From Halonotius aquaticus (lineage in GTDB: Archaea > Halobacteriota > Halobacteria > Halobacteriales > Haloferacaceae): a stretch of 64,000 nt of DNA. The stretch's first letter is position 1. Every line of letters starts with the position of its first letter. This document shows positions 1 through 64,000 of the stretch, piece after piece. The translations under genes and the position numbers were made by a program. The notes beneath the pieces were generated by a model. The model made no database searches, was not told the DNA's origin, and worked only from the letters and a program-made list of their open reading frames with translations. Location: contig NZ_QKNY01000005.1 of the NCBI RefSeq assembly GCF_003605575.1, positions 124,001-188,000 on the forward strand, written 5' to 3'.

Positions 1-352
1 TCGCCACGGCTCCCTTGAGTCCTCGCGGCTCTCGGCGAACCGCCACCTGTTGAAGGAACTCGGGGAGGGCGAGTACAAGATGCAGCTCCGAAAGTTCCCC
101 CACCAGGTCATCCGGGAGAACAAACAGGCAACCGGTGCCGGGGCCGACCGTGTCTCCGACGGGATGCGACAGTCCTTCGGGAAGATCGTCGGCACCGCCG
201 CCCGCATCGGCGCTGACGAGCCGATCTTTACCGCCTACTGTACCGCCGAGCAGGCGCCGGTCGTCAAGGAAGCGTTCCGTCGCGCGTACAACAAGATCTC
301 CCCGCCATGCCGGATCAACGTTGAACGCGGCGAGGAACTGCTCGTCTCCTAA
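1..352 (+). CDS. rpl10e: 50S ribosomal protein L10e, 3' part
   Basis: The reading frame is open from base 2 and ends at TAA 350-352, so the 5' part lies outside the window. The visible 116 residues match archaeal L10e (uL16 family): the stretch [20 protein letters not shown] followed by [17 protein letters not shown] is characteristic. L10e sits near the peptidyl-transferase centre and helps place the tRNA acceptor arm in the large subunit. The TTG at 50 is an internal codon, since the homology continues upstream of it (SRLSANRHL). The next gene begins 43 nt downstream on the same strand. Confidence 0.95.
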
Positions 353-395
353 GCGGATCGACACCCCTTTTCGCTGTTCTCACTAACGCCAGCGT

Positions 396-1298
396 ATGCT
401 TCGGCTGGCGGTCACGACAACTGCTGAAACGTTCCACCGTCTGCGTGAGCCGTTGGCTGACCGCGGGATCGCCGCCGCTCATCTCCAGGCGAAAGAACGG
501 GCGATCCCACTGACCGACGATGCTGTCGCTGCCACCCCTGCGGCTGACGACGACACCGCTGTCACCGAGTTCGACGTTGGGCTTGTCTATCCTGGCCGGC
601 TGATGGAGGGGGCGGCGATCACCGCCGGACTCGACATCCCGTGGGTTAACGGCCGAGAGGCTGTCCTCACCTCCCGAAACAAAAGCGGTGTTCTCGCCGC
701 CCTCGATGCGGCCGACATCCCGGTTCCCCACTCGGTAATGCTCTCGAATCCGGTCGCTGAGTCGGCCGTTGTCGACGCTGTCGCCGAGCTCTCCTTCCCG
801 GTTGTCGTCAAACCAAACTCGGCGACCCGCGGTGTCGGTGTCGCCAAAGCCAGCGACATCGACTCGCTGCTCGGCGTCGTCGACTATCTCGATCTGATCC
901 ACGATTTTCGCGCCACCGGTGACAAATCCTATCTCATTCAGGAGTATCTGCCCGACGCCCGTGATTACCGGGCGATGGTGATCGACGGCGACTGCGTCGG
1001 CGGCGTCCAGCGTCGCCTGCCCGACGACCTCGCTGAGGGTCGATGGAAACACAACGTCCACCGCGGGGCCGAGGCCACCGGTGTCGACCTGCCGGATGCT
1101 CACCGCCAGCGTGCCGAACGAGCGGCTGCCACACTCGACATCCCGTATCTTGGTGTTGACCTGTTGGCAACCGACGAGCGACTCGTCGTCAACGAAACAA
1201 ACGCCCGCCCAACGATCGATACCGCCGATAAGTACGACGATGGATTCTATGATCGACTCGCCGAACGCATTCGTGAGACTGCCGAAAACAGGTCGTAA
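396..1298 (+). CDS. RimK-like ATP-grasp family protein
   Basis: A 300-residue protein of the ATP-grasp fold, the family of RimK, LysX and CoaF-like carboxylate-amine ligases. Residues about 90-290 hold the ATP-grasp core: SRNKSGVLAALDAADIP (start of the lid subdomain), FPVVVKPNSATRGVGVA (ATP-binding lysine and glycine-rich loop), IQEYLP, and VNETNARPTID near the C-terminus, which supplies metal-binding Glu and Asn. These enzymes join a carboxylate to an amine through an acyl-phosphate. The substrate cannot be read from sequence. The first ATG gives a full-length N-terminal pre-ATP-grasp domain. It is convergent with hsp20, with no gap between the two stops. Confidence 0.75.
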   Translation: MLRLAVTTTAETFHRLREPLADRGIAAAHLQAKERAIPLTDDAVAATPAADDDTAVTEFDVGLVYPGRLMEGAAITAGLDIPWVNGREAVLTSRNKSGVLAALDAADIPVPHSVMLSNPVAESAVVDAVAELSFPVVVKPNSATRGVGVAKASDIDSLLGVVDYLDLIHDFRATGDKSYLIQEYLPDARDYRAMVIDGDCVGGVQRRLPDDLAEGRWKHNVHRGAEATGVDLPDAHRQRAERAAATLDIPYLGVDLLATDERLVVNETNARPTIDTADKYDDGFYDRLAERIRETAENRS

Positions 1299-1658
1299 CT
1301 ACTCGACGTCGATCGCCGCAGACGCTTCCGCCCGATCAAACGTGACCTCCAAGACGCCGTTGTTGAACGTCGCGTCCGCGGAGTGTTCGTCGACCGTCGC
1401 CGGCAGGCGGACGCGCTCGTCGTACTCTCGGTGGCCGGTTGTCGCTTGGATCGTGAGTGTCGTGCCGTCACACTGGAGTGTGAGATCGCCTTTGTCGACC
1501 CCGGGGAGATCCGCGACGAGCCGGACGGCGTCGTCGGTCTCATAGACATCGATGTGCGTGTCGGCCCCCGCCTCATCGGGGCCGTTCATTTCGCCCATCA
1601 TCCGCTCGATCTCATCGAAGATATCGCCGAACGGGTCGTCGCGGTCGTCGCTATGCAT
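1299..1658 (-). CDS. Hsp20/alpha-crystallin family small heat-shock protein
   Basis: A 119-residue small heat-shock protein that would form oligomers holding unfolding proteins. The alpha-crystallin domain covers about residues 33-118 (IDVYETDDAVRLVADLPGVD, then NGVLEVTFDR), with the A-x-x-x-N-G-V-L motif at the end of the domain. The tail ends AIDVE, a weak version of the I-x-I/V oligomerisation motif. I place the start at ATG 1656-1658 (MHSDDRDDP), because the 23 residues upstream are Cys/His-rich and not family-like. The N-terminal arm before the domain is short. Confidence 0.85.
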   Translation of the reverse strand: MHSDDRDDPFGDIFDEIERMMGEMNGPDEAGADTHIDVYETDDAVRLVADLPGVDKGDLTLQCDGTTLTIQATTGHREYDERVRLPATVDEHSADATFNNGVLEVTFDRAEASAAIDVE

Positions 1659-1821
1659 ACACCAATGTATCGTTCCCCCTCGACAAAAGCGTTCTGTCCC
1701 CGCTGAGCAGAAATGTGTGTTTTGCACTATACCGATGACAGCTGTTGCCTCGGGATCGCCACCGAGGGCCGTGTGTGGTCGTTGTCACCGGGTAGCTATT
1801 GCTAGCTCAGGAGCTATTTAT

Positions 1822-1836
1822 TGTGATTTGTTCACA
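1822..1836. promoter_or_regulatory. Inverted repeat upstream of gap (candidate operator)
   Basis: TGTGA-N5-TCACA is a perfect 5-bp inverted repeat 54 nt upstream of the gap start and 23 nt upstream of the TATA box. Its placement suits an activator or repressor site. No regulator can be assigned from sequence alone. Confidence 0.4.
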
Positions 1837-1858
1837 CACGCCGCGACGATCCGGGCTA

Positions 1859-1865
1859 TTTTAAG
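1859..1865 (+). promoter_or_regulatory. TATA box of gap, with a TrmB-like site at the start codon
   Basis: TTTTAAG is centred 28 nt before the gap ATG, the usual spacing of a haloarchaeal leaderless promoter. Directly over the start codon, 1881-1896 reads TATT-N7-GAGTA, one mismatch from the published TrmB consensus TACT-N7/8-GAGTA for sugar-metabolism genes of Halobacterium. The TrmB assignment is inference. Confidence 0.55.
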
Positions 1866-1889
1866 TAGCTGTAGAATCGCTATTCGCGT

Positions 1890-2945
1890 ATGAGTAAATC
1901 ATATCTAGATGCTGGTGCGGAAGTCGCCGAAGACGACGTGGTTCGTGTCGGCCTGAACGGATTCGGTCGAATCGGTCGCAACACGTTCCGTGCGATTCTC
2001 GACAATCCACGGGTTGAACTCGTCGGTATCAACGACGTGATGGACTTCGAGCAGATGCGGTACCTCGGCAAGTACGACACCATCATGGGCACCCTCGATG
2101 GACTCGAACTCGACGGCGACGAGCTCACCATCGGTGGTACCTCGGTGTCGCTGCACAACGTTCAGAGTCCCTCTGACCTGCCGTGGGGCGAGGAAGACGT
2201 CGATGTCGCCTTCGAGTGTACGGGCATCTTCCGAACGAAAGACGACGCCGCCCAACATCTTGAGGCTGGCGCGGACAAGGTCGTCATCTCCGCGCCGCCG
2301 AAAGGCGAGAAACCCGTCCCACAGCTCGTCTACGGTGTCAATCACGCCGACGACTACGACGGCGAGGACATCATCTCCAACGCCTCCTGTACAACCAACT
2401 CCGTCACGCCGGTCGCCAAGGTGCTCGACGAGGAGTTCGGCATCGAGACCGGCACGCTGACGACCGTCCACGCCTACACCGGCAGCCAGACGCTCATCGA
2501 CGCGCCGAAAGGTAAGACCCGCCGTGGCCGCGCCGCCGCCGAAAACATCGTCCCGACCTCGACGGGTGCCGCCCAGGCCGCAACCCAGGTGCTCCCACAG
2601 CTTGAGGGCAAACTCGACGGGATGGCGATCCGCGTCCCCGTCCCGACGGGCTCGATCACCGAACTCGTCGTCGATCTCGCCGCCGAGCCGACCGCTGAGG
2701 AGATCAACGACGCCTTCCGCGATGCCGCCGACAGCGGCCCACTCGCCGGCGTGCTCGGCTACACCGACGACGAGGTCGTCTCCAGCGATATCGTCGGCCT
2801 GCCGTTCTCCTCGTACGCCGACCTCAACTCCACGAACGTCATCGGCGACAACGGCCTCGTGAAGATCCTGACGTGGTACGACAACGAGTACGGCTTCTCG
2901 AACCGCATGCTCGATATGGCCGAGTTCCTCGTCGACGAATCCTAA
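1890..2945 (+). CDS. gap: Type I glyceraldehyde-3-phosphate dehydrogenase
   Basis: A 351-residue enzyme that oxidises glyceraldehyde-3-phosphate to 1,3-bisphosphoglycerate with NAD(P). Residues 17-160 form the Rossmann domain, with the GLNGFGRIGR nucleotide loop at 21-30. The catalytic Cys167 lies in SNASCTTNS, and the substrate-binding TGAAQAA segment and the C-terminal WYDNEYGFSNR are all present. The bacterial-type sequence differs from the archaeal type II enzyme. In Haloferax volcanii the type I enzyme serves glycolysis, and I infer the same here. pgk, the next pathway step, follows 85 nt downstream. The acidic N-terminal extension of about 15 residues is usual for haloarchaea. Confidence 0.95.
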   Translation: MSKSYLDAGAEVAEDDVVRVGLNGFGRIGRNTFRAILDNPRVELVGINDVMDFEQMRYLGKYDTIMGTLDGLELDGDELTIGGTSVSLHNVQSPSDLPWGEEDVDVAFECTGIFRTKDDAAQHLEAGADKVVISAPPKGEKPVPQLVYGVNHADDYDGEDIISNASCTTNSVTPVAKVLDEEFGIETGTLTTVHAYTGSQTLIDAPKGKTRRGRAAAENIVPTSTGAAQAATQVLPQLEGKLDGMAIRVPVPTGSITELVVDLAAEPTAEEINDAFRDAADSGPLAGVLGYTDDEVVSSDIVGLPFSSYADLNSTNVIGDNGLVKILTWYDNEYGFSNRMLDMAEFLVDES

Positions 2946-3030
2946 GCCGACCAGCGACCCCCGGCCGGCCGCCAGCAGGGCTGGCGACCCACGCACCTTT
3001 TCACCGACCCACCCGATTTCCGACACACCA

Positions 3031-4251
3031 ATGGCATCCTTCAACACCATCGACGATCTCGACGACGCACAGCGCGTCCTCGTCCGCCTCGATCTCAACT
3101 CACCGGTTGAGGACGGCGACGTACAGGACAACCGCCGTTTTCAGCGCCACGCGACAACGGTCAAAGAACTCGCTGAAGCAGGTCATCGCGTCGTGCTGAT
3201 GGCCCATCAGGGCCGGCCCGGCAACGACACCTTCGTCTCCCTTGACCAGCACGCCGACATTCTCGGCGGCTACATCGACCGCGAGATCCAGTTTGTCGAC
3301 GACATCTACGGCGACGACGCCCTCGACGCGATCGATTCCCTTGAGGCCGGCGAGGTGCTCCTCCTGGAAAACACCCGGATGAGCGATGACGAACTGCCCG
3401 AGGAAGCCCCCGAGGTCAAGGCCGAAACCGAGTTCGTCCAAACGCTCGCGCCGCACTTTGACGCCTACATCAACGACGCCTACTCGGCGGCCCACCGGAA
3501 ACACGCCTCGCTGGTCGGTTTCCCGCTCGTGTTGCCGGCCTTTGCGGGTCGCGTGATGGAAACCGAGTATGAGGCCAACACCGCCATCGCCAACCGCGAG
3601 TTCGACGGGCAGGTCACGATGGTCGTCGGCGGCACGAAAGCGACCGACGTGATCGGCGTCATGGAGACGCTCGGCGACAAGATCGACACGTTCTGTATGG
3701 GCGGGATCGCCAGCCACCTGTTCCTCCGAGCGGCGGGCTACGATGTCGGCTACGATCGCCACGAGGATCTGGATCTCTACGACACTCAGTGGGAGAACAA
3801 CGAGGAGATCATCCAGGAGCTCTACGAGGAGCGACGCGACCAGATCAAACTCCCCGAAGGCCTCGCCTATGAGGACGACGATGGCGAGCGAGCCGAGCAC
3901 ACCAACGAGGAACTCGACGCCGCCAACTACGACTACATGGATATCTCCGAGGCCACGGTCGAGAAATACGATCCGATCATTCGGGACTCCGATGCGGTCT
4001 TCCTCAAAGGAGCCCTCGGCGTCTTCGAGGACGAAATCTTCTCGACCGGCACAGTCGGCGCGGTGAAAGCGATCGCCGAAACCGACTGCTTCTCGGTGGT
4101 CGGCGGCGGCGACACCTCCCGATCCATCGAGATGTACGGGATGGACGAAGACGATTTCGACCACGTCTCGATCGCCGGCGGCGCGTACATCCGCGCGCTC
4201 ACGGGCGACGACCTGCCGGGCGTCGAACTCCTGATCGACGCCGCGAACTAA
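3031..4251 (+). CDS. pgk: Phosphoglycerate kinase
   Basis: A 406-residue monomeric kinase that interconverts 1,3-bisphosphoglycerate and 3-phosphoglycerate with ADP/ATP. The N-terminal domain has the substrate motif VRLDLNSPVEDG (bacterial form RxDxNVP) and the basic patch HQGRPG. The C-terminal nucleotide domain has VVGGTKATDV, KGALGVFED and VVGGGDTSRSIE near the end. The length is normal for archaeal PGK. It follows gap on the same strand, with a possible weak TATA (CTTTTCA) about 32 nt before the ATG, so it may be transcribed both with gap and on its own. Confidence 0.95.
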   Translation: MASFNTIDDLDDAQRVLVRLDLNSPVEDGDVQDNRRFQRHATTVKELAEAGHRVVLMAHQGRPGNDTFVSLDQHADILGGYIDREIQFVDDIYGDDALDAIDSLEAGEVLLLENTRMSDDELPEEAPEVKAETEFVQTLAPHFDAYINDAYSAAHRKHASLVGFPLVLPAFAGRVMETEYEANTAIANREFDGQVTMVVGGTKATDVIGVMETLGDKIDTFCMGGIASHLFLRAAGYDVGYDRHEDLDLYDTQWENNEEIIQELYEERRDQIKLPEGLAYEDDDGERAEHTNEELDAANYDYMDISEATVEKYDPIIRDSDAVFLKGALGVFEDEIFSTGTVGAVKAIAETDCFSVVGGGDTSRSIEMYGMDEDDFDHVSIAGGAYIRALTGDDLPGVELLIDAAN

Positions 4252-4305
4252 TCGCACTACCCCCTCCGCGGTACTTTCTTACTCGTCGCTCCCGATCTGT
4301 CAGCC

Positions 4306-4809
4306 ATGAAACTCGGCATTGTTTCCGACACCCACGACAACCTCGCACACGTCCAGCAAGCGGTTTCGCTGTTCGAACTCGAAGGCGTCGACCACGTCAT
4401 TCACTGCGGCGACATCATCGCGCCGTTTTCGGCAACGCCGTTCGACACCGACAGCTTCGAGTTCTCAGCTGTCCGCGGCAACAACGACGGCGAGTGGGCT
4501 CTGGGCAACGTTGTCGACGAGCTTGGCACGTATCTCGGCCAGTGTGGCGAACTCACATTTGACGGTGTTGAGATCGCGGTCTACCACGGTACCAACACGG
4601 TGCTTCGGGAGGCGTTGGCCGAGGCGGGCACCTACGACTACGTCTTCCATGGCCACACCCACGAACGAACGATCACATCCCACGGCGACACGGTTCGCGT
4701 CAATCCCGGCGGCTTGCCGATCGAAGGGGCTGACGACGCGTTCCACGTCGCCATTCTCGACACCGAGGAGTCGGGAACGGACGCGATTACCCACCACCAA
4801 CTCGACTAG
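4306..4809 (+). CDS. YfcE/MJ0936-type metallophosphoesterase
   Basis: A 167-residue calcineurin-like phosphoesterase that hydrolyses phosphodiesters with two divalent metals. The canonical motifs occur in order: GIVSDTHDN (D-x-H) at residues 4-12, HVIHCGDII (GD), RGNND (GNxD/GNH type), VYHGT, and FHGHTHERT (GHTH) near residue 118. This is the full-length single-domain form of the YfcE/MJ0936 family. The physiological substrate of archaeal members is not settled. It lies 54 nt after pgk on the same strand, with radB downstream. Confidence 0.85.
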   Translation: MKLGIVSDTHDNLAHVQQAVSLFELEGVDHVIHCGDIIAPFSATPFDTDSFEFSAVRGNNDGEWALGNVVDELGTYLGQCGELTFDGVEIAVYHGTNTVLREALAEAGTYDYVFHGHTHERTITSHGDTVRVNPGGLPIEGADDAFHVAILDTEESGTDAITHHQLD

Positions 4810-4895
4810 CGATAGCCGATGTCCGGGTGCTGTTTTGAGTACCACTCGGGGCGTTGTCACAGACCGCGGGGCTTTTGCGCCGACCATGCCAATCG

Positions 4896-5594
4896 ATGCC
4901 TGTGACGGAGCCAGTCTCAACCGGCTGTGACGCCCTTGATACGCTGCTCGGCGGCGGGTTCGAACGCGGCACCGTCGCCCAACTGTATGGGCCGCCGGCG
5001 GCCGGCAAAACAAACATCGCGCTGTCGGCTGCCGTCGGGGTTGCCGTCGCCGGCGACAGCGCGCTGTATATCGACACCGAGGGGCTGTCGGTCGATCGGT
5101 TCCAGCAGTTGATCGAACACAGCACCGACGAGGCCCTCGACACTGTTGCCTCGCGGCTCATCATCTCCGATGCCGTCGATTTCGACGAACAACAGGAAGC
5201 GGTTCGGGATGCTGCCGACTTTGCTGAGCGCGTCGAGTTGATCGTCCTCGACAGCGCGACCGGCTTCTACCGGCTCAACCGCGCCGGCGACGAGGAGGGC
5301 GGCGACTCCCTGCGGGCGGTCGCTCGTCAGATCACGGAGTTGCTGTCGATCGCGCGCAAACACGATATCGCGGTCGTGATCACAAACCAGGTGTACACCG
5401 ACCCCGACGCCGATCGGGTACGCGCGTTGGGTGGCCACACGCTGGAACACTGGACGGGCGTCGTTGTTCGGTTAGATCGGTTCCGCGGTGGGAAACGCCG
5501 CGCGACCGTAGAAAAACACCGGGCGAAAGCCGCCGGCGAGACGGCGACCTTCGAGATTACTGACGCCGGCATTACCGGCGTCGACGAGTTTTGA
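4896..5594 (+). CDS. radB: DNA repair and recombination protein RadB
   Basis: A 232-residue RecA-superfamily ATPase, the short archaeal paralogue of RadA without the N-terminal helix-hairpin-helix domain. The Walker A loop GPPAAGKT is at residues 32-39, Walker B is in the ELIVLDSATG segment, and HTLEHWTGVVVRLDRFRGGKR lies near the C-terminus. RadB acts as a mediator for RadA in homologous recombination. I chose ATG 4896 (MPVTEPVSTGCDALDTLLGGG), where family homology begins. An upstream TTG at 4854 would add 14 unrelated residues. Confidence 0.92.
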   Translation: MPVTEPVSTGCDALDTLLGGGFERGTVAQLYGPPAAGKTNIALSAAVGVAVAGDSALYIDTEGLSVDRFQQLIEHSTDEALDTVASRLIISDAVDFDEQQEAVRDAADFAERVELIVLDSATGFYRLNRAGDEEGGDSLRAVARQITELLSIARKHDIAVVITNQVYTDPDADRVRALGGHTLEHWTGVVVRLDRFRGGKRRATVEKHRAKAAGETATFEITDAGITGVDEF

Positions 5595-5603
5595 CCGCCG
5601 CGC

Positions 5604-6737
5604 CTACAGTTCGAGATTTTGGATGAGTTGCCCGCGCTGTTTGGCGTCGGCGTTGACACCCTTCCGCTCTAAGACATTGCGTTCGAGCTTATCGAGCGCA
5701 ACGTGGAAGGCGTGGTTCGCGCCGTAGCCTTCCCCGGAGCCGGCGAGTTGGCCGTGGCTCGTCCGGAGGCGGATCTGTGCTTGGATCAGCGGCGTCCCAC
5801 GCAGCTTTTCTTTGTGTTCGTGGAACCGGACGTGAGCGTGGATCACGTTCATCGCCTGGTATTTGTCGACGACCTGGGTGATCGACTCGACGATCTCCGC
5901 CCGATCGATGCTGTCGAGCAGTTTGACGTTCGTGATCTGAACGTCCATCGACTCTTCTTCGGTGAACGTCAGCGCGCGCAAGACATCCGTTTTCGTGATG
6001 ATGCCGCTGACGCCGCCGTCGTCGTCGGTAACGACCAACCCGGAGATGTCGTTGTCGAACATGACCTCGACGGCCCCGTCGACGGAATCCTCCAGTTCGG
6101 CGGTCAACACTGGTGAAGTCATCAGATTCTCAACCGGGAGATCAAGCATGCGGTCGTGGTCGCCGCTGCGGTCGCCTTTCTCCTGGCGGTTTTCGTCGCG
6201 GACGACGAAGTTGACGATGTCGTGGGTCGTGATGACGCCAGTTAGCGTGTCGGCGTCGTCGACAATCGGGAGCCGGGAGATGCCGTGCTCCCGCAAGCGG
6301 TTGATCGCCTGGCCGACCGTGGCTGCCGTCGTCTCCGTGATCACCTCGTCGGTGTAGATCTGGGAGACGGTCAGTGCATCGAGGTTTTCGAGGACGGCTT
6401 CAAGGATCGCGTCGGTCGTGATGATGCCATCGAGGGTCTCGCCGCGGAACACCGGCGCGACGTTGACATCGCCTTCGACCAACAGCCGCGCGGTCTCGCG
6501 GATATCCTCGTGGTAGTCGACGCGCGGTGCGGAGGTCATCAGCACCGAGGCTTTCGTGTCATCTTGAATCCGGGATTTTACCAGCTCGGATTCGCCGATC
6601 ACCCCGGCGTAGTCGCCGTCTTCGGTGACGATAACGCCTTTCGGGTTTGCCTGATCGAACGCCGCACGAACCTTCGCCAGTCGTTCGTCGGCGTCGACCT
6701 CGACGAACTCCTCGGCGACTATGTCAGTAATATCCAT
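5604..6737 (-). CDS. Four-CBS protein with C-terminal HPF/RaiA-like domain
   Basis: A 377-residue protein. Residues 1-260 hold four CBS motifs as two Bateman modules: about 5-55, 65-118, 124-180 and 203-258, each ending in a G-x-I/V-T/G-x-x-D/E turn. CBS pairs usually bind adenosine nucleotides and sense energy state. Residues 264-360 look like a ribosome-hibernation factor fold: DVQITN strand, a helix ending DKYQAM, AHVRFHEHKEK, IQAQIRLRTSHGQ, then AFHVALDKLERNVLERKG as the second helix. I infer a nucleotide-gated ribosome-binding protein. It is annotated simply as a CBS protein in relatives. It is convergent with radB. Confidence 0.8.
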   Translation of the reverse strand: MDITDIVAEEFVEVDADERLAKVRAAFDQANPKGVIVTEDGDYAGVIGESELVKSRIQDDTKASVLMTSAPRVDYHEDIRETARLLVEGDVNVAPVFRGETLDGIITTDAILEAVLENLDALTVSQIYTDEVITETTAATVGQAINRLREHGISRLPIVDDADTLTGVITTHDIVNFVVRDENRQEKGDRSGDHDRMLDLPVENLMTSPVLTAELEDSVDGAVEVMFDNDISGLVVTDDDGGVSGIITKTDVLRALTFTEEESMDVQITNVKLLDSIDRAEIVESITQVVDKYQAMNVIHAHVRFHEHKEKLRGTPLIQAQIRLRTSHGQLAGSGEGYGANHAFHVALDKLERNVLERKGVNADAKQRGQLIQNLEL

Positions 6738-6873
6738 GGTCTATCCTGAACCTACACCGGCGGGGGTATTTAACGTTGTTACAGTCCGGCCGACGTATCG
6801 TGGGCTGTTGGTTGCACCGTCGCCCCCTCGTCGCCGGCTTCTTGATCGTGCGGTGGCCGGCTCGACCGCCCGG

Positions 6874-8376
6874 TCAGGACTGCCAGAACGACCGGGTGAA
6901 CAACACCGCCACCGGGATAATCTCGATCCGGCCGACGTACATCAGGAGCGTCATCGCCGCCTTCGTGACGGTCGAAAACGGGCTGTAACTGTTGAACGGG
7001 CCGGCAATCCCGAAGGCTGGGCCAATGTTGAAAAACGTCGCCGCCGCCGCGCTCATCGCCTCGAACTCCGAAAGTTCCAGTCCGACCCGCGCGCTGTCGA
7101 TGACGACGACAAGCGTTGCCAGCGCGAAGATGACGAGACTCAACAGCGTGTAGGCGTAGATATCCCGGATCGTCGCCTCGTCGACAGCGGTGCCGCTGAG
7201 TCGAACCGGCGTGATCGCCTCCGGGTGGATCGTCGTAAACAAATCCCGGCGAAACGCCTTGAGGACGATCAGCCACCGCAGCAGCTTGATCGAACAGGTC
7301 GTACTGCCGGCCATCCCGCCGAGAAACATACAGGCAAACAGCAGGTGTTTGGCCGCCGGCGACCACGTGTTGAAGTCGACGGTCGCAAAGCCGGTTGTCG
7401 TCAAAAGCGAGACGATCTGAAACGTTGCCACCCGCACCGTCTCTTCGAGGCCACCGGTCGCGACATCGGCATCAACGAGCAACAGCAGCGTCATCAACAC
7501 GGACGCGCCGACAACGAGGGCGAGGTAAAACCGAAACTCCTCGTTGCGGAGCGGCCGGCCCCAATCGCCGTTGACAAAGAAGTACAGGAGGATGAAGTTC
7601 GTCGCGCCGATGAACATAAACGGGACAAGCAGCCACTGCGCGGCGGGAGCAAACGCGCCAACGCTGTCGGGCTGTGGGGAAAACCCTGCGGTCGCCACCG
7701 CCGTCATCGCATGGGACACCGCATTGAAAAGATCCATCCCCGGGGCGATCCCGGCGACTCCGAGGGCGAACAGCCCGCCGGTCGCAAGCAGCGTGATCCC
7801 CGCATACAGCCGCCAGATCAGCCGGGCGGTGCCGGCGATCTTTGGCGTCAGCTTCTGGACATCCTGGGTCTGTGATTCGGTCTCCATCAGTTGGGCCCCA
7901 CCGACAGACAGCTGTGAGAGGATCGAGATCGCCAACACCAAGATGCCGAGGCCACCGAGCCACTGGATCACCTGCCGCCACAGCAGGATCGACCGCGAGT
8001 GTGCGCCGAAATCGTCGATGATCGTCGCACCGGTGGTCGTGATCCCGCTCATGCTCTCGAAGATGGCGTTGCTTGGCGCCGCCAACAGCCCGTTGCCAGC
8101 CAACACAAACGGGATCGCGCCGACCAGCCCCACACAGAGCCACGACAGCGAGACCATCAGGTAGGCCTCCCGGGTGTACATGTTTTTCTCGGTCTCTAGC
8201 TGTTCGAGGCCAACGCCGGCCGCCAGCGTCACCGCGATCGGTGCGAGAAACGGGACAAGCGGGTCGCCATCGATGACCGCGACCACAAGCGGGATCGCAA
8301 GCGGGACAGCAAGCCATTTCAACACGCCACCAAGCAAGCGAAGACTCACCCGCCAGTTGACGCGAAGTCGGTGCAT
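6874..8376 (-). CDS. trkH: TrkH-type potassium uptake membrane protein
   Basis: A 500-residue polytopic protein with repeated membrane-pore-membrane units, the ion-conducting part of Trk/Ktr potassium transport. The selectivity-filter-like loops include SMSGITTTGATII, SHAMTAVATAGFS, SLLTTTGFATVDFNTWS and FLGGMAGSTTCSIKLLR. Haloarchaea keep molar potassium inside the cell, so this is a key osmotic gene. Its ATG overlaps the last base of the trkA stop codon, so the two are translationally coupled. Upstream of trkA lies a short 96-nt gap that probably carries the promoter. Confidence 0.93.
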   Translation of the reverse strand: MHRLRVNWRVSLRLLGGVLKWLAVPLAIPLVVAVIDGDPLVPFLAPIAVTLAAGVGLEQLETEKNMYTREAYLMVSLSWLCVGLVGAIPFVLAGNGLLAAPSNAIFESMSGITTTGATIIDDFGAHSRSILLWRQVIQWLGGLGILVLAISILSQLSVGGAQLMETESQTQDVQKLTPKIAGTARLIWRLYAGITLLATGGLFALGVAGIAPGMDLFNAVSHAMTAVATAGFSPQPDSVGAFAPAAQWLLVPFMFIGATNFILLYFFVNGDWGRPLRNEEFRFYLALVVGASVLMTLLLLVDADVATGGLEETVRVATFQIVSLLTTTGFATVDFNTWSPAAKHLLFACMFLGGMAGSTTCSIKLLRWLIVLKAFRRDLFTTIHPEAITPVRLSGTAVDEATIRDIYAYTLLSLVIFALATLVVVIDSARVGLELSEFEAMSAAAATFFNIGPAFGIAGPFNSYSPFSTVTKAAMTLLMYVGRIEIIPVAVLFTRSFWQS

Positions 8377-9713
8377 TAGAGCGCGGCTGTTGTCTCCTCG
8401 ATGGCCGCGGCGCCGACAAAGAGCACGACGTGATCGCCCGGCTGAATCTCGGTGTCACCGCGCGGTGTCACAAACTCGGTTTTGCGTGTGATCGCCCCGA
8501 TAACGACGCCCGCCGGCAGATCGGCGATCGACTCCTGGATCGGCCGGCCGGCCAGCACGCTGTCGGCGTCGACCTCGATCTCGATGACCTCCGCTTTGTC
8601 GCTTTCGATGAGCGCGACGTTTTCGGTCTTATCTGACTGTGTAAGGCGGGTGATCTCCTCGGCGACAACGACCCGTGGGTTGATCGCCACATCGACCCCG
8701 ACGGCCTCGAAGAGATCAACGTAGGCCGGCGTATCGATGACAGCGATCGTTCGGTCGGCCCCAAGGCGGCGGGCCAACAGCGACACCAGCAGGTTCTTTT
8801 CGTCGCTTTCGAGGGCGGCGACAACGACATCGGCCTCGTCGATGTGCTCGCGTTCGAGAAACTCCATGTCGGTGGCATCGGACTCCATGATCTGTGCCGC
8901 CGGCAACTCCTCGGCAAGTTCGCGGGCCCGATCGGGATCCTGCTCGATCAGCCGCGGGCCGAAGCCCCGCTCGCTCAGCAGCCGGGCGACGTGGTAGCCG
9001 ATCTCGCTGCCGCCGAAGATGGCGACTTCCTCGTCGGCACCGGCCCCGTGGTCGGGATCAAGCCCGTCGGCGAAGTTGTGGACGCTTTCGGGGCTGCCGA
9101 TGACGACAACGCGATCGCCGGCGGTGATGACAGTACTCCCGTCGGGGACAATGACCTCGTCGTCTCTGATGACCGCGGCGAACGTCAGGGAGTCATACCG
9201 ATCGGCTTCCTGGACTGTTTGGTCGACGATCGGGCACTGCTCGCTGATCTCGAATTCGGCCATCTGGACGCGTCCGCCCGCAAAGGGGTCGACATCGATC
9301 GCTGCCGGCAGGCCGACGACCCGGCCGATCGATCGGGCGGTCAGCAGATTCGTACAGACCATGTAGTCGACGCCGAACACGCGGTCGGCGCGCTCCCACG
9401 TCTCAAGATACTTTGTGTGTTTGATCCGGGCGATCGTGAGCGCCTCCGACAGCGCGGCGGCTGTCGAACAGACGACGATATTCGTTTCGTCGTCGTCGGT
9501 GCTGGCGATCACCATCTCGGCGCTCTCGATGCCGGCCTCCTCAAGGACGTCGATATCTGTGCCGTCGCCCGTGACGGTCAGGACGTCGTAGCCGTAGGTG
9601 AGTTCCTCGGTTCGGTCGCTTCGCTGGTCGACGACTGTCACGTCGTGGCTGGGGGCGAGATCAGCCGCGATGCTTTCGCCGACCTGGCCCGCGCCAACGA
9701 TGAGGACGTTCAT
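8376..9713 (-). CDS. trkA: TrkA, potassium-channel regulatory subunit
   Basis: A 445-residue cytosolic gating subunit with two RCK modules in tandem. The first Rossmann domain (MNVLIVGAGQVGESIAADL) covers residues 1-130 and is followed by an RCK-C domain to about 220. The second begins near 230 (VAIFGGSEIGYHVARLL) and again ends in an RCK-C domain at 365-445. These bind NAD(H) or adenine nucleotides and gate the TrkH pore. It is the first gene of the trkA-trkH pair. The length equals that of classical double-RCK TrkA rather than the half-size KtrA. Confidence 0.93.
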   Translation of the reverse strand: MNVLIVGAGQVGESIAADLAPSHDVTVVDQRSDRTEELTYGYDVLTVTGDGTDIDVLEEAGIESAEMVIASTDDDETNIVVCSTAAALSEALTIARIKHTKYLETWERADRVFGVDYMVCTNLLTARSIGRVVGLPAAIDVDPFAGGRVQMAEFEISEQCPIVDQTVQEADRYDSLTFAAVIRDDEVIVPDGSTVITAGDRVVVIGSPESVHNFADGLDPDHGAGADEEVAIFGGSEIGYHVARLLSERGFGPRLIEQDPDRARELAEELPAAQIMESDATDMEFLEREHIDEADVVVAALESDEKNLLVSLLARRLGADRTIAVIDTPAYVDLFEAVGVDVAINPRVVVAEEITRLTQSDKTENVALIESDKAEVIEIEVDADSVLAGRPIQESIADLPAGVVIGAITRKTEFVTPRGDTEIQPGDHVVLFVGAAAIEETTAAL

Positions 9714-9809
9714 CGGCCTGTCCCTCTCATGGGGGTGGGTATCGACGGCGACGGTTTAGGTATTCCCTTGTTGGGTGAGTTCCGCGTCGATTCGTCGGCT
9801 GGGCAGCGC

Positions 9810-10352
9810 TCAGAGATACCGTGAGTCAGTCTCGATCGTCAGGTCGACCGGTCGGTTGCGGGCTTCGAGGTCGGCGACCGCCCGCTGGACGACGCGTTCG
9901 GCCTCCCCGCGGATCAACGGGATCGCCCGTTCGAGCACCCAGCCGAAGGAGACGAGCGCGGGCAGGTTCAACACGCCGGCGTCGGCGGAGTCAGGATCGA
10001 AGGCGACCTGGAAGGTTACCTGACAGGCTGCCGTCGCATCGTCGGGGGCATCCGCGGGCAGCGTCTCAAGCGGGTCGATCGCCCACTGGCCGTTGGCGTC
10101 GATATCCTTGGTGATCCGCCAGTCGATCTCTTCGGGCGGGTCGACAGCGACAACCTCCGAGTGGGCGGTGTAGCTGAGCTTCCACCAGGCAAACCGCAGG
10201 GCATACTGGGTGCCGACGCCGCCGTCGCCGGTTCGCACCCGCACGTTGGTGAGGTACTTGGAGTAGTTTGCATACCCCGGAAAATCGAGCAAGAACTCAT
10301 AGACCTCCTCGGCGTCGGCGTACACCGTTGTTCGAACGACGATCGTATCCAC
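9810..10352 (-). CDS. SRPBCC/polyketide-cyclase-like ligand-binding protein
   Basis: A 180-residue protein with the START/Bet v1 (SRPBCC) layout: an N-terminal strand VVRTTVYADAEEVYEFLLDFPGY followed by a short helix, central antiparallel strands rich in W/Y (FAWWKLSYTAHSEVVAVDPPEEIDWRI), and a long C-terminal helix (IRGEAERVVQRAVADLEAR). This fold makes a deep hydrophobic pocket; COQ10-like members carry lipids or quinones. No catalytic residue is evident, and the ligand is unknown. It lies 96 nt upstream of trkA on the same strand but appears independently transcribed. Confidence 0.7.
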   Translation of the reverse strand: MDTIVVRTTVYADAEEVYEFLLDFPGYANYSKYLTNVRVRTGDGGVGTQYALRFAWWKLSYTAHSEVVAVDPPEEIDWRITKDIDANGQWAIDPLETLPADAPDDATAACQVTFQVAFDPDSADAGVLNLPALVSFGWVLERAIPLIRGEAERVVQRAVADLEARNRPVDLTIETDSRYL

Positions 10353-10444
10353 GCCCCGCTGTTCGGCCGGGAGGCTAATAAGCCCGCAGGTCAGTCACCG
10401 CGTCGAACCCACACGGCCTTATGGCTGCGGCCGTACCTCCCGGT

Positions 10445-10729
10445 ATGGTTGATACGGAGGCCTACACCATCGAAGGGCCGGACGGTTCCAGTGAAACGCT
10501 CGATGTCCCGGCCGGACTGGTCGAGACGCTCGCCGAACCCGGCGAGGAGCCAACGACGGTGATCAGCGATATCGTCGTGCAGGCCCTCGCCCAGCACGCC
10601 CACTCGCTTGTCCACCACGCTGAGGGTGAGCCGTCGCCGGAACTTGTTGAACTCAACGAGGCCGTCGAGGAACTCTTCGAGGAGCGCTTCGGCATGAGCC
10701 TCGAAGACGCGATGGGCCACAGTCACTGA
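10445..10729 (+). CDS. Conserved haloarchaeal hypothetical protein
   Basis: A 94-residue acidic soluble protein of unknown function. It starts MVDTEAYTIEGPDGSS, has a middle helix rich in His (VVQALAQHAHSLVHHAEG), and ends in a second helix followed by the His-containing tail MGHSH. The histidines may bind a metal, but there is no known motif. I prefer ATG 10445 over the ATG at 10421, because the eight extra residues (MAAAVPPG) do not look coding. It is divergent from the SRPBCC gene, with a 92-nt gap between starts. Confidence 0.65.
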   Translation: MVDTEAYTIEGPDGSSETLDVPAGLVETLAEPGEEPTTVISDIVVQALAQHAHSLVHHAEGEPSPELVELNEAVEELFEERFGMSLEDAMGHSH

Positions 10730-10854
10730 TCGGCACCGCTCACAGCGTCCCGATTCGGTTTTGTGTGGTGGCTTGTCTCTAGTGTGACTCACCGAATCGC
10801 CAGCAGCCGCCGGGGTGTGTGACTGTGTGGCATGTCAGGACAGGCACACCGGCG

Positions 10855-10860
10855 TTTAAG
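10855..10860 (+). promoter_or_regulatory. TATA box of the acyl-CoA synthetase operon
   Basis: TTTAAG is centred about 29 nt before ATG 10887 and 26 nt before GTG 10884. This fits a leaderless transcript starting at one of these two codons. Confidence 0.5.
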
Positions 10861-10886
10861 AAGATCCGGCGGCTACGTTCGGAGTG

Positions 10887-12980
10887 ATGGGCACCCTAAC
10901 GGAACTATTCGCGCCGGATCGCATCGCTGTTGTCGGTGCGACCGCACGTGAGGGGTCGATCGGCCGCGCCGTCACCGACAATCTGTTGCCGGCCTTCGAC
11001 GGCGAGGTCGTCCCGGTCAACCCCAACTACGAGGAGGTGATGGGCCTCTCCTGTGTCGACGAGATCGGAGAGGCGGCGGCCGATATGGCCGTCATCGTTG
11101 TCCCGCCAAAGATCGTGCTCCCGGCGATCGAGCAGGCCGGCGAGGCCGGCGTGGAAAATGTCGTCGTCATTACCGCCGGCTTCGGCGAGACCGGCGGCGA
11201 CGGCGCGAGCCGAGAACGCGAACTGAAGGAGATCGCCGCCGAGTACGACCTCAATCTGGTCGGCCCCAACAGCCTCGGCATCATGTCGACAGCCAATGGC
11301 ATGAACGCCTCCTTCGGGCCCGACAGCCCCGAAGCCGGCAACATGTCCTTTATGAGCCAGTCGGGGGCGTTCATTACGGCCGTCCTCGATTGGGCCAACG
11401 ACGAGGATGTCGGCTTCAAGGATGTTGCCTCGCTTGGCAACAAAGCCGTCCTTGATGAGACCGACTTCGTCGACCACTGGGGCGACGATCCCGATACCGA
11501 CGTGATCATCGGCTATCTGGAAGGGATCAGCCAGGGGCGAGAGTTCATCGACACCGCCCGCGAGGTGACCCAAGACACCCCGATCGTCCTCGTGAAATCC
11601 GGCCGCACCGACGCCGGTGCGCAGGCGGCCTCCTCACACACCGGCACGATCGCTGGCTCCGAGCAGGCCTACGAGGCCGGCCTCGATCAGGCCGGCGTCC
11701 TCCGAGCGGAGTCGGTACAGGATCTGTTCGATGCCGCCCAGATGTTGGCCAATCAGCCAGTCCCGGAGAACAACGATATCGCCGTCATCACCAACGCCGG
11801 CGGCCCCGGCGTGATGTCGACCGACGCGGTCGGCGACTCGGGCTTGGAGATGGCGTCGTTCGAACAGGAAACCCTCGATAAGTTCTCCGAGCAACTTCCG
11901 CCGGAGGGTAACATCTACAACCCCGTCGACATCGTCGGCGACGCCGATGTCGAGCGGTTCCGCGACGCCCTCGATATCGCACTAGCCGACGAAAACGTCG
12001 GCTCGGCGATGGTGTTGTCGTGTCCGACTGCCGTCCTCGACTACGAGCAGTTGGCCGCCGAAACCGTCGAGTTGCGGGAAAAACACGGGAAACCCGTCGC
12101 GGCCTGCTTTATGGGCGGCGAGAGCGTCGACGACTCGGCGGCGATCCTCAGCGACGCCGGCATCCCGAACTACTTCGATCCCTCCCGAGCGATCGGGGCG
12201 CTCGACTCGCTGTGGGAGTACCGCGGCATCCAACAGCGAACCTACGAGGAGCCCGCTGACTTCGACGTGGACAAAGACGCTGCCCGAGAGATCCTTGAAC
12301 GCGTTGAGGATCGATCGGACAACCGGCTTGGCGTTGAGGCGATGGGCCTGTTGGAGGCCTACGGCATTCCGATGCCAGACGGCGAGATCGTCGATGCGCC
12401 CGAAGATGCCCGCGCGGTCGCCGAGAGAATCGACGGCGATGTTGTGATGAAGATCGTCAGCCCCGATATCCTGCATAAATCCGATATCGGCGGCGTCGCG
12501 GTCGGTGTCGCCGACGACGAGGTTGCCGACACCTACGAGACGCTGATCACACGCGCGCGCAACTACCAACCTGACGCCAACCTGCTTGGCGTCCAGGTCC
12601 AAGAGATGGCCGATCTCGATTCGGGCACCGAAACCATCGTCGGGATGAACCGCGATCCGCAGTTCGGCCCGCTGATGATGTTTGGCCTGGGTGGCATCTT
12701 CGTCGAGGTACTGGAAGATACGACGTTCCGTGTCGCCCCGGTTTCGGAGACCGAAGCCCGCGAAATGACAGAAGAAATCAAGACGGCACCGCTCCTACGT
12801 GGCGCACGAGGGCGCGATCCCGCCGATCTCGATGGCATCGTCGAGACGATCCAGCGGCTCTCCCAACTGGTCGCTGACTTCCCGGCGATCATGGAGTTCG
12901 ACATCAACCCGCTGGTCGCAACGCCCGACGGCGTCGCCGCCGTCGATATCAGACTCACCGTCGACCCCGAGAACCTATGA
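10887..12980 (+). CDS. ADP-forming acetate/acyl-CoA synthetase, fused alpha-beta
   Basis: A 697-residue NDP-forming acyl-CoA synthetase that converts acyl-CoA, ADP and Pi to acid, CoA and ATP, the archaeal route from acetyl-CoA to acetate. Domains in order: a CoA-binding Rossmann domain (LFAPDRIAVVGATAREGSIG) at 1-130, a succinyl-CoA-ligase-like domain to about 460 containing SQSGAF and the phospho-histidine loop ASSHTGTIAG, then the ATP-grasp beta part from about 480 to the end (GIPMPDGEIV, DVVMKIVSPDILHKSD). Both subunits are in one chain, as is usual in Halobacteria. GTG 10884 is an alternative start one codon upstream. The next gene overlaps its stop. Confidence 0.92.
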   Translation: MGTLTELFAPDRIAVVGATAREGSIGRAVTDNLLPAFDGEVVPVNPNYEEVMGLSCVDEIGEAAADMAVIVVPPKIVLPAIEQAGEAGVENVVVITAGFGETGGDGASRERELKEIAAEYDLNLVGPNSLGIMSTANGMNASFGPDSPEAGNMSFMSQSGAFITAVLDWANDEDVGFKDVASLGNKAVLDETDFVDHWGDDPDTDVIIGYLEGISQGREFIDTAREVTQDTPIVLVKSGRTDAGAQAASSHTGTIAGSEQAYEAGLDQAGVLRAESVQDLFDAAQMLANQPVPENNDIAVITNAGGPGVMSTDAVGDSGLEMASFEQETLDKFSEQLPPEGNIYNPVDIVGDADVERFRDALDIALADENVGSAMVLSCPTAVLDYEQLAAETVELREKHGKPVAACFMGGESVDDSAAILSDAGIPNYFDPSRAIGALDSLWEYRGIQQRTYEEPADFDVDKDAAREILERVEDRSDNRLGVEAMGLLEAYGIPMPDGEIVDAPEDARAVAERIDGDVVMKIVSPDILHKSDIGGVAVGVADDEVADTYETLITRARNYQPDANLLGVQVQEMADLDSGTETIVGMNRDPQFGPLMMFGLGGIFVEVLEDTTFRVAPVSETEAREMTEEIKTAPLLRGARGRDPADLDGIVETIQRLSQLVADFPAIMEFDINPLVATPDGVAAVDIRLTVDPENL

Positions 12981-14047
12981 ACACACTACTCATCACCGCA
13001 ACCGAAGAAAGCACCGGTAAGACCGCCATCGCGCTGGCGTTGGCGACGATCGCCCGCGACCGTGGCCACTCGGTCGGCTACATGAAGCCAAAAGGCACCC
13101 GCCTGCAGAGCAACGTCGGCAAAACCCTCGACGAGGATCCCATGTTGGCCCGGGAGCTGCTCGATCTCGACGCCGAGATGCACGAACTCGAACCCGTTGT
13201 CTACTCGCCGACGTTCATCGATGGGGCGATCCGCGGCCAGGAGGATCCCGACGAGCTTCGCCAACAGGTCAAAACGCAGTTTGACGCCTTGGCGGCCGAC
13301 CGCGATACGATGATCGTCGAAGGCGGCGGCTCGCTGTCGACCGGCGGCATCGTCGGGTTGACCGATCCGGAGGTTGCCGAGCTGCTGGATGCGAAGGCGA
13401 TCTTGGTCGCCGACTACACCCAGCCCGGCGATATCGATGGGTTGCTCGGCGCGATCGACCGACTCGGGGATCGACTGGCGGGTGTCGTCTTCAACCGCAT
13501 CTCCGATAGTGCCTTCGAGGAACTCGACAGCGACGTGATCCCGTTCCTTGAGAGTCGCGGCGTCGAGGTCTTCGGTGCAGTGCCGCAAGAACAGCGGCTG
13601 GCCGGCGTGACCATCGAGGATCTCGCGGCGGAACTCGGCGCGGATGTGCTCACCGATACGCCGACCGATGCCTACGTCGAACGCTTCCTTGTGGGTGCAA
13701 TGGGCGGCGACGAAGCCCTCCGATACTTCCGACGGGCCCGTAACGCCGCGGCGATCACCGGCGGCGACCGCTCGGATATCCACACCGCCGCCTTGGAAGC
13801 CTCCGGCGTGAAGTGTCTCATCTTGACCGGCGGCCACCGGCCGTCGTCGGCGGTGTTGGGCCGGGCCGAGGAGGCTAACACCCCGATCCTACAGATCAAC
13901 ACCGACACCCTCACCGCCGTCGAGCGCGCCGAATCGGTCGTTCGCAGCGGTCGTACCCGCGATGCGGAGACCGTCGACACAATGGCCGACCTGCTGACCG
14001 AGCGGGTCGACCTTGACGCGCTGTTGGGTGCGTCTGACGCGGACTGA
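12977..14047 (+). CDS. Phosphotransacetylase-like protein (BioD-like P-loop plus DRTGG)
   Basis: A 356-residue protein. Residues 1-210 resemble the dethiobiotin-synthetase-like P-loop domain found at the N-terminus of long Pta enzymes: TATEESTGKTAIALALA (Walker A), MIVEGGGSL and VVFNR. Residues about 215-330 form a DRTGG domain (FLVGAMGG, AAITGGDRSDIHTAALEA, LILTGG). The C-terminal PTA_PTB catalytic domain is absent, so acetyl transfer is unlikely. A nucleotide-sensing regulatory role for the partner synthetase is my inference. Its ATG overlaps the synthetase TGA by 4 nt, which supports translational coupling. Confidence 0.75.
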   Translation: MNTLLITATEESTGKTAIALALATIARDRGHSVGYMKPKGTRLQSNVGKTLDEDPMLARELLDLDAEMHELEPVVYSPTFIDGAIRGQEDPDELRQQVKTQFDALAADRDTMIVEGGGSLSTGGIVGLTDPEVAELLDAKAILVADYTQPGDIDGLLGAIDRLGDRLAGVVFNRISDSAFEELDSDVIPFLESRGVEVFGAVPQEQRLAGVTIEDLAAELGADVLTDTPTDAYVERFLVGAMGGDEALRYFRRARNAAAITGGDRSDIHTAALEASGVKCLILTGGHRPSSAVLGRAEEANTPILQINTDTLTAVERAESVVRSGRTRDAETVDTMADLLTERVDLDALLGASDAD

Positions 14048-14264
14048 TCGCGGTCGTCGCCATCTGTTTGGCCCGCTGCTGGCTGTCGCGAACCCCCGCC
14101 ACAAACTCTTTATTGGTGTCGTCCGTTGACACGGGTATCAGGACAGCCGGGGTCGATGAGCCGTTGGGCTCACCCCGAGTTAGCAATCCTTAACTGGCCT
14201 CGTTTTGTAACCGACTGTAGTATCTCGTGATAGTAGTTTCTTCAACCCGAAACCCAACGTATCC

Positions 14265-14492
14265 ATGGTAGACGTAAGCCAACACGAACTCGTACCCGAG
14301 CACATCCCCATCGAGGGAGCCGAACTCGATTCGGTTCTCGAGGAGTATGGGTTGGATCGTACCGATCTTCCGGAGATCAAAGCCAACGACCCGGCTCTGC
14401 CGGAGGAGGCTGAGACGGGCGATGTCATCAAGATCGTCCGTGATTCCCGGACAGCAGACACATCGATTTCCTACCGGCTGGTGGTCGAATGA
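14265..14492 (+). CDS. rpoH: DNA-directed RNA polymerase subunit H (Rpo5)
   Basis: A 75-residue protein equal to the C-terminal assembly domain of eukaryotic Rpb5. It contains the [10 protein letters not shown] and [14 protein letters not shown] stretches that bind the jaw region of the large subunit, and ends ISYRLVVE. It is the first gene of the haloarchaeal RNA polymerase operon; the ATG of rpoB'' overlaps its stop by 4 nt. The 217-nt gap upstream must carry the promoter. I see AT-rich stretches there but no convincing TATA box at leaderless distance, so a leader of some length is likely. Confidence 0.95.
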
Positions 14493-16057
14493 ACCGACAA
14501 GATCGACGCGACGTATCCAGAGAGTACTTCTCAGAGGATCGCCTTGCCGAACACCACTTCCGCTCGTTCAACGCCTTTCTCGAACGCGGCATGCAGCAGG
14601 TCGCCGTCGAAAAGGAAACCATCGAGACCGACATCGGCGACAAGGAGGGTCAAGAGCCCGTCTACGTCGAACTCGGCGACATCCGCATTCTGACACCACG
14701 TGTGCGCGAAGCCGACGGCAGTGAGGAGCTGCTGTTCCCACAGGAAGCTCGACTCCGCAACATCACCTACGCCGCGCCGGTGTTCATGGAGATGTCGATC
14801 ATCCGCGGCGGCGACGAGGAACCCGAAACCGTCGTCGACTCCACGGAGACGAAGGTCGGCCGCATGCCGATCATGGTCGGCTCCGACAAATGTAACATCG
14901 CCGACTTCTCCGATGAAGAGCTCATCGAGATCGGCGAAGACCCCGCCGACCCCGGTGGCTACTTCATCGTCAACGGCTCCGAGCGGGTGCTGATGACCAG
15001 CGAAGATCTCGCGCCGAACAAGATCCTCGCCGAACACGACACCAAATACGACGACGACATCCAGGTCGCCAAGACGTTCAGCCAGCGACGTGGCTACCGC
15101 GCGCTCGTCCTCTGTGAGCGCAACCGCGAGGGGCTGCTTGAGGTGAGCTTCCCATCGGTGTCGGGCAGCGTCAACTTCGTCACGCTCGTTCGCGCGCTCG
15201 GACTCGAATCCGACGAGGAGATCGTCCACCGCGTCTCAGATGACCCAGAGATCGTGAAGTTCATGCTGGAGAATCTGGAGGAAGCCGACGTCCAGACCAC
15301 CGAGGCCGCCATCGAAACCCTCGGTCAGCGCGTCGCCTCCGGGCAGGGCAAAAACTACCAGCTCAAACGCGCCAACTACGTCATCGACCGCTACCTCCTG
15401 CCGCACCTCCACGAGGAAGGCGTCGACGAGGAGGAGGTTCGCACCAACAAGGCCTACTACCTCTGTCGGATGGCCGAGGCCTGTTTCGAACTCGCTCTCG
15501 GCCGACGCGAAGCCGACGACAAGGATCACTACGCCAACAAACGCCTCAAGGTCTCCGGCGATCTGATGACCGATCTGTTCCGCACCGCGCTGAACAAACT
15601 GGCCCGGGATGTGAAATACCAGCTTGAACGCGCCAACATGCGGAATCGTGAGCTCTCGGTCAGCACGGTCGTCCGCTCGGACGTACTCACCGAACGGCTC
15701 GAACACCCGATCGCCACCGGCAACTGGGTTGGTGGCCGCTCCGGTGTCTCTCAGTTGGTCGACCGCACCGACCACATGGGTGTCCTCAGCCACCTCCGGC
15801 GACTCCGTTCGCCGCTCAGCCGATCGCAGCCACACTTCGAAGCGCGTGACCTCCACGCGACCCAGTGGGGTCGCATCTGTCCCTCCGAGACGCCGGAAGG
15901 GCCGAACTGTGGGCTGGTCAAAAACTTCGCTCAGGCGATGGAGCTGAGTCAGGACATCGAGGACGAGCAAGGACTGAAGCGCGAACTATCGTCGATGGGA
16001 GTCGAGGGGATCCCAGGTATCGACGGCGTTGAACGAACAACCCCTGCGGACGACTAA
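14489..16057 (+). CDS. rpoB2: DNA-directed RNA polymerase subunit B'' (Rpo2N)
   Basis: A 522-residue N-terminal half of the second-largest RNA polymerase subunit (protrusion, lobe, fork). Recognisable blocks are [52 protein letters not shown] and the fork-loop [43 protein letters not shown] region at the end. The break between B'' and B' is the one typical of Halobacteria and some methanogens. B' starts 3 nt after this stop. Subunit size and order match the family. Confidence 0.96.
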
Positions 16058-16060
16058 CCA

Positions 16061-17887
16061 ATGGCTCAATCACGAGAAGCAAAAGTCTACGTCAACGGGA
16101 GCCTCGTCGGCACCCATCCGGATCCGGAACAGCTTGCCGAACAGATACGAGACGCCCGCCGCCGCGGCGACGTCTCCGATATGGTCAACGTCTCCGTGCG
16201 TGGCCGCACCCAAGAGGTCATCATCAACGCCGATGCCGGTCGGGCCCGCCGCCCGCTGATCGTCGTTGAGGATGGCGAACCGCTGCTCGGCGACGAGGAG
16301 ATCGAGGCGCTCAAAACCGACGACCTCGAGTTCGAGGATCTCGTCGACCGCGGCTACGTCGAGTTTATCGACGCCGAGGAAGAGGAAGACATCCTCGTCG
16401 GCGTCGACGAGGACGACCTCACCGAGCGACACACCCACCTTGAGATCGACCCCTCGCTGATCTTCGGGATCGGCGCGGGGATGATCCCGTACCCCGAACA
16501 CAACGCCAGTCCCCGGATTACGATGGGCGCAGGGATGATGAAACAGTCACTCGGGCTGCCGTCGGCGAACTACCGCATCCGGCCTGACACCCGCCAGCAC
16601 CTCCTGCATTACCCGCAGCTGTCGATGGTCAAAACCCAGACGACCGAACAGATCGGCTACGACGACCGCCCCGCCGCCCAGAACTTCGTCGTCGCCGTCA
16701 TGAGCTACGAGGGGTTCAACATCGAGGACGCCCTCGTGATGAACAAGGGCTCCGTCGAGCGCGCGCTGATGCGGTCGCACTTCTTCCGCACCTACGAGGG
16801 TGAGGAGCGACGCTACCCCGGCGGCCAGGAGGATCGCTTCGAGATCCCCGATCAGGACGTTCGCGGTGCCCGCGGTGAGGATGCCTACACCCACCTCGAC
16901 GAGGACGGCCTCGTCAACCCCGAAACGGTTGTTGACGAAAATTCGGTGCTGCTCGGCAAAACGAGCCCGCCGCGGTTCCTCGAAGAACCAGACGATATGG
17001 GCGGACTCAGCCCCCAGAAACGACGCGAAACCTCCGTCACGATGCGCTCCGGCGAGGACGGCGTCGTCGACACCGTCACCGTCATGGAAAACGAGGATGG
17101 CTCGATGCTCTCGAAGGTGAAGGTGCGTGACGAACGCATCCCCGAACTCGGCGACAAGTTCGCCTCCCGGCACGGCCAGAAGGGCGTTATCGGCCACCTT
17201 GCCCCACAGGAAGATATGCCGTTCACCGAGGAGGGGCTCGTCCCTGACCTCGTGATGAACCCCCACGCGCTGCCCTCACGGATGACCGTCGGCCACGTCT
17301 TGGAGATGCTTGGCGGGAAGGTCGGCGCGCTGGAAGGCCGCCGTGTCGACGGCACGCCGTTCCAGGGTGAAGACGAAGAGGAGCTTCGCGGCGCACTGGA
17401 GGAACACGGCTTCAAATCCTCCGGGAAGGAGGTTATGTACTCCGGCGTTTCCGGCGAGAAGATCGACGCGGAGATCTTCGTTGGGACGATCTTCTATCAC
17501 AAGCTCTACCACATGGTCTCCAACAAGCTGCACGCCCGCTCCCGCGGGCCGGTGCAGGTGTTGACCCGGCAGCCGACCGAGGGGCGTGCCCGCGAGGGTG
17601 GCCTCCGTGTCGGCGAGATGGAACGCGATACGATCATCGGCCACGGCGCGTCGATGGTGCTCAACGAACGCCTGCTTGAGTCCTCTGACAAGGAGACGGT
17701 CTACGTCTCTGAGGACACCGGCATGATCGCCGTCGAGGACAGAGAGCAACGCCGGGTGTATGATCCGGCGACCGGCAGCGAGGACAACATCCACGAACTC
17801 GACGTGAGCTACGCGTTCAAGCTCCTCCTCGATGAGATGATGGCGCTCGGCATCCGACCAACCCTCGAACTCGAAGACGCGGTCTAA
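16061..17887 (+). CDS. rpoB1: DNA-directed RNA polymerase subunit B' (Rpo2C)
   Basis: A 608-residue C-terminal half of the B subunit, carrying the hybrid-binding domain, wall and clamp anchor. It contains the metal/NTP-contacting block [20 protein letters not shown], the [15 protein letters not shown] basic segment, [14 protein letters not shown] and [19 protein letters not shown] near the C-terminus. A C-terminal zinc-ribbon of the eukaryotic type is not evident, as in other haloarchaea. It is flanked by rpoB'' (3 nt) and rpoA' (6 nt) in a single operon. Confidence 0.96.
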
Positions 17888-17893
17888 GCTACA

Positions 17894-20815
17894 ATGTCAA
17901 TGCAAACACCAAAACAGCTCGGCGGGATCGACTTCGGACTGATGGATCCCGAGACGTACCGTGACATCTCGGCGACGAAAGTGATCACGGCCGACACCTA
18001 CGACGACGACGGCTACCCAATCGACATGGGGCTGATGGATCCACGACTCGGCGTGATCGACCCCGGTCTTGAATGTCGTACCTGTGGGCAACACTCCGGC
18101 TCCTGTCCTGGTCACTTCGGCCACATCGAACTCGCTGCGCCGGTCATCCACGTCGGCTTTACGACGCTTATCCGGCGACTGCTCCGGGCGACCTGCCGGG
18201 AGTGCGGTCGGCTGACGCTGACCGAGATGGAGATGGAGGAGTACCGCGAGGAACTCGACCGCGCCGAGGATCTCGGCAAGGATCCCGATACGGTGCTCAA
18301 AGCGGCTGTCCGACAGGCCCGCAAGGCCGGCAGCTGTCCGCACTGTGCGGAACCCCAGGCCGACATCAAACACGAAAAGCCGACAACCTACTACGAGGTC
18401 CAAAACGTTCTGTCGGGCGAGTACTCCGAGATCATCGCCGAGGCGATGCAGCCCGACGAGGACGACGAAGACGACGAGGGGATGAGCCCACAGGCCCTTT
18501 CGGATGAGACGGGCATCCCACTCGACCGGATCAACCAGATCCTCGGCGGCGAGTTCCGGCCACGGGACGATGGCCGTCGCGCCCTTGAGAAAGCGCTCGA
18601 TGTCGACCTCACCGAGGAGGACATGAACAAGCTGATGCCGAGCGACATTCGGGATTGGTTCGAGCAGATCCCTGATTCGGATATCGAAGTCCTCGGGATC
18701 GACGCCGAGGGCTCCCGACCGGAGTGGATGATCATGACCGTGCTGCCGGTGCCGCCGGTGACCGCTCGGCCATCGATCACGCTGGACAACGGCCAGCGAT
18801 CCGAGGACGACCTCACCCACAAGCTGGTCGACATCATCCGGATCAACCAGCGGTTTATGGAAAATCGTGAGGCTGGCGCGCCCCAACTGATTATCGAAGA
18901 CCTCTGGGAACTGCTGCAGTACCACGTCACCACCTTCGTTGACAACGAGATTTCCGGCACGCCGCCGGCCCGACACCGCTCGGGACGACCCCTCAAAACC
19001 CTCAGCCAGCGACTCAAGGGCAAGGAGGGTCGCTTCCGCGGTTCACTCTCCGGCAAACGCGTCAACTTCTCGGCGCGGACGGTCATCTCCCCGGATCCGA
19101 CGCTGAGTCTCAACGAGGTTGGGGTTCCCGACCGCGTCGCCAGCGAGATGACGATCACGATCAACGTCACCGACCGCACCCTTGAGGAGGCCAAACAGTA
19201 CGTCGCCAACGGGCCGGAAACCCACCCCGGCGCGAACTACGTCAAACGACCTGATGGCCGCCGGCTGAAGGTAACTGAGAAAAATTGTGAAGAGTTGGCA
19301 ACGAAGATCGATGCCGGCTGGGAGGTCAACCGCCATCTGATCGACGGCGACATCGTGATCTTCAACCGCCAGCCGTCGCTGCACCGGATGTCGATTATGG
19401 CCCACGAGGTCGTCGTGATGCCGTACAAGACGTTCCGGCTCAACACGACGGTCTGTCCGCCGTACAACGCCGACTTCGACGGCGACGAGATGAACATGCA
19501 CGCCCTCCAGACCGAGGAATCCCGGGCTGAGGCGCGCGTGCTCATGCGTGTCCAAGAACAGATTCTCTCGCCGCGATTCGGTGAGAACATCATCGGCGCG
19601 ATTCAGGATCACATCTCGGGGACGTATCTGCTCACCCACGACAACCCCCACTTCACCGAGACCCAGGCGCTCGACCTGCTGCGGGCAACGCAGGTCGATG
19701 AGCTGCCGGAACCCGACGGTGAAGATGAGACCGGCCCCTACTGGACCGGCCGCACCGTCTTCTCGCTGCTGTTGCCGGACGGGCTTGATCTCGAATTTGA
19801 TTCGTCGGCTGGCGACACGGTCATCATCGAGGATGGCCACCACCTCCAAGGGACGATCGACGAGGACGCCGTCGGTGCCTTCGGCGGCGAGATCGTCGAT
19901 ACGATCGTCAAACAGTATTCGGAAACCCGTGCTCGCGTCTTCATCAACGAGGTCGCGGCCCTCGCCATGCGGGCGATCATGCACTTCGGCTTCTCGATCG
20001 GGATCGACGACGAGTCGATTCCGCCGGTCGCCGACGAGCAGGTCGATGAGGCCATCGACAACGCCTACGGCCGCATCGATGAGTTGATCGAGACCTACCG
20101 GGCCGGCGATCTTGAATCGCTGCCCGGCCGAACGGTCGATGAGACGCTGGAAATGAAGATCATGCAGACGCTCGGTAAGGCCCGCGACTCGGCGGGTGAG
20201 ATCGCCGAGGATCACTTCGCCGACGACAACCCGGCGGTCGTGATGGCCCGCTCCGGGGCGCGTGGGTCGATGCTGAACCTCACGCAGATGGCCGGCTGTG
20301 TCGGCCAACAGGCTGTTCGCGGTGAGCGGATCAACCGTGGCTACGAGGATCGCACGCTGGCCCACTACGAGCCAAACGATCTCTCGGCGGAGGCCCACGG
20401 CTTCGTCGAAAACTCCTACCGCGGCGGGCTGACCCCGCGGGAGTTCTTCTTCCACGCGATGGGTGGCCGCGAAGGGCTGGTCGATACGGCCGTCCGTACC
20501 TCGAAATCCGGCTACCTCCAGCGACGCCTGATCAACGCACTGTCTGAGCTTGAGGTGCAGTACGACGGGACAGTTCGGGATACCTCCGATCGCGTCGTCC
20601 AATTCGAGTTCGGCGAGGACGGCACCTCGCCGGTGAAGGTTTCCTCCAGTGAGGACTTCGAGGTCGACGTTGAGGGGATCACCGACCGCGTGTTGGACGC
20701 CGAATTCGACAACGACAGCGAGAAAGAGGCGTTCCTCACGCCGTCGGAGTCGCCGACGAACCTCTCAGAGCACACTGATACCGCGCTGTCCTCGGAGGTG
20801 GAGTCGGATGACTGA
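17894..20815 (+). CDS. rpoA1: DNA-directed RNA polymerase subunit A' (Rpo1N)
   Basis: A 973-residue N-terminal part of the largest subunit. The clamp-core zinc site is visible as [17 protein letters not shown], with a second zinc motif CRECGRLT ... CPHCAEP. The catalytic Mg-binding loop is [12 protein letters not shown], preceded by [17 protein letters not shown]; the bridge-helix region [35 protein letters not shown] lies near the C-terminus. An acidic insertion at about residues 190-235 (DEDDEDDEG) is typical of halophilic proteins. The stop overlaps the ATG of rpoA''. Confidence 0.96.
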
Positions 20816-22016
20816 GTACGACCACGTCACCGACGACATCAAAGCCGTCGTTGAGGACACCGAACTGCCGCGTCGCCTGCGGCGGCGCGTCTACGACTCC
20901 ATCGAGGAACGAGAGGGCGTTACCACCGAGCAGGCCGATGAGATCGCTCGTGCCGCCGAGGCAGAGTATCTCGACGCCCGGATCGAGCCACTGGAGCCTG
21001 CTGGCACCGTCTCCGCCCAGTCGATCGGCGAACCTGGCACCCAGATGACGATGAACACGTTCCACTACGCCGGTGTCGCCGAGATCGACGTGACACAGGG
21101 CCTTCCGCGGCTGATCGAACTCGTCGACGCCCGCAAGGAGCCGGATACGCCGATGATGACGGTGTATCTCGAAGACGAGTACGCCGAGGACAGAGAGAAA
21201 GCCCGCGAGGTCGTGTGGGCGCTTGAAGCGACGAAGATCCTCGCGTTGGGTGATGTGTCGACGAATGTCGCCGACATGGTCGTCCGGATCGACCTCAACG
21301 AGGAGACGCTGTTGGAGCGGTGGCCGACCGCCGACGCCGCCGAACCCGTCGCCGCGGAGATCGCCGAAACCATCGAAGACGCTCTTGGCGTCGACACCCG
21401 TCATCAGGGGATGGCCATCGAGTTCGGCCCCAGCGAACCGAGCTACCGGGAGCTGCTCCAGTTGGTCGAGGAGCTTCGGGAGATCGTCTTCAAAGGGATC
21501 GAGGAGATCAGCCGCGTCGTCATCCGCAAGGAAGAACTCGACGACGGCGAGGAGTTCGTCCTCTACACTGAGGGATCGGCGTTCGGCGATGTGCTCCGGA
21601 TCGAGGGCGTCGATGCCAGTCGCTCGACCTGTAACAACATCCACGAGATCCACGAGGAACTCGGGATCGAGGCTGCCCGCGAGGCGATCATCAACGAGAC
21701 GATCGACACGCTCCGCGAACAGGGGCTCGACGACGTGAACATCCGCCATCTGATGCTTGTGGCTGACATCATGACCAACGAGGGCACTATCGAGTCGATC
21801 GGCCGCCACGGTATCTCCGGTTCAAAGGACTCCGTGTTGGCCCGGGCTGCGTTCGAGGTCACGGTCAACCACCTGCTGGATGCCGCGATCCACGGCGAAA
21901 GCGACGATCTCAACGGGATCATCGAGAACGTCATCGCGGGCAAACCGGTCTCGATCGGCACCGGCGACGTGAAGCTCCGGATGGGGTCGATGGAGACGTC
22001 GCCGGCTGACGACTGA
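20808..22016 (+). CDS. rpoA2: DNA-directed RNA polymerase subunit A'' (Rpo1C)
   Basis: A 402-residue C-terminal part of the largest subunit (jaw, cleft and trigger loop). Key blocks are [19 protein letters not shown], the trigger-loop sequence, and [19 protein letters not shown] near the C-terminus. I chose ATG 20808 ([11 protein letters not shown]), which overlaps the A' TGA by 8 nt. The frame stays open farther upstream to 20649, but that stretch is Arg/Ser-rich out-of-frame rpoA' sequence. nusA follows 2 nt downstream, so this is a continuous operon. Confidence 0.95.
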
Positions 22017-22018
22017 CG

Positions 22019-22438
22019 ATGCGGGTCACCCTGTCGGCAGACGCCAAGCGGTACATTCGGCTCTTCGCCGAGGAAACCGACATCAACCCACTGGACTGCC
22101 TCATTGAGGGCGACCGCGTTGTCCTGTTGATCCCGGCCGGCGAGATGGCCGATGCGATCGGCCCGGACGGCCACACTGTCGACCGCGTTGAGGAGAAACT
22201 GGGCCGGAAGATCGAGTTGGTCGAAAACGCCGACACCCCAGCGGCGTTTGTCGCCAGCGCGCTTGCCCCTGCCGCAGTACGCGGGGTGACGATCTCCGAG
22301 CAGGGCGACCGCATCGCCTACGCCGAGGTCGTCGAGGCTGATCGTGGGATCGCCATCGGCAGCGACGGGCGGCGGATCGAAACCGCCCGCAAACTGGCCC
22401 AGCGCCACTACGATATCGACGATATCAAGCTGACCTGA
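22019..22438 (+). CDS. nusA: NusA-like transcription termination/antitermination factor
   Basis: A 139-residue archaeal NusA, made of two KH domains without the S1 and N-terminal RNA polymerase-binding domains of bacterial NusA. KH1 covers about residues 25-70 (VLLIPAGEMADAIGPDGHTVDRVEEKL) and KH2 about 95-139 (DRGIAIGSDGRRIETARKLAQRHY), each with a GxxG-type loop. It binds RNA and is always close to rpoA'' in archaea. It closes the rpo operon; rps12 has its own promoter 187 nt later. Confidence 0.93.
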   Translation: MRVTLSADAKRYIRLFAEETDINPLDCLIEGDRVVLLIPAGEMADAIGPDGHTVDRVEEKLGRKIELVENADTPAAFVASALAPAAVRGVTISEQGDRIAYAEVVEADRGIAIGSDGRRIETARKLAQRHYDIDDIKLT

Positions 22439-22595
22439 TGGCTGTCTGGGCGGCTCGATAACTCGGTGTAAGCGGTGCTTACGCACTCCGCGCCATTCTC
22501 CGGTCGTCAACACAGTGTTCCGAAACGGTCGCAGATCCGATTAGCGACCCCTGCGGAGCGATCTCAGCCCGTTTCGCCGCTCGAAAAAGGGATGC

Positions 22596-22600
22596 TTAAG
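22596..22600 (+). promoter_or_regulatory. TATA box of rps12
   Basis: TTAAG within TGCTTAAGTAG is centred 28 nt before the rps12 ATG. This is the spacing of a leaderless haloarchaeal transcript and indicates that rps12-rps7 is started separately from the rpo-nusA operon. Confidence 0.6.
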
Positions 22601-22625
22601 TAGCCGCATCTGGAAAGGCGGATAC

Positions 22626-23054
22626 ATGGCAAACGGCAAATACGCCGCCCGTAAGCTCAAGAAAGACCGGCAGCAGCGACGCTGGTCTGACTCCGAGTAC
22701 GCTCGACGCGAGCGCGGGCTCAAAAAGAAGTCCGACCCGCTTGAGGGCGCGCCGCAGGGCCGCGGCATCGTCCTTGAGAAGGTCGGCATCGAGGCAAAGC
22801 AGCCGAACTCCGCGATCCGGAAATGTGTCCGGGTTCAGCTGATCAAAAACGGCAAACAGGTCACCGCGTTCTGTCCTGGTGACGGGGCGATCTCGTTCAT
22901 TGACGAACACGACGAGGTCACGATCGCGGGGATCGGTGGCGCGAAGGGTCGCGCAATGGGCGACCTTTCGGGTGTCAACTACAAAGTCGAGAAGGTCAAC
23001 GGCGTCTCGATGATCGAACTCGTTCGCGGTAACGCCGAGAAACCCGTCCGATAA
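22626..23054 (+). CDS. rps12: 30S ribosomal protein S12
   Basis: A 142-residue uS12 protein of the decoding centre. The conserved core [20 protein letters not shown] and the streptomycin-region loop [17 protein letters not shown] are present; the N-terminus [20 protein letters not shown] is the archaeal/eukaryal extension. It has the normal length for archaea. rps7 begins at its stop codon (ATG at 23054 overlapping TAATG), so the two are coupled. Confidence 0.96.
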
Positions 23055-23683
23055 TGTCTGAGAGCGAAGCCACACCTGACGACGAGGCGGCGGCCGACGA
23101 GGCCGATGAGGCCGACGAGATCGACGACGGCGCGAAACTGTTCGGTGTCTGGTCGATCGCGGAGATCGAGTACAACGATCCCTCGACCAAACGGTACATC
23201 AACGTGACGCCGATCGCCCACACGATGGGTCGCCACGCCGCCAAGCAGTTTGAGAAAAGCGAGATCTCGATCGCCGAGCGGCTGATCAACCGGCTGATGC
23301 AGACCGAGGACAACACGGGCAAGAAACAGCAGGCGGCCAACATCGTCAAAGACGCCTTCGAGACGATTCACGAGCAGACCGAGGAAAATCCGGTGCAGAT
23401 CCTCGTGACCGCGGTCGAAAACGCCGCCCCCCGAGAGGAGACGGTTCGCCTGAAATACGGTGGCATCTCCGTGCCGAAAGCCGTCGACGTGGCGCCCCAG
23501 CGACGGGTCGATGAGGCACTGAAGTTCATCGCCCAGGGCACCCACAACGGCAGCTACAAATCCGCAACCGATGCCTCCGAGGCATTGGCCCGCCAACTGA
23601 TGGGCGCGGCCGACAACGATGTCGAAAGCTACGCGATCACGCAGAAAGAAGAGCGCGAACGCGTCGCCGCCGCGGCCCGCTAA
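23054..23683 (+). CDS. rps7: 30S ribosomal protein S7
   Basis: A 209-residue uS7 protein that organises the 3' domain of 16S rRNA and contacts E-site tRNA. Typical blocks are RYINVTPIAHTMGRHAAKQF, NTGKKQQAANIVKDAFETIHEQTEENPVQIL and YGGISVPKAVDVAPQRRVDEALKFI. It has a long acidic N-terminal extension (DDEAAADEADEADEIDDG) typical of haloarchaea. In many archaea aef2 follows directly, but here two unrelated genes intervene. A short hairpin terminator follows the stop. Confidence 0.96.
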   Translation: MSESEATPDDEAAADEADEADEIDDGAKLFGVWSIAEIEYNDPSTKRYINVTPIAHTMGRHAAKQFEKSEISIAERLINRLMQTEDNTGKKQQAANIVKDAFETIHEQTEENPVQILVTAVENAAPREETVRLKYGGISVPKAVDVAPQRRVDEALKFIAQGTHNGSYKSATDASEALARQLMGAADNDVESYAITQKEERERVAAAAR

Positions 23684-23691
23684 CGCGGAAT

Positions 23692-23708
23692 ACCCAATCT
23701 GGGTTTTC
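23692..23708 (+). terminator. Hairpin terminator after rps7
   Basis: ACCCA-ATC-TGGGT (23692-23704) forms a 5-bp stem followed by TTT, 8 nt after the rps7 stop. This fits an intrinsic-type archaeal terminator. The stem is short. Confidence 0.4.
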
Positions 23709-23851
23709 GAACCGACAGGGTGCAGCGATCTGGTTTGTCGGTCGAAAGATGACGCAAAAAGCTTTGTAGACACAGCCAAAATAATAGCTACTCAAGTGAT
23801 TACTCTGCAGACGCCTGCTTCGGGCTGTTGCAGACGATCACTACTCTACAT

Positions 23852-25129
23852 ATGAAACGCCGGACGTTCCTCCTTGGCGGCGGCTTGTTGGCAAGCCTGA
23901 GTCTCGGTGCGACCGCGACAAACGCAGCAATACAGGATGCCGTTTCGGCAGTGAGTGATTTTCGAGTTATTGAACAAGCCGACTACACCGTCTCATTGAC
24001 TCCCAATCCTGCAAGTGCTGGCGTGGAGTCGATCCACACCTGGGAGATCAATAATATCACGTCAACTGAGGATGTCGACCGCATTGTTGCGGATTATGAC
24101 TTTGGCACTGATGGGGCGGGATTTGGTAGCCTGAGCAATGATGAAGTTACTGTTGAATTCGAGCAAAACCCAAATAACAATAATCTGAAAAATATTCGGA
24201 TCAATAACGACGACTACAGCGGTACTACAGCAACATTTGATCTTGACGGCGGATACGACCGTACGATCAACGACCGTGCCGTGATTACAATCGGTGTCGA
24301 CACCGCTGGCATCCAGAATCCAAGCGCAGGAACGTATGAACCGACGCTCAGATTCATTACCGACAGTGGCGATGAAGCAACGTTCTCGGCAGAGTTGAAA
24401 ACAACTGACACCGGCGAAGCGTTCTTCGCGGTTGATATCCTCAGTGCGCCAGATGTTGTGTCCGCCGGTAACAGCTTCAGCACCGACTTTGAGGTTTCAA
24501 ACACCGGCGACGCGACTGACACTCAGACCGTCACTTGGAGTGTTGACACTACAGAAATCGGCTCTGACAGCTTTACCCTCGCTCCAACCGACTCACGCTC
24601 TGATACATTCAGCTACACGACCGAAGAGACCGATGCACCCAGTGTTGACGTGGTCGTTGCCAGCGACGACAATACAGCGTCTCAAACGGTCACGATCGCC
24701 GATGCGTTTAGCATCACACTTGATCCGCCAAAACAGAACGAAAAGAACTCGGTCCACACGTGGGAATCAGGGTATGTCAACTACAGTGGCGAGGTTGATA
24801 CGATTACCGTTGATTACCCTGGTGGCAACAAAGGGTTCAGTCTCGATGGGCTGACTGATGCTGATATCACTGTTGTCATGGAGCGACAACTAAGCGATGG
24901 CATTGACAAAAGTGAGATTGATGTCAACAGTGGCAACTATACTGGTTCCTCAGCAACGTTTGATCTCAGTGGCAACTACAACACCGATCTAGCCGGCGAG
25001 CTGTCGGTGACAATCGGGGATTCAGCCAGTGGTACCGGTGTCGAGAACGGTGGCAAGGATAAACATACTGCAACGATTACGCTCAACGGCGAGGATACGG
25101 TCACCGATGACGTCAAGTTCACGATCTGA
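23852..25129 (+). CDS. Tat-exported surface protein with duplicated beta domains
   Basis: A 425-residue exported protein of unknown function. The N-terminus MKRRTFLLGGGLLASLSLGA has a twin-arginine signal. Residues about 45-186 and 286-425 are diverged copies of one domain: both carry S-I/V-HTWE near the start, VDxI-VDY, Y-S/T-G-T/S-T/S-ATFDL, and an alternating-strand tail. Between them (192-283) lies a CARDB-like Ig-type domain with AGNSFSTDFEVSNTGDATD and TVTI. Base composition is clearly more AT-rich than the rpo and rps genes around it. I chose ATG 23852 because it gives the clean Tat signal. It is probably an adhesin or S-layer-associated protein, but that is inference. Confidence 0.75.
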   Translation: MKRRTFLLGGGLLASLSLGATATNAAIQDAVSAVSDFRVIEQADYTVSLTPNPASAGVESIHTWEINNITSTEDVDRIVADYDFGTDGAGFGSLSNDEVTVEFEQNPNNNNLKNIRINNDDYSGTTATFDLDGGYDRTINDRAVITIGVDTAGIQNPSAGTYEPTLRFITDSGDEATFSAELKTTDTGEAFFAVDILSAPDVVSAGNSFSTDFEVSNTGDATDTQTVTWSVDTTEIGSDSFTLAPTDSRSDTFSYTTEETDAPSVDVVVASDDNTASQTVTIADAFSITLDPPKQNEKNSVHTWESGYVNYSGEVDTITVDYPGGNKGFSLDGLTDADITVVMERQLSDGIDKSEIDVNSGNYTGSSATFDLSGNYNTDLAGELSVTIGDSASGTGVENGGKDKHTATITLNGEDTVTDDVKFTI

Positions 25130-25149
25130 GGCGATCTGTGTCTCTTTGG

Positions 25150-25887
25150 TTACTCCGCTGTCGCGTACGCCCGCGTCATCTCCACCAGCGATTTCCGATA
25201 CTCACTTTCGGTCGGATCGTCGCTCAGCGATTTGAATCGCCGTTTGAAGGCAGAGAGATCGACTCCTGGCGCGGCGTCAGCCGCCGTGTCGGCCAGCTCA
25301 TAGAGCCGATGTTCGGCGTCAACGAGTCCGTGCCGCTCAACCAACGCTAAGGCGAAGGCGGCGTTGACGACGGTCATCTCCGGGTCAACCCCCTTTGTTT
25401 CGACTGGAGAAAATCCGTTGTCGTCGCTGTTGTGGTCGGAAATCGAGGTTGCGAGCTTCGAGGCGAAAAAGTCCACAAGCTTGCTCGCGGGCGCAAGCGA
25501 GAGGGTGATGTCGTCGGCGTAGATGTCCTTCATGTGGTTGGCGATCTGATAGCAGTGGGCGAGCTTTTGACGTTCGACCGACTCGCCAGCCAAGGCGAGA
25601 AACAGGGCCTCCTCGGTCGATTGGGTGTGGGAGGCGTGGCGTTGCTCGTAGCGGGCCATATGCGCAAACTCGTGTAAGGCAAGTTCCCGTGCGAGGACGC
25701 TGGTGGCTGCTTGTCGGGAGATATTGAGGATGTGGTGGTCGTCATAGTGAGCCGCCCACGTTCGCTCATCGGGGTTTTCGCGGATGTGCACCTCGACCGG
25801 TCGTGAGAGGCTGTATTCGGTTTCGAGGAGATCCGCCGCGCTCAAAAACGGATCCGGGGCGACCGTGCCCTGTACTCGGACATCCAT
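25150..25887 (-). CDS. DUF5781-like protein with HExxH motif
   Basis: A 245-residue haloarchaeal protein that I recognise as the DUF5781 type. It carries LHEFAHMARYEQ (H72-E73-x-x-H76), a zincin-type HExxH helix, followed about 15 residues later by STEEALFLALAG, whose Glu residues could be the third metal ligand. A metallopeptidase-like fold is therefore plausible, but no substrate or signal peptide is visible and the protein appears cytosolic. I chose ATG 25885-25887 (MDVRVQGTVAPDPFLSA); the 16 residues upstream are not family-like. It is convergent with the surface-protein gene, with stops 20 nt apart. Confidence 0.7.
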   Translation of the reverse strand: MDVRVQGTVAPDPFLSAADLLETEYSLSRPVEVHIRENPDERTWAAHYDDHHILNISRQAATSVLARELALHEFAHMARYEQRHASHTQSTEEALFLALAGESVERQKLAHCYQIANHMKDIYADDITLSLAPASKLVDFFASKLATSISDHNSDDNGFSPVETKGVDPEMTVVNAAFALALVERHGLVDAEHRLYELADTAADAAPGVDLSAFKRRFKSLSDDPTESEYRKSLVEMTRAYATAE

Positions 25888-26268
25888 GTGTAACTGTACC
25901 AAAGGCTGGCAGCTATATGGGTGTTTCGCGGCCAATACCGTGTTATGGTCACTGCTAACGAATTATGATAGAAAGCCCTCGGCTCTCTCGACTCCCGGGA
26001 CTCGCTGCGCGCTTCGTCGCTCGCGGTGCTCGCTCCTGCAGTGCTTGCGTCGTCCGGGTTCGTCGAGAGAGCCTCGCCCTTTCAGTCCGCCAGGGGCGTG
26101 GCTTGCTCAGTTGTTGTCGCTATCGACTCTCATCATGACGTCGGCACCCTGTGGCAACCCACCACACACGTAGCCGTCGGTTTTCGGCCCCTGAACGTCG
26201 TATGCGGGCGAATCCCCGCGAGGAGAAACACTATGCTTTTCACCCTCCTGCCGGTACGCGTCTGTATA
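25888..26268 (+). other. Intergenic region between DUF5781 gene and aef2
   Basis: This 381-nt gene-free stretch holds one copy of a dispersed 41-nt repeat (25971-26011), a GC-rich run with several short palindromes (such as CTCCCGGGACTC), and the aef2 promoter area, where CTATGCTTTTCA at 26231-26242 is a possible TATA region. The frame of aef2 stays open through part of it, but composition and homology do not support translation there. Confidence 0.5.
25971..26011 (+). repeat. Dispersed 41-nt intergenic repeat, copy A
   Basis: This 41-nt stretch matches 35685-35725 on the opposite strand at 39 of 41 positions. It contains the self-complementary core CTCCCGGGACTC next to GGCTCTCTCG. Both copies lie in gene-free DNA. 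Confidence 0.75.
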
Positions 26269-28455
26269 ATGGGCCGACGAAAAAAGATCGTCAACGAGTG
26301 TGAGCGGCTGATGGACGAGCCGGAGAACATCCGGAACATCGCCATCGCCGCCCACGTCGACCACGGGAAGACGACGCTGACAGACAACCTGCTCGCAGGT
26401 GCGGGCATGATCTCCGACGAGACCGCCGGCCAGCAGCTGGCGATGGACACCGAGGAGGACGAACAGGAACGCGGGATCACCATCGACGCGGCAAATGTGT
26501 CGATGACCCACGAGTACGAGGACACCAACCACCTCATCAACCTCATCGACACGCCAGGCCACGTCGACTTCGGTGGCGACGTGACCCGAGCGATGCGTGC
26601 CGTCGACGGCGCGCTCGTCGTTGTCGACGCCGTCGAGGGCGCGATGCCGCAGACCGAGACCGTCCTCCGACAGGCACTCCGCGAGGGTGTCAAACCCGCA
26701 CTCTTCATCAACAAGGTCGACCGGCTCATCAACGAGCTCCAGGAAGGCCCCGAAGAGATGCAGAAGCGGCTGCTGTCGGTGATCTCCGATGTCAACGAGC
26801 TCATCCGCGGGATGACCGAAGAGGAGGACTACGATTGGACGGTTTCCGTCGAAGACGGCACCGTCGGCTTCGGCTCCGCGCTCTACAAGTGGGGCGTTTC
26901 GATGCCGTCGATGGAGCGCACCGGCATCGACTTCGGCGACATCATGGAGCTCGAACGCAGCGGCGAGGAAGGCCGGATGGAACTGCAGGAGCGAACCCCG
27001 CTGTCGAACGTCGTTCTCGACATGGTCGCCGAGCACTTCCCGAACCCTGTCGACGCCCAGCCCCGTCGTATCCCGACGGTCTGGCGTGGCGACGCCGACT
27101 CCGATCTCGCCGAAAGCATGCGGATGGTCGACGAGGACGGCGAGGTCGTCTTCATGTCGACGGATATCTCGATGGATCCCCACGCCGGCGAGATCGCCAC
27201 CGGACGACTGTTCTCCGGAACGATCGAAAAGGGTCAGAACCTCTATGTCTCCGGGACTGCGGGCACCAACCGCGTCCAGTCGGTCGGGATCTTCATGGGT
27301 GGCGAACGCGAGGAGGTCGACTCCGTCCCCGCCGGTAACATCGCCGCCGTCACCGGCCTGAAGGATGCGATCGCCGGCTCGACCGTCTCCAGCGTCGAGA
27401 TGACGCCGTTCGAGTCGATCGAACACATCTCCGAGCCCGTCATCACGAAGAGCGTCGAGGCGAAGACGATGGACGACCTGCCGAAGCTCATCGAAGTGCT
27501 CCAGCAGGTCGCCAAAGAGGATCCGACGATCCAGATCGAGATCAACGAGGATACCGGCGAACACCTGATCAGCGGCCAGGGCGAGCTGCACCTCGAAGTC
27601 ATCACCCACCGGATCCGCGACAATCAGGGCATCGACGTCCACACCGGCGAACCGATCGTCGTCTTCCGGGAGCAACCGCAGGAGGAATCCCGCGAGGTCG
27701 AGGGTGTTTCGCCGAACCGCCACAACAAGTTCTACATCACCGCCGAGCCGATGGATCAGGACATCGTTGATGCGATCCACCTCGGGAAGGCCTCGATGGA
27801 CATGCCGGAGCTCGAACGCCGTGAGGCCCTGCAGGAAGCCGGCATGGACAAAGAGACATCACAGAACGTCGAACACATCTTCAACACCAACGTTCTCATC
27901 GACGAGACAAAAGGGATTCAGCACCTCAACGAGACGATGGAGCTCGTAATCGAAGGCCTCGAAGATGCCCTCGAAGACGGCCCACTCGCCGCCGAACCTG
28001 TCCAGGGCGCGCTGCTGCGCCTCCACGACGCCAAGCTCCACGAGGACACCATCCACCGTGGCCCGGCACAGGTCATCCCGGCCGTCCGCGACGCAGTCCA
28101 CCGCTCGCTGATCGACGCGAAGATCAAGATGCTGGAGCCGATTCAGGACGTCCGCATCGACGTGCCCTCCGAGTACATGGGCGATGCCTCCGGCGAGATT
28201 CAGGGTCGCCGCGGCCGCGTCGATGACATGTACCAAGAGGGTGACCTCATGGTGATCGAGGGGATCGCCCCCGTCGAAGAGATGATCGGCTTCTCCTCCG
28301 ACATCCGCTCGGCCACCGAGGGTCGTGCCTCCTGGAACACCGAAAACGCTGGCTTCCGTGTGCTAGTCGACAGCCTCCAGCCTGAGATCATCAGCGAGAT
28401 CCGGGAGCGCAAGGGAATGAAGCAGGAACTCCCGCCGAGTATCGACTACATCTAA
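26269..28455 (+). CDS. fusA: Translation elongation factor aEF-2
   Basis: A 728-residue translocation GTPase. The G domain has [15 protein letters not shown] (G1), RGITI (G2), [11 protein letters not shown] (G3) and NKVDRL (G4). Later domains include the [11 protein letters not shown] segment and the C-terminal block [18 protein letters not shown]. The diphthamide loop is [16 protein letters not shown] at about residues 594-609, where a His is modified to diphthamide, the ADP-ribosylation target of diphtheria toxin. I chose ATG 26269 ([18 protein letters not shown]), which gives the exact family length; the frame is open for 81 codons upstream without homology. Confidence 0.96.
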
Positions 28456-28659
28456 CGTCGTTGCCGACGCGCTGTTTTTGCTGATCTGCTGTCAGAGAGC
28501 CGCCTTCGATGCAGTCTTATACCGTCCGTCAAAACGTGACATCTGTATGCCGACGGACACGGCACGTTCCCGACCGATCAGTATCGCACGACGGAGCCGC
28601 GGCTCTCTGTCGGGATCGACACCGACACCGTGTCCACCCACACATGGAGGTGGTCGCCG

Positions 28660-29190
28660 ATGAGCGACACCGCAAGCGAGGTGCAAACCCACACTATCCG
28701 GCTCGAACTCGTCGACGAACCCGGCGAGTTGCTGCGAGCCCTCGAACCGATCTCGGAAGCCGGCGGCAACCTCATGTCGATCTACCACGAGCGCGGCAAC
28801 GTCACCCCACGGGGCCACATCCCCGTCGAGGTCGACGTTTCCTGTGCGCCGGATCGTTTTGATCGGATCGTCGACTCCCTGCGAGAGGGCGGCGTCAACG
28901 TGATTCAGGCTGGCTCCGAGCGATACGACGAAGAACTGGTCGTCCTGCTGGTCGGCCACCTCGTCGACACCGACCTCTCGGATACTCTCCAACAGGTCGA
29001 AGCCTGCGCCAACGCATCGCTGACCGATCTTTCGTTGTCGGCGCCCCGCGGCAACGACGACAGTTCGAGTGCCCGAGTACGCCTCAAAACCAAATCGGGA
29101 ACCACCGACGAGGTGCTCTCCACGCTGCGGGAGATCGCCGACGGCAAGGATCTCCATGTCATCGAACCACTCACGGAGGGCACCCAATGA
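28660..29190 (+). CDS. ACT-domain amino-acid-binding protein
   Basis: A 176-residue protein with two ACT-like halves: residues 8-80 (HTIRLELVDEPGELLRALEPISEAGGNLMSI, with the ligand-binding E-P-G-E turn) and about 90-170 (ELVVLLVGHL ... EVLSTLREIADGKDLHVIEPL). ACT domains bind amino acids and control biosynthetic enzymes. Its stop overlaps the homoserine dehydrogenase ATG by 4 nt, so it is probably the separate regulatory subunit of that enzyme, which lacks its own ACT domain. ATG 28660 is supported by GGAGGTG at 28646-28652, with a 7-nt spacer. Confidence 0.85.
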   Translation: MSDTASEVQTHTIRLELVDEPGELLRALEPISEAGGNLMSIYHERGNVTPRGHIPVEVDVSCAPDRFDRIVDSLREGGVNVIQAGSERYDEELVVLLVGHLVDTDLSDTLQQVEACANASLTDLSLSAPRGNDDSSSARVRLKTKSGTTDEVLSTLREIADGKDLHVIEPLTEGTQ

Positions 29191-30146
29191 CTGGCGCGCG
29201 ACTCGCCGTCCTCGGCGTCGGCGCGGTCGGTCGCTCAGTCGTCGAGTTAGCTGACGAGTACGGCCACACCGTTACCGCGGTCGCCGACTCGTCGTCGGCT
29301 GCCATCGACCCCGACGGCATCGACACCGAAGCCGTCCTCGACCGCAAAGCCGACGAGGGCGTCGTCGGTGACGCCGATCCCGATGCCGCCCTCGATGCCG
29401 ACTACGACGTGTTGGTCGAGGCAACGCCGACAACGCTCGGCGACGCCGAACCGGGTTTCTCCCACGTCGCCCACGCGCTCAACCGCGACAAACACGCCGT
29501 GCTGGCTAACAAGGGGCCGGTCGCCGAGCGGTACGGCGATCTCCGCGAGTTGGAAGCCGACAGCGACGGTCGGATCCGCTTTGAGGCGACCGTCGGCGGT
29601 GCGATCCCGATCTGCTCGACGATCGACGACTTCGGCCCCGACCACATCACCGCCGCCCGCGGCGTGCTCAACGGCACCGCGAACTTCATCCTCTCGCGGA
29701 TGGCCGCCGAGGGGCTGGACTACGACCACGTGCTGGCGGAGGCCCAGGATCTCGGCGTTGCCGAGGCCGACCCAACGTTCGACGTGGAGGGGATCGATGC
29801 CGCCCTCAAGTTCGTCATCCTCTCGAACGTGCTGGCCGACGGCGACGAGGAGTACACCCTCGACGACGCGACGGTTGAGGGAATCACCGACATTCCCGGT
29901 ACCGCGCTCGAACTCGCCGCCGAGGACGGCCGGACGATCCGGCTGATCGGCGAGGCGACGCCGGACGGCGTCAGCGTCGGCCCACGACTCGTCCCCGACG
30001 ACGGCCCGCTATCGGTGACGGGGACGCTCAACATCGTCCAACTGGAGACGACGCATGCCGGCCGACTCAACATCAGCGGCCGCGGTGCCGGCGGCCCCGA
30101 AACGGCGACCGCGGTGCTGTCGGATGTGAGTCGGCTGACTGAATAA
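29187..30146 (+). CDS. hom: Homoserine dehydrogenase
   Basis: A 319-residue NAD(P)-dependent enzyme that reduces aspartate semialdehyde to homoserine, the branch point to threonine, isoleucine and methionine. The Rossmann domain opens LAVLGVGAVGRSVVEL; the catalytic domain has NKGPVAERYGDL, ATVGGAIPI, GVLNGTANFILSRM and EAQDLGVAEADPTFDVEGIDAALK. The chain ends after the catalytic domain, and no C-terminal ACT domain is present; the upstream gene supplies one. It is the second gene of a two-gene operon. Confidence 0.93.
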   Translation: MTGARLAVLGVGAVGRSVVELADEYGHTVTAVADSSSAAIDPDGIDTEAVLDRKADEGVVGDADPDAALDADYDVLVEATPTTLGDAEPGFSHVAHALNRDKHAVLANKGPVAERYGDLRELEADSDGRIRFEATVGGAIPICSTIDDFGPDHITAARGVLNGTANFILSRMAAEGLDYDHVLAEAQDLGVAEADPTFDVEGIDAALKFVILSNVLADGDEEYTLDDATVEGITDIPGTALELAAEDGRTIRLIGEATPDGVSVGPRLVPDDGPLSVTGTLNIVQLETTHAGRLNISGRGAGGPETATAVLSDVSRLTE

Positions 30147-30185
30147 GTCGGCTGCGTCAGCTTCGATTGTGAGTTTCTGAGATAG

Positions 30186-31130
30186 CTACGGTCTGTTCGC
30201 CGCGCCGCCGGCGTTGTTGCTGTTTCCACTGTTGTCGGCGTTGTCGCTACTCCTGCTACCATCAGTATCGTCGCTGTCATCGTCCCTTCCGGCGTTCTCG
30301 TTGTTCCCGCCTCCTCTACGGTCGTCGGTTTCAGCCGGGGTCGCGTTGCGATCTCTCCCGGTTTCCTCTGGTGTCTGCGCTTGCTCACTGGTGTTTGCTG
30401 GCCCCTGTCTTGCGGGGCCGCGATCAGCCTGTCCACCGCGCTCACCGACTGGCCCCGAACCGCTAGGGGCCGCCTGCTCTTTCCCTGGTGTCCCCATCGG
30501 CGGGCCACGAGTGTCGCCGGCCATCGGGTTTCGGGCGGTGGTGCCGCCGATCGACCGGGCGATTGCGGCGGTTTCAGGGCCACCAAGCGTACGCGCGTTG
30601 GTTCTGAGTTGTTCGATGGCGGAGACGTTGATGTTGGCGCGCTCTCTGACCGCGTCAGGAAGCTTGCGGGCGGTACGGTTCAGCTGGTCGGCGTCGCGTT
30701 CGGTGTCGGCAGCCTGCGCGGCGACGGTGGCGACTCTGGCGCGGTACTCGGCGTTCGAGATGGTGCCGTTTGCCCGCGCTTCCCGGAGGTCAGCGAGCCG
30801 ATCAGTCTGGCTGGCTAGCTGGGCCCGCGTGCTGTTCTGGCGCTCGGCGATGATCGCGGCGCGCTCTGCGTCGCTGTCGGCGTTGGCAACCCTGAGGCCG
30901 AAGGTTCGGTTGTCGAGATCGCCGTCGACCTCGGCCTGTTGAACCCCGACGACGCCGGCAAGCTGTGCGCCCGGTGCAGTCGCATTTTCTGTCGTTGTCG
31001 TCTCGTTTGCGGCGACCTGCGGGGCTGTCGCTGCTGGCCCAACTGCGGCGGTCACGCCACCAGCGAGAGTCGCCAGCACCACCAGGGTCGCAAGGAGGGC
31101 GGTGCCAAACAGGATCGTGGGTCGGTTCAT
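30186..31130 (-). CDS. Exported or membrane-anchored hypothetical protein
   Basis: A 314-residue protein with an N-terminal hydrophobic signal or anchor (residues 8-29, LFGTALLATLVVLATLAGGV). A helical, Asn/Ala/Arg-rich middle (about 70-190) contains several N-x-S/T sequons and paired helices such as RAQLASQTDRLADLREARANG. The C-terminal 120 residues are a low-complexity Gly/Pro/Asp/Asn tail. No enzyme motif is visible. It lies downstream of, and on the same strand as, a membrane protein with a DNA-binding tail (130 nt apart). Such pairs are common in haloarchaea, but the function is unknown. Confidence 0.6.
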   Translation of the reverse strand: MNRPTILFGTALLATLVVLATLAGGVTAAVGPAATAPQVAANETTTTENATAPGAQLAGVVGVQQAEVDGDLDNRTFGLRVANADSDAERAAIIAERQNSTRAQLASQTDRLADLREARANGTISNAEYRARVATVAAQAADTERDADQLNRTARKLPDAVRERANINVSAIEQLRTNARTLGGPETAAIARSIGGTTARNPMAGDTRGPPMGTPGKEQAAPSGSGPVGERGGQADRGPARQGPANTSEQAQTPEETGRDRNATPAETDDRRGGGNNENAGRDDDSDDTDGSRSSDNADNSGNSNNAGGAANRP

Positions 31131-31158
31131 GACAGTTGCTCATAGGGGACTGTACTGC

Positions 31159-31165
31159 TTATAAA
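31159..31165 (-). promoter_or_regulatory. TATA box of the 30186-31130 gene
   Basis: On the minus strand TTTATAA, within GGTTTATAAGCAG, is centred about 32 nt before the ATG. This allows a leader of only a few bases and shows that the gene is not simply the tail of the upstream operon. Confidence 0.5.
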
Positions 31166-31260
31166 CCGCCGGTGCTGTCGCCGAATTACCGCCGTTTTCG
31201 CCGAGTTACGACCGGTTCGCCGCGACGACTGCTGGGATTTGGCTTTATTGCCCTGAGCGG

Positions 31261-32415
31261 CTACTCATCGGCCTCGTCATCGTCATCGCCGGTCAGGCTC
31301 TCGTCAGGGTAGGTGAGGACGTTCTCCCGGCCGATCCGGAAGGAGTCGATGGTTCCGTCCTCCCGCAGCCCGCTGACGACCTTGCTCGTCTTGGCATCGG
31401 TCCAGTCGAGTTCCTCGACGACCTGTTTCTGTTTCATGCGACCACCGTGGTCGTCAAGCAGGCGTAGCACCTGTTCTTCGTTGCTTAGGAGTTCCGGATC
31501 GGGCTCATCGTCGGCTGCGGCGGCTGTCGACGCGGCTGTATCAGTATCCGACTCGGTGGAGCTCGCATCGGTGTGGGTGCTGGCGTCGGTCTCTGTGTCG
31601 ACATCGGTCTCGATGTCGGCGTCGGTTTCTGTGCCGACGTCGGTGTCTACAGCAGCTGTTGGCGGGTCGTCGTCGGTGTCGCTCGGTCGCCGCTGGTAGA
31701 ACCAGCCGCCGACGCCGGCCAGCAGGATGACGATGATGATCCCGATCAGCATGCCGGGGGTGAGCCCACTCCCGCTCGCGGCAACGACAACTCGGGGCTC
31801 ACCTGTCACGAAATCGGTTGATTCGCCGTCCCAGACGACGGCGTTGTCCGGTGTTTCGTCGGCCGCGGGCGACACTGTGTCGACTGTGTAGCCGTCGGGC
31901 CACTGCATCCGAAGCCGGGTTTGGTCGTCGAGAAAGAAGCCGTCGATGGCGTCGCCGGCCCGGAGTGTGTCGCCGCTTGTGGTTGCGAAGTTCTCCCACG
32001 TGAAGCGGTAGGTGACGATGCCGTACTCCCGGCCGAGCGATTGGGTTTCGGTGTCGACGCTGAACGAGTCGGCGGCCATCTCTCGGTCGGTCGTGTTTTC
32101 GGCGGTGGCGACCGTCCGGCGGATGCGCTCGGCGAAGGGATCGGTGTAGGCCGCCGGATCGTCGGCGATATCGGCTTGCAGGGAGTCGAAGGCAGCCTGC
32201 TCGTCGTCGTTCGCCAAGACGCTTCGGAAGGCGAGGCGCCACTCGGCGGTGCCGTCCTCGCCGAGGGTGACGGTGATCCGAACGTCGTCGGCGTCGACGG
32301 CACTCTGTTGGGCGATCACTCCTGTCTGCCCACTGACCGGTGTGGCCGCGACGGTCGTTGCACCGACCACGGCAGCGACGAGCAGCACCACGCACAGCCC
32401 GGTTCGCGGTTCCAT
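31261..32415 (-). CDS. Membrane-anchored winged-helix protein
   Basis: A 384-residue protein with a signal peptide (about 1-28), an exported domain to about residue 215, one membrane helix (about 218-238, LTPGMLIGIIIVILLAGVGGW), a long Asp/Thr-rich linker of repeated TDVDTETDA type, and a C-terminal winged helix from about 305 to 370 (LLSNEEQVLRLLDDHGGRMKQKQVVEELDWTDAKTSKVVSGL). The layout resembles haloarchaeal DUF7345/DUF7343-type membrane regulators: the outside domain would sense a signal and the cytosolic wHTH would bind DNA. Direct evidence of target genes is absent; the downstream exported protein is a candidate. Confidence 0.75.
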   Translation of the reverse strand: MEPRTGLCVVLLVAAVVGATTVAATPVSGQTGVIAQQSAVDADDVRITVTLGEDGTAEWRLAFRSVLANDDEQAAFDSLQADIADDPAAYTDPFAERIRRTVATAENTTDREMAADSFSVDTETQSLGREYGIVTYRFTWENFATTSGDTLRAGDAIDGFFLDDQTRLRMQWPDGYTVDTVSPAADETPDNAVVWDGESTDFVTGEPRVVVAASGSGLTPGMLIGIIIVILLAGVGGWFYQRRPSDTDDDPPTAAVDTDVGTETDADIETDVDTETDASTHTDASSTESDTDTAASTAAAADDEPDPELLSNEEQVLRLLDDHGGRMKQKQVVEELDWTDAKTSKVVSGLREDGTIDSFRIGRENVLTYPDESLTGDDDDEADE

Positions 32416-32436
32416 AGGGGGTCGTTGGCCGCTGAT

Positions 32437-32446
32437 GAGTTAATAC
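32437..32446 (-). promoter_or_regulatory. TATA box of the membrane wHTH gene
   Basis: GTATTAACTC on the minus strand is centred about 27 nt before the ATG at 32415, the leaderless spacing. Confidence 0.5.
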
Positions 32447-32616
32447 CCCTGCTGTCCGGCTCCGGTGTGGGCCGCCGGCTGTGACCCACTGGGCATGGTA
32501 CGTGCTCCCACAAACCGCAAGAAGGCAGCGGTATCCCCCGGCCGACGTATCGTAATGGTTTTACGGGGAACTGTCGAAAGAACCCTCACAGAACGCCTTA
32601 GCGCGTGACTTTACCC

Positions 32617-33882
32617 ATGAGCGACAAACTACACCAGAACTTGGCCATCATCGGCCACGTTGACCACGGCAAGAGCACGCTTGTGGGACGCCTCCTGTAC
32701 GAGACAGGCTCCGTCCCCGAGCACGTGATCGAACAGCACAAAGAAGAAGCCGAAGAGAAAGGCAAAGGCGGCTTCGAGTTCGCCTACGTGATGGACAACC
32801 TCGCCGAGGAGCGAGAGCGTGGTGTCACCATCGACATCGCCCACCAAGAGTTCGACACCGACGAGTACAACTTCACGATCGTCGACTGTCCGGGCCACCG
32901 CGACTTCGTGAAAAACATGATCACGGGCGCGAGTCAGGCCGACAACGCCGTCCTCGTCGTCGCCGCCGACGACGGTGTCGCACCCCAGACCCGCGAGCAC
33001 GTGTTCCTCGCCCGCACCCTCGGTATCAACGAGCTCATCATCGGCGTCAACAAGATGGATCTCGTTGACTACGAGGAAGGCAAATACGAGGAAGTCAAAG
33101 ACGAGGTCACCGACCTCCTCAACCAGGTTCGCTTCGACACCGAGAACGCGAGCTTCATCCCGATTTCGGCCTTCGAGGGCGACAACATCGCCGAGGCCTC
33201 CGACAACACGGGCTGGTACAGCGGCGACACGCTGCTGGAAGCCCTCAACGACCTGCCGGAAGTCGAGCCGCCGACGGACGCGCCGCTCCGACTCCCGATC
33301 CAGGACGTGTACACCATCTCCGGCATCGGTACCGTCCCGGTCGGACGGATCGAAACCGGAACGATGGAACCGGGCAACAATGTCTCCTTCCAGCCCTCGG
33401 ATGTCGGCGGCGAGGTCAAGACCGTCGAGATGCACCACGAAGAGGTGCCGAGCGCTGGCCCCGGTGACAACGTCGGCTTCAACGTCCGCGGCATCGGCAA
33501 GGACGACATCCGACGCGGTGACGTCTGTGGCCCGGCCGACGACCCGCCGAGCGTCGCCGAGACGTTCCAGGCCCAGCTCGTCGTCATGCAGCACCCGTCA
33601 GTGATCACCTCGGGGTACACGCCGGTCTTCCACGCCCACACGGCGCAGGTCGCCTGTACCATCGAGTCCATCGACCAGAAGCTCGACCCCTCGACGGGCG
33701 AAGTCGCCGAGGAGAACCCGGACTTCATCCAGTCGGGCGACGCCGCCATCGTGACGGTGCGTCCGCAGAAACCGCTCAGCCTCGAGCCCTCCGGCGAGAT
33801 TCCGGAGCTCGGCAGCTTCGCGGTTCGGGACATGGGCCAGACCATCGCGGCCGGCAAAGTCCTCGAAGTCAACGAGCGATAA
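32617..33882 (+). CDS. tuf: Translation elongation factor aEF-1alpha
   Basis: A 421-residue GTPase that delivers aminoacyl-tRNA to the ribosome. The motifs GHVDHGKST (G1), [12 protein letters not shown] (G2), [13 protein letters not shown] (G3), NKMDLV (G4) and SAF (G5) are followed by beta-barrel domains II and III ([26 protein letters not shown]). I chose ATG 32617 ([14 protein letters not shown]), the family start; a GTG four codons upstream is possible but not expected. rps10 starts immediately after the stop, the common archaeal tuf-rps10 pair. Confidence 0.96.
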
Positions 33883-34191
33883 ATGCAGCAAGCACGAGTC
33901 CGCCTCGCCGGCACCCACCCCGAGGATCTCGACGACATCTGCGACGACGTGCGGGAAATCGCCGAGAAAACTGGCGTCACGCTCAGCGGGCCGATCCCGC
34001 TGCCGACGAAGACGCTGGAGATCCCCTCGCGGAAGTCGCCTGACGGCGAAGGCACTGCGACGTGGGAGCACTGGGAGATGCGCGTTCACAAGCGGCTGAT
34101 CGATCTGGACGCCGACGAACGCGCGCTTCGCCAGCTCATGCGTGTGCAGGTGCCCAACGAAGTCAGCATCGAGATCGTCCTCGAAGACTGA
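33883..34191 (+). CDS. rps10: 30S ribosomal protein S10
   Basis: A 102-residue uS10 protein of the small-subunit head. It opens [19 protein letters not shown] and contains the loop [40 protein letters not shown]. The ATG directly follows the aEF-1alpha TAA without a gap, so the pair is co-transcribed. Length and sequence are typical. Confidence 0.96.
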
Positions 34192-34310
34192 GCCACGGTC
34201 GCCGCGCTAAGGCCTTCGCGGCCCATCGTTTTCGCTTGTTTTTGATTGGCTAGTCACAACACTGCTGCCGTGGTCGCTGGACTTTTTATCATCGCCACGG
34301 GAGCGGACGT

Positions 34311-35345
34311 ATGTCAGCCGACGCCGACACGCCGAGCGACCGCATGAGCGACCGCGTCGCAGGGAGCCGGCTGAAACAGTGGTTGTTGCTTGAAGCCGAC
34401 CGCTGGCTTGTCACGGGGCTGTTGCTTGGTGGTGTCTTTTGTGTGCTCGTCGGTGTTGGGACGCTCACGCCGGGCGGTGCGGCTGCGGTTCGCTCGGGTG
34501 ATCCGGTTGAAACGCTGTTTCAGGGGTTGTTGACGGCGACGATCACGGGTGTTACGCTCGTGCTCACGCTGAACCAGTTGGTGTTATCCCAGGAGCTCGG
34601 TGCTGTCGGCGATCAGCGCGAACGCATGGACGGCGCGATGACGTTCCGGGATGACGTTGCCACGGAGATCGGCACAGCGGTCAGCCCCGCCCGTCCCGCG
34701 CAGTTCCTCCGCGCGCTTGTCGATGTGGCCGGCAAACGGGCTGGTGCGCTCCGCGACGCTGTCTCGGACACACCTGATCCGGAGCTACAGACAGCGATCA
34801 CCGAGCTCACCGATAGCCTCACCGACAACGCCGACCGGGTGTCGGTCAGCCTTGATGGCGCGCAGTTCGGCAGCTTCGATGTAGTGTCTGCGGCACTCAA
34901 TTTCAACTACTCATGGAAAATCTTCGCCGCCCGCCGGATCAACGAACGGTACGACGACAGCCTTGATGCCGATGCCAGCGACGCCCTCGACGAACTGATC
35001 GGGGTGCTGAAGCTCTTTGGGCCGGCGCGGGAACACTTCAAAACGCTGTACTTCCAGTGGGATCTGATCAACCTCTCCCGACAGATTCTCGCGGTTTCCG
35101 TGCCCGCACTGCTTGTCTCGGCGGTGATGATCGCCTTTTTCGATGTCGCCGACTACGCCGGCACTCTCGCCGGGATCGACATCGTTGTCGTCGCCGTGGC
35201 GGCCGCGACGACGCTCGCCCTGTTGCCGTTTATGCTGTTGATCGCCTACGTGATGCGGATCGCAACCGTCACAAAACACACGCTGTCGATCGGCCCGTTC
35301 ATTCTACGAGACACTGACGATGTGAACGAGGTCGAGTGGGACTGA
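34311..35345 (+). CDS. Four-helix membrane protein of unknown function
   Basis: A 344-residue protein. Two membrane helices lie near the N-terminus (about residues 36-54 and 68-92). A soluble, charged helical region covers about 95-245 (ERMDGAMTFRDDVATEIG, RRINERYDDSLDADASDALDELIGVLKLFGPAREHFKTLYFQ), and two more helices follow (about 255-275 and 280-312). The frame starts ATG 34311, with no signal peptidase site. There is no motif for a known transporter or enzyme. It stands alone between rps10 and a small zinc-finger ORF. Confidence 0.6.
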   Translation: MSADADTPSDRMSDRVAGSRLKQWLLLEADRWLVTGLLLGGVFCVLVGVGTLTPGGAAAVRSGDPVETLFQGLLTATITGVTLVLTLNQLVLSQELGAVGDQRERMDGAMTFRDDVATEIGTAVSPARPAQFLRALVDVAGKRAGALRDAVSDTPDPELQTAITELTDSLTDNADRVSVSLDGAQFGSFDVVSAALNFNYSWKIFAARRINERYDDSLDADASDALDELIGVLKLFGPAREHFKTLYFQWDLINLSRQILAVSVPALLVSAVMIAFFDVADYAGTLAGIDIVVVAVAAATTLALLPFMLLIAYVMRIATVTKHTLSIGPFILRDTDDVNEVEWD

Positions 35346-35410
35346 CTCGAAGCGAATCGATCACCACGACCACCGCTGGCACGGTGAGGCATCCACCCTC
35401 GCCGTGATGG

Positions 35411-35527
35411 CTACGGCGATACCGGTTCCTCATAGACCGGGCATTCCGGCTCGGTGTCGGTGGTGTCGAGATCCGATACGGCACCTGTCCAGCCGCAGAT
35501 GGGACACTGAACGGGTGACTCGGTCAC
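35411..35527 (-). CDS. Possible small zinc-finger microprotein with degraded second knuckle
   Basis: A 38-residue frame starting GTG, with CPICGWTG near the N-terminus and ECPVYEE near the C-terminus. Haloarchaea encode many microproteins with two CPxCG knuckles. Here the second knuckle reads CPVYE, so the fourth cysteine is lost and zinc binding would be incomplete. The frame is open farther upstream to 35743, but that part overlaps the dispersed repeat. It may be a decaying gene. Confidence 0.4.
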   Translation of the reverse strand: MTESPVQCPICGWTGAVSDLDTTDTEPECPVYEEPVSP

Positions 35528-35684
35528 GGACGCGATATTAGCTGGCACGGTGAAAAGCGTGGTGTCGGCGATGGAGCAGAGAGACGAACAAGAAGCAGAC
35601 GAATCGACCGACAAACCGATTTCCTGGCGGCCTGCGAAAATCGAAGATTTTCGTGATGACGAGAGAGCAAGCTCTCTCGAACCA

Positions 35685-35725
35685 CGCGCAGCGAGTCCCG
35701 GGAGCCGAGAGAGCCGAGGACTTTC
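35685..35725 (-). repeat. Dispersed 41-nt intergenic repeat, copy B
   Basis: This is the reverse-strand counterpart of 25971-26011, differing at 2 of 41 positions. Just beyond it, 35660-35680 holds a further inverted repeat (GAGAGAGC-A-AGCTCTCTC), and AAAATCGAAGATTTT lies at about 35637-35651. The region is rich in palindromes and probably non-coding. Confidence 0.75.
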
Positions 35726-35807
35726 TACGTATCTCCTCTCCACGCAGTTCTGTAGCTAACTACTCCCTTGACAGTCCCCTTTTGTTCACCCTCGTTAAAT
35801 ACCACCT

Positions 35808-36371
35808 ATGAGTCGGAGTCCGACGATCGACACACTCGGGGTCGTCTTGGTCGTCTTCCTCCTGCAGGTGCCGTTGTCGTTCGTCGGCCTCGGCGGCCTG
35901 TTCGTCCTCGCACCGCCGATCACCGCCGATCCGGTGACGATCGTTACCAGTATCTACGCCCACGCCTCGCTGGGGCATCTCATCGCCAACAGCGTCGTCC
36001 TCGTCGTCGCCGGGATCGCGGTCGAACACCGGACGACGTGGCTACGCTTTCATCTGTTTTTCCTCGTGGTTGGCGCGCTCGCGGGGGTTGCCCAGGTCGT
36101 CGTCAGCGGACTGGTTGGCCCGGCGACATCGGTGCTCGGGGCCAGCGGCGCGGTCTTCGGGCTGGTCGGCTATCTGCTGGCCGGCAACACGGTGTCGACG
36201 ACGCTGCTGGATCGGCTACGGCTTTCTCCGCGGGTGCAGGTGGCCCTTTACGCGGTGGCTGCGCTGGCGGTGACGGTGTTGACCGGGCGACCGGGGGTCG
36301 CACTTGTCGCGCATTTCACCGGGCTGTTCGTCGGATTGGTGGCTGGTGCGGCGGGCGTCCTTGACGCGTAG
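35808..36371 (+). CDS. Rhomboid-family intramembrane serine protease
   Basis: A 187-residue, six-helix membrane protein. The catalytic Ser113 lies in VLGASGAVFG (rhomboid GxSG), and the catalytic His169 in VALVAHFTGLFVG (membrane helix 6). HASLGHLIANS (His57) matches the conserved helix-2 His/Asn region. Rhomboids cleave within or near transmembrane helices. The substrate is unknown, though haloarchaeal rhomboids have been linked to S-layer glycoprotein processing. It is the last gene before tRNA-Ala. Confidence 0.88.
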   Translation: MSRSPTIDTLGVVLVVFLLQVPLSFVGLGGLFVLAPPITADPVTIVTSIYAHASLGHLIANSVVLVVAGIAVEHRTTWLRFHLFFLVVGALAGVAQVVVSGLVGPATSVLGASGAVFGLVGYLLAGNTVSTTLLDRLRLSPRVQVALYAVAALAVTVLTGRPGVALVAHFTGLFVGLVAGAAGVLDA

Positions 36372-36420
36372 TCGGGCGAAACAGAAGCTACAAGTGTGCT
36401 GCAGGGCTCAAACAGAGTGC

Positions 36421-36492
36421 GGGCTCGTAGATCAGCGGTAGATCGCTTCCTTCGCAAGGAAGAGGCCTCGGGTTCAAATCCCGACGAGTCCA
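36421..36492 (+). tRNA. tRNA-Ala (CGC)
   Basis: A 72-nt cloverleaf: acceptor GGGCTCG/CGAGTCC including the G3-U70 pair that identifies tRNA-Ala, D stem GATC/GATC, anticodon stem CTTCC/GGAAG with loop TTCGCAA (anticodon CGC, reading GCG), and T stem TCGGG/CCCGA with loop TTCAAAT. The CCA end is not encoded. No intron is present. The 3' end is repeated downstream. Confidence 0.96.
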
Positions 36493-36575
36493 CTCACCTC
36501 GCTTCGCTCGGTTCGTGGACTCGTCTTACTCCCACTCGCTCACTGCGTTCGCTCGCGGGAGTCCCGACGAGTCCA
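36479..36575 (+). repeat. tRNA-Ala 3'-end direct and inverted repeats
   Basis: TCCCGACGAGTCCA, the 3' end of the tRNA (36479-36492), recurs exactly at 36562-36575. Between them, 36515-36525 is the perfect 11-nt inverse of 36483-36493 (GACGAGTCCAC). The direct repeat resembles an attachment-site duplication. The inverted copy could also form a hairpin ending the tRNA transcript. Confidence 0.65.
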
Positions 36576-36667
36576 TCCGTTATACTCTTTTGTAATATTA
36601 GGGAGCGATATTTCTTCGTATACTCCCTCAACTTTTTGAGAACTGCCACAACATTCGATAACTAACG

Positions 36668-37393
36668 GTGGAAACTGCGATTAACCTCATACTGGATTGG
36701 CTGCGAAATTGGAGTTCTGTTATTTCAGGACTTGGCTCATTAGTTCTTACTGTTGGTCTGGTTTATTTATACAAATTACAGCATGATATTCAGATTAAAC
36801 AAACAGAACTCACAGAGAATCAACAGAGACCTATTCTTAGAATAGAAGACTATCAACTATTTTCTGGTGCAGATGTTGAACAAGTACTTAATCAAGAAGA
36901 CTTGAATCCTAATTCATACCAGCCTCGCGGGTTTTTATTAGCAATAGTATCTAATTTTGGCAAAGGGCCCGCCGATGGACTTCGTGCTGAACTTGTTTTC
37001 GACACGGAAGATGCACTGCTACATATAACTTCAGTTTTCGACCACGGTGGTCATATTGATCCAATAGCGTTTAGCGAAGATGGTGGCGTGATTGGTGCTG
37101 AGGAACGAGATGTATTTCTTAATTGTCAGTTCATGGTGCCAAAAGAGAAAATACCTGATGAGTGGGTAGTAGAGGAAGACGCACGAGAATTTCTAACGCC
37201 TACAGAGATTATGTGGAGTATACAAAATGGAGGCAATGAAAGAGTGGAAGTTGTCATGAGAGTATTATATAATAATGCAACAGGTGCGACTGATTACAAG
37301 ACGATTTTTAGATCAGATGTTGACCTCACAAAATGTGACGATTTCGGACTAATTCAGGATCGTGGCGAGCCCATCTACCCAAATATTGATTAA
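36668..37393 (+). CDS. AT-rich single-pass membrane protein of unknown function
   Basis: A 241-residue protein starting GTG. One membrane helix lies at about residues 18-37 (VISGLGSLVLTVGLVYLYKL), followed by a short charged linker and a soluble domain from about 55 to 230 with alternating strands (RPILRIEDYQLFSGADV, RGFLLAIVSNFGKGPADGLRAELVFD, NERVEVVMRVLYNNATGATDYKTIFRSD). The codons are strikingly AT-rich for this genome, and the gene directly follows tRNA-Ala and its repeated 3' end. I infer recent acquisition. No known domain is recognised; comparable N-anchored proteins occur in defence and mobile islands, but I claim no function. Confidence 0.65.
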   Translation: METAINLILDWLRNWSSVISGLGSLVLTVGLVYLYKLQHDIQIKQTELTENQQRPILRIEDYQLFSGADVEQVLNQEDLNPNSYQPRGFLLAIVSNFGKGPADGLRAELVFDTEDALLHITSVFDHGGHIDPIAFSEDGGVIGAEERDVFLNCQFMVPKEKIPDEWVVEEDAREFLTPTEIMWSIQNGGNERVEVVMRVLYNNATGATDYKTIFRSDVDLTKCDDFGLIQDRGEPIYPNID

Positions 37394-37402
37394 GTATTTT
37401 TA

Positions 37403-37432
37403 TCACAACTCCGGAAAATTCGTCCGCACCAT
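37403..37432 (-). pseudogene. hicA toxin remnant (first nine codons)
   Basis: Directly after the hicB stop (TAGATG), a frame opens ATG-GTG-CGG-ACG-AAT-TTT and stops after nine codons (MVRTNFPEL). Haloarchaeal HicA toxins start similarly (MVRTTF-like) and normally follow hicB. I infer that the rest of hicA was replaced by the AT-rich insertion. The match is too short to be certain. Confidence 0.4.
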
Positions 37433-37690
37433 CTACTGCATGAATTCTGGGAGCGACTCGTCGCCCGTGTTCTCTGGGTTGAGTCCGAACTCCCGGAGCG
37501 TTTCGTCGGTCACTGGCTCCCCCTCGCCAGTATGGAGCGACAGTGCCTCGGCGAGCATGACGAGTGCTTCGGCTTTGGTCTCGCCGTAGGACGCCACGCC
37601 GGTTTCGAGGTCTCGGGCGGTGATCCGGCCGTCGTCCTCGTAGATGAATTCGACCCCATCGGCGCGGTTGTCGCGTGTGGTACTGGCCAT
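37433..37690 (-). CDS. hicB: HicB-family antitoxin
   Basis: An 85-residue HicB-like protein with the partial RNase-H-like fold: VEFIYEDDGRITARDLETGVASYGETKAEALVMLAEALSLH, where the strand-strand-helix pattern and the S-x-G-x-T/S-x-x-E-A segment are diagnostic. HicB neutralises the HicA mRNA interferase. Here no complete hicA is present on either side: only the first nine codons remain downstream, and the next gene belongs to the AT-rich insertion. The antitoxin may be an orphan that still acts as a DNA-binding repressor or protects against other HicA copies. Confidence 0.85.
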   Translation of the reverse strand: MASTTRDNRADGVEFIYEDDGRITARDLETGVASYGETKAEALVMLAEALSLHTGEGEPVTDETLREFGLNPENTGDESLPEFMQ

Positions 37691-37909
37691 GTTACTGCAC
37701 CCTATGTCGGAATCCGGAATAAGGGTTCGGCCGCCGCCGCTTTCGTCCTGGACTACGCAGACTGGCTACTCATACACCGCGGAGTTCAGCATCCACAGAC
37801 AGCGCTGCTGATCGATAAGCGGCTCGCGTGGTCTGGCTTGGTTGCTGTCGCTTCCGCTCGCATCGTCCCGCGCTGTCATACGTTCCGAGCTATCGACTCT
37901 CACGGGGGA

Positions 37910-37917
37910 TTTACATA
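37910..37917 (+). promoter_or_regulatory. TATA box of cspA
   Basis: TTTACATA is centred 29 nt before the cspA ATG, consistent with leaderless transcription. This also supports the start chosen at 37943. Confidence 0.55.
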
Positions 37918-37942
37918 CCTCCGGCTCTTCGGTCAAGTTGCA

Positions 37943-38137
37943 ATGGCAAACGGTACGGTTGACTTCTTCAACGACACTGGCGGCTACGGATTCATTGATA
38001 CTGACGATGCTGACGACGACGTGTTCTTCCACATGGAAGACGTTGGCGGCCCGGACCTCGAAGAGGGCCAGGACGTCGAGTTTGACATCGAAGAGTCCCC
38101 GAAGGGCCCACGAGCGACGAACCTCGAGCGCCTGTAA
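37943..38137 (+). CDS. cspA: Cold-shock domain protein
   Basis: A 64-residue single cold-shock domain (OB fold) that binds single-stranded RNA/DNA. RNP1 appears as GGYGFIDTDD (bacterial KGFGFI) and RNP2 as DDVFFHMEDV (bacterial VFVHFS). It ends PKGPRATNLERL, the usual C-terminal strand. The frame is open far upstream to 37532, but the TATA position and family length fix the start at ATG 37943. Cold-shock proteins of this type are abundant in haloarchaea and are probably RNA chaperones. Confidence 0.94.
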   Translation: MANGTVDFFNDTGGYGFIDTDDADDDVFFHMEDVGGPDLEEGQDVEFDIEESPKGPRATNLERL

Positions 38138-38276
38138 GGCAGCCTCCAATCGCGCAGCAACGAGCGTCGCGGCATCGACGCGATCAGATTTTCCTGATTT
38201 CTCACCCGTCCAGCGGTGCTGCTGTGGTCACCGGGCGTCAGCTTGATACCCACGGAAACCGAAACGCAGGTATCGA

Positions 38277-38753
38277 ATGCGGCGTGAACACTTCGACCTC
38301 GACGTGCGCAACCTTGAGTGGGTGGAGGCTGACGGCGACCCCGAACAGCCACTCGCTTTGATCGAGTTCTCCGGGCCGGCCGAGGAGCTGATCGACCGCC
38401 TGACCGGCGTCGACGGGACGCCACTGGACAGCGAGGAGATCGATGTCGCCTTTCGACTCCGCGATCCCTTCGATGACAGCGATGACGCCACCGGTGTTGT
38501 CGCCGTTACCAACCGACTGACCGGCGAGTTCATCTTCGAGACCAACGAGGACGCCGAGGATGTCTTCCAGTTCATCCACGCGGCTCGGGAGTACGGCCAG
38601 TCGACCGACGCGACCGACGCCCGCTACCGGATCCGGCTCTCGCTGGCCGACGGCAAGACGATGACCTACGACAAGGGCACCTTCCTCGTCTATGACGATG
38701 AGGGTGACCTGCTGCGCAGCCAGAGTCTGATCCCCTCCGGCGTTGAGTTGTAG
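38277..38753 (+). CDS. DUF5793-like haloarchaeal protein
   Basis: A 158-residue soluble acidic protein which I recognise as similar to DUF5793. It begins MRREHFDLDVRNLEW, has strands at 25-70 (LALIEFSGPAEELIDRLTG, EEIDVAFRLRDPFDD), then GVVAVTNRLTGEFIFETN, and ends FLVYDDEGDLLRSQSLIPSGVEL, a conserved tail. The function is unknown and no catalytic motif is visible. It lies alone between cspA (139 nt) and the UDG-like gene (47 nt), both on the same strand. Confidence 0.7.
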   Translation: MRREHFDLDVRNLEWVEADGDPEQPLALIEFSGPAEELIDRLTGVDGTPLDSEEIDVAFRLRDPFDDSDDATGVVAVTNRLTGEFIFETNEDAEDVFQFIHAAREYGQSTDATDARYRIRLSLADGKTMTYDKGTFLVYDDEGDLLRSQSLIPSGVEL

Positions 38754-38800
38754 CGACCGAAACCAATAGACAGTTAGCGTCCTCCATCTAACCGATTCCC

Positions 38801-39436
38801 GTGCGCAATGTCACCGACCGGACGAGCAATCCCTTTGATTTTCACCCGCCCTGTGAGCGGTTCGTCCCCGGATACGGCGATGCCAACGCTGACTTTCACG
38901 TGATCGGCGACCATCCGGGCATCCACGGCGGGGTTGACACCGGCGTGCCGTTCACTGAGACGCCGGGTGCGGAGGCCCTCCAATCAGTCCTGGAAGCGAC
39001 CGGGCTGCTCGAAACGACCGGTGATCGACCGACGGTCAACGCGACCTACCTCTCGTATCTGCATCTCTGTGTTCCCCCGGCCGATGGCCAGCCAACCGAC
39101 CGCGAGTACACCGAGCTGGAGCCGTTTTTTGACGCCGAACTCCGCGCGATCGCGGCCCACGTCCTGCTCCCGGTCGGTGAGCGGGCGACCCGCCACGTCT
39201 TCGAAACCTGTACCGCCCGCCCGTGGACGCCGGCAACCGAGATGGCTGACCTCCATGCGACGGAGATCCGCGGCAGCGGCTGGCTCGTGGTGCCGATCGC
39301 CGAACCGGCCGACTGGGGCCCCGACGACGGCGACGCGTTGAAAACCGCGCTTGATCGGCTCCAAGCGACGGACTTCCGTCGGGAAAGCGACCTCGGGCGG
39401 TTTATCGCCGGCAGTGATCCCTACTACGTTCGATAG
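38801..39436 (+). CDS. Uracil-DNA glycosylase superfamily protein, cluster cysteines missing
   Basis: A 211-residue protein of the UDG superfamily, starting GTG. Motif 1 appears as DFHVIGDHPGIHGGVDTGVPFTET (family-4 GEAPG...GxPF), and the middle ATYLSYLHLCVPP stands where NVVKCRPP is found in family 4. Family 4 enzymes carry a 4Fe-4S cluster on four Cys. Here only Cys18 (PPCERFVPG) and Cys89 (HLCVPP) fall near the expected positions, so the cluster is probably lost. The motif-2 HPS is not evident either. It may be a repair-inactive relative. It is annotated as UDG family in other haloarchaea. Confidence 0.65.
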   Translation: MRNVTDRTSNPFDFHPPCERFVPGYGDANADFHVIGDHPGIHGGVDTGVPFTETPGAEALQSVLEATGLLETTGDRPTVNATYLSYLHLCVPPADGQPTDREYTELEPFFDAELRAIAAHVLLPVGERATRHVFETCTARPWTPATEMADLHATEIRGSGWLVVPIAEPADWGPDDGDALKTALDRLQATDFRRESDLGRFIAGSDPYYVR

Positions 39437-39808
39437 CCGAGCGGACGAACGTCCGACAAGCCGCCGTTGAATCCGACAGTTCACGCTATATTGGTTATTG
39501 GATATGTATTTGCCCAGAATTACACGGTCGGCTGGCGAAATTTAGCCCGTCGGAAGCCTTTTTGCGCCCATCCGTGCAATCACCCATCGGCGAACTGGCG
39601 TTGACGCGTCAGCGTCGCCGACACGCTGTGGACTAGTGCTCCCACAGTGGCTTGGTCAGTCAGACGGCCCCTCGCGGGCCGCCTTCCGCGGGTGAACTGC
39701 CACGGCCCTGCGGTGTCGTCGGACTGTCGTCGACTGCACGTCTTTTTATTCTCGATCACCCGTCTCGGACAACGAAAGCGTAAAACGGCGACCGCCCAAA
39801 CGACGACT
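39437..39808 (+). other. Gene-free region upstream of rpoL
   Basis: This 372-nt stretch has no convincing reading frame. It contains AT-rich DNA (39485-39560), a GC-rich part with stems such as GGCCC-CTCGC-GGGCC near 39665, and a TATA-like CTTTTTATTC at 39742-39751, about 62 nt before the rpoL ATG. A small RNA is possible, but I recognise no known RNA family. Confidence 0.4.
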
Positions 39809-40093
39809 ATGGAACTGCGTGTTATCGAGAAAACCGACACGGAGCTGCGGATCGAGATCGCCGGCGAGGATCACACCTTCATGAACGTCCTGAAAGGGGA
39901 ACTGCTTGAGGCCGACGGCGTTTCCGCCGCGACCTACAACATGAACCCCGAGCAGTCCGGCGGCCAGACCGAACCCGTCCTGTCGATTACGACCGAGAAC
40001 GGCCGCGACCCGCTGGACGCCTTGGCCGACGGCGCGAGCGCGGTTCGCGAGACGACCGACGCGTTCAAAGACGCCTTCGAGGCGGCAGCGTAG
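39809..40093 (+). CDS. rpoL: DNA-directed RNA polymerase subunit L (Rpo11)
   Basis: A 94-residue homologue of eukaryotic Rpb11, which pairs with subunit D to form the assembly platform of RNA polymerase. It contains the alpha-like motif [36 protein letters not shown] chose ATG 39809 ([13 protein letters not shown]), the family start, because the open frame upstream to 39647 is not homologous. It is convergent with hisF: its stop at 40093 abuts the hisF stop at 40094. Confidence 0.94.
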
Positions 40094-40909
40094 TTACTGC
40101 CGGATCGGGAGGCCTTTGTCGGCGAGATAGGCTTTTGTGTCGGCGATGCTGTACTCATCAAAATGGAAGATTGAGGCCGCTAGCCCCGCATCCGCACCAG
40201 CCTCGACGAAGACTTCCTCCATATCCTCCGGGCCGCCACAGCCTGAGGAGGCGATCACCGGCGTCGAAACATTGTCGCAGACCGCCTTCGTCAGCGGGAT
40301 ATCGTAGCCGTCTTTCGTGCCGTCGGCGTCGATTGAGTTGACGAACAACTCGCCCGCACCGCGGTCTTCGGCCTCTTTTGCCCACGAGATCACGTCGCGA
40401 CCGGTTCCCTCACGGCCGCCCTTGACGGTGCATTCGAACCAGACTTCTTCGCCGTCGACGGTGACGTAATGCTCGCCCTCGTCGTCGTACCGGCGGCGGG
40501 CGTCGACGGAGATGACGATACACTGACTGCCGAAGGCCTCGGCGCCTTCGGTGATGAGTTCCGGGCGCTCCAGCGCGCCGGTGTTGATCGAGACCTTATC
40601 TGCGCCAGCGCGGAGGGTTTCCTTGATGTCGTCTTTGGTTCGGATGCCGCCGCCGACCGTCAGTGGGATAAAACACTCGTCGGCGACCGCCGAGACCGTT
40701 TCGAGCATCGTTTCGCGTCCCTCGGCGGAGGCGGTGATATCGAGGAAAACGAACTCGTCGGCCCCGGATTCGTTGTAGGCTTTCGCCATCTCGACGGGGT
40801 CGCCGGTGTATTTGAGATCCTCGAAGTTGACCCCGGTGTAGACGGCGGCGTTGCCGTCGTCGTCGAGGTCGACGTCGATACAGGGAATGATTCGTTTTGT
40901 GAGCGTCAT
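40094..40909 (-). CDS. hisF: Imidazole glycerol phosphate synthase subunit HisF
   Basis: A 271-residue (beta-alpha)8 cyclase that combines PRFAR with ammonia from HisH to give imidazole glycerol phosphate and AICAR, in histidine synthesis. [19 protein letters not shown] carries the catalytic Asp (D12-type), [13 protein letters not shown] and [14 protein letters not shown] follow, the second catalytic Asp is in [13 protein letters not shown], and [13 protein letters not shown] holds the C-terminal phosphate site. I chose ATG 40907-40909, the family start. hisH is not next to it; haloarchaeal his genes are scattered. Confidence 0.95.
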
Positions 40910-41075
40910 CTGATACGAACGCCTACGCAACCACCGGGTAAAAATCGTCTGCAACGGGGGGAACTGCCACCAGCAGGTCTTCGGGGGAGGGTCGTCGTCT
41001 CGTCGATTTGCGAAAGGACTGGAATTATACACCGGCAGTAAGTACGATCGGACAGCCCGCCCTCCACTACGTCCA

Positions 41076-42767
41076 ATGCTCTTCGAATTCGGTAGCGTGC
41101 TCTTCTGGCACGTGCTTGCGTTCGGTCTCGCGTGTGTGCTCGGGCTTGGGAGTGCCATCTGGACGTACCACCGCCGCGACCAACACGCTGCACAGGCATT
41201 TTTGTTGTTCCTTGGGGTCACCGTCGCGTGGAATGCGACCGTACTGCTCAGGATCGTCGGTTCGGTCGCCCTCGGCTGGGAACTCCACCTCATCGAGCAG
41301 TTCTTCCAAGTGTTGATGACCCTCGTCTGGTTGTATTTCGCCGCGGTCTACGCCGGCTACCGGTCGGTACTCATGCGGCGATCGGTCGCCTCCCCGCTGG
41401 CCGCCGTTGGGATCGGCATGCTTGCCGTGGAGTCGTTTCCACCGATCGCAGCACGGACAAACACAGATCCGACGACCATCCAAGAGCCGTTTGCGTTCGT
41501 CACCTGGACTGATACCGCACTCTCGGGGATTGTCGAGGTGCTTGCGCTGGCAGCGTTTGCGATCGGCTCCGGGCTGATCCTCTATAAGCTGTTGACCGCA
41601 AACTACGTGCAGGCCTGGCAGATCGCCCTCGTTTTTGCCGCAACGTCCGGCGCGATCCTCGTTGAGGTGGTCGAATCGTCGATCCCACACGCGGTCTCCG
41701 GGGTCGACTATCCGGCGATAGCCGTGACCGGTGTTGGCGTCTCCTACGTGGTCGGACTCTACCGCTATGATCTGTTCGGCTACACGCCGGTCGATATGTC
41801 CGATGTGATCGATGGGATCACCGCGCCGGTGGTCGTTCTCAACCCCGAACAGCGGATTGTGGATTTTAACGCCTCAGCGGCGGCGATGTTTCCGGCGGTG
41901 GCCGCCGGCGAGCGCGCTGATGCGGTGTTACCGACGGCGGTTATCGATGCGGTGCCTGCTGATCTCACCGCCCCAACCGACACCGAGGTGACCCTCAGCC
42001 GTGACGGCGATGAGCGAGTCCATCGGCTGTATGCCGCACCGCTGGATTCCTTTGGCGACAGCTACGGTGTTGCGATCACGGTTCGGGATATCACCACTCA
42101 GCGTCGTCGAGAGGAAAACCTGGCACTCCTCAAGCAGATCCTCACCCGTGCGCTCAGACACAACATCCGCAACAAGGTCGACATCGTCCAAGCGAACAGC
42201 CAAGCCCTGATCGACCAGCTTGATGGGACGGAAGAAACACAGGCCCGCGCTGCCTTCGAGGCCGCCGATGATCTGCTTTCGATCAGCACCAAGGCGCGGA
42301 CGATGAAGGATGTCGCCGAACACCGCGGGCGCACAACCCCGGTGGCGATGTGTGAGCTACTGAGCCAGACGGTCGCCGAGTACGACCAGCAGTATCCCGA
42401 GACAACCTTCGTCGTCGACTGCCCGTCAGCGTGTACGGTCGAGGTGACACCGGATATCAAACCCGCCGTGGAGAATCTCATCGAGAACGCCGCCGAGCAC
42501 AACCCCGCGGCCGACGCGGAGGTGCGGGTAACGCTCGATCAGCAGGCTGACGCCGTGGTGCTCACGATCGCCGACAACGGGCCCGGCATCCCAGCAAATG
42601 AGCTCACCGTGCTAGAGCGCGGTCGGGAGGATGTTCTCTCCCATGGGAGCGGGCTTGGCCTCTGGATCGTGACGATGGTCGTCGAAGAGATCGATGGGAC
42701 GATCACCTACGATACCGGCGACGACGGCACCACAATCACGCTGCGACTCAATCGGTCGCCAGCCTAA
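41076..42767 (+). CDS. 7TM sensor histidine kinase with PAS domain
   Basis: A 563-residue membrane histidine kinase. Residues 1-235 form a seven-helix N-terminal domain (LFWHVLAFGLACVLGLGSAIW onward) like the histidine-kinase 7TM sensor module. A PAS domain follows at about 245-345 (DGITAPVVVLNPEQRIVDFN). The dimerisation helix has the phospho-acceptor His362 in ALRHNIRNKVD, and the ATPase domain has ENLIENAAEHN (N box), ADNGPGIP (G1) and GSGLGLWIVTM (G2). No response regulator is adjacent. The signal is unknown. The stop overlaps the dys stop by 4 nt in convergent orientation. Confidence 0.9.
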   Translation: MLFEFGSVLFWHVLAFGLACVLGLGSAIWTYHRRDQHAAQAFLLFLGVTVAWNATVLLRIVGSVALGWELHLIEQFFQVLMTLVWLYFAAVYAGYRSVLMRRSVASPLAAVGIGMLAVESFPPIAARTNTDPTTIQEPFAFVTWTDTALSGIVEVLALAAFAIGSGLILYKLLTANYVQAWQIALVFAATSGAILVEVVESSIPHAVSGVDYPAIAVTGVGVSYVVGLYRYDLFGYTPVDMSDVIDGITAPVVVLNPEQRIVDFNASAAAMFPAVAAGERADAVLPTAVIDAVPADLTAPTDTEVTLSRDGDERVHRLYAAPLDSFGDSYGVAITVRDITTQRRREENLALLKQILTRALRHNIRNKVDIVQANSQALIDQLDGTEETQARAAFEAADDLLSISTKARTMKDVAEHRGRTTPVAMCELLSQTVAEYDQQYPETTFVVDCPSACTVEVTPDIKPAVENLIENAAEHNPAADAEVRVTLDQQADAVVLTIADNGPGIPANELTVLERGREDVLSHGSGLGLWIVTMVVEEIDGTITYDTGDDGTTITLRLNRSPA

Positions 42768-43756
42768 TCGTCGCGGTTGTGGAACGCCGCAGCCGCCAAC
42801 AGCGGGAACACCAGCGTCGCCTCGGCTTCGATCTGGGTGTAGTTGGTCTCCTGTTCTTTGATCTTCCCCCAGGAGACGGCTTCGTCCGGCGGCGCGCCCG
42901 ACAGCGAGCCGTCGCCCTCCATCCCCGTCGAGATGTAGACCACGTAGTCCGCGCCGCCGCGGAACAGGTTCGTCATGATCGCGTGGTGTTTCGGGACGCC
43001 GTCGCCGACGGAGATCAGGCCGGTTGTGTCGGCCAGCAAGCCCTGTTCGATGAGCTTGTCGTAGTCGTCGAGGATCTCGATGCCGATGTCGACATCGTTG
43101 GCCTGCCGGTAGTAGTAGAGGAAGTTGCCGACCTCGGCGTCGGTCAGCGCGGGACAGTAGACGGGCACGTCGTGATCGGCGGCCTGTTTCAGCACCGAAT
43201 CCTCGTCTTCGAGTCGCTCGCCCAGCTCGCGGGCGAACGCGGTCGGCGTGCGCACCTGCTCGTCGGCGAAGAAGTCATCGAAGAAGTCATAGAGGTACTG
43301 TTCGAGCCAGACGTAGCGATCCGAGGGGACGTAGAGGTTGCCCAAGCGGTTGATCCCCTGTTCGCGGAGTTCGGCCTCGTCGGCCTCCCACTCGCCCATC
43401 TTGAACGGGCGGGCACTCTTGATCACGTCCTCGGTCAGCGAGCCGGAGGTCGTGATCAGCACGTCGACGTAGCCCTCGCGGATCAGCGAGGCGACGACCT
43501 CCCGCAGCCCCGAGGAGATGATGTTTGAGGTGCAGGTGAGGTAGATCGTGGCGTCGTCGTCCTGCATCTTTTTGCTGATCTCGATGCCCTCCGCGAGGTG
43601 GGTCGCCTGAAAGCCGGTCGTCGCGTAGCTGTCCAGTAGGTCGTCGAAGTCGAACTCGCCGCGGAAATCGTAGCCGCGCACGTCGGCGGTGTCGGGCTCG
43701 TTGTCGCTGCCCGGCACGACGTGGTCGTGGGTTTCCTCCGCTGTGTCGTTGCTCAT
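42764..43756 (-). CDS. dys: Deoxyhypusine synthase
   Basis: A 330-residue enzyme that moves the aminobutyl group of spermidine (or agmatine-derived groups in some archaea) to a lysine of aIF-5A. Typical blocks are TGFQATHLAEGIEI near the N-terminus, YLTCTSNIISSGLREVVASLI, TTSGSLTEDVIK, and the active-site region VPKHHAIMTNLFRGGADYVVYI containing the catalytic lysine, followed by GAPPDEAVSWGKIK. The ATG is at 43754-43756. The AT-rich island begins just upstream. Confidence 0.94.
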   Translation of the reverse strand: MSNDTAEETHDHVVPGSDNEPDTADVRGYDFRGEFDFDDLLDSYATTGFQATHLAEGIEISKKMQDDDATIYLTCTSNIISSGLREVVASLIREGYVDVLITTSGSLTEDVIKSARPFKMGEWEADEAELREQGINRLGNLYVPSDRYVWLEQYLYDFFDDFFADEQVRTPTAFARELGERLEDEDSVLKQAADHDVPVYCPALTDAEVGNFLYYYRQANDVDIGIEILDDYDKLIEQGLLADTTGLISVGDGVPKHHAIMTNLFRGGADYVVYISTGMEGDGSLSGAPPDEAVSWGKIKEQETNYTQIEAEATLVFPLLAAAAFHNRDD

Positions 43757-43872
43757 ACGCGAGCGTTGGGCTACGGGGGTTTGAACGAATCGGGTTCGGT
43801 TCGTTAGAAATCCGTATTACTGCTGTACAACCTACCCAATCTTGATTTATATTATGATGACAGATTATAACA

Positions 43873-44631
43873 TCATTCGTTGAACTTTAAATGGCATACC
43901 CCACCACGTTCGAATACTGGCTTTGATAATATGGTTCGAATCCAAAAATCAAACTCACTCTGGTCACCTTCAAATGCATCTCCGAAATAAGCCATTAAAA
44001 AGTCATTTTCAGAACACCAATCCCGATCAGGTCTGAAGTCGGCGTCATCCGGCTTATCAATATCTGAATATGTCTTCTGGACTATATTAACCGAGTCACT
44101 ATTGAACAAATATCCGCCATCCAATTCTAGTTTACTTGGAACCCATTCTATCTCAACCTCTGATTGGGCTATCTCAACATTCATTCGACTGTTTGTAATC
44201 CGCCCATCTTTTCGCCAATTAACGAGTGCTGTCCTGTAGTTTGCTTCATTAGGAAGAAAAAGATAATCCGGCTCATATACCTCGCCAAATGCTTGAATTA
44301 AAGTATCAAAATTAAATTCGTTTGTTGCTACTTGGCTGATCTGACCGGAATTGGCCCGTTGCTTAATCGTCGACAGAATATGTCTTTTTTCTCCTCTTGA
44401 GATTACTTTTGCAAAATCGAAGCCAAGAATCTCGTTTGTTGCAATCTGTTCGTCAGAAAAGAACCGTTTAGGTAAATTGCTACGCTTTCCTATTTGCACG
44501 TATTCTCTATCCGAGTCCTGTTCGGGTTGGAAAGGCCGCCAATCAACATATTCATGCACAAATGATTCTTTAGCGTACGCTTCTTGCATCTGATGTACAA
44601 ATTTTTCTAGTTTCGAATCCGAGATGTTCAT
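43873..44631 (-). CDS. AT-rich island protein, possibly HK97-like
   Basis: A 252-residue protein with AT-rich codons unlike its neighbours. No family is recognised with certainty. Residues about 105-250 show an order of elements resembling the A-domain of HK97-fold shell proteins: a helix (FNFDTLIQAFGEVYEPDYLFLP, then NEANYRTALVNW), strands VEIEWVPSKLELDGGYLFNSDSVNIVQK, and a final sheet strand pair FWIRTILSKPVFERGGVCHLKF. The N-terminal 100 residues are helical and charged. The HK97 idea rests on pattern only. The upstream gene overlaps its start by 4 nt (ATGA), so both are made together. Confidence 0.6.
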   Translation of the reverse strand: MNISDSKLEKFVHQMQEAYAKESFVHEYVDWRPFQPEQDSDREYVQIGKRSNLPKRFFSDEQIATNEILGFDFAKVISRGEKRHILSTIKQRANSGQISQVATNEFNFDTLIQAFGEVYEPDYLFLPNEANYRTALVNWRKDGRITNSRMNVEIAQSEVEIEWVPSKLELDGGYLFNSDSVNIVQKTYSDIDKPDDADFRPDRDWCSENDFLMAYFGDAFEGDQSEFDFWIRTILSKPVFERGGVCHLKFNE

Positions 44632-45011
44632 GCGTTATTTGACCAATCCTGCATTGAGATAGACTGTGGCAATTGTGGATCATTCTTTTTTTCATAGGCT
44701 TGTACTTGTTGTTCTATCAAATCCTGCTGCGCCTTGTGTTTTTGATCCATCGTTGATTGCCGCGCTATCCAACCATCCAAGGATCTGGCTCCAAACAAGG
44801 CAATGTACAAAAGCAACAGACCAACAGCCAAAGGGATTAATAATACAATTATTTGTGGAATATTGACTGAATTATCGGTTGTGAGTATAGTGACAAAATA
44901 TATTGATGTGCTGATGTAAGATAAGGAGACAAAAATAGTGCCTGTAGAGGCCAAGTATCGGTATAGGTTCGTATAGTCTACCTTTGCAAGATTTCCAACC
45001 GCCTTGCTCAT
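44628..45011 (-). CDS. AT-rich island two-helix membrane protein
   Basis: A 127-residue protein with two membrane helices (about residues 25-45 and 53-72, IPQIIVLLIPLAVGLLLLYIALFGA) and a cytosolic charged tail with a likely short coiled coil (DQKHKAQQDLIEQQVQAYEKK). It is the first gene of a two-gene AT-rich operon inserted between dys and an alpha-glucosidase gene; the stop overlaps the start of the 252-residue gene. There is no recognised family. It may anchor its partner at the membrane, which is inference from co-translation. Confidence 0.6.
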   Translation of the reverse strand: MSKAVGNLAKVDYTNLYRYLASTGTIFVSLSYISTSIYFVTILTTDNSVNIPQIIVLLIPLAVGLLLLYIALFGARSLDGWIARQSTMDQKHKAQQDLIEQQVQAYEKKNDPQLPQSISMQDWSNNA

Positions 45012-45110
45012 TGAACAAATTGCTCTTTTATCCCAATGAATTTAAGTTTTTTTCAATTGCTTTATTTAATATATCCATAAGGTGTTCTGTTGAGTAGCCT
45101 GGACGCAATC

Positions 45111-46883
45111 CTATTTCAGCCGGTAAATCCGCGCTTCCCACGGCCGCAGATCGAAGGCTTCGGCGTCGACATCGGTCGCGCGCTCGTCGGCCCCGTAGTT
45201 ACACAGCAGGAGTTCGGCCTCCATGTCGTGAGGGTTGAAATCGACCTCGTACTCCGGAATCCAGGTGTGGCCCTCCCACTCGGCGAAGTTGAGCGTGACC
45301 AGCAGTCGCTCGTCGCCCAGCGTGCGCACGTACGACCAGACCTCCTCGTGGTCGTTGATCAGCACCTCGTAGTCGCCGTAGACCATCACGTCGCTCACGT
45401 CACTGTCCTTCCGGAGCTCCATCAGCTCGCGGTAGTAGTGCCAGATCGAATCCTCGTCGGCGCGGGCGGCCTCGACGTTGATCTCGTCGTGGTTCGGGTT
45501 GACGCCGATCCACGGCTCGCCGTCGGTGAAGCCGGCGTGCTCGCTGTCGTCCCACTGCATCGGCGTCCGGGCGTTATCGCGGCTGTTGTGCCGTAGGCCG
45601 TGTTTGATGTCGTCGAAGTTCTCGATCTCGCCGCTCTCTAAGGCGTTCCGCACGGGGTTTATCGTCTCCACGTCGCGGAACTCATCCAGCGAGTCGAAGG
45701 GGTAGTTCGTCATGCCGATTTCCGCGCCCTGGAAGATGTACGGCGTCCCACGCAGGGTGAAGATCAGCGTCGCCAGCAGCTTCGCGGACTCCTCACGGTA
45801 CTCGCCGTCGTTGCCAAAGCGGGAGACCAGCCGCGGCTGGTCGTGATTGCTCAGGTAGATCGAGTTCCATCCATCCTCGGCGAGCCCGTACTGCCAGCGA
45901 TTAAACGAGTCTCGCAGGTCGTTGAGCGTCCACTCGTTGGTTTCCCAGATCTCGCCGCCGTGATCCAGCAAGACGTGATCGAAGTGGAACAGCGTCGACA
46001 GCGGCCCGTCGCGGCCGACGTAGTCGATGGCGGTCTCCATATCCATCCGGCCCATCATCTCGCCGAGGGCGAACACGTCCCGACCTTCGAGCACGCGGTC
46101 GTGCATGGTGTCGAGGAACTCCTGCATCCGCGGCCCGTCGAAGGTCTCCCAGACCTCGGTGCTGTTCAGCGGCGGATCGTGTTTGGTGACCGAATCCGGC
46201 TTTGAGAGAAGGTTGATCACGTCCATCCGGAAGCCGTCGATGCCCTTGTCGAGCCACCATTCCATCATCTCAAAGATCTCGTCCCGCACGTCGGGGTTCT
46301 CCCAGTTCAGGTCGGGCTGTTTCTCGTCGAACAGATGGAGATACCACTTGCCAACATCCTCGTCGTAAGCCCACGCCGGGCCGCCGAAGAAGGACTCCCA
46401 CTCGTTTGGTGGGGCTTCGTCCTCAGGGCCGAGATGGCCGGTGAAGCCCCCGACATCAGTGCGGCCGTTCTTCCAGATGTAGTAGTCGTGGTAGTCGCTG
46501 TCGGGATCGCGGGCGTTGACGAACCACTCGTGTTCGTCGGAGGTGTGGTTGACCACGAGATCCATGATGAGCTTGATATCGCGGTCGTGGAGGCCATCCA
46601 GCAGTTCCTCCCAATCCTCCATCGTCCCGAACTCGTCCATGATCGACTGGTAGTCGGCGATATCGTAGCCGTTGTCGGCGTTTGGTGACTCATACACCGG
46701 GTTGAGCCAGATGATGTCGACGCCAAGATCGTCGAGATAGTCGAGTTTCTCGATGATCCCCGGGATATCACCGATCCCATCGCCGTTTGTATCATTAAAA
46801 CTTCGAGGATAGATCTGATAAATAACCGATTCTTTCCACCACGCACGGTCAAGAAGCTGTTCGTCCGTCGTCGAGGCTGTCAT
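45111..46883 (-). CDS. GH13 alpha-glucosidase / oligo-1,6-glucosidase
   Basis: A 590-residue glycoside hydrolase family 13 enzyme with a (beta-alpha)8 barrel. WWKESVIYQIYPRSFNDTNGDG opens the barrel, MDLVVNHTSDEH is region I, and the catalytic triad is Asp221 (GFRMDVI), Glu275 (FALGEMMG) and Asp348 (YLSNHDQPR). The C-terminal beta domain follows from about residue 505. The GFRMDVIN motif and length fit the oligo-1,6-glucosidase/alpha-glucosidase subfamily, acting in the cytosol on maltose- or isomaltose-type sugars; no signal peptide is present. Exact specificity is uncertain. No sugar transporter lies beside it in this window. Confidence 0.92.
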   Translation of the reverse strand: MTASTTDEQLLDRAWWKESVIYQIYPRSFNDTNGDGIGDIPGIIEKLDYLDDLGVDIIWLNPVYESPNADNGYDIADYQSIMDEFGTMEDWEELLDGLHDRDIKLIMDLVVNHTSDEHEWFVNARDPDSDYHDYYIWKNGRTDVGGFTGHLGPEDEAPPNEWESFFGGPAWAYDEDVGKWYLHLFDEKQPDLNWENPDVRDEIFEMMEWWLDKGIDGFRMDVINLLSKPDSVTKHDPPLNSTEVWETFDGPRMQEFLDTMHDRVLEGRDVFALGEMMGRMDMETAIDYVGRDGPLSTLFHFDHVLLDHGGEIWETNEWTLNDLRDSFNRWQYGLAEDGWNSIYLSNHDQPRLVSRFGNDGEYREESAKLLATLIFTLRGTPYIFQGAEIGMTNYPFDSLDEFRDVETINPVRNALESGEIENFDDIKHGLRHNSRDNARTPMQWDDSEHAGFTDGEPWIGVNPNHDEINVEAARADEDSIWHYYRELMELRKDSDVSDVMVYGDYEVLINDHEEVWSYVRTLGDERLLVTLNFAEWEGHTWIPEYEVDFNPHDMEAELLLCNYGADERATDVDAEAFDLRPWEARIYRLK

Positions 46884-46906
46884 ATCTCACGTTGTTCGTC
46901 CGACTG

Positions 46907-46917
46907 CGTTAATACCT
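46907..46917 (-). promoter_or_regulatory. TATA box of the GH13 gene
   Basis: GTATTAACGC on the minus strand is centred about 28 nt before the ATG at 46883, a leaderless spacing. Confidence 0.5.
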
Positions 46918-46978
46918 ATGCTTCCGGCGACTATGGTGATGCGTGTGTTTTAGTATGCTACCGGCGAACAGTCAGCTA

Positions 46979-47152
46979 ATGACCGCACACGATCACGACG
47001 ATGAGGATCCGTTCGATCGACACGAGGGGGAGACGGCCAACCGTGTCACCGCCCCGATGCAGTCGTTCACCCGCCAGCAAGCGACGACCGGCGGGCTCAT
47101 TCTGCTTGTTGGCCTGCTCGTCGTCTTTGGGCTCCCGCTGATCGCGCTGTGA
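46979..47152 (+). CDS. Small His/Asp-rich single-pass membrane protein
   Basis: A 57-residue protein with an N-terminal charged part (MTAHDHDDEDPFDRHEGE), a conserved linker VTAPMQSFTRQQ, and one C-terminal membrane helix (GGLILLVGLLVVFGLPLIAL). It resembles the DUF7550 type of small haloarchaeal membrane proteins. The function is unknown. I chose ATG 46979, because 12 codons upstream from 46943 are not family-like. It is convergent with the ABC ATPase gene. Confidence 0.65.
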   Translation: MTAHDHDDEDPFDRHEGETANRVTAPMQSFTRQQATTGGLILLVGLLVVFGLPLIAL

Positions 47153-47164
47153 GCCGGCTGCCGG

Positions 47165-48382
47165 CTACAGGCTCTCGGTGAAAGAACAGAAGTCGCCGTT
47201 TTCTGAAACCGAACAACCCCGTGTTTCGCTGTCGACGCCGGGGCGTGGATACCACGCCAGCGGGTGGTCGGCGACGAGGTCGACGGTCACGCGCTCGCCG
47301 AGTTCGAAATCCTCGACGTGGTTATGCAGACAGTGGATCGTATCGCCGCTGTCGAGTTCGACCCGGTAGATGAACGACGGACCGACGTACTGCCGGGAGA
47401 CAACCTCTCCGTCGGTCTGGTCTTCATGCGCCCGACCCGCCCGCAGGTCATCAGGTCGCACAAGCACGTCGACGGCGATTCCCTCGTATTCGGCGGCGTA
47501 GCCGTCGAGGGTTCGGGCATCGAAGGCACCGATCCCGGTTTTGACGGTGTCGTCGTGAACGTACGCCGTCAGGAAGCTTGCCCGCCCGAGGAAGGAGGCC
47601 ACAAACCGAGATTTCGGCTGCTCGAAGACGCGTTCGGGCCGCCCAAGCTGTTCGATCTCGCCGTCGTTCATCACGGCGACACGATCGGAGATCGAGAGCG
47701 CTTCCTCCTGATCGTGGGTCACGGAGATCGCGGTGACGCCGGCCTCCTTGAGAATCGATCGTACCTCCTCGCGCATCTCGACCCGCAGCCGAACGTCGAG
47801 ATTCGAAAACGGCTCATCAAGCAACAGTACTTCGGGTTTAGGCGCGAGCGAGCGGGCGAGCGCGACGCGCTGTTTTTGCCCGCCAGATAGCTGATCAGGA
47901 GATTTCTCGCCGTGATCGGGCATATTGACCAGCTCCAGGAGCTCATCGACGCGGGCTTCGGTGTCGACAGCGTCCATGTCCTCCAGTCCGAAGGCGATGT
48001 TTTCTCGCACCGAGAGATGCGGAAACAGCGCGAAGTCCTGAAAGACGATCCCAACGTCGCGTTCCTCGGGATCGGTCGCCTCGGCTGGCCTTGCCACCGG
48101 CTCGTCGTTGAGCGTGATTTCGCCGGCTGTCGGCGTTTCAAGCCCAGCCAGCAGCCGGAGGGTCGTCGTTTTTCCGCAGCCGGAGGGGCCGAGTAGCGTG
48201 AGGAGCTCGCCGCGTTCGACAGCGAGGGAAATCTCGTTGACGGCGGTCTCCTTGCTGAACTCCTTGGTCACCCCATCAAGTTCGAGAATCGGATCGTCGA
48301 CGGTCGATTCCGACTCATCCGGCATCGTCGGGTGCTCGGCGTCCTGTGCGACCGCGCCGTGCATGAGTGAGTTGTTTGCCAT
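47165..48382 (-). CDS. ABC transporter ATPase, iron/polyamine type
   Basis: A 405-residue ATPase of the FbpC/PotA-like group. Walker A is GPSGCGKTTT at about residues 65-74, the Q-loop FQDFALF, the signature LSGGQKQR, Walker B VLLLDEPFSNLD and the H-loop VTHDQEEAL. Residues about 270-380 are a TOBE-like domain (VLVRPDDLRAGR, VVSRQYVGPSFIYRVEL). It lies alone: no permease or binding protein is adjacent here. A DtxR-like palindrome 82 nt upstream suggests iron control, hence an Fe(III) ATPase. ATGs at codons 7 and 20 are alternative starts; the 35-residue N-terminal extension is unusual. Confidence 0.85.
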   Translation of the reverse strand: MANNSLMHGAVAQDAEHPTMPDESESTVDDPILELDGVTKEFSKETAVNEISLAVERGELLTLLGPSGCGKTTTLRLLAGLETPTAGEITLNDEPVARPAEATDPEERDVGIVFQDFALFPHLSVRENIAFGLEDMDAVDTEARVDELLELVNMPDHGEKSPDQLSGGQKQRVALARSLAPKPEVLLLDEPFSNLDVRLRVEMREEVRSILKEAGVTAISVTHDQEEALSISDRVAVMNDGEIEQLGRPERVFEQPKSRFVASFLGRASFLTAYVHDDTVKTGIGAFDARTLDGYAAEYEGIAVDVLVRPDDLRAGRAHEDQTDGEVVSRQYVGPSFIYRVELDSGDTIHCLHNHVEDFELGERVTVDLVADHPLAWYPRPGVDSETRGCSVSENGDFCSFTESL

Positions 48383-48705
48383 AGCGATTCGAAATGAAGC
48401 AACTCCACAGCCAGCGACGAGGTCGCCGGTGGCGTGGTGGCTCCGTTCTTGCTGTCACACTACTTTAGGATCTCCTAAAAGCATGTCGGCTTCCGTCCCA
48501 CCGGCCACACCAACAGGGTCTTTACCGGCTGTCGCCTCGACTGTGGTGAAGCAACAGGGTGTCGACGTAGGATACCGACACCCTCGCGCTTCAACCCTAC
48601 TACCGCGAGCGACAGCACTAGCTCCGTTTACAGACAGCAGTTTGCGGCACTCTGTCCGCGAATGTTCTCCCGTCAGCAGCCGGTCGAGCCGACTGCCACA
48701 GCCAT
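48383..48705 (-). other. Gene-free region between purL and the ABC ATPase
   Basis: This 323-nt stretch holds the DtxR-like palindrome (48464-48480) and, nearer purL, a perfect 8-bp inverted repeat with an 11-nt loop, GGGTGTCG (48557-48564) and CGACACCC (48576-48583). The repeat lies 123 nt past the purL stop and may end the purL transcript. I see no other gene. Confidence 0.5.
48464..48480 (-). promoter_or_regulatory. DtxR/SirR-type iron-regulator palindrome
   Basis: TTTTAGGAGATCCTAAA on the minus strand is a near-perfect palindrome (TTTAGG-AGAT-CCTAAA). It resembles the TTAGG...CCTAA operators of metal-dependent DtxR-family repressors found before haloarchaeal iron-uptake genes. It sits 82 nt before the ABC ATPase start. 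Confidence 0.6.
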
Positions 48706-50895
48706 TTACTCCAGCGTCTCGGGGATCACATCTCGCAGGTCGGCGACCGCCTCCGATTCGAGTTCGACCGTTTCGTCGCCGACCGTCAACGACAACTCAC
48801 CATCAGCGGTCGCTTCGCCGAGCGATTCGACCGCGGCGACGCCATCGAACGCTTCGCGCACGCTCTCGGGATCGGTCGTCTCGATGACGACCCGGCCGGG
48901 CGTTTCGTCGAACAGCGCGACCGCGTCGTCGACGGCTACATCGGCACCGGCGTCGGCCGTCAGCAACTCCGCCAGCGTGACCGCCAGCCCGCCGTGACTC
49001 ACGTCGTGGGTCGCCAGCGTTGACTCGTCGCGGGCGACCTCGGCGATCGTGGCGACGAGGTCGGCGGGGTTTTCGGGCAGTTCGGGGAAGGCGTCGCTAC
49101 CGCCGACGGCGTTGAGATATTCGGAGCCACCGAGGGCATCGCCAGCGTCGCCGACGAGCAGTAGTTCGCCTTCACCGCTGAGCGCGGCCGGCGGGGCGTC
49201 GTAGCCGGCTTTCGTGCCGACCATCGCCAGCGTCGGCGTCGGTGGGATCGGTCCCGCTTCGGAATCGTTGTACAGCGAGACATTGCCGCCGACCACCGGT
49301 GTCGAGAGGTCGGCACACATCTCCGCGAGACCGTCGACGATGCCCTTGAAGCCGCCGTACACGTCGGGTTTCTCGGGGTTGCCGCCGTTGAGACAGTCGA
49401 CCGCGGCCAGCGGGACTGCCCCTTTGGCGGCGATGTTGGTCGCGTTTTCGAGGGCGACTGCTCGTGCGCCGCCGTAAGGGTCGGCTGTCGTCCAGTTCGG
49501 ATTCGCGCCCGACGAGATGGCGAGACCGGTTCCCGCACCCGTTGTGTCGTCGGCGTCGCCGCTCGTCTCCCGAACCGCCATGATCGCCGCGTCGTCACCG
49601 GGCTTCATCGCAGTTCGGAGGCCGACCTCGTGGTCGTACTGCCGATAGACCCACCGCTTGGAGGCGGTGTTGGGGTTCGCAATGACGGCCTCGATTGCCG
49701 CGTCGAGATCGGCGTCCGGCAGGTCGTGCTCGGCGGGTTCGGGAGCCACGCTGTCGAGGTCGTTCATCGGCGCGCCCTCCGCGAGGAATTCGGGGTCGAC
49801 ATCGACGACGACCTCGCCGTCGAACGTACAGGTGTAGTTGCCCTCGCTGACCTCGCCGATCACCGAGCAGCCAAGGTCGAACCGGTCGGCGATCTCCGCC
49901 ACGCGGTCGACATCCTCGGGGGCGACCTCGTAGCACATCCGCTCTTGGGATTCTGCCAAGAGGATTTCCAGCGCGTTCATGTTGGGTTCCCGTTGGTGGA
50001 CGCGATCCAACGCGATGTCCGCGCCGAAGCCGCCCTTAGCGACGAGTTCGGAGGACGCCCCACCGAGGCCGGCCGCCCCGAGGTCGCGGGCCGACTGAAC
50101 CAGGTTTTCGTCGATCAGCGTCTCGCTGGCTTCGATGAGCAGTTTTTCGCTGTAGGGGTCGCCGACCTGGACGGCTGGGCGATCCTCGGTTTCGGCGTCC
50201 TCGTCGAGATCTTCGCTGGCAAACGACGCGCCGCCGAGGCCGTCGCGGCCGGTGGCGTTGCCAAAGAGAACCAGCTTGTTGCCGGCCTGTTGAGCTTCGG
50301 CGGTCACGACGCGTTCCTCGTCGGTCAGGCCGACGCAAGCAACGTTGACCAGTGGGTTGCCGACGTAGTCGGCGTGGAAATCGACGCTGCCGGCGACCGT
50401 CGGGACGCCGATGGAGTTGCCGTAGTCGCTAATCCCCTCGACAACACCTTCGAAAAGATACTGAGAGTGTTCGCGGTCGAAGGAGCCGAAATAGAGGCTG
50501 TCGGCCAGCGCGATCGGATACGCGCCCATCGACAGCGTATCGCGGACGATGCCGCCGACGCCGGTGGCCGCGCCGTCGTAGGGATCGACGTAGCTCGGGT
50601 GGTTGTGGCTCTCGATACCCAGCGTGATGTAGGTCTCGCTGTAGTCGTCGCGTGTGCGCTCGCTTGCGGGCGTGTCGGCGGCGTCGGGTTCGGGGACAGC
50701 GATGACGGCGGCGTCGTCGCCGGGGCCGATGACGACTTGGCTCCCCTCGCTGTCAAAGGCCCCAAGCAGGGGCCGCGAGGAGCGATAGGCGCAGTGCTCG
50801 CTCCAGAGATTTTCGAAGAGATTCGCCTCGGCGGGCGTCGGCTCACGGCCGAGCTCGGCGGTGATCAACTCGCGGTCGGACTCCAGGAGACTCAT
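48706..50895 (-). CDS. purL: Phosphoribosylformylglycinamidine synthase II (PurL)
   Basis: A 729-residue small-type PurL, the ATP-dependent synthetase subunit that works with PurS and PurQ in the fourth step of purine synthesis. Conserved blocks are [59 protein letters not shown]-like segments, and [13 protein letters not shown] in the second half. The ATG is at 50893-50895. purS and purQ are not beside it. The length matches PurL of archaea and Bacillus rather than the 1300-residue fused form. Confidence 0.95.
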
Positions 50896-50975
50896 TTGGC
50901 CTCCCTTTCGAACCGCCGGCTTAATCTCTTTTCATGTTCGGGATGCGGTCGCAAAAATGGGGCTGCAGTGTCGAT

Positions 50976-51221
50976 TTACTCGAAGAGCTCGTCGACCGCG
51001 TCCTCGGCGGCATCGATCGCCGCGTCGGCGACCGCCTCGGGGTCGGCTTCGGCATCGTCGACCGTGTTCAGGTAGATATCGAGATCCAACACGCCATCCT
51101 CGAAGGTGACGGTGATATCGAGATCCGTGATCGCGGAGTTCGCAAACCGCGAGAGGATCAGCCCCTCGGCGGCCTCCGCAGCGGTGGTGACGACCGTTTC
51201 GTCGTCCGGTTCCGTACTCAT
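50976..51221 (-). CDS. DUF3194 family protein
   Basis: An 81-residue acidic protein of the archaeal DUF3194 type: VVTTAAEAAEGLILSRFANSAITDLDITVTFEDGVLDLDIYLN, then an Ala/Asp-rich C-terminal helix. The function is unknown. It abuts the prefoldin-beta gene (its ATG follows that stop directly), and this pairing is conserved in archaea, suggesting a chaperone- or translation-linked role. Confidence 0.8.
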   Translation of the reverse strand: MSTEPDDETVVTTAAEAAEGLILSRFANSAITDLDITVTFEDGVLDLDIYLNTVDDAEADPEAVADAAIDAAEDAVDELFE

Positions 51222-51614
51222 TTACGCGCCGCCGGCGCCGCCCGGACCGGCCGGGCCGCCCGCGCCACCCGCGCCGCCGAGCATCTGCTGGAGCTCGTCC
51301 TGCAGGCTCTCGAATTTCTCTTGGACTTTCGTCTCCTGTTTGTCGAGCTGTTCGGCGCGGACTTCGAGATCCTCGACTTTCTCTTCGAGTTTGTCGGATG
51401 CCGACGCGTAGTCGGTCTCGATGAGGAGTTCGCCGACCTCGCGGTACATCGTCGCGTCGTCGTCAACGTCGTCGAGGGCGTCGAGTGCGGCCTTGGTCTC
51501 GGTCAGTGTGGACTCGGTCTGCTGTTTCTGCTCGGAGACCTCCTGGGCGGTCTCTTGAAGATCCTGCAGCGTTTCGAGTTTGTCCTGCGCTTCCGGCGGT
51601 AGGTTACCCTGCAT
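51222..51614 (-). CDS. pfdB: Prefoldin subunit beta
   Basis: A 130-residue beta subunit of the hexameric co-chaperone prefoldin. Two long coiled-coil helices (residues about 8-45 and 75-112) flank the central beta hairpin ([17 protein letters not shown]). The C-terminus is a Gly/Ala/Pro tail ([18 protein letters not shown]) not needed for the fold. I chose ATG 51612-51614 ([17 protein letters not shown]), the family start. DUF3194 is directly downstream. Confidence 0.93.
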
Positions 51615-51638
51615 ACCCCACTGGATGGTCGCCACATG

Positions 51639-51687
51639 GAAAAAGCCATGCAATTCCGACGGCCGTCTGATCGACAGACGGCGTCGG
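51639..51687 (-). terminator. Hairpin terminator after pcc1
   Basis: CCGAC-GG-CCGTCTG-ATCGA-CAGACGG-C-GTCGG (51656-51687) makes a long stem with a 5-nt loop. Reading on the minus strand, a run of five T follows a few bases later (51640-51644). It lies between pcc1 and prefoldin-beta. Confidence 0.5.
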
Positions 51688-51773
51688 GATCGTGTCGAAT
51701 CTAACCGGTGTCGGCTCTCGACAGCGGTGGCATTCTGGGCAGTTATCTCCGCGTGGCCACTGTGGCGTGCCGA

Positions 51774-52028
51774 TCAGGCCAGTATGTCGTCGGCGACCGT
51801 TTCGGCGGTCGCCACGTAGCGACACCAACTGTTGATCCCGGCGCGAAGCGCGACGCGGTCGGTCGCGCTGATCTCGACGGTGAGGATAGCCGCGTCGCGG
51901 TCGACGCTCACTGTCGAGCGATCCTCGTCGAGTTCACCGACCTCGACAGCGATGCTGCGTTCGACCCGCTGTGCGGCTGTCGCTGTCGGATACTCAAAAC
52001 GCAACTGCGTAGAATGAAGCTGTGACAC
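51774..52028 (-). CDS. pcc1: KEOPS complex subunit Pcc1
   Basis: An 84-residue small subunit of the KEOPS complex, which adds threonylcarbamoyl (t6A) to tRNAs reading ANN codons. It matches the Pcc1 pattern: strands HSTQLRFEYPTATAAQRVERSIAVE, ILTVEISATDRVALRAGINSWCRYV and a C-terminal helix. In archaea pcc1 usually sits with rpoP and rpl37ae, as here. rpoP ends 8 nt upstream, so the three genes form one transcription unit. Confidence 0.88.
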   Translation of the reverse strand: MSQLHSTQLRFEYPTATAAQRVERSIAVEVGELDEDRSTVSVDRDAAILTVEISATDRVALRAGINSWCRYVATAETVADDILA

Positions 52029-52036
52029 GACCGCCG

Positions 52037-52171
52037 TCAGTGGACGTCGACTTCCTTGATGCCGCCGCCGCGTTCCTTCAGGAGGACGCGGTGCCCGCAG
52101 TACGGACAGCGAACGCCGCCGTACTCATCGAGCGTTACGTCGCGTTTACAGCGCGAGCACTTGTAGCTCAT
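52037..52171 (-). CDS. rpoP: DNA-directed RNA polymerase subunit P (Rpo12)
   Basis: A 44-residue homologue of eukaryotic Rpb12. The single zinc site is formed by Cys5, Cys8 (MSYKCSRCK) and Cys22, Cys25 (VRCPYCGH). The rest ([16 protein letters not shown]) is the usual C-terminal tail contacting subunits B and D. The ATG is at 52169-52171, just 2 nt after the rpl37ae stop. The gene is short and easily missed by length filters. Confidence 0.95.
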
Positions 52172-52173
52172 TC

Positions 52174-52443
52174 TTACTCCTCGTCTTCGGCGAGGGCGGC
52201 GCGGATCGAACGAGTTGCCTGCTGGCCGCCGGGGGTCTGGGGCTTGTAGGCACCGCCGGTGAACTTCTCGCCGGTTTCCTCGTTGACCCAGATGCCGGTG
52301 CCGACGCGGGTGACATCGTCGCCGTCGACCTCGGCGTCCTGCATTCCTGCTTCGATTTCCTTGACTCGTTTGCGGGAGACACGCCCGTACCGGGCACCAA
52401 ATCGGCCGGCACTGCCGGTGGATCGTGCTTTGTCCTCAGCCAT
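52174..52443 (-). CDS. rpl37ae: 50S ribosomal protein L37Ae lacking its zinc ribbon
   Basis: An 89-residue protein identified by the conserved [21 protein letters not shown] start and TGGAYKPQT...[12 protein letters not shown] end. In L37Ae (eL43) of other archaea and eukaryotes the middle holds a C-x2-C...C-x2-C zinc ribbon. Here the corresponding stretch, residues 36-60 ([20 protein letters not shown], then ETGEK), has no cysteine, and neither has the whole protein. The flanks are intact and rpoP and pcc1 follow, so this looks like a real, zinc-free L37Ae rather than a pseudogene. Confidence 0.92.
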
Positions 52444-52509
52444 AGTGCAACACGATACCGCCAGCGCGAATAAAAAGCTGTTGAGTCGGCCCGAAGGCCC
52501 CTGCCGCCG

Positions 52510-53244
52510 CTAGCGCTGTGTCGCCGCTTCGAGTCGCTCTCGTTCCGCACGCAGCAGCCGTTCCCACAGCCCAAACAGCGTGCTGTCGAGCCCGTAGGCC
52601 GCATCGATCTCCCGAACCCACGCGTCGTCGGCGAACAACGCAGCCTGAAACCGACGTACTCGCGGCGACAGCGACTCCCGGTGACCGGTGTAGCACGCGA
52701 GGCTCTCCTTGCGGGTGCGGTCAACCAACTCCTGTGGCACCACAATCCCGGACTCACGGGCAACGTGGACGAACCATTTGAGATGGAGGATCGCATCCGC
52801 GAGCACGAACCGCTCGCGGAATCCTGTGAGGTGGGTCGGCGCCGGTCGGCCGTCAACAAGGGCGTTGGCTGGTCGACTGAATCGCGGCACCGAGACGGAC
52901 AGCCCACGACAGTACGGGTCGGCGACCTGTCGCAGTCGGTACTCACAGTATCGTACCGGCCCCAGGAGGCTCACCTCATACCACAGCGGCAGCCACTCAC
53001 AGAACGGCTCGGAGAAGACGGCATCAGCCAGCAGGTCGGCCGCAATCGATCGCCGAACCGCGGGCGAAACCGACGCCGGTGGCCGCCCGTTCCGCATCGC
53101 CTCAACGCCGGCCTGGTAGTCGACGAACTCGGCGGTGTCGAACCCCATCTCGTCGGCGACGCCGTCGACGTATTCCGCGCCGATCCGGTACCAGTCGGCG
53201 AAATCCGCGGCGGTGTGAAGCCGGAGCAAGGAGAGAACGCTCAC
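52510..53244 (-). CDS. Hypothetical protein, alpha-helical
   Basis: A 244-residue protein of unknown function, predicted mostly helical, rich in Trp, Tyr and Arg (ADFADWYRIGAEYVDGVADEMGF, EPFCEWLPLWYEVSLLGPVRYCEYRLRQVAD, ILHLKWFVHVARESGI). There is no signal peptide or clear membrane helix. Its composition is less acidic than its neighbours. Its stop lies 66 nt upstream of the rpl37ae ATG on the same strand. It begins divergently, 101 nt from the rhodanese-MBL gene. Confidence 0.65.
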   Translation of the reverse strand: MSVLSLLRLHTAADFADWYRIGAEYVDGVADEMGFDTAEFVDYQAGVEAMRNGRPPASVSPAVRRSIAADLLADAVFSEPFCEWLPLWYEVSLLGPVRYCEYRLRQVADPYCRGLSVSVPRFSRPANALVDGRPAPTHLTGFRERFVLADAILHLKWFVHVARESGIVVPQELVDRTRKESLACYTGHRESLSPRVRRFQAALFADDAWVREIDAAYGLDSTLFGLWERLLRAERERLEAATQR

Positions 53245-53344
53245 ACCGGGTGTCCGGACGGGGCGGCCTTAGCGTCATCGACAGGATTCGAGCGCGGTGG
53301 CGAACCGACGGGAGACTTTTCGTCGCGCCCGCCGAGAGACAGGT

Positions 53345-54493
53345 ATGGGACAGTCGATCTCCGCCGAGACGTTCCGTGATCGCCTCGACGCCGGCGAGTC
53401 GCTGACGGTCGTCGACACCCGATCCGACGAGGGGTTCGTGGCGTGGCGGGTGCCCGGCGCGATCCAGTACCGCTACAACGCCTTTCAGGCGTTCGACCGC
53501 GCCGAGTTCGAGGCCGAAACCGGTCTCACCCCCGAGGACACGATCGTCACGATGTGTGCCAAGGGCCAAACCTCGGACGCGCTCGCCGACGATCTGACGG
53601 CGGCCGGCTACGAGGATGTCGCCGTCGTCGAAGGCGGGATGGAAGCCTGGAGCGCGGTCTACGACCACGTCACCATCGCCTACGAGGATTTCACCGTCGT
53701 CCAACTCCAACGCCGCGCGAAAGGCTGTCTGGGCTATGTCGTCGAACGCGACGGCGCGGCCGCGGTCATCGACGCGACACGGCACACCGATGAGTTCCGC
53801 GCCGCAGCCGACGCCGTCGACAGCGAGATCGTCGCCGTCTTCGATACCCACGTCCACGCCGACCACATCTCCGGCGGCCGCCAACTTGCCGACGAACGTG
53901 GCGTCCCCTACTACCTCGGCGCGGATGCCGCCGACCGCAGCGTCGCCTACGACTACGAGCCGCTTTCGGCCAACGAAGTCGTCCATGTCGGCGATCTCCC
54001 GATCAAGGCACTCTCGACACCCGGCCACACCTCCGAGATGGTGAGCTATCTGCTTGGCGATGAGGCCGTCGTCACGGGCGATACGATCTTCGTCGACAGC
54101 GTCGGGCGAACCGAACTCCAGTTCGGCGACGGCGAGGCGACGACCGGCGCGGAGCTGCTGTATGACTCGCTGCACCGCACGCTGTTGGCCGAACCCGACT
54201 CGGTGAACGTCCTGCCCGGCCACTTCTCGGTCGCCAGCGACGGAACCACACCGATCACCCACGGCGAGCCGGTGGATACGACAGTCGGCACCCTCCGGAC
54301 GGGGCTCGACGTGCTGCAGGCCGACCGCGAGAGCTTCATCGATCGCGTTACCGCGACGCTGCCCGAAAAGCCGCCGAACTACGAGGAAATCATCGGGATC
54401 AACAGCGGCCGTGAGACCGCTGACGACGAGCAGGCAGCTATCGAACTCGAACTCGGCCCGAACCGGTGTGCCGCCGAGATCGACGCCGACTGA
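53345..54493 (+). CDS. Rhodanese-metallo-beta-lactamase fusion (persulfide dioxygenase-like)
   Basis: A 382-residue two-domain enzyme. Residues 1-108 are a rhodanese domain with the catalytic Cys71 in TMCAKGQTSDAL. Residues about 115-340 are a metallo-beta-lactamase domain with His169-x-His171-x-Asp173-His174 (HVHADH), then TPGHTSEMV, GDTIFVD and LPGHF. The combination matches persulfide dioxygenase/glyoxalase-II-like proteins of sulfur detoxification, with the order reversed from the MBL-rhodanese type common in bacteria. I chose ATG 53345 (MGQSISAETFRDRLD), 16 codons inside the longest frame. Confidence 0.88.
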   Translation: MGQSISAETFRDRLDAGESLTVVDTRSDEGFVAWRVPGAIQYRYNAFQAFDRAEFEAETGLTPEDTIVTMCAKGQTSDALADDLTAAGYEDVAVVEGGMEAWSAVYDHVTIAYEDFTVVQLQRRAKGCLGYVVERDGAAAVIDATRHTDEFRAAADAVDSEIVAVFDTHVHADHISGGRQLADERGVPYYLGADAADRSVAYDYEPLSANEVVHVGDLPIKALSTPGHTSEMVSYLLGDEAVVTGDTIFVDSVGRTELQFGDGEATTGAELLYDSLHRTLLAEPDSVNVLPGHFSVASDGTTPITHGEPVDTTVGTLRTGLDVLQADRESFIDRVTATLPEKPPNYEEIIGINSGRETADDEQAAIELELGPNRCAAEIDAD

Positions 54494-54520
54494 GATCAGT
54501 TGGTCGCGGCCGGCGTGGGA

Positions 54521-56077
54521 TCAGTCGAGATCGAGGAAATCAAGCGAACAGTTGTCGGCCACCAGCGCGGCGGCCCGGGCGTACGGTGACGGCTCAGGTG
54601 TCGCTCCCGTCGGTCGCTCGCGGCCGGCTGCCTCGAACACTCGCTCGACGAACGCATCTCTTGCCGTTCCGGTTTCGAACAGCCCGTGGAGGTAACAGCC
54701 CAACACGTCGCCCGCGCTCGCACCGAGTGCGGCACTCGCGTCGCCGTCGCGGGCGAACGGCCGCTCGACAGCCGCCGTCGCCTCGGTTGTCCCCATGTGG
54801 ATCTCATAGCCTGACACCGATCCGCTCGCGCCCGCAAGCGGGCCCGCCCCGTCGAGTTCGAACGTGGTGTCAACAACCCGTTTCTCCGGCGTAAACGTCG
54901 TTTCAACGGGTAAGAGTCCAACAGCCGGCAGCGTCGTCGACGCCAACTCCGTCGCCGCCGCGCTGCTGGCTTCGGTGTCGACACCGCGGAGTCGTTCGCC
55001 GAGGAGTTGATAGCCGCCACAGAGGCCGACAATGGGGCCGTCGAACGCCCGGAGTTCGTCGTCGAAACCGGCCTCACGGATCGCCAGCAGATCGTCGACC
55101 GTGTTTTTTGTGCCGGGGATCACGACCGCGTCGGCGTCGGCGAGCGATGCGTCAAGGGGGACGTAGGCGATCCGAACCCCCGGCTCGGCGGCCAGCGGTT
55201 CGAGATCAGTGAAATTCGAAACGCGTGGGAGTCGCGGAACGGCAATCGTCACTGACTGCTCAGCGTCGACGCCGTCGGCATCGCCGCGGACGGCGCGCTC
55301 GTCAGTCGCTGGGAGGTCGACGCTGTCCTCAGCGGGCAGCCCTGGATCGTCGTAGGGGATGACGCCGAGCACGTCGACACCGGTTCGCTCCTCGAAGGCG
55401 TCGACGCCGGGAGCCAGCAGGTCGGCGTCGCCGCGGAACTTCGTGATGACGACGCCAATGACTTGGTCGCGGAGGTCGTCAGGCATGAGTTCCAGCGTGC
55501 CGACCAGCGAGGCGAAGACGCCGCCGCGTTCGATGTCGCCGACGAGCACGATGTCGGCATCGGCGAAGCGAGCGGTTTCGACGTTGGCGAGATCGCGGTC
55601 GTGGAAGTTGATCTCCGCGATCGAGCCCGCGCCCTCGGCGACGATCACATCGTGGGCGGCCGCGAGTCGGTCGTGGGCGGCGACGGCGGCCGCGCGGGCT
55701 GTTTCCCAGTGGTCGTCGTAGTAGTCGCCAGCCGCGTAGTGGCCGACTGCGACGCCGTCGACGACGAGTTGGGATTCGCCCTCGCCGCGGGGTTTGAGCA
55801 GAACCGGGTTGCAGTCGGTCGTCGGCGAGACATGGGCGGCGCGGGCCTGGACGTACTGGGAGACACCGATTTCGCCGTAGGCGTCACCGTCGCCATTGCC
55901 GTCCTTGTCCATCGTTTCAGGTGCACGCGGCACCGCCCGCGCGTTGTTGCTCATGTTCTGGGCTTTGAACGGCGCGACCGAGATGCCGCGATCAGCCAGC
56001 AGCCGACAGAGCCCCGTCGCGACCGTCGATTTGCCGACGTGGGAGGCGGTGCCGGCGACGAGGATCGTGTGGGCCAT
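54521..56077 (-). CDS. cbiP: Cobyric acid synthase CbiP
   Basis: A 518-residue glutamine-dependent amidotransferase that amidates four side chains of adenosylcobyrinate diamide to cobyric acid. The N-terminal P-loop domain starts [21 protein letters not shown], with [10 protein letters not shown] and the [18 protein letters not shown] segment. The C-terminal GATase domain has the nucleophile Cys in [13 protein letters not shown] and the His in [11 protein letters not shown]. It is the last gene of the cob run, 1 nt after cobO. The length is near the family norm. Confidence 0.94.
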
Positions 56078-56078
56078 C

Positions 56079-56771
56079 TCAGTATTCGGTGCCGGAGCGG
56101 GCGCGCTGACCGGCGTCGATCGGGTGTTTGTGCTTGCTGATCTCGGAGATCAGATCGGCGTGGTCGGTGAGATAGGTCGGCTCCGCGTGGCTGCCGGTGA
56201 GCACGAGTTCGAGATCGTCGGGTTTGGTCTCGATGAGCTCACAGACCGCCGCTGGGGCAACGAGGTCACGGTCGGCAGCATAGAGGAGCTCGTCGAGAAT
56301 TAACATGTGGACGCCATCGGCGGGGTCGCTATCGAGCGCAAATGGGGTGGTGAGATCGGCGTCGGCTGCGGCGGCGACGAGTTCTTGGGTGCGCTCGAAG
56401 CCGGCGTCGGCCTCGGATTCGTGGTCGGCCTCGCGGCTCCCGTCGGCCATGTTGTGCCACCCGTAGTGGCCCGTATTCTCGTAGGAAAACCCCGGCATCG
56501 CCGCGATCGCGTTGTACTCCCCGCGCACGTCGTCGACGCTGTCGGCACCGCCTTTCATGAACTGCAGCATGTGGACGCGGTAGCCGTGGCCGGCGGCGCG
56601 GAACCCCATGCCCATTGCCGCAGTTGTCTTGCCCTTACCGTCGCCCCAGAATGCTTGCACGAGGCCGAACTCATCGGGTGCGGCCGGCTCGATGGGCCGA
56701 GCCTCGGGGGCGACGCCGCCACCCGGTGTTTGGCGATGGCCGGGCGTGTCGGCTCCGGAATCGGATGTCAT
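56079..56771 (-). CDS. cobO: Cob(I)yrinic acid a,c-diamide adenosyltransferase CobO
   Basis: A 230-residue corrinoid adenosyltransferase of the CobA/CobO type. The ATP-binding P-loop is [19 protein letters not shown] at about residues 41-59, unusual in the family because it grips the triphosphate in reverse. [25 protein letters not shown] and [28 protein letters not shown] complete the fold. An acidic and proline-rich N-terminal extension of about 30 residues is present. It lies between cobD and cbiP with very short gaps. Confidence 0.93.
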
Positions 56772-56827
56772 ACAGCCTTCTTGGACGCCAGGGGTATCTC
56801 AGTTGTGTTCAGCCGATGGGGATGCCG

Positions 56828-57832
56828 CTATACACCGAACGCCGAAAGCAGGCGATCGTTCTGGTGGGCTCGTTTTACCGCGACGCGGATATGTGAGTCA
56901 AGTCCGCGGAACGTCGTCGCATCGCGGACGGTAAGCCCTGCCTCGCGGGCTTCTGTGAGCACCTCGTCGACCGGCTCGCGTGTCTCACAGAGCAGAAACG
57001 GGGCCTCCGAGGGGTAGACCCGAAACCGCTCGGCCAGGCGGTGTCGCATCCGTTTGCGCTCGGTGTCGACGCGTTCCCGTGTCTCAGCGACAAAGTCGGT
57101 ATCGGCGAGACAGTGGGTACCGACGGCGGCGGCGGGCGTACTCAGTGCCCACGTCGGTCGCGCAACGTTGAGTCGCTCTCGGAGGTCGCCGGTAGCGACG
57201 AGAAAGCCGGCCCGAAGCCCCGGCAGGCCGAAGATTTTCGTCAGCGATCGGGCGACGACGACGCCAGGGGTGCCGGCAAGCGAGGGCTCGCTGGTAAAAT
57301 CAAGAAATGCCTCATCGACTAACAGCACCGTGTCGGCCGACCGACACCGATCGGCGAGGGCTTGCAGCCTCGCGTGATCGTAGCTCTCACCGGTCGGATT
57401 GTTCGGGTTGCAGACGATCACCATGCGGTGGGCGGCTGGATCGATATCGGTGATCTCGTCGTGGCGGACAAACGTTGGCTCGCCGCCGTGGAGTCGAACC
57501 TCGCGGGCGTACTCGCCGAAACTCGGTTGGGGGATGGCGACGCTGTCGCCGTTGGCGATGACGACCGAACACAACAGGCGCATGCCGGCTAACCCGCCGG
57601 CTGTCGGGATGATCTCGGTGCCGGTGACGCCAATGTAGTCGGCGGCCGCCGCCCGGAACTCACAGTAGTCGTCGGTCGGATACCGGCCGGCCGCCGAGAG
57701 GGCTGCCTCATAGACCCCCGAGACGCCGTCGGGCGTCTGTGGGTTTGTGTTGGCACTAAAGTCAACAAGCTCTGGGTCGGATTCGCCACCGTGGGGGACA
57801 CGGGTCACGGCGTCGATCGCGTCTGGATCCAC
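56828..57832 (-). CDS. cobD: L-threonine-O-3-phosphate decarboxylase CobD
   Basis: A PLP enzyme of the class-II aminotransferase fold, 334 residues from GTG 57830-57832, that makes (R)-1-amino-2-propanol phosphate for the cobalamin nucleotide loop. The PLP lysine lies in ARSLTKIFGLPGLRAGF (about residue 199). NTNPQTPDG, PTAGGLAGMR, CNPNNPTGESY and VDEAFLDF are typical. It is similar to histidinol-phosphate aminotransferase, but the cob neighbourhood decides the call. A TTG at 57841 gives three more residues; the GTG start is preferred because it lies 26 nt after a TATA box. Confidence 0.88.
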   Translation of the reverse strand: MDPDAIDAVTRVPHGGESDPELVDFSANTNPQTPDGVSGVYEAALSAAGRYPTDDYCEFRAAAADYIGVTGTEIIPTAGGLAGMRLLCSVVIANGDSVAIPQPSFGEYAREVRLHGGEPTFVRHDEITDIDPAAHRMVIVCNPNNPTGESYDHARLQALADRCRSADTVLLVDEAFLDFTSEPSLAGTPGVVVARSLTKIFGLPGLRAGFLVATGDLRERLNVARPTWALSTPAAAVGTHCLADTDFVAETRERVDTERKRMRHRLAERFRVYPSEAPFLLCETREPVDEVLTEAREAGLTVRDATTFRGLDSHIRVAVKRAHQNDRLLSAFGV

Positions 57833-57854
57833 AGGAGACAATTAGTCGTGAGTG

Positions 57855-57861
57855 ATATAAA
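57855..57861 (-). promoter_or_regulatory. TATA box of the cobD-cobO-cbiP unit
   Basis: TTTATAT on the minus strand is centred 26 nt before GTG 57832, inside an AT-rich 77-nt gap. It splits the cobalamin cluster into two transcription units. Confidence 0.55.
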
Positions 57862-57918
57862 CATTATTTTGTTATTTTGTACTCAAAACTCGGATCAGCG
57901 AGGCTTCGTTTGTCTCAC

Positions 57919-58566
57919 TCAAAGTTTCGTTTGGTCAGTGTGATCCAGCCAGCGTTCGACCGCCCGACGATCCTCCGGTCGATTGATATTGAACGCAAGT
58001 CGGTCATCCACCCACACCACTGTTCGGCCGGCACCGTCGCCGACGACGTTGAGCCCGGTCGGCACGACGGGCTCCCCATCGGCTTCGGTGGTTGTCTCCG
58101 CGCTGACACCGAGGGCCGCTGTGAGCGCGGCCGGCACACAGACGGTCAAGGAGTCGCTGCCGGCGGTCGCGGCTGCCCGATCGACGTGGCCGGCCGTGAC
58201 CAATGGGAGGTCAGCGGCGACCGTCACTGTCGGCGTCTTGAGTTGTGCCACTGCTTCGCCGAGGTCGGCGACGTAGCCCTCGCCTGCGGTGGTGATACAC
58301 TCGACACCGTCGACCTCGGCGAGATGGGCGGCCGTCTCGGGGGTCGCCGGCGAGACTGCCGCGGCAACCGTGGTGAGCGAACTCGCCTGGAGCGCGCTCA
58401 CGACCCGGTCGATCATCGGCTCGCCGCCAACATCGACAAGCGGCTTTTCGGTGTCGCCGACTGCTGGCCGGAGCCGCGTTCCCTCGCCGCCACACATGAC
58501 CAGTCCGGTTGTCGCTCGCGTCTCGTCCGCGGTCGTCGCTTGCTCCTGATTTAGCTCAGGATCCAT
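57919..58566 (-). CDS. cobY: Adenosylcobinamide-phosphate guanylyltransferase CobY
   Basis: A 215-residue archaeal nucleotidyltransferase that activates adenosylcobinamide phosphate with GTP and replaces the bacterial CobU. The nucleotide loop GLVMCGGEGTRLRP, EKPLVDVGGEPMIDRV, and VTVAADLPLVT (metal-binding Asp) are diagnostic. The Walker A motif of CobU is absent, as expected. An acidic N-terminal 20 residues precede the domain. The start overlaps the cobS stop by 16 nt. Confidence 0.93.
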   Translation of the reverse strand: MDPELNQEQATTADETRATTGLVMCGGEGTRLRPAVGDTEKPLVDVGGEPMIDRVVSALQASSLTTVAAAVSPATPETAAHLAEVDGVECITTAGEGYVADLGEAVAQLKTPTVTVAADLPLVTAGHVDRAAATAGSDSLTVCVPAALTAALGVSAETTTEADGEPVVPTGLNVVGDGAGRTVVWVDDRLAFNINRPEDRRAVERWLDHTDQTKL

Positions 58567-59327
58567 ACCGACACCCCCACGTGCAGTGCGAGTGCCCGAC
58601 CCACCTCGTTTGTCGCCCCGAGGAGGTCACCGCTCACGCCGCCGAGTTCGCGGTGCCCCCATGTCAGTATCGCCAGCCCGACGGCCGGACCGGTCGCCAC
58701 CGCAGCCACCAGCGCGACTGCCAGCCCGTCGGGGGCGGCCGCGACCGCCGGCAGCGAGACGAGGATGGCCGACGCAAACGATCGGTGATCAAGCTCGTCG
58801 ACGAGGTGGGCACCGAGGCCGTCGTGAGCCGACCGGCCGTAACACGCGACGAGGGCCATCCCGAGTTTCGCACCGACTTCCGCGGCGACGACGAATCGGA
58901 ACGCTCGCCACGAGCCGATGCCCGCAAACGACAGCACGCCGAGTGTCATCACCAGCAGTGTCACGCCCAACAGGAGGGCTCCGCCGACACCGGTAGCCGA
59001 ATCCTTCAGTACCGCCCGCATGCGATCAGCGTCGCCGTGAACTGCCAACGCATCACCAAGATCCGCCAGCCCATCGGCGTGGGTGACGCCCGTCAGCAGA
59101 TAGATACCACCGAGGTAGGCCGCCACCAGCGTCGGCGGCTGCACCGGGAGGAAAAACACCCCGCCACTAAGGCTGCCGACGAGATAGCCGACCACCGGGA
59201 GGCTGTAGGCTGCCCGCCGGAAGGCATCCCAGTCGGTTTCGCTGCCGCCGACCGGGATCCGGGTGAGAAAGCCGACCGCGCCGCGAATCGCGCGGCCGAC
59301 GGACACGATGGGACGTGAGTCAGACAC
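58551..59327 (-). CDS. cobS: Adenosylcobinamide-GDP ribazoletransferase CobS
   Basis: A 258-residue membrane protein with six to seven helices, which joins adenosylcobinamide-GDP to alpha-ribazole (phosphate). Diagnostic blocks are GAVGFLTRIPV near the N-terminus, THADGLADLGDALAVHGD (the acidic metal/substrate motif) and MRAVLKDSATGVGGA. It overlaps cbiB by 8 nt and cobY by 16 nt, so the genes are translated together. Confidence 0.94.
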   Translation of the reverse strand: MSDSRPIVSVGRAIRGAVGFLTRIPVGGSETDWDAFRRAAYSLPVVGYLVGSLSGGVFFLPVQPPTLVAAYLGGIYLLTGVTHADGLADLGDALAVHGDADRMRAVLKDSATGVGGALLLGVTLLVMTLGVLSFAGIGSWRAFRFVVAAEVGAKLGMALVACYGRSAHDGLGAHLVDELDHRSFASAILVSLPAVAAAPDGLAVALVAAVATGPAVGLAILTWGHRELGGVSGDLLGATNEVGRALALHVGVSVWILS

Positions 59328-60249
59328 CGACGATCACCGCCGTTGTGAGCGCGGCGAGCCAGCCGGCCCGGCCGACGAGGGCGACCCCGCGGTGGCCCTC
59401 GGTCGTCGTTGGCAACGATGCCACCGAATTGAGTGTGTAATGGTCGGGCTTTTCGAGGCGGACGCCGAGGCCAGCCGCCAGCGTCGCCATCGGCCAGCCG
59501 GCATTCGGCGAGGCCGGCGTTTGCGCCCACCGCTGGCCCATCAGCAGCGGGTCGGGTGACAGCATGGCCGCCGAGAGGGCCAGTGCCGTCAGCCGCGCAG
59601 GCAGCCACATGACGAGGTCGTCGAGCCGCGCGGCCGCCCAGCCGACCGGTTTCGAGCGGTATCCGACCATCGAATCCATCGTGTTGACGGCCTTGATCCA
59701 CGCCGCTGCTGCTGTCGCCACCGCCAGCGTCGCGACGGGGGTGAGCCACCGGCTGGCGACGACGCTCCCAACAGCGAAGCCGGCCAGCGGCGCGACAAAG
59801 CCGTCCGAGAGATTCTCGGCCGCGCTCTCGACGGCCGCGCTCCGAACGTGACCGGCCGAAAGGTCGGTGGCATCTCGACCAGCCAAGGCGAGCAACGCCT
59901 CGCGTGCGCCCGCGATATCGGTTTCCGTTTGCTCAAGGACGTCGCCAGCTGTCGTACAGAGCAACCGAAGACTCACCGCTGAAAACAAGACGAGGGCGGC
60001 GACAACGCCACCCGCCAGCGGTTCGATGTCGCCAGCGAGCCCGACGCCGAGGGCGACGACCGCGGCCGCAAGCAGCGGCAGACAGAGGGCCCCAACAGTA
60101 CCGACAAGCCGAGGCGCGGGCCACGAGCGATCGAGCGGGCCGACCAGCCGACCGACCCACACGACCGGATGCAGCCGAGCCGGTGGCTCGCCGACGACGC
60201 GGTCGAGGCCGACAGCCGCGAGGACGACGCCGGCAGCCATCAGCGACAT
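59320..60249 (-). CDS. cbiB: Adenosylcobinamide-phosphate synthase CbiB
   Basis: A 309-residue membrane enzyme that attaches aminopropanol phosphate to adenosylcobyric acid. Typical blocks are VVGEPPARLHPVVWVGRL near the N-terminus, LSAGHVRSAAVESAAENLSDGFVAPL in the middle, and NTMDSMVGYRSKP. Several membrane helices lie throughout. It overlaps the upstream HAD gene by 10 nt and cobS by 8 nt. Confidence 0.94.
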   Translation of the reverse strand: MSLMAAGVVLAAVGLDRVVGEPPARLHPVVWVGRLVGPLDRSWPAPRLVGTVGALCLPLLAAAVVALGVGLAGDIEPLAGGVVAALVLFSAVSLRLLCTTAGDVLEQTETDIAGAREALLALAGRDATDLSAGHVRSAAVESAAENLSDGFVAPLAGFAVGSVVASRWLTPVATLAVATAAAAWIKAVNTMDSMVGYRSKPVGWAAARLDDLVMWLPARLTALALSAAMLSPDPLLMGQRWAQTPASPNAGWPMATLAAGLGVRLEKPDHYTLNSVASLPTTTEGHRGVALVGRAGWLAALTTAVIVGV

Positions 60250-60884
60250 GGCTGGCCCTCAGTGAGGCTTGCTTTGAGGTTGGGCAGCGACGTTTCGGCG
60301 ATGTCGATGAACTCGCCGCCGCAGTCGGTGATCCCGCCGTCGGTCGCGGGCGTGTCGCCGACAACGACGAGGTCGGCGGTCTCGACATCGAGCTGGCGGG
60401 CCACCGTTTCGAAGGCCCGCGGGTCGGGTTTGCGCCAACCGCAGTCGACGCTGACAACAACGGCGTCGAAGACTTCGCGGTCAAGTGCTGATCGGCGGAG
60501 CGTTCGGGCCACTAGCTCAGGCACCGCACAGTTCGACAACAGGCCGACCGGGCCGACCTCGCTGGCGGCGGCAACGGCCTTGACCGCGCCCGTGCGGGTC
60601 TCGACGACCGGATCGAAGGCGTCGATGACGGCTTGGCCGGCGGTGGTGTCCGACACGTCGACCCCGCGGCTGGCGAGGGCGGCGGCGACGTGGGCCGGTA
60701 GTGGGACTTCGGCTCCTTCTTCAGCGTTACTATGGGGTTCGCGGTAGGCACTCGCCCAGTCGTCGGGGACGGTGATCCCGCGGGCGGCGAGTGCATCGGC
60801 GACGGCCGCCGCTGGTTCGGGGGTGTCGTCGATGGCGACGAGCGTGCCGAACAGATCGAAGGCGGAGGCGGCCGTGGCGGTCAC
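60240..60884 (-). CDS. HAD-family hydrolase at head of the cobalamin operon
   Basis: A 214-residue HAD-superfamily protein. Motif I is AFDLFGTLV: the nucleophile Asp is present, but the usual second acid (D-x-D-G-T) is Phe, as in haloacid dehalogenases and some phosphatases. Motif II is GLLSNCAV, Lys of motif III is in GWRKPDPRAFETV, and motif IV is VVVGDTPATDGG. The cbiB overlap ties it to cobalamin synthesis. A role as the missing alpha-ribazole phosphate phosphatase is conceivable, but inference only. Confidence 0.8.
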   Translation of the reverse strand: MTATAASAFDLFGTLVAIDDTPEPAAAVADALAARGITVPDDWASAYREPHSNAEEGAEVPLPAHVAAALASRGVDVSDTTAGQAVIDAFDPVVETRTGAVKAVAAASEVGPVGLLSNCAVPELVARTLRRSALDREVFDAVVVSVDCGWRKPDPRAFETVARQLDVETADLVVVGDTPATDGGITDCGGEFIDIAETSLPNLKASLTEGQPCR

Positions 60885-60944
60885 GATGAATGGATGTGCT
60901 ACCTGCGGCTTGAAAACATCGGTGCCAGCCGGGCTGTGGGTGTC

Positions 60945-61553
60945 CTACGCGAGGCGCGCGAAGGCGAGCGTGCCGCTGATGTTTTTGATGTAGATCTCAA
61001 CCTCGTCGCCTTCCTCCGCGCCGGGGACGAAGATTGTGTATTTGCCTTTCTCGGCGACGCCGTCGCCTTTGCGGCCGGTGCCGGTGATCTTGACCTCGTA
61101 GGTCTCGCCTTCCTCGACATCCGGGCGGTCGGTGCGCTGGGAACTCGACTGCCGTTTGGCGACCGGACGGAACGCCCCACAGGCCTCACAGCGCAGCATC
61201 TGGGTGCGGTTCTCGGTGACGAGTTTCGTATCCGGGAGGCCACACTCCGAGCAGGTGACGTACTCGGCGATGTAGGCGTCGATGGCGGCATCGAAGTCTG
61301 CCCCGGAGAACTCGCCGTTGTAGCGCGCGCGGCCGTCCTCGTACTGGCCGGCGGTACCGAGTTCCTGCTGGATCGAACTATGGATGTGCTCGGGATCCCG
61401 ATTGAGTGCGTCGCCGATCGCCGACAGATTGGTCAGTCGTGTAAACGCGCCGTCTTTCTGGGCTTCGGCGTCCGGCACGTCCAGCCGTTCGTCTGAGCCC
61501 TCGAAATCCGGCAACTCCTCCATTGCCCGGTCAAGCGTCGCCTCGTAGTCCAT
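60945..61553 (-). CDS. eif2b: Translation initiation factor aIF-2 subunit beta with TRAM domain
   Basis: A 202-residue protein. Residues 1-135 are aIF-2beta: MDYEATLDRAMEELPDF, FTRLTNLSAIGDALNRDPEHI, and a C-terminal zinc ribbon with CSECGLPD ... LRCEACGAF. Residues about 148-202 form a TRAM domain (VEEGETYEVKITGTGRKGDGVA...FVPGAEEGDEVEIYI), which binds RNA. The C-terminal TRAM fusion is common in haloarchaeal aIF-2beta. I chose ATG 61551-61553, the family start. Confidence 0.93.
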   Translation of the reverse strand: MDYEATLDRAMEELPDFEGSDERLDVPDAEAQKDGAFTRLTNLSAIGDALNRDPEHIHSSIQQELGTAGQYEDGRARYNGEFSGADFDAAIDAYIAEYVTCSECGLPDTKLVTENRTQMLRCEACGAFRPVAKRQSSSQRTDRPDVEEGETYEVKITGTGRKGDGVAEKGKYTIFVPGAEEGDEVEIYIKNISGTLAFARLA

Positions 61554-61710
61554 ACGTGTGGTGATGTCGTCGTCGGCTAAATGCGTTGTGAGACAGCGGT
61601 ACACATTGCAAGTGGAGCTACGTGCGTAAGACGATCCCCATAGACAGCAATAGCCATCACTGCCTTCGTTGTGGGACTCAGACGGTGTCGGCACCAAATC
61701 GACTGGAACG

Positions 61711-61836
61711 GAAATCCGCCCTCCCCGAATTGAACTCACTCACTCCCTGCGGTCGTTCGCTGCTCAATACGGGTCGGGACGGAGTTTACACTGCTCACTT
61801 ACGTTCGCAGGAAAATCCGCCCTCCCCGAATTGAAC
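61711..61836 (-). repeat. Duplicated 3' end of tRNA-Tyr
   Basis: A 24-nt block, part of the T arm and acceptor 3' strand of tRNA-Tyr, occurs at 61813-61836 (inside the gene) and identically at 61712-61735, offset 101 nt. The second copy is downstream of the tRNA in its own direction. The spacer is a GC-rich run of CACTC/TTCGC type. Confidence 0.8.
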
Positions 61837-61889
61837 GGGGGACAAGTCGATCTACAGTCGACTGCTCTACCAGGCTGAGCTAAGGGCGG
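61816..61889 (-). tRNA. tRNA-Tyr (GTA)
   Basis: A 74-nt cloverleaf: acceptor CCGCCCT/AGGGCGG including the C1-G72 pair typical of archaeal tRNA-Tyr, D stem GCTC/GAGC, anticodon stem GTCGA/TCGAC with loop CTGTAGA (anticodon GTA), T stem CCCCG/CGGGG, discriminator A. No intron is present and CCA is not encoded. Confidence 0.96.
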
Positions 61890-62006
61890 GCACTCCATCG
61901 TATCCCGGTGGCACAATTAAGGGTTACTGTTCCGAGCGCGGCGGCGGCTGCCAGGTGTCTGACAGAGTGGGAAGATTGATTACCCTGTGTAACACACGTA
62001 TCGGCT

Positions 62007-62588
62007 ATGAGTAAGATCACGTTCCGCGCCGACGATGACCTCGTTGGCCGGTTAGAGGCCTTCGACGCCTCGAAATCCGAGGTGATGCGGGAGGCGCTCC
62101 GCCAGTACCTCGACACCCAGGAACGTGAGACGGCCGCGCAAACGACGGACACACCCGCGCAAACGTCCGACACCGACTCGATCGACGACCTCATCGACGA
62201 GCGCATCGACCGCCTCGTCGACGAACGCGTCGATTCAGCGCTGGCGGCCTGCCGCGAACCGACCGACACCGCCACCGATGTGTCGGTCAATATCACCCTT
62301 GAAGGGGTCGATGAGACGGCCACAGTCACCGAGCAAACCATCGAGCGTAAGACGCCCGACGCCGAGAGCGATACACAGCCTGAACCGCCAGCCGACGCGG
62401 ATGCCGCCCACAGCTGCGGGCAGTGTGGCGAGGCCGTCGACAGCGACCACGTGTACTGTCCGAACTGCGGCGAAAAGGCCTCCCGGCGGCTGTTCTGTGA
62501 GTGTGGCGACGAGCTTCGATCGGACTGGGCGTTCTGTCCCGGCTGCGGCCGTCGCACCCCCGCGGCCGACGTGTTAGATAACCAATGA
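62007..62588 (+). CDS. cdrL: CdrL, RHH and zinc-ribbon regulator
   Basis: A 193-residue protein. Residues 1-35 (MSKITFRADDDLVGRLEAFD, SKSEVMREALRQYL) form a ribbon-helix-helix DNA-binding domain. A Glu/Asp/Thr-rich linker of about 95 residues follows with a short coiled stretch (DDLIDERIDRLVDERVD), then two zinc ribbons (Cys137, 140, 151, 154 and Cys164, 166, 177, 180). It lies just upstream of cdrS-ftsZ2, the conserved cell-division locus of haloarchaea, in the position of the gene called cdrL in Halobacterium and Haloferax. I infer that it controls the palindrome before cdrS. Confidence 0.85.
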   Translation: MSKITFRADDDLVGRLEAFDASKSEVMREALRQYLDTQERETAAQTTDTPAQTSDTDSIDDLIDERIDRLVDERVDSALAACREPTDTATDVSVNITLEGVDETATVTEQTIERKTPDAESDTQPEPPADADAAHSCGQCGEAVDSDHVYCPNCGEKASRRLFCECGDELRSDWAFCPGCGRRTPAADVLDNQ

Positions 62589-62639
62589 CAGACAGTTACC
62601 CCGATTGTACGGCTGTGTGTCTGCCACAATAAGGTGAAT

Positions 62640-62763
62640 GTCTTACATCCGCCAGTAATTTTATATACCCTCGGCATAGTGTTACGACTGCGTAAGACAA
62701 TCGTCTTACAGTGTGCCCGTCAGTGGCACGCTGTGGGGCTGTCGGCGTCGCCGACTGTCTTAC
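62640..62763 (+). promoter_or_regulatory. cdrS-ftsZ2 promoter with palindromic operator
   Basis: GTAAGAC-AATC-GTCTTAC (62692-62709) is a perfect 7-bp inverted repeat. The TATA-like TTTATATA at 62660-62667 would start transcription near 62688-62692, so the palindrome covers the start site. Two further GTCTTAC half-sites occur at 62640-62646 and 62757-62763. This looks like the operator of an RHH regulator such as CdrL or CdrS. Confidence 0.7.
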
Positions 62764-62777
62764 CGGGGAATGTAACC

Positions 62778-62960
62778 ATGGAGCGTGTGACACTACGAAT
62801 TCCAAAGCAGCAGATCGACGAGGTCGAGGAAATGGTCGAGACCGGCCAGTTCCCAAACCGGAGTGAGGCGATCCGGTCGGCCGTCCGAGAGATGCTCAAC
62901 GAGACCGAGAGTACAGAGCCGCGGCGAAACAAAAGCGAACGCAACTGGGCGAAGGTGTAA
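62778..62960 (+). CDS. cdrS: CdrS, short ribbon-helix-helix regulator of cell division
   Basis: A 60-residue RHH protein: strand MERVTLRIP, helix [19 protein letters not shown] turn and helix [12 protein letters not shown], then a short basic tail. In Halobacterium salinarum CdrS controls the tubulin homologue ftsZ2 and cell division. ftsZ2 starts 2 nt after its stop, so they are co-transcribed. The start is ATG 62778; the frame is open upstream to 62634 but crosses the promoter. Confidence 0.9.
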
Positions 62961-62962
62961 CT

Positions 62963-64000
62963 ATGCAGGATATCGTACAAGACGCCCTCGACAACGCGGA
63001 AGCAGAAGACCGTGACATGGATGCCAGCTTCGACGACGACGACGAGTTCGGCGATCCACGGATCGTCATCGTCGGCGCGGGCGGGGCCGGCAACAACACG
63101 GTCAACCGGCTGTATAACATCGGCGTCGACGGCGCGGAAACCGTCGCTGTCAACACCGACAAACAGCACCTGAAGATGATCGAAGCCGACACGAAGATCC
63201 TCGTCGGCAAATCCCTCACGCAGGGCCTCGGCGCGGGTGGCGACCCCTCGATGGGCGAACGCGCCACCGAGATGGCCCAGGGGACGATCAAAGAAGTGCT
63301 GGGCGACGCCGACCTGGTCTTTGTGACCGCCGGCATGGGTGGCGGCACCGGTACCGGCGCGGCTCCGGTGATCTCGGATATCGCCAAAGAACAGGGGGCG
63401 ATCGTCGTCGGCATGGTCTCGACGCCGTTCAACGTCGAGCGTGCCCGGACGGTCAAAGCCGAGGAAGGCCTCGAACGCCTCCGCAACACGGCTGACTCGA
63501 TCATCGTCCTGGACAACAACCGCCTGCTCGATTACGTCCCGAACCTCCCGATCGGCAAGGCGTTCTCGGTGATGGATCAGATCATCGCCGAGACGGTCAA
63601 GGGGATCTCGGAGACGATCACCCAGCCATCCCTGATCAATCTCGACTACGCGGATATGTCGACGATCATGAATCAGGGCGGCGTCGCCGTCATGCTGGTC
63701 GGCGAAACCCAGGACAAAAACAAGACCCAAGAGGTGGTCAGCGACGCGATGAACCACCCACTGCTCGATGTGGATTACCGCGGAGCGAGCGGCGGCCTCG
63801 TCCACATCACCGGCGGCCCCGATCTCACGCTGAAGGAGGCCGAGGGGATCGCCAACAACATCACCGAACGGCTTGAGGCGAGTGCAAACGTGATCTGGGG
63901 TGCCCGGATTCAGGACGAATACAAGGGCAAAGTCCGTGTCATGGCGATCATGACCGGCGTCCAGAGCGCACAGGTACTCGGCTCCACAACGCAGAAACAG
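62963..64000 (+). CDS. ftsZ2: Cell division protein FtsZ2, 5' part
   Basis: 346 codons are visible and the frame is still open at the window end. FtsZ2 is one of two tubulin-like GTPases needed for haloarchaeal division. Glycine-rich loops [17 protein letters not shown] (residues 34-50) and the tubulin signature GGGTGTG (126-132) bind GTP. The T7-loop area [17 protein letters not shown] supplies the catalytic acid for the next subunit. The N-terminus [20 protein letters not shown] and linkage to cdrS identify it as FtsZ2 rather than FtsZ1. The C-terminal extension lies outside the window. Confidence 0.96.

Follow-up and report, generated by a model that had tools for sequence, protein, structure and literature searches.

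The perfect palindrome GTAAGAC-AATC-GTCTTAC upstream of cdrS-ftsZ2 is real and nearly unchanged throughout the class Halobacteria, as judged by its class-wide conservation, and it is probably the core of a control element for this operon that works at two layers, DNA and RNA. We analyzed it in a window of 64,000 nucleotides from Halonotius aquaticus, which carries the following features.

62007-62588, plus strand: cdrL, encoding an N-terminal ribbon-helix-helix domain, the CdrL middle region and a C-terminal double zinc ribbon
62640-62646, plus strand: half-site U, GTCTTAC, preceding the TATA box (feature span 62629-62646)
62660-62667, plus strand: TATA box TTTATATA
62688-62692, plus strand: predicted transcription start, ~27 nt past the TATA centre, placed by TATA spacing
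62692-62698, plus strand: A, left palindrome arm GTAAGAC and 5' strand of the predicted leader helix P1
62703-62709, plus strand: B, right palindrome arm GTCTTAC and 5' base of the predicted leader helix P2
62733-62739, plus strand: M, internal partner site, here GTGGGGC, and 3' base of P2
62741-62755, plus strand: P3, short leader hairpin GTCGGCGTCGCCGAC, whose arms covary between species
62757-62763, plus strand: D half-site GTCTTAC, ahead of the cdrS start codon, and 3' strand of P1
62765-62769, plus strand: GGGGA block between D and the start codon, conserved in the leader alignment
62778-62960, plus strand: cdrS, encoding a 60-aa ribbon-helix-helix protein (RHH_1)
62963-64000, plus strand: ftsZ2, truncated by the window end

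The first-pass annotation had located the palindrome (62692-62709), the TATA box and the outer half-sites correctly, together with the gene order of cdrL, cdrS directly downstream, and ftsZ2. The cdrL product matches Pfam RHH_1, CdrL_M and DZR, all above cut-off, and the closest match to cdrS outside its own genome is from Halonotius roseus (98%). U has a weak left partner, ATAAGGT, 11 bp away, and the GGGGA block is possibly a ribosome-binding element. A tRNA-Tyr gene (61816-61889, minus strand) lies upstream of cdrL, and one extra GTAAGAC heptad within the cdrL coding region (62347-62353, minus strand) is probably there by chance.

At the base composition of the window, about 6 perfect 7-4-7 inverted repeats are expected by chance per 64 kb; one heptad occurring four times within 141 bp has an expectation of 0.011 (P ~6e-10). 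The dyad is the sole copy in the whole genome, even allowing up to two mismatches. The decisive evidence came from the comparison across haloarchaea that had been proposed as a check: of 392 Halobacteria genomes, 369 have the exact dyad GTAAGAC-N4/5-GTCTTAC, 367 of them as a single copy and 2 (G239 and G364) as two copies, and a reversed-pattern control matched in a single genome of the 392. Dyad positions were read, using cdrS upstream regions, in part of the 369 genomes, and in every one read the dyad sits at the cdrS-ftsZ2 start site, right behind the TATA box. Among 212 non-identical cdrS upstream regions, the spacer is 4 in 174, 5 in 17, 2 in 6, 6 in 4, and 3 in 2. The other 9 have no exact heptad pair, and those displayed have one arm intact and the other worn. 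In most of the exceptions that were read, the same heptads are set 2, 3 or 6 nt apart, or one of the halves is worn. The cdrS gene itself has a strong match in 388 of the 392 genomes and only weak matches in the other four; three genomes lacking the dyad have only weak cdrS matches. This conservation rules out a chance palindrome, and the single copy per genome rules out a repeat or mobile element. An intrinsic terminator of cdrL was also rejected, as 62692-62720 has no T tract and the element lies downstream of the TATA box.

Across loci, the palindrome most often lies 32 nt from the first base of the TATA box, which places the predicted start of transcription on the first bases of the palindrome and agrees with the original suggestion that the site covers it. 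A 5' UTR is reported at cdrS in Haloferax (legend of Fig. 2 in PMC8406309). The half-sites recur as well. U is exact in 73% of dereplicated CdrL-bearing loci, with an orientation that varies across species (55:39). D is exact in 112 of 123 leaders in a fixed orientation (112:2) and is retained in all 10 of the CdrL-less loci read, and M reads exactly GTAAGAC in 73 of the 123, again in a fixed orientation (72:1). Since U is conserved and yet untranscribed, DNA binding also appears to be under selection. In some genomes of one family (loci L061, L076, L150 and L156), GTAAAC / GTTTAC elements precede the half-site array.

CdrL was the reader first proposed for this site. Chromatin immunoprecipitation sequencing (ChIP-seq) of CdrL in Halobacterium salinarum recovered the cdrS-ftsZ2 promoter as the only reproducible target, at promoter resolution (PMC7439475), and the dyad lies at this promoter and is unique in nearly all genomes, as would be expected if the palindrome and half-sites existed for CdrL alone. 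We searched for CdrL with a full profile, since a search with Pfam CdrL_M under-counts it owing to the variable middle region. With the best 8 first-look candidates scored per genome, 378 of 392 genomes had a match and 14 did not. In two of the 14, the dyad and a good cdrS match are missing as well, but the exact dyad is kept in the other 12. In 9 of these 12, a single-sequence search that scored all candidates did not find CdrL either; one of the 9 gave a weak match to an unrelated zinc ribbon. For G137, G281 and G354, absence means that CdrL was not among the best 8 first-look profile candidates. The 12 genomes are scattered over eight genera and four families, and CdrL has therefore likely been lost several times. 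In two CdrL-less genomes (G002 and G092), a sequence like that of the tRNA neighbouring cdrL in other genomes lies beside the cdrS promoter, as if cdrL were cleanly missing. In five genomes of one genus (G073, G089, G190, G240 and G279, genus g8), the CdrL match falls into two weakly scoring parts, which suggests an insertion, a long linker or a frame break.

The site is thus not confined to genomes that encode a detectable CdrL, and related arrays occur outside the class, at cdrS promoters of loci lacking CdrL (below). For both reasons, CdrL cannot be the sole reason for the retention of the site, and a purely CdrL-dedicated operator is unlikely, although published ChIP-seq does place CdrL at this promoter in Halobacterium. 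U and M are rarer in CdrL-less genomes, as such an operator would predict, but this trend is confounded by family, and we dropped it as a sign of CdrL dependence.

The form of the site, 7-bp heptads in a 7-4-7 dyad, suits ribbon-helix-helix proteins, as the first-pass annotation had noted. What it had missed is the likeness to the heptad of CdrS. The Haloferax CdrS ChIP targets ftsZ1 and hisB carry dyads of the type GTCAGAC-N4-GTCTGAC, at distances that match the published -50 and -76 (Table 1 of PMC8406309). GTAAGAC and the CdrS-type GTCNGAC share the same 7-4-7 form with one base changed per heptad. Outside the class, 31 of 31 cdrS promoters, from other classes of the phylum, carry GTCNGAC heptads: 66 were found in the 130 nt before these genes versus 0.8 in shuffles, and none in 18.6 kb of distal control sequence. 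On the basis of PMC7439475, these genomes probably belong to methanogens and their relatives. All 31 loci have ftsZ downstream of cdrS, and no CdrL match was found in any of them. Heptad spacings are multiples of 11 in 28 of 32 cases (26 dereplicated loci), which fits dimers bound one turn apart on the same face of the DNA. Heptads in a 7-4-7 dyad or an 11-bp register are found on both sides of the class boundary. Most likely, the array is an ancient operator for ribbon-helix-helix proteins of the CdrS type, which CdrL later joined. Judged from protein sequence, the β-strand triad, R-T-R in CdrS and K-T-R in CdrL, is a possible basis for reading GTC versus GTA.

These observations could also be explained if CdrS alone read the dyad everywhere and CdrL was cross-linked at the promoter via CdrS or by hitch-hiking. 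CdrS is near-universal, its motif is arranged in the same way and differs by a single base, and the arrays outside the class are consistent with autoregulation. However, GTCNGAC is found at ftsZ1, hisB and the cdrS promoters outside the class, whereas haloarchaeal cdrS promoters consistently have GTAAGAC, which stays even in CdrL-less genomes. In addition, the 18 sites in the Haloferax CdrS ChIP table of PMC8406309 do not include the cdrS promoter. We regard autoregulation by CdrS alone as doubtful. The dyad's reader at haloarchaeal cdrS promoters could instead be a third protein.

The transcribed half-sites are also predicted to pair in an RNA fold, which the first-pass annotation had likewise not described. 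The leader in the window, spanning palindrome to ATG, is predicted to fold strongly (z -4.6), with M (GTGGGGC here, GTAAGAC in other species) pairing with B via G-U wobbles. Across 123 dereplicated leaders, compared with shuffles in which the heptads were held fixed and only the interior was shuffled, the mean z was -3.1, and 92 leaders fell below -2. In the predicted folds of these 123 leaders, A is paired to D in 110, and the partner of B lies in the interior in 111. In the 67 leaders with an exact M, native arms (the B/M-adjacent part of P2, and P3) outpaired cross-species swaps, with mean ranks of 0.30-0.33 compared with 0.48 and 0.58 for the negative controls, and position-wise pairing exceeded all permutations at P2 positions 2, 3 and 5. 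As the leaders share ancestry, these covariation statistics lend support but are not exact. In 107 of 122 leaders, the sense strand forms a better fold than its antisense counterpart (P 7e-17), whereas a coding control showed a ratio of 56:65 (56 of 121 sense-favoured). This strand bias favours RNA over a DNA-level repeat. Taken together, the strand bias, the covarying arms and a fold stronger than that of shuffled leaders suggest that the transcribed heptads form helix strands of a conserved leader RNA.

No Rfam family matched the leader at the gathering score. RNAalifold on a MAFFT alignment returned only an A:B hairpin with no covariation, probably because the variable hairpins were misaligned; the evidence for P2 and P3 comes from the heptad-anchored tests. 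Wobble-preserving changes at M were not discriminating (sense, 9 versus 2.3 expected; antisense, 7 versus 1.1), and single substitutions at M and D were too few to use.

If the heptads were kept for the leader RNA and DNA binding were incidental, the fixed orientation of the transcribed heptads, the strand-biased folding and the covarying arms would all follow, and the lack of an Rfam match has also been counted in favour. Against this, conservation extends to U, which precedes the TATA box, the heptads themselves show no compensatory change across species, the arrays outside the class are phased by 11 bp, and CdrL was found by ChIP on this DNA. We consider an RNA-only explanation very unlikely.

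The simplest account is the two-layer model, which accommodates both the DNA and the RNA evidence. A DNA-binding reader is argued for by the invariant heptad letters, the untranscribed U and the phasing outside the class, and a leader RNA by strand bias and covariation. Conservation, the identity and phasing of the heptads, and the predicted pairing with its strand bias are shown here; on this base, the model proposes a binding protein, a start site, an RNA fold and a regulatory effect. At the DNA layer, a CdrS-type array of 7-bp heptads would be centred on the transcription start, where dimers bound to it would obstruct or modulate RNA polymerase. In the likely ancestral state, CdrS would read such arrays at its own promoter. 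In haloarchaea, the heptad is GTAAGAC rather than GTCNGAC; CdrL would read it wherever it is encoded, and CdrS would likely read it in lineages that lost CdrL. At the RNA layer, A would pair with D, B with M plus a species-specific stem, and a small hairpin would complete a structured 5' leader that probably affects mRNA stability or translation. Three observations sit less well with this model: the absence of the cdrS promoter from the Haloferax CdrS ChIP list (as tabulated in PMC8406309), the difference between GTAAGAC and the CdrS GTCNGAC even without CdrL, and the RNAalifold result. A bolder version, which we offer as quite improbable, has the leader alternate between nested A:D and B:M pairing and A:B plus M:D pairing, with CdrS or CdrL binding to duplex or RNA selecting the state and so coupling promoter use to leader fate class-wide.

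Control of division-gene expression in archaea is largely open, and cdrS-ftsZ2 gains a defined, near-invariant cis element. The heptads point to a likely recognition code common to CdrS and CdrL (GTC versus GTA), provide evidence that CdrS autoregulation is older than CdrL, and accompany a conserved leader RNA at a division operon that has no Rfam counterpart. The element is a ready target for studies of division-gene switching in Haloferax volcanii or Halobacterium salinarum.

The closest known system is CdrL at the same locus in Halobacterium salinarum, where ChIP-seq found binding upstream of cdrS-ftsZ2 only (PMC7439475). The main text of that study gives no motif or operator, whereas a heptad dyad is defined here, and it describes CdrL in all sequenced Halobacteria, whereas 12 genomes with a cdrS locus have no detectable copy here. 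The Haloferax volcanii CdrS motif (PMC8406309) is likewise symmetric, and two of its targets yield a 7-4-7 GTCNGAC dyad, one base per heptad away from GTAAGAC; most of the targets it lists lie upstream of promoters, in contrast to the dyad over the predicted start. Omega (ParB) of pSM19035 also binds promoter arrays as ribbon-helix-helix dimers, one 7-bp repeat each, in variable orientation, but its repeats are contiguous, whereas the heptads here are about one helical turn apart or multiples thereof (PMC9499535); the homology claimed between Omega and CdrS/CdrL is of fold only. SegB of Sulfolobales is an archaeal ribbon-helix-helix protein that similarly binds palindromes next to its own genes and is linked to the cell cycle; unlike here, it recognizes a 13-bp TCTAGASTCTAGA motif at genome-wide sites and acts in chromosome segregation (PMC12284271). 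Structured 5' leaders in Rfam likewise place a conserved fold before an operon, but at cdrS-ftsZ2 the helix strands double as putative operator heptads.
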